Under the pieces are notes generated by a model that searched no databases, was not told the origin of the DNA, and was given only the letters and a program-made list of their open reading frames with translations. Shown here piece by piece: positions 1-21,734 of a DNA stretch of 21,734 nt. The position numbers and the translations under genes were made by a program. Each line of letters starts with the position of its first letter. Within the stretch, counting starts at the first letter, position 1. Origin of the DNA: a virus; the IMG/VR virus record IMGVR_UViG_3300011116_000307, positions 1 through 21,734 of that record; one strand, 5' to 3'.

Positions 1-56
1 GTATCGCACCTCGCACGCGTGGGAAAAAACGCATATCGGACATATTGCTTATTAGT

Positions 57-65
57 TTATCCACA
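57..65 (+). other. Perfect match to the DnaA-box consensus
   Basis: TTATCCACA occurs in the non-coding stretch between the window edge and the first gene and matches the bacterial DnaA-box consensus exactly. A near match, TTTTCCACA, lies at 21704..21712 close to the other edge. A single 9-mer can occur by chance, and one box does not make an origin. If the molecule is circular, the two boxes would lie about 87 bp apart in one intergenic region. Confidence 0.3.
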
Positions 66-74
66 GGCGCGCAA

Positions 75-332
75 TTAGTCCACGCGCGTCGTTAAGTAGT
101 ACAGATCGTGCGAACCAGTCGCAGCTATAACCCACAGCTCGCAACCTTGTGGCACTGTCATCACTAACTTATCGCCGTTATCTAACAGAAAGCCATTAGT
201 GCTGGTTACTCCTGCATTACCGATATAGGTAGCGCCTTTACTATGCAGGTGTACATACTGCGTAACATTATCTAGATCTACGAGTTTAGTAGCTGTCGTA
301 GTCACTGCAATTTTACCGTTAGTCGTTGCCAT
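75..332 (-). CDS. Small beta-rich phage structural-type protein (decoration-like), 85 aa
   Basis: This short Thr/Val/Gly-rich protein has alternating polar and hydrophobic residues expected of an all-beta fold. An opening of the form ITVTTTATKL, a central YIGNAGVTSTNGF and an ending like ELWVIAATGSHDLYYL resemble the small beta-sandwich proteins found in many phage structural modules. The assignment is by pattern only. The start ATG at 332 is preceded by AAGGTG and overlaps the end of the glycosyltransferase gene by 14 nt, so the two are probably co-translated. It is the last gene of the minus-strand series before the window edge, separated from the head genes unless the molecule is circular. 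A decoration or fibre-associated role is a guess. Confidence 0.5.
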   Translation of the reverse strand: MATTNGKIAVTTTATKLVDLDNVTQYVHLHSKGATYIGNAGVTSTNGFLLDNGDKLVMTVPQGCELWVIAATGSHDLYYLTTRVD

Positions 333-1074
333 AACCCACCTTATTCGCTATTTCTATCTCTTGTTGGGCGCTCTGGTGGCGTGCTGTTACATATCGTCCA
401 TAGTCGGTATGGTGTTCTCGCTTTAACCAGTAACTACGCTTATGCGGTAATTGTACTCCTGTATGGGCGAACATCTTAAACCCTAGAGCCTTAGCTCTGA
501 TACTCCAGAATATATCTTCACCTACCCAGCTCTGGTTAAGTGGCATATCTCGATACCAGCACCATTTATCGCCCTCGTGTACCTGATCGGCTTTATCTCT
601 CATCTCTTCAAATACTCGACGATGGACTAATAAACATCCAGTTCCAGCCGCATCTATCTCTACTACCTGATCCTCTGGGTATTCGTGCATCGCATATAAG
701 CCGTTCTCCTCACCTACTTTAAACACGCAAGGTACAGGCTCTGGATATAGGTTAGAAGTATCCCAGGCTGCGTGAACAATTCCGCTAACGATCGGTCGCT
801 CATCTTTATCGGCTGCTGCTATTAGTTTCTTAAAGTTGTCGATAGTAATGATCTGGTCGGTATCTATCTGTAATAACCAGTCATCGGTAGTCTTTTCTAA
901 AAAGGTAGCTACTACCTGATTTCGTAATCTGGATATAACTCCAGATCCTTCTAAACTTATAAGCTGTCCTAACTGTGACTGGCTGCGCGCTATATCTATC
1001 ATCGAAGTAGCGAACATCGCGTGCCATACTCCAGGCGAGCAGACTCCTATAGTTATCTTTTCTCGTAGATCCAT
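319..1074 (-). CDS. GT-A-type glycosyltransferase, 251 aa
   Basis: The protein looks like a GT-A fold sugar transferase acting with a nucleotide-sugar donor in the cytoplasm. It has a DTD motif at residues 71-73 after the strand WLLQI, matching the metal-binding DxD of GT-A enzymes. A later segment around WVGEDIFWSIRAKALGF (about 183-199) matches the usual ED-containing acceptor region, followed by HTGVQLPH. It sits in a run with the FkbM methyltransferase (overlap at 1074) and the small structural-type gene at 332 (14-nt overlap), so a sugar may be built and methylated on a phage structural protein or host surface polymer. The acceptor cannot be read from sequence. A second, different glycosyltransferase is at 6115..6816. 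Confidence 0.75.
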   Translation of the reverse strand: MDLREKITIGVCSPGVWHAMFATSMIDIARSQSQLGQLISLEGSGVISRLRNQVVATFLEKTTDDWLLQIDTDQIITIDNFKKLIAAADKDERPIVSGIVHAAWDTSNLYPEPVPCVFKVGEENGLYAMHEYPEDQVVEIDAAGTGCLLVHRRVFEEMRDKADQVHEGDKWCWYRDMPLNQSWVGEDIFWSIRAKALGFKMFAHTGVQLPHKRSYWLKREHHTDYGRYVTARHQSAQQEIEIANKVGYGND

Positions 1075-1661
1075 TACTGTCCCTTCTCGTACCAGTGCTC
1101 CCAGTGCGATTCTTCTATTGCTTTTTTATAGCCTTTTGATTCTAATAAGGCGGCTAATGGCTCCTTATTCTTACTGTTATTGTGCTCGATAGTTATGAGC
1201 TGTACATCGTAGCTCCAGGAGAAGCTCTCTAGTATTTCTAGCTCTGCCCCTTCTGTATCTAACGATAGATAATCTATCCGATTCGGTACATCATTTATAG
1301 CCAGAAGCTGATCTAGGGTTATGGTCTGTACCTTGTGAATCGACTTACCAGCGCGCTCTCTGTAGTGATGATCTTCATTTACATAAGGCAATAGGCTCGA
1401 AAACTCTCCAGCCATAATTAGATCTAGCTCTATGCCTGACTCTTTATAAACCGCCATAGACGATACGCTGCACTTACGGTTATTTGTTAGATCTGTATAA
1501 AACTCTGGATTAGGTTCGACGCATAGACCCTTCCAGCCTGCTAACTCAAGAGCATAGGTATTACTCTTTTCGATTCCGTTAGTAGCTCCAATATCTACGA
1601 AATAGCCAGGGCCTGCGATGCGTGAAAGTACCCACGCATCCTGACCTATCTGGCTGTACAT
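1074..1661 (-). CDS. FkbM-family SAM-dependent methyltransferase, 195 aa
   Basis: This is a class I methyltransferase of the FkbM type, which usually O-methylates sugars or polyketides. Visible motifs are the SAM-binding loop FVDIGATNG (21-29), the acidic ribose-contacting segment VEPNP (48-52) and SLDTEGAE (133-140), a hallmark of FkbM proteins. It starts at the ATG at 1661, which overlaps the end of the Mom-like gene by 16 nt, and its stop overlaps the start of the glycosyltransferase gene, giving a translationally coupled trio. A plausible role is methylation of the sugar placed by the neighbouring glycosyltransferase; this is inference from adjacency. Confidence 0.82.
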   Translation of the reverse strand: MYSQIGQDAWVLSRIAGPGYFVDIGATNGIEKSNTYALELAGWKGLCVEPNPEFYTDLTNNRKCSVSSMAVYKESGIELDLIMAGEFSSLLPYVNEDHHYRERAGKSIHKVQTITLDQLLAINDVPNRIDYLSLDTEGAELEILESFSWSYDVQLITIEHNNSKNKEPLAALLESKGYKKAIEESHWEHWYEKGQ

Positions 1662-2380
1662 ATCTCACCTGGGCCTTTTGGATAAGGTAAACCCATTACC
1701 TTTAGAATTCGATTTACTTTTTTCTTTTCGATGCCTACACCTAAAGCGTATCGGTGTTTAGGGTGACTAATTACCGCTTGCCAGCCTAAAACCTCTCGTA
1801 TCTCCTTCAACGACATACCTCCAAACTTTTCAGGATTTCGCGCGCGATATACATTAGCTAACCTGCTAGTAACTTCAATCCCTGTTTCGTCTTTATACCT
1901 AATGCCTTGAGCAGACATACCTAGATAATAAAAGTTAAGCGCCTGATACACCGTACCTTTATGCTCCTGTCCACTATCTGCAAAAGTGACTATTAACTTA
2001 ACCTGTTTTGGCAATAGCTTTAATGACTTAGCTACGATGGTACTTGCAGTATTTTTAGGCGCGTTAGGGTGTACCCATAACCTTATAAGTTCTCTTGCGT
2101 TTTTGTTATTAGTATCAGGAATTATGGCGCTGAAGGTTTTATTATTGCCACCTGGACCATAAGCCACAGCTCCTATCAGACCGTTTTTATGGTTAAAGGC
2201 TGCGAAAGCCTCCTGGCACGCGTCAGGCATAACACCTGAGTAATGCCCAGTTACTATGGCTCTTCGTATTACTTTTACCGCGCATCGTTCGACGGTTATA
2301 GATTCGAGATGAATCTCATCTGTAAGGCCTTCGTATATATCTGGCTGCAACCTTGCCAGCTCATCAAATTTTCTGGTCAT
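1646..2380 (-). CDS. mom-like: Mom-like adenine DNA modification protein, 244 aa
   Basis: The protein matches the family of phage Mu Mom, a GNAT-fold enzyme that converts adenine in phage DNA to N6-carbamoylmethyl-adenine and protects it from many restriction enzymes. Family landmarks visible here are GHYSG (45-49), the RELIRLWV strand (96-103) followed by KNTASTIVAKSL (109-120), and FADSGQEHKGTVYQALNF (133-150) leading into YYLG. A C-terminal KHRYALG segment (208-214) is also typical. The gene lies 11 nt downstream of the transglycosylase-like gene, without the com translational activator known in Mu. No strong Shine-Dalgarno precedes ATG 2380. Identification rests on motif recall rather than a search, but the motif order is convincing. 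Confidence 0.8.
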   Translation of the reverse strand: MTRKFDELARLQPDIYEGLTDEIHLESITVERCAVKVIRRAIVTGHYSGVMPDACQEAFAAFNHKNGLIGAVAYGPGGNNKTFSAIIPDTNNKNARELIRLWVHPNAPKNTASTIVAKSLKLLPKQVKLIVTFADSGQEHKGTVYQALNFYYLGMSAQGIRYKDETGIEVTSRLANVYRARNPEKFGGMSLKEIREVLGWQAVISHPKHRYALGVGIEKKKVNRILKVMGLPYPKGPGEICTAR

Positions 2381-2391
2381 AGTCCCATTTC

Positions 2392-2730
2392 TTAATACCA
2401 GCCGCGCTCTTTATGATGCGCCAGAGCTGAGCATACATCGCCGTAACGATGACGAATATAACCTATGCCCCAGTCAATCTGGCCCTTGGGATCTCTAAGA
2501 AACTTCTCTATCTGTTTTTTACTGTGTTTAGGCATATTCCTTTGAGGTATGCCGTAATCCTTTGTAGGAGATTTAGCCTTCGGCCTCCAGTTACTCTCTT
2601 TAGTCCAGAGCTTTAGTAGGCACTTAAACTCTTTTTCGTTTACCTGTTTTCTGGCGTAATCCTGAAACTCCGCCGTAGTATTTAAAGTCATACTTAGGGT
2701 TAAGACCAGCGACACTAAAAGATTTATCAT
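2392..2730 (-). CDS. Secreted lytic transglycosylase-like protein, 112 aa
   Basis: Residues 1-20 form a hydrophobic signal-peptide-like segment ending in TTA. The mature part carries a short lysozyme-like fold: CLLKLWTKESNWRP (37-50) with a candidate catalytic Glu45, then DYGIPQ, an F..DP..QI.WG segment and a C-terminal RYGD.CSALAHH..RGWY. This pattern is common in actinobacterial and actinophage peptidoglycan lytic transglycosylase-like domains, which cleave the glycan backbone. The ATG at 2730 follows AGGGGGT and lies 107 nt inside the end of the upstream HNH gene. It is far from the endolysin at 7075..7665, so it may serve cell-wall remodelling or assist lysis. Confidence 0.7.
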   Translation of the reverse strand: MINLLVSLVLTLSMTLNTTAEFQDYARKQVNEKEFKCLLKLWTKESNWRPKAKSPTKDYGIPQRNMPKHSKKQIEKFLRDPKGQIDWGIGYIRHRYGDVCSALAHHKERGWY

Positions 2731-3112
2731 TACGACCCCCTATTAGGTAGATCATCGCTTTAGCTAGGTACTCCGTATTTTCATCGAAGTAGGCGATGCC
2801 AGAGTTGCACTCGTGGCAGAGCAGGCCCCTTATTTCTAGGGTCTTATGGTTATGATCTATTGCGAGTTTCGAGATCTCGTTTTCTACGCCGCATATAGCG
2901 CATCTATTCTTCTGTACTTGTAGGAGCTCTTCATAGTCTGATTTTACCCTACGCATAAACCACCTCTGCTGATTTCGACAGTCCCTGCATAGGTGTCGCC
3001 GTTTATTAGCCGCGCGGTTAGCGAATTGGAAAGCCTCTATAGGTAATATGCGATCGCAGCATTTACAGTATTTCTCATCTTTACGCGTCTGTTTCTTCGT
3101 CCGTCTCGTCAT
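2624..3112 (-). CDS. Recombination endonuclease VII-type HNH nuclease, 162 aa
   Basis: This resembles T4 endonuclease VII-like and related HNH nucleases. There are two zinc-binding Cys pairs: C16/C19 with C42/C45 in an N-terminal treble-clef-like part, and C71/C74 with C99/C102 around the His-Me finger. The catalytic segment is IDHNHKT (85-91) followed by RGLLCHECN (95-103). Such enzymes resolve branched DNA or nick during packaging; free-standing copies can also be homing endonucleases. The gene overlaps its upstream neighbour by 32 nt. Its basic C-terminal tail, roughly residues 127-162, is encoded across the start of the next gene and lies outside the conserved domain. Confidence 0.82.
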   Translation of the reverse strand: MTRRTKKQTRKDEKYCKCCDRILPIEAFQFANRAANKRRHLCRDCRNQQRWFMRRVKSDYEELLQVQKNRCAICGVENEISKLAIDHNHKTLEIRGLLCHECNSGIAYFDENTEYLAKAMIYLIGGRNDKSFSVAGLNPKYDFKYYGGVSGLRQKTGKRKRV

Positions 3113-3290
3113 TATCTGGATCTAGTCCTAACGCATATTGGCGATCTTCCGCACTTAATGAGTTAAACATTATCAGTAAAGCGTTCACAGTCCGATTTAA
3201 AATAGATTCGATCGCGTCAAAACTTAACGCTTCGTCTGTAGTTAATTCAGTTTCTACTTCTCCTATGGAGAGACTTATATTTAGAGTCAT
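3081..3290 (-). CDS. Small acidic hypothetical protein, 69 aa
   Basis: Function is not recognised. The protein is acidic throughout and ends in a run of Asp, Glu and Thr (DPDNDETDEETDA). It has a strand-rich N-terminus and a central helix-like region, and no Cys or membrane segment. ATG 3290 has a good ribosome binding site (GGAGGG, about 6 nt upstream). It is the first gene after the 397-bp non-coding region, so it probably leads the accessory transcript. The acidic tail overlaps the start of the HNH gene by 32 nt. Small acidic early phage proteins are sometimes DNA mimics, but nothing here proves that. Confidence 0.6.
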   Translation of the reverse strand: MTLNISLSIGEVETELTTDEALSFDAIESILNRTVNALLIMFNSLSAEDRQYALGLDPDNDETDEETDA

Positions 3291-3687
3291 TACTTGCCCT
3301 CCATTGGTTAGGTCTTATCGGTTGGTATTTTATCTCTGTTTATCTTTTGTTTTTTATTGTTTTTATATATAGACCAGAGCCAGGAGCTAAAGGAGAAAAG
3401 CCCCCCTACCCCCCATAAATTTTAAATTCTTTTATGGTTGGTATGGAAGGATCTCTCTAGCTTCTAGTTTCGGTTTAGACCGTCGCCTATCGCTGTCGGA
3501 GTTCCAGCCCCCAGTCTTATCGACCAGGGCAGAATATAGACCAGAGAAGAGACATAGGCAGGATATGACACGCCAGAAAAGGTAAAGGCCCTAGATCTGT
3601 TAAATCCGCCTCGGTTAAACCAGACCTAGAGCCTATTCTGCCCCAGCACCCTCTAGAAGGGCAGAATACTTAAATACCTATAACTAC
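3291..3687. promoter_or_regulatory. Repeat-rich intergenic region, likely promoter/regulatory
   Basis: This is the only non-coding stretch over 300 bp. It holds three copies of the 10-mer GGGCAGAATA or its complement (3527..3536, 3634..3643 inverted, 3659..3668), two copies of ATATAGACCAGAG (3366..3378, 3534..3546), and a C6-TA-C6 run (3401..3414, so two G6 tracts on the coding strand). It also has AT-rich tracts near 3336..3370 and 3415..3435. On the minus strand both 13-mer copies read CTCTGGTCTATAT, so their ends could act as -10 elements. The region separates the replication operon from the accessory genes. No ORF over about 25 codons with a ribosome binding site was found. Confidence 0.5.
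3634..3668 (-). terminator. 10-bp inverted repeat after the replication operon
   Basis: TATTCTGCCC (3634..3643) and GGGCAGAATA (3659..3668) form a perfect 10-bp stem with a 15-nt loop, beginning 19 nt beyond the stop codon of the last replication-operon gene. The position suits a terminator, but the minus strand continues GGCTCTAGG with no T-run, so intrinsic termination is doubtful. A third copy at 3527..3536 suggests a protein-binding operator or mRNA-end stem instead. Confidence 0.35.
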
Positions 3688-4206
3688 CTATAGAAGCCTG
3701 CTGTACGCGTCTATAAACCGCTTTACAGTCCCATTTTGAGGCATATAGGTATAGAGCTTAGAGATAGGTACTTTCCAGGTTTCCTCACCTTCGAGCTTAT
3801 ATTCGGTTACGCGTGCCATTTTGACAGGTAAGAAACCGACGATATATAGATTATCTAGGGTCGTACCCTTAGTTAGAAAAACTATATCTCGCTCTCTATC
3901 GTTAGCTCTTACGATAAGGCTCTGGCCTGTAGTCCAGCGCACCTCGATATTGTTACCTACATCGGCAGTTTTCTTACCAGTGCCTAAGCCGTTCCACTGC
4001 ATATTGAGTTTTCTAGCTACGCCTATCTCTGACCCATAAGCCATAGACATACACCAGAAACGCTCCTCATTACTAGCCCAGGCTGTATGGCGAGTATGAG
4101 GATGATCTGTACCCATAGTGTTTATAGACCACTGGATAAATTCGGTAGCTGCCTGTCGAGCTCTATTCTTCTCGTGAGCTGACAGGTTAAGAGTCCTATC
4201 GTTCAC
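3688..4206 (-). CDS. PD-(D/E)XK nuclease-like phage protein, 172 aa
   Basis: The core reads E60 (GSEIGVARKL), then TADVGNNIEVRWT (80-92), a strand SLIVRANDRERDIVFLT and a later YIVGFLP. This matches a widespread phage family in which a conserved D-V-G-x3-EVR element follows an N-terminal helix Glu; the E / D / E-x-R arrangement is reminiscent of PD-(D/E)XK nucleases (E60, D82, E88, R90). The spacing between D82 and E88 is short for the superfamily, so catalytic activity is not assured. It starts at GTG 4206 in a GTGA overlap with the Rad52-like gene. Paired with an annealing protein, it could supply end resection, as exonucleases do in Red-like systems. Confidence 0.5.
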   Translation of the reverse strand: MNDRTLNLSAHEKNRARQAATEFIQWSINTMGTDHPHTRHTAWASNEERFWCMSMAYGSEIGVARKLNMQWNGLGTGKKTADVGNNIEVRWTTGQSLIVRANDRERDIVFLTKGTTLDNLYIVGFLPVKMARVTEYKLEGEETWKVPISKLYTYMPQNGTVKRFIDAYSRLL

Positions 4207-4856
4207 TTCTTCCAGGGCCTTCCATCTACGCTTAATGGTGTACAGGCTTCAGAAAAAGGCTTTACCTGACAGAAAAGACCTTCGTAAGGTCTGCCAGTAT
4301 TAGATTTACCGCTCTTATAAATTCGGCAGTTTTTAGTTTCTTTTGAACAGTAGGGCTCGTACTCTTCTACATTTATCGCATCTTTTGGATCTTCGATACG
4401 ATTTATCTCCTTAGTAGAGGTAGCCGCCTGATCTTCCACAGGCGGTACAGAGCGGAGAGTGAAAGGTATAGCCTCTCCGCTCGCACCGTTGGCATCCGCG
4501 CCCCATAGATCTAGGGCTACTCCAAAACGCATAGCGGCGTTTTTTATAGCATCGCTTATAGCTGTCTTAATTGCATCTGCCCCTTTTTGATGCGGTTCAG
4601 ACGCGCCATAACCGATTCTGGAGACTCCGCAGATCGTAAGCCGTATCCAGAGTCCATTACAGTCATCTAGTAACGGCATCCCAGTATTAGGATCTACAGA
4701 TATAGGTTGCCAATACCACGCAGGATCGACCTCTATAAGTCGATCCGTAACGACTGCGTGGTTTATATAGGCGAAAGATTTATTACCCATATTTTTATGC
4801 TCTATTGCACTTTCTGGAAAAGGTGCGCGCAACTTCGCTGCATCCTCTGGCTTCAT
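4203..4856 (-). CDS. Rad52-like single-strand annealing protein with Cys-rich tail, 217 aa
   Basis: Residues 7-120 match the phage Rad52-like annealing proteins: LRAPFPESAI, SFAYINHAVVTDRL, then EVDPAWYWQP, a GVSRIGYGA strand and a helix SDAIKNAAMRFGVALDLWG (101-119). These proteins anneal complementary DNA strands during recombination-dependent replication. After a linker, a C-terminal segment carries C170, C177, C196 and C205 with a GRPYEGLFC core (188-196) and a final W, which resembles GRF-type zinc fingers that bind single-stranded DNA. The ATG overlaps the stop of the upstream gene (TAATG) and its own stop overlaps the next start (GTGA). Confidence 0.72.
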   Translation of the reverse strand: MKPEDAAKLRAPFPESAIEHKNMGNKSFAYINHAVVTDRLIEVDPAWYWQPISVDPNTGMPLLDDCNGLWIRLTICGVSRIGYGASEPHQKGADAIKTAISDAIKNAAMRFGVALDLWGADANGASGEAIPFTLRSVPPVEDQAATSTKEINRIEDPKDAINVEEYEPYCSKETKNCRIYKSGKSNTGRPYEGLFCQVKPFSEACTPLSVDGRPWKK

Positions 4857-5365
4857 TAGTCGATCTCTTTTCTCTGTTGGTTCTCTACATAGGCACTAAG
4901 CCAGGGCAGACTTGTAATTCTCTTATCGTGTAGAGCCTGCATTACAGCTTCTCGCCCACCTGCGGCGAAGCGCGTAGAGACATAAGGCTCCTTAAATTCA
5001 AGCGCAATAAACGGCAGAAACTCACCATTAAGCGTACTAAATACGCTATTTTCTGGCGTAATTGCTAGCGTTTCTATGAATTTCTTTCTAAAGCTATCTC
5101 TAACTCGCTGCTCGATTTCCGTCGCGAAGTTTTCCATAACCCATTTAGTAAAAGCCTGCTCATCGGTAATTACGAAGGCTACATCTCTAGTAATTAAAGA
5201 GATCTTAGCTACCTCCTGGTTATCTACTACAGCTTTCGTCATATCGGCCCCTACATTTTGCAGCTCTTCACTAGCCCATTTACGAAGCTCATCGGTGGCC
5301 TCTTTTACTGCGTCTTTAACTACTGTAAGAGCTGCTAGCTCTACTGCTATTTCTTTTAAATTCAT
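4856..5365 (-). CDS. Hypothetical replication-operon protein, 169 aa
   Basis: The start is ATG 5365, because this gives the ATGA overlap used throughout the operon; the frame is open to 5467, but that extension only reads through the end of the Prim-Pol gene. The protein opens with long amphipathic helices (about 1-55), then a strand-rich middle (VAKISLITRDVAFVITD), a helical segment around FTKWVMENFATEIEQRVRD and a final mixed part. Similar proteins, with an N-terminal helix and a TDE.AF..WV motif, sit beside recombination genes in actinophages. No catalytic motif is visible. A helper of the annealing or priming proteins is likely from context only. Confidence 0.6.
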   Translation of the reverse strand: MNLKEIAVELAALTVVKDAVKEATDELRKWASEELQNVGADMTKAVVDNQEVAKISLITRDVAFVITDEQAFTKWVMENFATEIEQRVRDSFRKKFIETLAITPENSVFSTLNGEFLPFIALEFKEPYVSTRFAAGGREAVMQALHDKRITSLPWLSAYVENQQRKEID

Positions 5366-5823
5366 CTGTACCAGCTCCTTATATCTGTCATAGGTCGAGA
5401 GTCGATAACCTGATAAGGCACGCCGCTCGGATGGATGGAAGGCGCAGCTACTACATAGCCACGCCATTTAATGTCTATTCCCTCTCTGTATTTACCTGGG
5501 AAGTGCATCGAGGGATCTGCAAGGTAGTAAAGGTGGTAGCCGTCGCCAGTCTTAATCGTGCGCGTAGGTGGTAGGCCGTCTAGTCTGCCTCCTGATCTTT
5601 CATCTACATCGAATACGACTACGCCTGAAGGCTGACACGCTATCCCTATATTTATCGAAGGATATTTTAAAAACCACTTCTGTATAGCGTTCGAGTCATT
5701 GGTTGCAGAATAGAGACCCTCTTTTGAAAGCATCGTATGAGGTCTCTTACTCTTACTTTGTAAAGCCAATATATGAAAACCTAAAGCTGCGTATGAAACT
5801 GCGTACTGCTCGATTCGCTTCAC
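5362..5823 (-). CDS. Stand-alone archaeo-eukaryotic primase/polymerase (Prim-Pol) domain, 153 aa
   Basis: This is the N-terminal catalytic domain of bifunctional DNA primase/polymerases. Visible features are the opening A.SYAALGFHILALQ, the metal-binding VFDVD (70-74), TGDGYHLYY with His97 (92-100), and GIDIKWRGYVVAAPSIHPSG (115-134), where the Asp contributes to the active site. Family members usually continue into a helicase domain; this one ends after about 150 residues. It starts at GTG 5823, inside a GTGA overlap with the upstream small membrane protein. It would make primers or short DNA at the phage origin, presumably with host helicase and polymerase. Confidence 0.8.
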   Translation of the reverse strand: MKRIEQYAVSYAALGFHILALQSKSKRPHTMLSKEGLYSATNDSNAIQKWFLKYPSINIGIACQPSGVVVFDVDERSGGRLDGLPPTRTIKTGDGYHLYYLADPSMHFPGKYREGIDIKWRGYVVAAPSIHPSGVPYQVIDSRPMTDIRSWYR

Positions 5824-5984
5824 GATCTAGCCTTACGAGTCGGATGGTAAGCGCCAGCTCTGCGACCATTACGAAAGCCTTTTAAGTAACCTTCGTGATG
5901 ACCCCAGTTATAGCCTAGAAGTCCAATAGTTATTAGGATTATAAAAAGTACAGCGTCGCTGTACTGTGTAATAAAATCGACCAT
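5820..5984 (-). CDS. Small single-pass membrane protein, 54 aa
   Basis: An open frame runs from ATG 5984 to TGA at 5820 and overlaps the Prim-Pol GTG by 4 nt (GTGA). The protein has a short N-terminus, one hydrophobic segment (AVLFIILITIGLLGY, 11-25) and a basic tail with spaced glycines, GYLKGFRNGRRAGAY (32-46). Short phage proteins with one membrane helix and a GxxxG-rich basic tail are common and uncharacterised. The ribosome binding site AAGGGA sits 5 nt upstream and is buried in a 12-bp hairpin (5988..6030). It is the first gene of the replication operon. Confidence 0.65.
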   Translation of the reverse strand: MVDFITQYSDAVLFIILITIGLLGYNWGHHEGYLKGFRNGRRAGAYHPTRKARS

Positions 5985-5987
5985 TTC

Positions 5988-6030
5988 TATCCCTTGCCTG
6001 AGAGGGTTGGTAGGAGCCCAGGCAGGGATA
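5988..6030 (-). promoter_or_regulatory. 12-bp hairpin covering the ribosome binding site of the replication operon
   Basis: On the minus strand TATCCCTGCCTG (6030..6019) pairs with CAGGCAAGGGATA (6000..5988): 12 base pairs with one bulged A and an 18-nt loop. The 3' arm contains the Shine-Dalgarno AAGGGA and ends 3 nt before ATG 5984. There is no T-run afterwards, so this is not an intrinsic terminator; a translational control element fits better. Confidence 0.55.
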
Positions 6031-6061
6031 AAGGTACGCCTGCTAACCGACAGCTACATAA

Positions 6062-6114
6062 ACGACACGCCGCTATCTTCTGTTTATTTTGGACATATAA
6101 CCCACGACACGCCG
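6062..6114. repeat. Direct repeat ACGACACGCCG, two copies
   Basis: ACGACACGCCG occurs at 6062..6072 and 6104..6114, with starts 42 bp apart (four helical turns) in the 130-bp gap upstream of the replication operon. The second copy abuts the stop codon of the glycosyltransferase gene. A shorter match, GACACGCC, lies in the other large gap (from 3567). The even spacing suits a DNA-binding protein acting at an operon promoter; no clear -35/-10 pair was seen. Confidence 0.4.
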
Positions 6115-6816
6115 TTAGGGATTTATCAGGCTAGCCACGAGCTGTTTATAGTCATCGCTTACCTTGTATGCCTCGTAGGTCGCTAAATCGTGCTGATACA
6201 TCTGTAAGGCATTTACTCTGGCGTAGCCGTCATCCATAGGGCTCTTATTAGCTATTGGGTGTAGGTGTTCGATTATTACATTATGTTTATAATAAAGGCC
6301 GCCTATATCTCGGCCTAGATCCTTCCAAAAATTATCTATATACAGATGCTTAAAACCTGGCGGAGTCATACCGCCGAGGCGATCTATTATTTCTCGATTC
6401 ATTAAACAGCCTGTAGGCAGATTTTCGCCCTGGAAAAGATCATTACCGTAGGCGATGCCATTACGAGGGTAAGGTATCGCCAGCATTAAAAAATAATCCC
6501 AGTAAGTAGTCTTAGGTAGGTGATCGTCGCCGAGAAATCCGAAGTAGGCATACTCGCCGTACTTATCGGTATCCATTAGAGCTTCTACGCCAGAGTTGAG
6601 CGACTTACATACTCCGCCAGTGTAGTTTTCTACGACGATATAACCGTAATCGTATTTCTCTGCGTTTCTTTCGTAGTCTCTGCGCTTCCAGTCGTCCTCG
6701 TCGATTACGACCCAGAGATCACTACGAGCCTCTGTTTTCTCAAAGGCTTTAGCTAGCCTTACTATGTTTTCTGGTCTGCCTCTTGACGGTACTACATAAG
6801 CAATTTTTAGCGCCAT
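6115..6816 (-). CDS. GT-A-type glycosyltransferase of the phage type, 233 aa
   Basis: The protein begins IAYVVPSRGRPENIVRL, a classic first strand and helix of GT-A glycosyltransferases, with DEDD at 39-42 and FLGDDH at 94-99 as likely nucleotide-sugar and metal contacts. The middle part (YAYFGFLGDDHLP, NGIAYGNDLFQG) and the later GFKHLYIDNFWKDLG are typical of a group common in actinophages. ATG 6816 was chosen over the upstream in-frame ATG at 6861 because AAGGGA lies 4 nt before it. It overlaps the upstream membrane-protein gene by 68 nt. The acceptor is unknown; it may decorate virion proteins or a host polymer. Confidence 0.75.
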   Translation of the reverse strand: MALKIAYVVPSRGRPENIVRLAKAFEKTEARSDLWVVIDEDDWKRRDYERNAEKYDYGYIVVENYTGGVCKSLNSGVEALMDTDKYGEYAYFGFLGDDHLPKTTYWDYFLMLAIPYPRNGIAYGNDLFQGENLPTGCLMNREIIDRLGGMTPPGFKHLYIDNFWKDLGRDIGGLYYKHNVIIEHLHPIANKSPMDDGYARVNALQMYQHDLATYEAYKVSDDYKQLVASLINP

Positions 6817-7009
6817 TTTGTCCCTTTTCGTGCTCTTTAATATGCTCGAATAGCATCGCACGAAGCTCTCTTAAATCTGTTAATACTTCGCCTGCAAAGC
6901 CATTAGATACAGGCCGAGAATTCTTCTCTGCCTTAGCCGCAAAAATAGCGGCGACTCCTGACACTGTAGCCGCCGCTATTACGCCTAGCTGGACTAATAG
7001 ATTATCCAC
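6749..7009 (-). CDS. Second lysis-cassette membrane protein (holin-like), 86 aa
   Basis: An N-terminal hydrophobic helix (about residues 4-25, rich in Ala and Val) is followed by a charged, coiled-coil-like segment DLRELRAMLFEHIKEHEKGQ. Proteins of this shape commonly follow the holin in actinophage lysis cassettes and are variously called second holins or membrane proteins. The last 22 or so residues are basic, Cys-containing and encoded within the glycosyltransferase overlap, so they are probably unconstrained. It overlaps the holin gene by 8 nt. Holin function is inferred from position and topology. Confidence 0.6.
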   Translation of the reverse strand: MDNLLVQLGVIAAATVSGVAAIFAAKAEKNSRPVSNGFAGEVLTDLRELRAMLFEHIKEHEKGQNGAKNCLCSTVKRQTRKHSKAS

Positions 7010-7208
7010 GCCCTAAAGTGTCTTTCGGATTTAAGTATCTTAAAATCGGAGGCAATACGGCTGCTAGGGCTGCGCTACTTAGGCCCTTTACTGTTATGTC
7101 GCCTGTTGCGAGGTAGTACGCGATCGCTGCTGCTGCTGCTGTCCGACCCCACGAGGCCGATAGCTGTTTCGCTGTCTTTATCGCTTTCTTTTGTTTCTTC
7201 GTCGCCAT
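7002..7208 (-). CDS. Holin candidate, 68 aa
   Basis: The protein has a lysine-rich N-terminus, WGRTAAAAAIAYYLATG (20-36), then GLSSAALAAVLPPILRYLNPKD (42-63). The ending LPP(I/L)LRYLNPKD is frequent in small actinophage holins. It has one or two moderately hydrophobic helices and would permeabilise the membrane to release the endolysin. ATG 7208 follows GGAG by 4 nt. The first 134 nt of the gene lie inside the end of the endolysin gene in another frame, and its end overlaps the next membrane-protein gene. Confidence 0.7.
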   Translation of the reverse strand: MATKKQKKAIKTAKQLSASWGRTAAAAAIAYYLATGDITVKGLSSAALAAVLPPILRYLNPKDTLGRG

Positions 7209-7665
7209 CTTTCTCCAGTCCTAGCGTTCGGATCAGGTTAGCCACCTGCGCCGCGTTCATCGCTATTTCAAAGTGCATCTCATCTTTTCTATTACGATAA
7301 TCGCCGCCCCATCTTAGTCCATATTTACGACATAAGCGACGAATAGTACGCGCCTGCTCATCTGTAAAAGTGTTTTCGGCTCCGAGTGGATGCTGGGTAG
7401 CGTTTAGATCTATAGCTGTACCGCTAGCGTGATTAGAGAGCGTCGTAGCTCCTCGAATATCTCTAAAAGCATAGCCCCAGTCGTCGAGCTGGCCTTCGTT
7501 TATACGCTCTACCTCTTTATGAAAATCTCTAGCGAAAGCTATAAGTAATGGAGCTACCGCTTTACATACACGCAGCTTTAAGCCTGTACCTGGTACGCGC
7601 TTAGAGATTATCCCTATCTCTTCTGGATCCTTAGATGCAGGCCATCCGTTTTGAGAAGTACGCAT
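7075..7665 (-). CDS. Endolysin, M15-family peptidase, 196 aa
   Basis: The catalytic domain of a zinc D-Ala-D-Ala carboxypeptidase/VanY-type (M15) enzyme is visible: SNHASGTAIDLN (77-88) supplies the His79 and Asp86 ligands, and DEMHFE (128-133) the catalytic Glu129 and His131. Such enzymes cut peptide cross-links of peptidoglycan at lysis. The domain ends near residue 150; the remaining 46 residues are a low-complexity Asp/Glu/Ser tail that is encoded mostly where the holin gene overlaps in another frame. No cell-wall binding domain is evident. The ATG overlaps the end of the upstream small gene. Confidence 0.85.
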   Translation of the reverse strand: MRTSQNGWPASKDPEEIGIISKRVPGTGLKLRVCKAVAPLLIAFARDFHKEVERINEGQLDDWGYAFRDIRGATTLSNHASGTAIDLNATQHPLGAENTFTDEQARTIRRLCRKYGLRWGGDYRNRKDEMHFEIAMNAAQVANLIRTLGLEKDGDEETKESDKDSETAIGLVGSDSSSSSDRVLPRNRRHNSKGPK

Positions 7666-7880
7666 TAGCTCAGAAGTTTAAGTAATTCCTCAGAAGTTAA
7701 TCCCAATTTCTCGGCGATCGCCTCTTTCTCGGCTTGTTTAGCTGCCTTCTGTGCTTCCTCTTGTGCCTTCTGTTCGGCATAAGCGGCAGCATCGGCTTCA
7801 CGCTGTGCGATTTCCTCAGCGGTAAGTTCTACCTCTGTGGTGATACCTGTTGAGCAATCCACTACGAGTTTTGTTGGCAT
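7665..7880 (-). CDS. Small coiled-coil protein after tail-fibre genes, 71 aa
   Basis: The first strand part, KLVVDCSTGITTEVELTAEEIAQREADAA, is followed by an Ala/Glu/Lys-rich helix and a short LGLTSEELLKLLS helix. Short proteins with this CSTG..T.V.LT.EEIAQRE start occur directly after tail-fibre genes in many phages of aquatic bacteria, where they are thought to be tail-associated or fibre-assembly proteins; the function is not proven. The ribosome binding site AAGGAG precedes ATG 7880. It is the link between the tail-tip genes and the endolysin. Confidence 0.65.
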   Translation of the reverse strand: MPTKLVVDCSTGITTEVELTAEEIAQREADAAAYAEQKAQEEAQKAAKQAEKEAIAEKLGLTSEELLKLLS

Positions 7881-7896
7881 TGTTTCTCCTTAGTTA

Positions 7897-8424
7897 TCAG
7901 ACTGTGTTTTTGATTCCGTAAAGTGTGGCGGTGCTGTATTGCTTAAAGCCGTCTGAAGTTGTTGCATTGTAGAAACTAATTTCAGTTATTGCCGAAGTCT
8001 GTGACCATAAGCCAGCGACAAAAGATAATGTATTACCTGTTGAAGAATTATTCTCAGTCACGCCATCCGCGCTGAAAGATTTGTTATTGGTACCAGCATA
8101 ATTAGGAATATATACCTGCATACTTCCAAAAGTGCTAGCAGTAGATGAGTCTCCTTGTATTAAACCGATTAGTGTTGTTGTTCCATTACTACTTGCCACA
8201 TTTGAACCGTCATATCCTTCTAATCTTCTCCAAGTGCGGTTAGTTGTTGCGCCGTTAATTTTCATTCCTAAAGCCCAAGATGAACCTGCTACGGCTCCAT
8301 TGGAGCGATGCGACAAGACACATAGAAGGTCGGTGTAATCCGCAGTAATTGAACTAAAAGTAATTTCAGAAGCCCCACCGCTTCCGACTGTGACGGTGGC
8401 TATTGCTTGATAAGTGAGTGCCAT
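7897..8424 (-). CDS. Tail-tip/receptor-binding paralogue 3, 175 aa
   Basis: This is the third of three consecutive paralogues. The N-terminus YQAIATVTVGSGGASEITF (5-23) runs into SSITADYTDLLCVLS. The middle part is variable, and the C-terminus GLWSQTSAITEISFYN...YSTATLYGIKN is shared with the two genes upstream. The family looks like an all-beta, concanavalin- or jelly-roll-like domain found at the ends of phage tail-fibre regions, consistent with receptor recognition. It lacks the LQFNSDTGSNY stretch present in the other two. It starts 2 nt after the stop of its neighbour. Confidence 0.6.
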   Translation of the reverse strand: MALTYQAIATVTVGSGGASEITFSSITADYTDLLCVLSHRSNGAVAGSSWALGMKINGATTNRTWRRLEGYDGSNVASSNGTTTLIGLIQGDSSTASTFGSMQVYIPNYAGTNNKSFSADGVTENNSSTGNTLSFVAGLWSQTSAITEISFYNATTSDGFKQYSTATLYGIKNTV

Positions 8425-8426
8425 AG

Positions 8427-8939
8427 TTACTCTGCTTTCACGCCGTAAAGGCTAAAAACTGTTCCAGAAATCCAAGGAGCATCGCTTCTGCCTGAATCTA
8501 AACTAAGCGAAGTAATCGCGCTCGTGCTACGCCATAAACCAACCCACGCGCTAACGGCTTGACCTGTTGCAGAATCATTTGTTGAGTTGCGCGAAATAAA
8601 AGTTTTGTTGGTTGTCGTGTTTGAATAGTTTTGAATTTGAATTATTGCTGTTCCTCTCACGGTAGTAAAACCGCCAAAGAGTGCTCGTGTTTGGCTAGTT
8701 TGACGGCCTGAAGTTGCGCTCGTGCCGTCACCTGCTAACCAAGTAACCGAATAATTGGAACCTGTATCGCTATTGAAAGTGATGTTGGGATTCGTTGCGC
8801 TTGCGCCTTGATTTGAAATCGCGCCACCGATAACAACGATTAAATCTGTGAAACTTCCACTAATGCTAGAAAACGAAACGGTTTGGGTATTGCTACCAAG
8901 AGTCGTAGTGGCTATGCAGTCATAGGTCGCTTTTGGCAT
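8427..8939 (-). CDS. Tail-tip/receptor-binding paralogue 2, 170 aa
   Basis: This paralogue shares the IATTTLG....VSFSSISGSFTDL opening, the ITFNSDTGSNY middle motif and the GLWRSTSAITSLSLD...FSLYGVKAE ending with its two neighbours. The central 60 or so residues differ strongly, as expected for a receptor-contacting surface. The start overlaps the upstream stop (TAATG), so it is translated with paralogue 1. A fibre or receptor-binding role is inferred from position after the fibre gene and from the beta-rich composition. Confidence 0.6.
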   Translation of the reverse strand: MPKATYDCIATTTLGSNTQTVSFSSISGSFTDLIVVIGGAISNQGASATNPNITFNSDTGSNYSVTWLAGDGTSATSGRQTSQTRALFGGFTTVRGTAIIQIQNYSNTTTNKTFISRNSTNDSATGQAVSAWVGLWRSTSAITSLSLDSGRSDAPWISGTVFSLYGVKAE

Positions 8940-9532
8940 TATGCCGCCTTTATTCCGTAAAGTGCGAAGTGGCTGTATTGGTCAAGGTTTCTAGAATCAC
9001 CGAAAATTTTGATGCTAGTAATGGCATTGGTACTTTGCCATAAACCACTATAAAAGCGTACTGCGCCAAAAGTGGCATCATTCATTTCATAACCACTTAA
9101 ACTTCTAACGGTCTTGTGTTTATTGGTATTTGCATAATCTAAAATATCTAAAACAAAAGCGCCGAATCTAACTGTGCTTAAATTGTTATCTGGAAATGGA
9201 CACACAACGATAGAAGTTTGACTTGCGGAACCAGAAGCACTCGCGGCACTACCGTTACCGTCTAATAAATGTCTAGCGTAATTGCTTCCAGTATCGGAAT
9301 TAAATTGAAGCAAGCCATTTACTGCAATAGCATTATTATTTACTACTTTAGCAATTCCTCTTACTTGGAGATGACTGTAAGTGCCAGGAATTGAACTAAA
9401 AGTCGCGCTAGAACTTCCACCACTTCCCACGCTGACTGTGGCTATGGATTCAAAAGAGGTGGCTGCGCCTGCGACTAGACTCCTATAACCTAAAGCGGAG
9501 GCATTAGCTAGCGTGCTAAGCAGAGGAGACAT
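8939..9532 (-). CDS. Tail-tip/receptor-binding paralogue 1, 197 aa
   Basis: This is the longest of the three. It has an N-terminal extension of about 28 residues (MSPLLSTLANASALGYRSL...) before the shared FESIATVSVGSGGSSSATF opening. It then has SHLQVRG, LQFNSDTGSNYARHLLDG and the common ending GLWQSTNAITSIKIFG...YSHFALYGIKAA. The extension may be what attaches the group to the fibre encoded just upstream, because the other two lack it. The protein is Ser/Thr/Asn-rich with no Cys-based or enzyme motif. Confidence 0.6.
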   Translation of the reverse strand: MSPLLSTLANASALGYRSLVAGAATSFESIATVSVGSGGSSSATFSSIPGTYSHLQVRGIAKVVNNNAIAVNGLLQFNSDTGSNYARHLLDGNGSAASASGSASQTSIVVCPFPDNNLSTVRFGAFVLDILDYANTNKHKTVRSLSGYEMNDATFGAVRFYSGLWQSTNAITSIKIFGDSRNLDQYSHFALYGIKAA

Positions 9533-9541
9533 AAGGATCCT

Positions 9542-10387
9542 TTACGCGTACTTAGTCTGGGTTTCTAAAACTGTATATGTCGGAGTCGCTGCCGTCTTTA
9601 TAATTGTAAAGGTATAAGCATCTATGGAAGAGGCGTTACCTGCTGTGATAGCTGCTGGGACTTTAGGCGTTACCGATGATCCGTCTATCTGAATTACATT
9701 AGGGTAATAGGCAGTAGTACCGTTAGTGTTTAGCCATACTAAAGTAATAGCATCTCCGACCGCTAGCATAGAGCTAAGAGAGGTCGTACTGTTATATCTA
9801 AAGTTTAAAGTATGGTTAGCGGTCGCGTTTGAGGTATAAAACCATACCGAGGCAGTAGCTACATCAAAGTTAATAGTGCCAGTAGCGGCAGAGGCCACTA
9901 CATTTACATCCTCTTCAAAACCTTTAATTATGAGATCTGACTGGCTAGTTGCGATGCTTAGGGTTACAGATCCACTGGCTCCGCCTCCACTTAATCCAGT
10001 ACCTGCCGTAACGCCAGTTATATCCCCTGCTGCTGCCGCGAAGAAAATAGAGGCAGAGGCAGAAACGAAATAAAGAGTACCGAAAGAATACTGAGATAAA
10101 GCTAGAGAAGAGCTGGTATCTACTGTGGCAGTGCCAGCAGTAACGGTTACAGTGCCTGCGCCTCGATTTTGAATTATGACGGTATCGCCAGCATCGAAGA
10201 GGCCACTATTTACCGTACAGGTTACAGATCCACTCGTATTAAACTCGATACGCGTACCTTTATCGGCTGCGACTAAAGTATATGAAGCCGTCTTAACGCT
10301 TACAGTCTGGTTAAAATCGTTCGACTGTAGCGAGTTCATCTGAGCGGCTGTTAAAACCTGCCCTGTGGTAAAAGTCTGTTTTGCCAT
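9542..10387 (-). CDS. Tail fibre protein, 281 aa
   Basis: The N-terminus F.TGQVLTAAQMNSLQ (6-20) is a recurring opening of phage fibre proteins. It is followed by a beta-rich domain with DAGDTVIIQNRGAGTVTVTAG, then GDITGVTAGTGLSGGGASG (about 127-145), the typical glycine-rich fibre-shaft repeat, and a C-terminal beta-rich head (about 150-281). Ala, Ser, Thr and Gly dominate. The ATG follows AGGAG. It comes directly after the distal tail protein gene and before three paralogous tip genes, so the four probably build the adsorption apparatus. Confidence 0.75.
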   Translation of the reverse strand: MAKQTFTTGQVLTAAQMNSLQSNDFNQTVSVKTASYTLVAADKGTRIEFNTSGSVTCTVNSGLFDAGDTVIIQNRGAGTVTVTAGTATVDTSSSLALSQYSFGTLYFVSASASIFFAAAAGDITGVTAGTGLSGGGASGSVTLSIATSQSDLIIKGFEEDVNVVASAATGTINFDVATASVWFYTSNATANHTLNFRYNSTTSLSSMLAVGDAITLVWLNTNGTTAYYPNVIQIDGSSVTPKVPAAITAGNASSIDAYTFTIIKTAATPTYTVLETQTKYA

Positions 10388-10394
10388 TTTTCTC

Positions 10395-11648
10395 CTAGTA
10401 GGCTAGCGAATCTTCGTTAAGGAGACCATCTACGGAGGAGTCTAACACGAAGCCAGAGGCGAAGGGCTGCGCTGTCGTAAAGGTCGTAAAAAAGCTATTC
10501 GGCGTAATGTCATAACTAACGCCAGTTATTACCGTATCGCTGGTTATTGCTCCTCCTTGTAGATTTTGGATTACGGTAATAGGTGAAAATACATCGAGAT
10601 CTAGAGCTGCGGTAACGCGCGCTGAATCCGTCCCATCTGTGGCATCGACGGTAAGAGCTTCCATCCTAAGATCTGCTCCGACCTCCTGACGCGATGCGAT
10701 AATCATTAACGCCTGGTCTAGGGCTTGAATATCGGTCTCGGCGATAATCCCTCTATTTACTGCGTGAGTAAAGTAAATATCCTGGCTATCTACCGCATTT
10801 ACCGTTTGAGGCGTGCCACCTGTTCGAGTTACGGTGGCTTTGTTTATCAGGCCAAAATCTGATAAATCAAAAGATACGCGCTGGTATTTAATCGTGCCCA
10901 CAGATCCAGTATCAGAGAAAATCGTAGGCGTGCTGCCTGAGGCTGTGATTATGTCTGCTCTACTTAGAAAAGTGGCGTAGCCCTGCTGATTCATATAGAA
11001 AGCGCCTAGATCTGTAGCTTCTACCGTCTGGCAGGCAGCTAAAAGAGTCCTACTCGTACCTGTATCGGCTTGTACGGTCGTAGTAGCTGTATTAGAAATA
11101 GATCTCATACCCCCAGGCCAGTTACCAGCATCTAGCAGGCTAGTAATTCTCTCTGCTGTCGTCTGACCTGCCGTACCACCTGTTACCGTAGTAACCAGGT
11201 TTAGATTCATAAGCTGAAAGCCATCGACGCAGTTAAGATCTACATAGGCAGGATCAAAACCTGTAGGGCTCTGGTATTTCCAGCTTTGTACATACATAGA
11301 TCCCAGCGCATATTCGATATTATTAAAAGTTCCAGTAAAACGGATTTTCCGCATCGGTAAAATCTTGCCGTAGTAAGGGCCAGAGGTATTAGCTGGGTTA
11401 AATATGCCAGTCTCATCTATAAGCCTTAAAGCTGCGTTACCTGCTGTGAAGCTATCCGAGGTACGGTTATAAGCTCTTCTAATAGAAGCTCTTAATACAT
11501 ATTGGCTCACATCGAGCGTATCGTTAGCTACATCTGCTAGCACGCCTGTATCTAGTGGCGTAGAAGGATCATCTAATACTAGGGCAGGGTCGAAGGAAGG
11601 GCCGTTAGAAAAGTCGATTATGCACTTAAATACCGCGCCAGTAGTCAT
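10395..11648 (-). CDS. Distal/minor tail protein downstream of the tape measure, 417 aa
   Basis: The gene begins in a TAATG overlap with the tape measure stop, the usual place of the distal tail protein or baseplate hub in siphoviruses. The protein is beta-rich, with DVSQYVLRASIRRAYNRTSDSF near residues 48-69, then ALRLIDETGIFNPAN and a FTGTFNNIEYALGSMYVQSW strand pair. This pattern is common in actinophage minor tail proteins that ring the tail tip. A second half (about 250-417) has further strands, ending in a short acidic tail. No protease or lysozyme domain is evident. Confidence 0.7.
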   Translation of the reverse strand: MTTGAVFKCIIDFSNGPSFDPALVLDDPSTPLDTGVLADVANDTLDVSQYVLRASIRRAYNRTSDSFTAGNAALRLIDETGIFNPANTSGPYYGKILPMRKIRFTGTFNNIEYALGSMYVQSWKYQSPTGFDPAYVDLNCVDGFQLMNLNLVTTVTGGTAGQTTAERITSLLDAGNWPGGMRSISNTATTTVQADTGTSRTLLAACQTVEATDLGAFYMNQQGYATFLSRADIITASGSTPTIFSDTGSVGTIKYQRVSFDLSDFGLINKATVTRTGGTPQTVNAVDSQDIYFTHAVNRGIIAETDIQALDQALMIIASRQEVGADLRMEALTVDATDGTDSARVTAALDLDVFSPITVIQNLQGGAITSDTVITGVSYDITPNSFFTTFTTAQPFASGFVLDSSVDGLLNEDSLAY

Positions 11649-13507
11649 TAGACCTCACTAAGGAGAAGCGGATTACCTGTTCTCTGCGTCTGATATACCG
11701 CATCGGTAACGGCTGCTACTAGATCGTTTTGAGCGATGACTGAGCCAGATACATTTACATTAACGACGACACTTTCTCTAACTGGATTCATCGCATTAAA
11801 AGCCGCAGCATAATCGCTGCTTATGCGAGTATTAGGGTTAATGGTCGTACCCTTAAAAGGATTCGTAGCCTGCATAGTGTTAAGCGTTGCAACCGCCGCC
11901 GCATAGTCGCTCGAAATATACGAAGTAGGGCCGAGGGTCGTATTTTGGAAAGGGTTAGTAGCGTTTATTTCCGCTATCGTATTTAGTGCGCTGACGAAGT
12001 CGCTACTGATATAGGTGCTAGCTGTTGCAGCAGCATTTACAGGGACATTAACGGCAGGAGTGCTAACGACACCTCCAGCGCCAGCGTTAGGCGCAGGGAC
12101 TTTAGATCCGCCTATATTGGCATCTATATTTATTGTATATTTATCCTCGATAATCTTTTTTAGTCTGGATATAACATCGTCTAAATTATCCTTAAAAGTA
12201 ATCTTAGGATTTAGTTTTTCTAATTGTTCTAAACGATTCTTTTCTTCTGCATATCCAGCTACCTTTAGCATCTGTAACATCTGCTCTAGGGCCATAGCTT
12301 CGGTATATCGGCCCTTCGTTGCAGCCGTTAGGGTTACTATCGCCTCTTCGTCTGTTTGATAATCACTGATTTTTAGAGCTATGAGCTGTAATAACCTATC
12401 TTGATCGTCTGCCGAGATATTGCGACGAAGAGCGGCCTGCTGGTTAATGGCATCTATATCGAATTTATAAGTAATGGCATTACGAAGGCGCTCGATCTCT
12501 GCGGTACGCTTTTTATCTGCCGCCCTTTTCTTTTCTTCTGCTGCCAGTTTTCTTAATTCTCTAGCTCTTATTTTCGCGTTTTCTGCCTCTTGCTTAGATA
12601 GAGCTATCTGCACGCCTAAGCGTTCGAAGTCTGAGAGTATGGTTTTTCTAATAGCATCATCCGAGGCCCTCTGTGCTGCTGCAAAATCCTCGGCTTTGTT
12701 TTTAAATAAATCGAACTCGGTAATAAGAAAAGAGAATTTATCTATAAGGCTTGTTACCTTAGAAAGAAACTTACCTAAGCCTTCGCCTGCCTTAATTAGA
12801 TCGCGCGTAAACTCCTCGACGCTTTTACCTGAGCTTTCTAACCCTTTTACGAAGCCTTCGCCCACCGCCTCTTGTGCCTCTTCAAAAGCTACCTTTATGC
12901 GATCTATGCTTGTACCAAAATCATCCTGAGTCGCTAACGCGCCGCCTCCGTAACGCTTTTGTAAATCGGCTAAAATATCGTCAAAATCTTTACCTTTTAG
13001 AGTTGCAGTCGTATAACCGATATTCAACTTAGCGAGAGCTGTGGTCTGGCCTAAATAAGCTTTTTCCAGACCTACAGCGATACTGCTGAGATCCTTACCT
13101 GTACGCTTACTAATATCTACCGCTAGGCTTAATAAATTTTGAGCATCGGTTAGGGTATAGGTCGTTCTAACTAATCTTTGAAGTGCTGGATTTAGCTCAT
13201 CGTCTGTAATGCCTGTAGCTAAAGAAAGGTTACGGATAAAGTCGCCAGCGATACCAGAGGCGAAGCCTAAATTAACATTATCAAGCTCTAGATTTAATCG
13301 CCTTAATGCTTTCTCGTTTTCCGAAAAGGCTAATACAGATTTCTTTAGGAAATTTATAAGTGCGCCAGCGCCAAAAATTGCCGCGATCTTACGACCGAAT
13401 TTTTGAAGATTTTTAGCACTGCGGTTAGTCTCTTTTTCTAGATCCTTAAATCCTTTTGGCTTTAACCGCGATACCAGATCTACGGATACTTCTCTACGAT
13501 CTGCCAT
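11648..13507 (-). CDS. Tape measure protein, 619 aa
   Basis: This is the longest gene of the tail block and lies after the chaperone genes. It has predicted long helices (about 190-450, with many Lys/Glu/Ala heptads such as EAENAKIRARELRKLAAEEKK), a hydrophobic stretch KIAAIFGAGALINFL (40-54), and a C-terminal VNVNVSGSV...GNPLL motif usual in tape measure proteins. It sets tail length and is ejected with the DNA. At 619 residues it is short for a siphovirus, suggesting a tail of very roughly 90-100 nm by the 1.5 Å per residue rule. Residues 498-575 contain two and a half ISSD(F/Y) repeats (see repeat entry). Confidence 0.85.
   Translation of the reverse strand: MADRREVSVDLVSRLKPKGFKDLEKETNRSAKNLQKFGRKIAAIFGAGALINFLKKSVLAFSENEKALRRLNLELDNVNLGFASGIAGDFIRNLSLATGITDDELNPALQRLVRTTYTLTDAQNLLSLAVDISKRTGKDLSSIAVGLEKAYLGQTTALAKLNIGYTTATLKGKDFDDILADLQKRYGGGALATQDDFGTSIDRIKVAFEEAQEAVGEGFVKGLESSGKSVEEFTRDLIKAGEGLGKFLSKVTSLIDKFSFLITEFDLFKNKAEDFAAAQRASDDAIRKTILSDFERLGVQIALSKQEAENAKIRARELRKLAAEEKKRAADKKRTAEIERLRNAITYKFDIDAINQQAALRRNISADDQDRLLQLIALKISDYQTDEEAIVTLTAATKGRYTEAMALEQMLQMLKVAGYAEEKNRLEQLEKLNPKITFKDNLDDVISRLKKIIEDKYTINIDANIGGSKVPAPNAGAGGVVSTPAVNVPVNAAATASTYISSDFVSALNTIAEINATNPFQNTTLGPTSYISSDYAAAVATLNTMQATNPFKGTTINPNTRISSDYAAAFNAMNPVRESVVVNVNVSGSVIAQNDLVAAVTDAVYQTQRTGNPLLLSEV
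11783..12016 (-). repeat. Tandem ~30-residue ISSD repeats in the tape measure C-terminus
   Basis: Translated repeats at residues 498-527, 528-558 and 559-575 share the pattern YISSD(F/Y)..A..T.....ATNPF..TT..P; the third is truncated after NAMNP. DNA similarity is moderate, so the duplication is not recent. Confidence 0.75.
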
Positions 13508-13509
13508 TT

Positions 13510-14166
13510 TTAACCTTTCGCAAAGGCTCTAAGCCTAGTATCTATGACTGCTAAAACCTGTTTACGCACTTCTGGAGCTACAATCGAAGCTGCTCTATAG
13601 AGTATTCTTCCATATTGAGCATCGCCCATAAAGGGATATTTTTTAATTAGCATATCGTTAAACTGGTTATTCGTTTGATTACGAGAGCTACTTCTGGTTT
13701 TAGCTCTAGACGCTGCACTGCCTCTGCCTGCTAATTCGAAGATAGCCCCAGCAGGAGAGCGATTAACTACCGCTAAAGCGGCTACGGCTACTTTGCTATA
13801 ACCGAAAGGTACTTTATTAGCTGTGCTTTTTACTACCTTTATATTTCGCTTTACTAAAGCGTCTTTCCAGACCCATCTATTAGCCGCATCGCGTCCCCTG
13901 TGCTCTGTGTCGTTTATCCAGGCAGGCGTAGAGTAAGTAGGTGGCGTAGGTTTCCAAACATAAGCGCCAGAGCTATTACGAATCTCGGCTGGCACGAATC
14001 CGCGAGCCTTTTCTACTAGTGGTTTAGCTGCCGCTTTGAGGGCCTTATCAAAATCTTTACGAAGCTGTGGATCTAGTTTTTTTAGGTCTTTTACGAGCGC
14101 ATCGAAATCAGGTATAAGGATGCTTTTGGCTCGGCTCATCCCTGTAGGCGTAAACTCGAAAGCCAT
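13510..14166 (-). CDS. HK97 gp10-like neck/tail completion protein, 218 aa
   Basis: The opening FDALVKDLKKLDPQLRKDFDKALKAAAKPLVEKAR (20-54) is the typical helical N-terminus of HK97-gp10-like proteins, followed by VPAEIRNSSGAY and a basic C-terminal domain. Family members normally join head and tail or complete the tail. They usually lie between the connector and tail terminator genes; here the gene lies between the tail chaperone and the tape measure. It starts 3 nt after the stop of the frameshifted chaperone reading. It is somewhat longer than the usual 120-180 residues, because of an insertion around 70-110. Confidence 0.65.
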   Translation of the reverse strand: MAFEFTPTGMSRAKSILIPDFDALVKDLKKLDPQLRKDFDKALKAAAKPLVEKARGFVPAEIRNSSGAYVWKPTPPTYSTPAWINDTEHRGRDAANRWVWKDALVKRNIKVVKSTANKVPFGYSKVAVAALAVVNRSPAGAIFELAGRGSAASRAKTRSSSRNQTNNQFNDMLIKKYPFMGDAQYGRILYRAASIVAPEVRKQVLAVIDTRLRAFAKG

Positions 14167-14168
14167 AG

Positions 14169-14599
14169 CTAACGCCTCCTCTTACCGCCTTGCATAGCCC
14201 TACGGCTATTACTCTGCTCTGTCAGGATAAATTTTATCGCTGAATAAAGAGCAGGATCGCAGTTAAGGAGCTCATTAGGGCTTATCCCAGTAGCCACCGA
14301 CACAGAAGCGATCTCCCATATTTCTCCGCGTCGGTCTATCCATTTTTTGAGTCGAAAACTATATCTATGTCCGAGAATTGGTCGATATAGGCATCGCCGA
14401 ATTCTAAATTAGTATCGCCTTTTTTTAATTGCAAATAGTGAGCGAACCACCAGAGATCGCTTTCTTTCTGCTCTTCTAATAGACGCTTACGCCATCCTGT
14501 CTTAAAGTGGCTTTCGAAGGCCACCTTAGCCGATGGCGTAAGGTCGTAGGAGATTTCTTTACCGTCTTTTTTAGTTAGCTTTAACTGGATGCTAGCCAT
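14169..14599 (-). CDS. Tail assembly chaperone G-T fusion by -1 frameshift, 143 aa
   Basis: Reading begins at ATG 14599 and shifts back one base at the slippery heptamer A-AAA-AAT (14348..14342); base 14342 is read twice. Translation then continues in a frame that is open to TAG at 14169. The 57 added residues include SPNELLNCDPALYSAIKFIL, the kind of sequence seen in the T-part of siphovirus chaperones, and end in a basic KRRR. The stop is 3 nt before the next gene, so the reading fills a space that would otherwise be non-coding. Lambda gpG/gpGT and most siphoviruses use the same device to make two chaperone forms that load the tape measure. The frameshift itself is inferred from sequence. 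Confidence 0.85.
14336..14599 (-). CDS. Tail assembly chaperone, short form (G-like), 87 aa
   Basis: This small protein follows the major tail protein gene, as G-type chaperones do. It opens with a beta strand SIQLKLTKKDGKEISYDL and continues with an aromatic, charged helical part (FHFKTGWRKRLLEEQKESDLWWFAHYLQ region, in pieces). The frame stops at TAG 14338..14336, just 4 nt beyond the AAAAAAT slip site, exactly as expected for the unshifted product. ATG 14599 has AAGGGA 4 nt upstream, identical to the leader of the glycosyltransferase at 6816. Confidence 0.8.
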   Translation of the reverse strand: MASIQLKLTKKDGKEISYDLTPSAKVAFESHFKTGWRKRLLEEQKESDLWWFAHYLQLKKGDTNLEFGDAYIDQFSDIDIVFDSKNG

Positions 14600-14619
14600 T
14601 TTGTCCCTTTATCTCTCTC

Positions 14620-15024
14620 TTAGGAGGTTGCCTTAGTAATTGCAGTTACTGGAAGCGAAATCGAAACTGTGGCTGGGCCGTCTAAAACGCCGTTAATGGG
14701 CTGCCACTGTTGCACTAACACTGACATAGAGTAACGCGGATTAGTAGAGCTGACAGTACCTGAAACTGGGATTAGCTGGATAGCTAACTTGCTACCTAGT
14801 GCATCTTCAAAAATACTATTAACAGAAGAGGCAGCAAAATCGTTATACATTTCTAGCGAGACTGTAGGCCGTTCAATTCCACCGATTAGGTTTTGAACGG
14901 TATCGGACATAGCTGTAATTTCTACTGCGTCTATTTCGCGGCTAAGAGAAACCGCACTAACGAAAGTGGTAATAGTAGTGCTACCAGCGACTACAGCCAC
15001 TTTATTACCCATAAAGATCGCCAT
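14620..15024 (-). CDS. Major tail protein, 134 aa
   Basis: A beta-rich protein of the tail-tube type: VAVVAGSTTITTFVSAVSLSREIDAVEITAMSD at the start (9-41, in pieces), TVSLEMYNDF in the middle, and repeated short strands with TVSISLPVTAIT at the end. The DAVEIT element followed by a (T/S)MSD is common in tail tube proteins of actinophages. It lies directly before the chaperone gene with the frameshift, which is the standard order. At 134 residues it is a compact, single-domain tube protein. The ribosome binding site AGGAG is 8 nt before ATG 15024. Confidence 0.75.
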   Translation of the reverse strand: MAIFMGNKVAVVAGSTTITTFVSAVSLSREIDAVEITAMSDTVQNLIGGIERPTVSLEMYNDFAASSVNSIFEDALGSKLAIQLIPVSGTVSSTNPRYSMSVLVQQWQPINGVLDGPATVSISLPVTAITKATS

Positions 15025-15038
15025 ATATTTTTCTCCTT

Positions 15039-15437
15039 TTAGCCGATCAGATCTATAACATAGCGGTAAGCAAGGTAATCGTTACCTGCTACCTGTACAG
15101 ATCCAGCAGTAGCCGAAGCTACCCTTACGGTCTGTACGGTGCCGCTAAGAGTCGCGTCTGCCTCGATCGCAGCTTTTACCGAGGTAGAACCAGATCCTGC
15201 TAAATAGCCGTCTAGTTTTGCCTGCGCTGCCTGTTCGCTCATCCGTCCCACGATGAGTAAAACCGTACAGGTCGCAGAATCGAAGCCACGATTAAAAGTG
15301 GCATCGAAAGTCATATCTAATTGTCCCACTATACCAGCAGGGACATTAACTGAATCTGGAATATGATCGTAGGTCTTTAAACCGCTAATCGTTGCCAGCC
15401 TTTCTTTAAGTTTTGTGCGCACGCTGGAGGGAACCAT
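15039..15437 (-). CDS. Tail terminator/head-tail joining candidate, 132 aa
   Basis: The protein has an N-terminal helix (VRTKLKERLATISGLKTYDHIPD), a central strand with ATCTVLLIVGRMSEQAAQAKLDGYLAG, and ends with YLAYRYVIDLIG. The alternation of one helix, one strand block and a second helix, with a short length of about 130, matches tail-terminator proteins. Its place between the connector and the major tail protein supports this. The start overlaps the connector stop (TAATG at 15437). No direct motif proves it. Confidence 0.6.
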   Translation of the reverse strand: MVPSSVRTKLKERLATISGLKTYDHIPDSVNVPAGIVGQLDMTFDATFNRGFDSATCTVLLIVGRMSEQAAQAKLDGYLAGSGSTSVKAAIEADATLSGTVQTVRVASATAGSVQVAGNDYLAYRYVIDLIG

Positions 15438-16060
15438 TACGCAGCTACCTCTTTTTTGTAAGCTCGCACCATAGCTGTTACATCTCGACCTAGTGGGCTC
15501 ATACGAATAGCTCCTAGATCTCCTAGACCTAATACGCCTCCTGGCGAATCTTTACGCTTATATAAATCTGCTGTAAGTATCTGGCAGGCCATCTCTATAT
15601 CATCTGGCACGCTAGGCCATCCCCATCGAGCCGTAACCTGTACGCCTGGGCGAAGGCCATTAGAAAATATGCCAGGAAACATAGGGAAGGTATAGGTAGT
15701 GTTTACCATCGTAAGTTGAGTATAGGGCCGACCTAGAGAAGGCGCAGTAAGTGGATCTAATAAATAATCAGTATTTAAAGTTAAGGTAGTTTCGAAAACG
15801 CCATCGCCATCTTCATCTAAAGCGACGGCAAGGCTAGAGGTAGTACCAATATCATCTACATAGGCAAAAACATCGTTATAAGCGCGATACTGACGCGCTG
15901 AGGCTGAGGAATCTAAATAAAATCTACGGTTAGCGATTCTATCTATGCTGCGCGATGCAGACTCGACCATAGTTTCTAAAATTGCATCGTCTGTATTATC
16001 GCTAATCGAGAGATAACTCTTCATAGCGTTTAGCGTGGTATAGCCGTTAGTTATAGCCAT
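15437..16060 (-). CDS. Head-tail connector protein (HK97 gp6-like), 207 aa
   Basis: The N-terminus Y.TLNAMKSYLSISDNTDDAILETMVESASRSIDRIANRRFY (7-47) is the hallmark of phage head-tail connectors of the gp6/gp15 type, which form a ring below the portal. A beta domain follows (VALDEDGDGVFETTLTLNTDYLL, about 80-102), then PGVQVTARWGWPSVPDDIEMACQILTADLYKRKDS (139-173). ATG 16058..16060 has only a weak AAAGA ribosome binding site and lies inside the 3' arm of a long stem, with a 32-codon leader ORF reading over it (see those entries), so its translation is probably controlled. Confidence 0.8.
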   Translation of the reverse strand: MAITNGYTTLNAMKSYLSISDNTDDAILETMVESASRSIDRIANRRFYLDSSASARQYRAYNDVFAYVDDIGTTSSLAVALDEDGDGVFETTLTLNTDYLLDPLTAPSLGRPYTQLTMVNTTYTFPMFPGIFSNGLRPGVQVTARWGWPSVPDDIEMACQILTADLYKRKDSPGGVLGLGDLGAIRMSPLGRDVTAMVRAYKKEVAA

Positions 16061-16145
16061 AGAGGATCTTTCGCATCGTTAGGGACAGGTAACAGAAAGA
16101 AAGCATACGCAAAATATAAGGCGCTCCTAACCTTATATTTTCCAT
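16047..16145 (-). CDS. Candidate 32-codon leader ORF overlapping the connector start
   Basis: ATG 16145 has AGGAG 4 nt upstream (16150..16154). The frame is open for 32 codons and ends at TAA 16047, 14 nt past the ATG of the connector gene, in another frame. The peptide begins MENIRLGAPYILRMLSFCYL and is not recognised. The ORF covers most of the 164-bp gap after the capsid gene. It could be a functional small protein, but its relation to the stem 16051..16176 suggests a leader whose translation opens that structure. Confidence 0.4.
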   Translation of the reverse strand: MENIRLGAPYILRMLSFCYLSLTMRKILYGYN

Positions 16146-16176
16146 AATACTCCTAAAAAATCCTCTATGGTTATAA
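16051..16176 (-). promoter_or_regulatory. Long stem hiding the connector start codon
   Basis: Arms at 16155..16176 and 16051..16072 pair over 22 positions on the minus strand: 19 Watson-Crick pairs, 2 G-U wobbles and one A-C mismatch. The start codon (16058..16060) lies within the paired core CCATAGAGGAT/ATCCTCTATGG. The enclosed 82 nt hold the ribosome binding site and start of the leader ORF plus a nested 11-bp hairpin. This would block initiation at the connector unless opened. Confidence 0.55.
16111..16141 (-). promoter_or_regulatory. Nested AT-rich 11-bp hairpin in the leader ORF
   Basis: AAAATATAAGG (16111..16121) and CCTTATATTTT (16131..16141) form a perfect 11-bp stem with a 9-nt loop. 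On the minus strand the loop reads TTAGGAGCG. It covers codons 2-12 of the leader ORF and stops 2 nt short of its ATG, so it might also modulate that start. Confidence 0.5.
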
Positions 16177-16202
16177 CTGCTGGAGCCTTACGGCTCCAGC
16201 AG
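16177..16202 (-). terminator. Strong hairpin after the major capsid gene
   Basis: CTGCTGGAGCC and GGCTCCAGCAG form a perfect GC-rich 11-bp stem with a 4-nt loop, 22 nt beyond the capsid stop codon. The strand continues TTATAACC, with its T6 tract only 16 nt later, so it may be a weak terminator or a 3' stability stem that raises capsid mRNA over the downstream genes. Confidence 0.6.
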
Positions 16203-16224
16203 CTTATTTAGTTGTTAGCTAGAC

Positions 16225-17577
16225 CTAGAAAGTAGGTGCAGCTAGACCAGTACCGTTAATCTGGGCGAAAGCCTTAGGATAACGGAGTGAGGTGTAAGCG
16301 AACATACCGTACATAACGATATTTAGAGCCACCTTACCAGCAGGCTCTTCGAAGGTTACATAGGTAGGCGAGTTCGCCTCTTCCCATAGGTGAGACTCGT
16401 TTAGATCTACTACATAAATCGCGTCTTGATTTGTAGCCGCTCCCTTATTTGTAACGATATTTGCATCGGTAATAATTGGGAGTCCGAGTAGTGAATAACC
16501 TGAGTTAGTTCCATAGTTCGGATAACCGTTACCAGTACCCATCGCGTTAGTAGGGTTATACGCAGTTGGTACGACGAGTGGACGGTTTGTTGAATCGAGA
16601 CCACTGAGGAAAAATCCGAGACGGCGTGGGTGCATAAGAATCGCATTTGGCGACGCATAGACCTCGCTCTGGATTTGTTGAATCGCATCGGCGATCTTCG
16701 GATAAACACCTGCGACTGTACCAGTGGTAGCAGTGTAAGTAACCAAAATACCAGTCGTCATCTTGTCGATACCGAGTGGCTGACCATTTGTACCAGTACC
16801 GTTAAGCAATAGATCATCGAGCTTAGTGTGGTAAGCGCGAATTAGATCTGTTAGCACGATGCTCTCGATATTGTAACCACGAAGTAGCGCCTGCTTAGAA
16901 ACGCTGTTTTGACCTGCGACAGTGTTTACATTAACTGTTAGGGTCGAATCTGCTGGATCCTGGCTAGTCGCTGCTGTGTTTTGTGAAGTTTGCGCTGCTA
17001 CTGCTGTACCTGTACCGATTAGGGAAAGTACGACGCTCATACCTTGCGGAGGTAGTACATGCTTACGGCTCGCGTCGGCGAATGGACGGCCTGCGCGTAG
17101 CTTAGGTGCATATAGATCTACTAGGTACTGTGGCACTACGAGGCCAGCGAAATCGGCTGTAGATGATGCGCGATATTCGACTGCCATTTCGTGTTGGTGG
17201 CGCTTAATACGATCTGAAGCTGCTACATCTGTACCGAAGTGAGCTTTAACAGCATCTGCAAGGAAGCTATGCTCTGCGCGCTCGTGATAAGTCACTGGCT
17301 CGCTTACTACCTTGATCTGTTCGCGCTTTTCGGTTGGCTTATTAGCATCCACCTTAGCTGCGAGATCTGCTGCCTTCGCGTTGCGTAGCTCTATGTCTGA
17401 GATTTGTTCGATTCTTTCATCGAGTTTTTTTACTTCGAGATTTAGAGCTTCGATATTAGCGAGCTCTACTTCTGAAACATCGCGTACCTCTTCGGCAGCG
17501 CGATCGACGATCGCCTGGATCATCGAGGTTTTGCTCTCACGCTTTTCGCGTAGAGACTCTAGAAAACTATTAGCCAT
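16225..17577 (-). CDS. Major capsid protein, HK97 fold, 450 aa
   Basis: This is the main shell protein. Residues 1-75 form a charged helical delta domain (SLREKRESKTSMIQAIVDRAAE, then LNLEVKKLDERIEQISDIELR), which acts as scaffold and is removed by the prohead protease; cleavage probably falls around 80-105. The shell domain has VVPQYLVDLYAPKLRAGRPFADASRK and later LDDLLLNGTGTNGQPLGI (about 254-271), the recognisable E-loop/P-domain pattern of HK97 capsids, and ends ASLRYPKAFAQI-like. It starts at ATG 17577 with GAGAGGA as ribosome binding site, which also pairs in an 8-bp stem. A strong hairpin follows the stop. Confidence 0.9.
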   Translation of the reverse strand: MANSFLESLREKRESKTSMIQAIVDRAAEEVRDVSEVELANIEALNLEVKKLDERIEQISDIELRNAKAADLAAKVDANKPTEKREQIKVVSEPVTYHERAEHSFLADAVKAHFGTDVAASDRIKRHQHEMAVEYRASSTADFAGLVVPQYLVDLYAPKLRAGRPFADASRKHVLPPQGMSVVLSLIGTGTAVAAQTSQNTAATSQDPADSTLTVNVNTVAGQNSVSKQALLRGYNIESIVLTDLIRAYHTKLDDLLLNGTGTNGQPLGIDKMTTGILVTYTATTGTVAGVYPKIADAIQQIQSEVYASPNAILMHPRRLGFFLSGLDSTNRPLVVPTAYNPTNAMGTGNGYPNYGTNSGYSLLGLPIITDANIVTNKGAATNQDAIYVVDLNESHLWEEANSPTYVTFEEPAGKVALNIVMYGMFAYTSLRYPKAFAQINGTGLAAPTF

Positions 17578-17588
17578 TTTTATTTTAT

Positions 17589-17617
17589 CCTCTCGTTAAT
17601 GGACTAACTACGAGAAG
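17589..17617 (-). promoter_or_regulatory. Hairpin overlapping the capsid ribosome binding site
   Basis: On the minus strand CTTCTCGT (17617..17610) pairs with ACGAGAGG (17596..17589) in 8 pairs (one G-U) with a 13-nt loop. The 3' arm contains GAGAGG, the likely Shine-Dalgarno of the capsid gene 11 nt before ATG 17577. It may stabilise the capsid mRNA or control translation. Confidence 0.45.
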
Positions 17618-17683
17618 GTGTCGAGCATATTGCGCGAGGTGTCGCTTATTGCGAGGTGTCGCCTGCACTATCTCGAGGTGTTC
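17616..17683. repeat. Four AGGTGT repeats in the capsid leader
   Basis: AGGTGTCG occurs at 17616..17623, 17637..17644 and 17654..17661, and AGGTGTTC at 17676..17683, at start spacings of 21, 17 and 22 bp. The two middle copies sit within GCGAGGTGTCGC, which has a small GCGA/TCGC inverted repeat. The block lies in the 121-bp gap between the GWAVVK protein and the capsid gene. It could bind a regulator, or form small stems in the mRNA. Confidence 0.5.
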
Positions 17684-17698
17684 TCTGACGCGTATATA

Positions 17699-17905
17699 TT
17701 ATCGTATTTTTCGTAATAATTTTATAATCTTTAAGGCTTTCTGGGTGCGTCTTTTACCGTCTCCATATTCTGCGATATTTAAAGCCGTTAGCTGCGCCTG
17801 GGCTTGATTCTTAGTATTATGACAGCCCATTACCTCATTAGTAGAGTCTTTAACTACTGCCCAGCCTGTACAGTCTGGATGCGAATTAACTACGCTGTAG
17901 GGCAT
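17699..17905 (-). CDS. Stand-alone GWAVVK/GCH-domain phage protein, 68 aa
   Basis: The segment TGWAVVKDSTNEVMGCHNTKNQAQAQLTALNIAE (13-46) matches a short motif that many actinophage proteins carry, often near the C-terminus of capsid maturation proteases or head proteins. Here it forms a whole small gene with a basic helical tail (KRRTQKALKIIKLLRKIR). The ATG at 17905 overlaps the end of the protease gene by 20 nt, so it may be a split-off protease domain. The function is unknown; its place between protease and capsid suggests head assembly. Confidence 0.65.
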   Translation of the reverse strand: MPYSVVNSHPDCTGWAVVKDSTNEVMGCHNTKNQAQAQLTALNIAEYGDGKRRTQKALKIIKLLRKIR

Positions 17906-18443
17906 TAAGAATTAACCTAGCCGCATCTAGTCGAGGAGTCTCGTAGGTCTCCTCCTCCTGCTCTTCTGCTGATCTAACGCCTGATACAGCAGCCGCATCG
18001 CCATAAGCCCCAAAAGTCACTAAAGAGACTTCTGCTAGGTGCGCCTTAAGTCTTTCAATTACGCCATCGCCGCGCTTACGGTTTTTAATTGGCTGGAATC
18101 CGATAGAGAGCTGATCGAGTGCGCCATCTTTTACGAGCTCTAGCGCATCGTCGCCTTCTCTGGTTTTAGAGATTTTAAATTCTGCGTATAACCCCTGGTC
18201 GGTTTCGCGTAGCACTGTTGCGCGCCCTATTGGATTATTTATATCGTGGTTACGAAGTAGCTTAACTCTGTGAGCCGCTTTGATTATGTCTGCAAAAGCG
18301 CCTTTACGAAATACCTCAACCATATCCGAGCCTACGCGCTGCTCTTTATCGTATGGCACTGCTATACCGTAGATAGTGCGTCCATCGCCATCCTCGCGTA
18401 TTTGTAGATCTAGCGAGTAGCTACGCTCTTCTCTCTTAATCAT
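17886..18443 (-). CDS. Prohead (capsid maturation) protease, HK97 gp4-like, 185 aa
   Basis: A serine protease of the HK97 prohead type (peptidase U35/S78). The opening RTIYGIAVPYDKEQRV (22-37) and EVFRKGAFADII lead to catalytic His66 in LLRNHD, followed by GRATVLRETDQGLYAEFKI and catalytic Ser113 in ALDQLSIGFQP, then LAEVSLVTFGAYGDA (136-150). It removes the delta domain of the capsid protein after prohead assembly. It overlaps the portal gene by 8 nt and the next gene by 20 nt. The C-terminus (about 156-185) is acidic and probably a targeting or self-cleaved tail. Confidence 0.9.
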   Translation of the reverse strand: MIKREERSYSLDLQIREDGDGRTIYGIAVPYDKEQRVGSDMVEVFRKGAFADIIKAAHRVKLLRNHDINNPIGRATVLRETDQGLYAEFKISKTREGDDALELVKDGALDQLSIGFQPIKNRKRGDGVIERLKAHLAEVSLVTFGAYGDAAAVSGVRSAEEQEEETYETPRLDAARLILNALQRS

Positions 18444-19644
18444 CTAACGCTTCTCCCTCCAGTGCGCTATCTTCCATATCGTCGTATTCGCCTTCATCTT
18501 CATATTCTTCATCTTCTAGATCTACTGGCTCTTCGTCTATTGGGTTAATAGGATCTCTATTTTCCATATCTCTTACCTCATCTACGGTTAAGAATCCGCT
18601 AGTAATACCAGTCTGGTACGCGGCGTAACGCGAGTTAGTATCTGTTCTTAGTAGCGTGTCATAATCGAAACGCGCATATTGACCGCGTACTAATAGATCC
18701 GATAGGGCCTGCTCTATGCGCTCGGCTATTGGCTGAATAGACCAGCGCACGAGCTGTAAGTTTTCCTGCTCTACATTAGCGTAGGTACGCGATGAGTTAG
18801 GTGCGCCTAGATAGTAGGCAGGTAATCCGAGGATATTGGCAGCTTCTGTAAGCGCCTGGATCTGCGCTTCTACTAATTGGCTTTCTTGTGCATTACCGCT
18901 AAGTATTTCAAATTCTGTAGAAGAGTTAAGTACGGCAGGCATACGATTACGCCCAGAGTACATAGACATCCACTGCGCTTTAAGTGCGTCTGCCTCCTCT
19001 TGTGTCAGATCTGGATTAGCAGATTTAATTACAGCCGTAGGATTTACGCCACCGTCGAAATAGCGCGCTGTATATTCGTTAATCGCTATTTCTTTTCCTA
19101 TTGCCTGTTTTTGTAATTCGACTATGCCGCGTCCATAAATTTCACCAGGTAGCGTAAAGTTTTTAATATGCAGAATCTCGCTAGCATCATAATTTCTATC
19201 GTCGATACGATAATAAACGCGGCCCTCGCTTTCGTATAAGCGCACGCGATCGCAGGCGACAGGATAAAAGAAATCTGGTAAGCCATTAGCTCCAGGCTCA
19301 CCTAATACAGCAAAATAATTACCATCAAGAATTAGCGAGGCTGCCATCGCCGAGATAGTTTCTATACGAGTCTGATTAGGTACTGGTCTTTCTAAAATTC
19401 GTGGCGTAGGTGTTACTAAACGCTCTTTACGGTAAGCGTGTAAACCGAGTGCGCCGATAGCATCTGCAATTAGTGAAACTCCGCGATAGATCGCAGGCAC
19501 GCCGAGAGCTGTATTAGTATCTACATAAGTACCAGCCCAGTTAGCCTGAAACGCTCGACCTACTCTGCCTAACGAATCTACATAACCGCTCTTCGTATAA
19601 ACTACCGAGGGCTGTATTTGTCGCTTTAGGAGTCGTCCGAGCAT
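18436..19644 (-). CDS. Portal protein, HK97-type, 402 aa
   Basis: This is the dodecameric ring at the head vertex through which DNA is pumped. ALGVPAIYRGVSLIADAIGALGLHAY (47-72) is the family's opening motif; LDGNYFAVLGEPGANG, ASEILHIKNFTLPGEIYGRGIVELQKQAIG and LGLPAYYLGAPNSSRTYANVEQENLQLVRWSI (about 270-301) are further landmarks. The last 45 residues are strongly acidic (DLEDEEYEDEGEYDDMEDS) and may be flexible. The ATG follows GAGAGGGAG and overlaps the stop of the small membrane protein gene (TAATG). Confidence 0.9.
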   Translation of the reverse strand: MLGRLLKRQIQPSVVYTKSGYVDSLGRVGRAFQANWAGTYVDTNTALGVPAIYRGVSLIADAIGALGLHAYRKERLVTPTPRILERPVPNQTRIETISAMAASLILDGNYFAVLGEPGANGLPDFFYPVACDRVRLYESEGRVYYRIDDRNYDASEILHIKNFTLPGEIYGRGIVELQKQAIGKEIAINEYTARYFDGGVNPTAVIKSANPDLTQEEADALKAQWMSMYSGRNRMPAVLNSSTEFEILSGNAQESQLVEAQIQALTEAANILGLPAYYLGAPNSSRTYANVEQENLQLVRWSIQPIAERIEQALSDLLVRGQYARFDYDTLLRTDTNSRYAAYQTGITSGFLTVDEVRDMENRDPINPIDEEPVDLEDEEYEDEGEYDDMEDSALEGEALDD

Positions 19645-19790
19645 TACTTAATCTCCCTCTCTAGGGCAATACCAAACAATATGAAGAAGGAGCCGCCTAA
19701 TACTATCGCACCTGGGACGCTAATAAGAGATATTCCATATACCACTAAACCAGCTCCGATTACTTGTAAGACTGTCGTAAAGTTTTTCAA
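19644..19790 (-). CDS. Small membrane protein between terminase and portal, TTG start, 48 aa
   Basis: An open frame starts at TTG 19790 with AGGAG 9 nt upstream, overlaps the terminase stop by TTGA, and ends in TAATG with the portal start. The protein is almost entirely hydrophobic: VLQVIGAGLVVYGISLISV (7-25) and GAIVLGGSFFILFGIAL (27-43), then EREIK. Two-helix proteins of this size with G-x-x-x-G spacing are common between terminase and portal in siphoviruses. Both overlaps and the ribosome binding site make it convincing despite its size and rare start codon. The function is unknown. Confidence 0.7.
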   Translation of the reverse strand: MKNFTTVLQVIGAGLVVYGISLISVPGAIVLGGSFFILFGIALEREIK

Positions 19791-21190
19791 AATATACGGC
19801 TCCTCTGTACTGGCTTATCTTCTGGTTCATTTACCACGCCATAGCGTGCCAGTGTTGCCGCTACTAGTGGCGTAATGTTGTTAGTGCTATGTCTGCTCCA
19901 GGCCCACGAATCTCCTAGAGCTCTTTTACTAGATCCTTCTATGGCCTGTCTTAGGTTAGGGTCGTCTAAGTGGCATATTGTCCTAGCTTGTACGGCATCA
20001 TAGAAACTACCGCAGGCTCTAGCATAATCTCTTATACCAATAGAGATTACTTTTACTTCTGCGTTTTCTAATTGACCTATCATCGAGCTAGCTGGCGATC
20101 CACTATCTATTACTACTGGCGCGTTCCATTTTTTAGCTATTTCTATTAGGCGAGGTAGTACCCAGTTAGCGCCATCCTTAGCTTCGATTATTTCTATAGG
20201 TGTCATATCTCTAACTAAGCCAGAGACGGCTATAGCAGATTTATCGCGCTCTCTTGATATATCTACACCTAGTACGACCTGATTACCTACGGTTATATCT
20301 GTACGCGCGAGGCTATCCCATAGATCCGTAGGTATAACCTGTACAGCTTCTAGAGCAGGCCAGACATTTAACCACTCTTTAGTAAATATCTCTGGACTGT
20401 TGGTATTAGCAGCTTCTCTTACGGCTTCCAATAGCACGCCGTTAGATTCGCCTAGCGAAGGTATCGCCTGCGCCCATACCGCCTCATCCATATAATCGAA
20501 TTTTTCATCCTGCGGAGCCCACTCGAACCAGGCTAGGCGCGTAGATCTGTCGTCAATATTGGCGTGCGCTACCTGGCGGTAATGCTGTAGTAATTCGCTT
20601 TTACCTGGTATCCCAGCATTAGAAAGGATCCATAACTGCCCATCCTTACGAGTAGCTAAGGTCGGTTGCAGCGAAGCTATAAGCGATAGCGGATGAGTAA
20701 GCGCCTCATCTATTACCATAAGGTTTAAGCTCATACCGCGCGCGCCTTTATCGTTAGGCGTAACTATTCCGTAGCTAGATCCATTTTTCATATAGATACG
20801 CTCGCTACCGTTTATATAGGAGATACGGTGAATTTTTCGCGCTATCTCTGGGCATCGCTCGAAGCTGTTTATATGCTCCTGCCATTTAAGTTTAGCCATA
20901 TTTCGATCTTGGGCAGTGTAGGCAACCTGGCGACGAGGCTTTAGAAGCTCTAGGGCTATGCGCGTCTCTACGAGTTTAGATTTCCCAGACTGGCGACCTA
21001 CGCCTACACCTACAGTGCGAAAGTAGTAATAGCCGTCCAATTTCTCTAAAGCTACATCGGCGACTAGACGCTGCCATCCATAAAGGCTAAAGCCCATTAC
21101 ATTAGCGACGCGCTCTAGTAGTGCGCCATCTGTCTCTAGGTCTGGATTTCGCGCAGTGGCCCATCTGGGCTTACAGGTTAGGAGCTCCAT
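19787..21190 (-). CDS. terL: Terminase large subunit, 467 aa
   Basis: The packaging motor and nuclease. The ATPase has Walker A GVGRQSGKS (63-71), Walker B LMVIDEA (157-163) and a coupling motif ILSNAG around 188-193. The RNase H-like nuclease has GVDISRERDKSAIAV (308-322, Asp310), VVIDSGS (359-365, Asp362) and a third acidic site in LGDSWAWSRHS (425-435, Asp427). The length is usual for the type with a short N-terminus. ATG 21190 follows GAGGA and overlaps the small-subunit gene by 13 nt. The subfamily cannot be read from sequence alone; the neighbouring HNH gene favours cos-type packaging. Confidence 0.9.
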   Translation of the reverse strand: MELLTCKPRWATARNPDLETDGALLERVANVMGFSLYGWQRLVADVALEKLDGYYYFRTVGVGVGRQSGKSKLVETRIALELLKPRRQVAYTAQDRNMAKLKWQEHINSFERCPEIARKIHRISYINGSERIYMKNGSSYGIVTPNDKGARGMSLNLMVIDEALTHPLSLIASLQPTLATRKDGQLWILSNAGIPGKSELLQHYRQVAHANIDDRSTRLAWFEWAPQDEKFDYMDEAVWAQAIPSLGESNGVLLEAVREAANTNSPEIFTKEWLNVWPALEAVQVIPTDLWDSLARTDITVGNQVVLGVDISRERDKSAIAVSGLVRDMTPIEIIEAKDGANWVLPRLIEIAKKWNAPVVIDSGSPASSMIGQLENAEVKVISIGIRDYARACGSFYDAVQARTICHLDDPNLRQAIEGSSKRALGDSWAWSRHSTNNITPLVAATLARYGVVNEPEDKPVQRSRIF

Positions 21191-21450
21191 AGATCCTCTA
21201 GCGAATCAGTAGGCGCTAGCTTAGACCAGATCTCGCGTAACTCTTTAGAGATAGCTGGGATACTCTGGATACCCTTCCCAGTCTCTTCGATAAGATCCCA
21301 GGCAGATACCAGACCTAAGAGAGTAGAGCGAGTAACAGCGTCTATGTCGGTGCGACCCTTTAGCATACGCCGCATGGCTCGCGTATGCCTACCGCTCCGT
21401 TTCCTACCAGTTTTTACTGCGTCGGACGGCTTTCCGTTTTTTGTTGCCAA
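21178..21450 (-). CDS. Terminase small subunit candidate, 90 aa, TTG start
   Basis: A small basic protein between an HNH gene and the large terminase, the standard place for TerS. Its N-terminus is rich in Lys, Arg and Gly (KTGRKRSGRHTRAMRRML), followed by helices with TLLGLVSAWDLIEETGKGIQSIPAISKELREIW. The start is TTG 21450, with GAGAGGGG upstream; no ATG gives the full frame. It overlaps HNH by 47 nt and TerL by 13 nt. It would recognise the packaging site, but homology is not evident from motifs. Confidence 0.65.
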   Translation of the reverse strand: MATKNGKPSDAVKTGRKRSGRHTRAMRRMLKGRTDIDAVTRSTLLGLVSAWDLIEETGKGIQSIPAISKELREIWSKLAPTDSLEDLWSS

Positions 21451-21664
21451 AAGTTGCCCCTCTCGACAGATTACATTTAGCGCAGCTAGGCAGAAGCTGG
21501 CCCTGCCAGAGCTCAGGTTTAGCGAAGCTAGCGATAGGCGGCTCGTGATCGAGCTGCGTAGCAGGTCTCCATTTACACCAGTAGCAGACAGGATTCTGGC
21601 TCAGAATCATCGCCCTAATTTTTTTATAAGTTTTTCCATATTTAAAACTATTTTTAGATTTCAT
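21404..21664 (-). CDS. HNH endonuclease beside the terminase, 86 aa
   Basis: A compact HNH nuclease: zinc pair C27/C30 (CYWC), core LDHEPP (38-43, H40), LLPSCAKCNLSRG (57-69) with C61/C64 and N65. HNH proteins next to terminase genes are needed for specific cleavage of packaged DNA in several cos-type phages such as HK97. Only weak ribosome binding sequence (AAAGAT) precedes ATG 21664. It is the first gene of the late operon, 70 bp from the window edge. Confidence 0.82.
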   Translation of the reverse strand: MKSKNSFKYGKTYKKIRAMILSQNPVCYWCKWRPATQLDHEPPIASFAKPELWQGQLLPSCAKCNLSRGATFGNKKRKAVRRSKNW

Positions 21665-21703
21665 AACAAATCTTTATTTTTAGTTTCATTTTTTAGCCGC
21701 GCA

Positions 21704-21712
21704 TTTTCCACA
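21704..21712 (+). other. DnaA-box-like site near the right edge
   Basis: TTTTCCACA differs from the consensus TTATCCACA at one position and is followed by GG, as is the perfect box at 57..65 (TCCACAGG in both). The 70-bp stretch after the HNH gene also has an AT-rich tract (21671..21696), which could be a promoter or unwinding region. Confidence 0.25.
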
Positions 21713-21734
21713 GGGGAGAGAGAGAACTCGCACG

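Follow-up and report, generated by a model that had tools for sequence, protein, structure and literature searches.

A candidate translational-coupling switch between the capsid and connector genes in a clade of uncultured tailed phages

The DNA analyzed here, the window, is a viral record of 21.7 kb. Its head genes (terminase, portal, protease, capsid, connector and tail terminator) all lie on the minus strand, and every position given below refers to that strand unless stated otherwise. In the mRNA, the interval leading from the capsid gene to the connector gene contains a GC-rich hairpin, the 5' arm of a long stem, the AGGAG and ATG of a short leader ORF, an AT-rich hairpin and the 3' arm of the stem, in this order. 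The features are as follows.

16225..17577, minus strand: major capsid gene, upstream of the candidate switch (PHROG major head protein phrog_2263, E 2.3e-39)
16177..16202, minus strand: GC-rich hairpin with a GUAA loop, directly upstream of the 5' arm (from folding)
16155..16176, minus strand: 5' arm of the putative start-sequestering stem (from pairing, folding and compensatory changes in relatives)
16150..16154, minus strand: Shine-Dalgarno sequence (SD) AGGAG of the leader, adjoining the 5' arm (from the sequence)
16047..16145, minus strand: leader ORF of 32 codons, MENIRLGAPYILRMLSFCYLSLTMRKILYGYN followed by a stop (from the sequence and comparison with the relative L001)
16111..16141, minus strand: AT-rich hairpin of 11 bp inside the leader ORF (from folding)
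16051..16072, minus strand: 3' arm of the stem, holding the connector start codon (from pairing, folding and compensatory changes in relatives)
16051..16053, minus strand: TAA formed from connector codons 3-4 (ATGGCTATAA), the +9 class stop used by most relatives (108/127)
16047..16049, minus strand: TAA in the other non-connector frame (ATGGCTATAACTAA), the +13 class stop used in the window (15/127)
15437..16060, minus strand: head-tail connector gene, start codon 16060..16058 (phrog_442 head-tail adaptor, E 2.9e-14)
15039..15437, minus strand: tail terminator gene (phrog_17840, E 2.7e-26)

The connector of the window has a weak SD of its own, with a match of 3 nt. The start of the tail terminator gene overlaps the connector stop as TAATG (sequence GCGTAATGG), and its translation is probably chained in this way to that of the connector.

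Several further features of the window were recorded. A probable -1 frameshift candidate of a tail assembly chaperone lies at 14170..14599 (minus strand): the ORF 14336..14599 ends with TCA AAA AAT GGA TAG and contains the slippery run A AAA AAT, after which the -1 frame continues as KKWIDRRGEIWEIASVSV...GGKRRR and a stop, to about position 14170. Three tandem paralogous genes, possibly encoding tail-tip or receptor-binding proteins, follow the tail genes at 7897..9532 (minus strand) and have 58-68 identical residues over 179-203 aligned columns. The ORFs 3081..3290 and 3688..4206 leave a gap that holds a strong stem at 3599..3621 (AGGCTCTAGGTCTG/CAGATCTAGGGCCT, score 32).

A reading made from the letters of the window alone (the sequence-only reading) had claimed a stem of 22 positions with 21 pairs, including two G-U pairs, over the connector start. 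Both its coordinates and its pair count are exact: the 5' arm at 16176..16155 (TTATAACCATAGAGGATTTTTT) pairs with the 3' arm at 16072..16051 (GAAAGATCCTCTATGGCTATAA), the one remaining position being an A-C mismatch, and the connector ATG (16060..16058) falls within the 3' arm, as had been claimed. Folding of the region 16230..16040, proposed together with the stem as a check on it, yielded -74 kcal/mol compared to -45.5 +/- 4 kcal/mol for shuffled sequences (z -7.1; 0 of 200 shuffles as low). The stem score at the connector start is 45, against a maximum of 32 in 2000 dinucleotide shuffles, and the best stem elsewhere on the sense strand of the window scores 33.5, so that the connector-start stem is the strongest helix there. 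No second switch of the same kind was seen at the 31 other gene starts tested in the window, the best of which scores 22.5. A known RNA family was ruled out as the identity of the switch, since a scan of the window against the Rfam families (release 15) at the gathering score gave 0 matches.

Relatives were collected from IMG/VR by protein-based searches and one DNA-pattern search, which yielded 202 distinct regions upstream of homologous connectors; they are metagenomic assemblies, and single-nucleotide indels were taken from the assemblies. The stem scores are bimodal with a gap, 127 regions scoring about 29-50 and 75 regions about 24.5 or lower. The 127 stem-bearing regions belong to one clade of uncultured tailed phages: in the connector protein tree, which predates the last search for relatives and has a long branch, missing intermediates and uncertain rooting, the stem-bearing genes form one side of a branch with support 100/96. 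By a simple motif test, the capsid C-terminal motif precedes the switch in 124 of the 127 regions, and the position of the stem is locked to the connector start codon in all members. More distant relatives have neither stem nor leader and mostly have a stronger ribosome binding site. Seven cultured phages in the phage collection match at <60% identity. Of the three examined, phiPsal1 and Jflix2 combine a strong SD with the lack of any comparable stem, and the record of EBPR siphovirus 6 is cut at the gene start. The two nearest MAG contigs, from Acidimicrobiia (56%) and Microbacteriaceae (37%), lack a strong stem as well. The cultured relatives infect Rhodococcus and Pontimonas, and both MAG matches are actinobacterial.

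The arms differ between subgroups of the clade and nevertheless pair: CCATAGAGGAT/ATCCTCTATGG in the window, CCATTCAGAAT/ATTCTGAATGG in L004, CCATCCAGGA/TCCTGGATGG in L010, CTATGATTGGTAT/ATACCAATCATGG in L047 and CTATGGCCAGTAT/ATACTGGCCATGG in L284 (L numbers denote individual relatives). In L308 (CCACAGATGATC/GATCATCTGTGG) the connector start codon itself is GTG, and its pairing partner has changed as well. In a set of 31 distinct core arm pairs, standard pairing holds for 97.0% of cells, compared to 79.3% after shuffling and 33-46% in slid registers; changes on both sides are seen at 10 of 16 pairs, and the covariation score is 0.616, reached in 0 of 500 shuffles, against 0.258. Changes in the arms were then counted on a nucleotide tree inferred from the remainder of the connector gene and hence independent of the arms. 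On this tree, 49 double compensatory, 47 single pair-preserving and 19 pair-breaking changes were inferred; all 19 pair-breaking changes fall at positions -12..-7 and none in the inner 10 positions, -6..+3. Registers slid by 1-3 positions give only 1-8 double changes; the arm register was picked by best pairing and so leans towards pairing, which is mostly answered by these slid controls and by the position fixed at the start codon. In the compared stems of the clade, G-U wobbles number 144 and A-C mismatches 15, where a DNA-level element would lead one to expect a ratio near 1; the structure is therefore one of the sense RNA rather than of the DNA. The sequence-only reading had named relatives that keep the leader region with no compensatory changes in the arms as the outcome that would speak against it; the compensatory changes found in both arms, including the 49 doubles, are the opposite of this outcome. 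Together with predicted folding, the comparison shows the connector start codon to be held in a long stem across the clade.

The leader ORF had been described as starting between the arms, running into the 3' arm and ending past the connector ATG. In the window it starts with the ATG at 16145, has 32 codons and ends with a TAA whose last base, 16047, is base 14 of the connector ORF, and in the clade both its start and its stop are kept: a short ORF that starts between the arms, passes through the 3' arm and stops at 0, +9 or +13 was found in 126 of the 127 stem-bearing regions, compared to a chance ORF of the leader type in two of the 75 stem-less ones. An ATG with an SD match of at least 3 bases opens the leader in 125 of the 127 regions and GTG in one. 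The stop is of the +9 class (TGG CTA TAA) in 108 regions, of the +13 class (TAT AAC TAA) in 15 and of the 0 class (TGATG) in three. The last three (L369, L370 and L371), in which the leader stop overlaps the connector start, have a wholly different stem, TGACCATCAGCAGCTCT/AGAGCTGCTGATGGCCA. The stop phase has shifted several times on the tree, and a 1-nt deletion is visible behind the change in two cases, the window compared to L001, its nearest relative, and L338 compared to L308, L310 and L377. Since ATGGCTATAACTAA has a stop in both non-connector frames, such shifts are harmless to the device. The frame change of the window relative to L001 could be an assembly error. Fusion of leader and connector by frameshifting was rejected, as no single shift direction serves the stop phases +9, +13 and 0 and no slippery heptamer was seen at the overlap.

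The leaders range from 14 to about 42 codons, and their sequences are unrelated between subgroups. Codons 4-7 of the 29 distinct 14-codon leaders vary mostly at the first and second codon positions, the constant part of these leaders being the 3' arm, and a conserved leader peptide was rejected for the short leaders, whose middle codons vary freely. The leader peptide of the window has no match in PHROG. Many otherwise unrelated long leaders (for example, L001, L003, L010, L287 and L308), in both stop phases, have (P)VP near their end, a possible ribosome pause site; the leader of the window crosses the PVP-coding bases in a different frame.

The +9 stop of the leader is formed from connector codons 3-4, and codon 3 (Ile) is ATA wherever this stop is used. 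All 112 stem-bearing regions in this comparison have ATA there (112 of 112), compared to 27% among the other Ile codons of the same genes, although members of the clade are not independent samples. ATA is likewise found in all 73 loci that came from the protein search only, a set free of the bias of the DNA-pattern search, and in each of the 64 regions in which the stem stops short of codon 3. In members with valine in place of Thr4 the leader stop becomes TAG. ATA is lost only in two of the three TGATG members, which have ATT and need no ATA, and in L395, which also has ATT; the exceptions thus sit exactly where the coupling model permits them. L395 has neither leader nor 3' arm, and a remnant of its 5' arm lies directly before the ATG, which makes it a natural loss of the device; L407 has kept the stem and lost the leader stop. 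The device is thus not indispensable.

Two smaller hairpins had also been reported. The GC-rich one (16202..16177) indeed lies directly before the 5' arm, and in relatives a hairpin of different sequence occupies this site (median -23 kcal/mol in 71 regions), so that a hairpin is kept here throughout the clade. It was ruled out as an intrinsic terminator by the missing U-tract after it on the minus (sense) strand; the only terminator-like match is on the plus strand. In short-leader members (for example, L049 and L056) the stem of this hairpin covaries, and many keep a pyrimidine-rich apical loop, ACCCTTCC. The AT-rich hairpin of 11 bp within the leader is present at 16141..16111 as described, but it is shared by the closest relatives only, with one compensatory change in L001, an imperfect form in L002 and none seen further out. 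An extension of this hairpin is predicted to pair the leader ATG of the window (P unpaired 0.01), and the hairpin may hold back the leader's own start there.

These observations are, in our judgment, very probably best explained by a switch that acts in cis on the late phage mRNA and works by translational coupling. The median predicted probability of being unpaired is 0.003 for connector starts with the stem and 0.38 for those without it; for the leader starts of the stem-bearing family it is 0.82, that is, they are usually open. The connector's own SD match is mostly 3-4 nt where the stem is present, compared to 5-6 nt in 47 of the 75 regions where it is absent. The low openness and the weaker connector SD in the presence of the device fit coupling by a leader ribosome. 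In such a switch the stem would block direct initiation at the connector, and a ribosome loaded at the leader's own SD would run through the 3' arm, melt it and end on or just past the connector start. It could then move back by a few bases and restart at the connector AUG, or it could leave the start open for a new ribosome, and both restart and new-initiation models of coupling are current (PMC12548453; PMC7538156). The short overlaps favor restarting, whereas GGAGG sites hidden in the stem of some members favor new initiation; in members such as L287, whose good connector SD (GGAGG) lies inside the stem, de novo initiation after melting may dominate over restart. Because the leader peptide is not conserved and the frame has changed repeatedly, the comparison points to the act of translating and of ending at the connector start, rather than the peptide, as the probable selected trait.

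In tailed phages, neighboring genes must supply the capsid protein in hundreds of copies and the connector in about a dozen. In view of these copy numbers, the likely purpose of the switch would be to pass only a fraction of leader ribosomes to the connector, which is encoded directly after the very abundant capsid protein, keeping it far below the capsid level, and the tail terminator, the next low-copy gene, would be coupled along via TAATG.

The stem could instead be mainly an RNA-processing signal, an RNase III-type site that splits the capsid mRNA from the connector mRNA, with the GC-rich hairpin guarding the 3' end of the capsid message and the leader being secondary. A stem of about 20 bp beside a stable hairpin after a highly expressed gene is generally a plausible site for this, and the GC-rich hairpin is kept throughout the clade. 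Processing does not, however, explain why the stem always lies over the connector start with the SD and start of the leader always in its loop, nor why an ATA codon located past the stem preserves the leader stop, and in some members the stem is as short as about 14-16 pairs. We consider this explanation unlikely. Even less probable is a sensing attenuator of the ErmCL type, in which the nascent peptide of the long leaders would stall the ribosome and the stalled state would control the connector start. The (P)VP motif does lie about 9-14 codons before the stop in many long leaders, whichever the stop phase, but the 14-codon leaders of the largest subgroup lack it and vary freely in their middle codons, the window reads its PVP-coding bases in another frame, and there is no candidate signal. 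That the leader is a genuine small gene whose peptide has a function, its overlap with the connector being incidental, would agree with the intact frame, SD and start in 126 of 127 regions; we regard it as very improbable, given the variation of codons 4-7 in the set of 29 distinct short leaders, which falls mostly on first and second positions while the stem accounts for the remainder, unrelated sequences of 14 to about 42 codons, several phase changes and the missing PHROG match of the window leader. Inverted repeats are common in intergenic phage DNA, but a chance repeat or a DNA-level element (a cruciform or a mobile element with inverted ends) is hardly credible with a stem score never reached by shuffles, arms whose covariation proceeds through G-U-compatible steps, and only on the sense strand, and a stem locked to the start codon in all members.

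A translational-coupling switch of this kind bears on a question for which, to our knowledge, answers are rarely known, namely, how the capsid:connector ratio is set in tailed phages. Our fuller proposal is that freshwater-type tailed phages share, clade-wide, a peptide-independent leader ORF whose sole job would be to carry ribosomes through an RNA lock; that it arose once, has been kept by stem covariation and a stop-preserving connector codon and sets the capsid:connector ratio; and that it is the first example of its kind in the head operon of a tailed phage. We hold this whole proposal, judged from sequence comparison, to be about evenly balanced between true and false. The switch is compact and has more than 100 natural variants, including frame changes, a moved stop and a natural deletion, which makes it testable in a simple reporter. 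It would also mean that non-conserved mini-ORFs, discarded by gene finders, can function through the act of translation, and the clade supplies ready-made coupling parts of different sequence.

The type of mechanism is known from plasmids; in the open-access literature we found no report of its apparent use in a tailed-phage head operon, nor any description of a leader ORF at the capsid-connector junction of tailed phages. ErmCL-ermC attenuators combine a leader ORF with a sequestered start of the next gene and respond to a drug-stalled ribosome within the leader, whereas the phage leader continues across the arm and stops at the connector start; a conserved stalling peptide is absent from the phage leaders, whose sequences are unrelated between subgroups. 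In the com-mom operon of phage Mu, as at the connector, the start codon of a tailed-phage gene is buried in an RNA stem, which is opened there by binding of the zinc-finger protein Com (PMC6483171). No such RNA-binding protein is encoded by the present leaders, which have 14 to 42 codons and no conserved sequence. Closer are the coat-lysis pair of MS2 and fr and the VII-IX pair of f1, where the start of a phage gene expressed at a low level is silenced by structure and opened by ribosomes of the upstream frame (review PMC12548453). The gene start under structure and the upstream frame passing through it recur at the connector: the upstream frame crosses the structure and stops within a few nucleotides of the downstream start in 126 of 127 regions, and the downstream start lies in predicted local RNA structure (P unpaired 0.003, covarying stem). 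The upstream frame is, however, a phage gene (coat or VII) in those pairs, whereas the present switch would use a mini-ORF dedicated to it, which is not conserved, has an SD of its own and is distinct from the capsid gene. The layout is shared with tap-repA of plasmid R1 and S004-repA of SGI1, where a short leader ORF that has a ribosome site of its own likewise overlaps the gene under control; according to PMC7826253 and PMC12779154 (citing Blomberg 1992), the leader frame overlaps the main start there and a stem-loop blocks it. Translation of the leader is needed in cis, as experiments on S004-repA show: RepA is lost when the leader has a premature stop, and supplying the peptide in trans gives no rescue (PMC7826253). 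These systems regulate a replication initiator, usually with an antisense RNA, and serve plasmid copy-number control; in R1 the antisense RNA CopA acts on the leader. The phage switch, by contrast, targets a head-tail connector between two structural genes. As an analogue, neither homologous to these systems nor a member of their group, the phage switch would work in the way of tap-repA and S004-repA.
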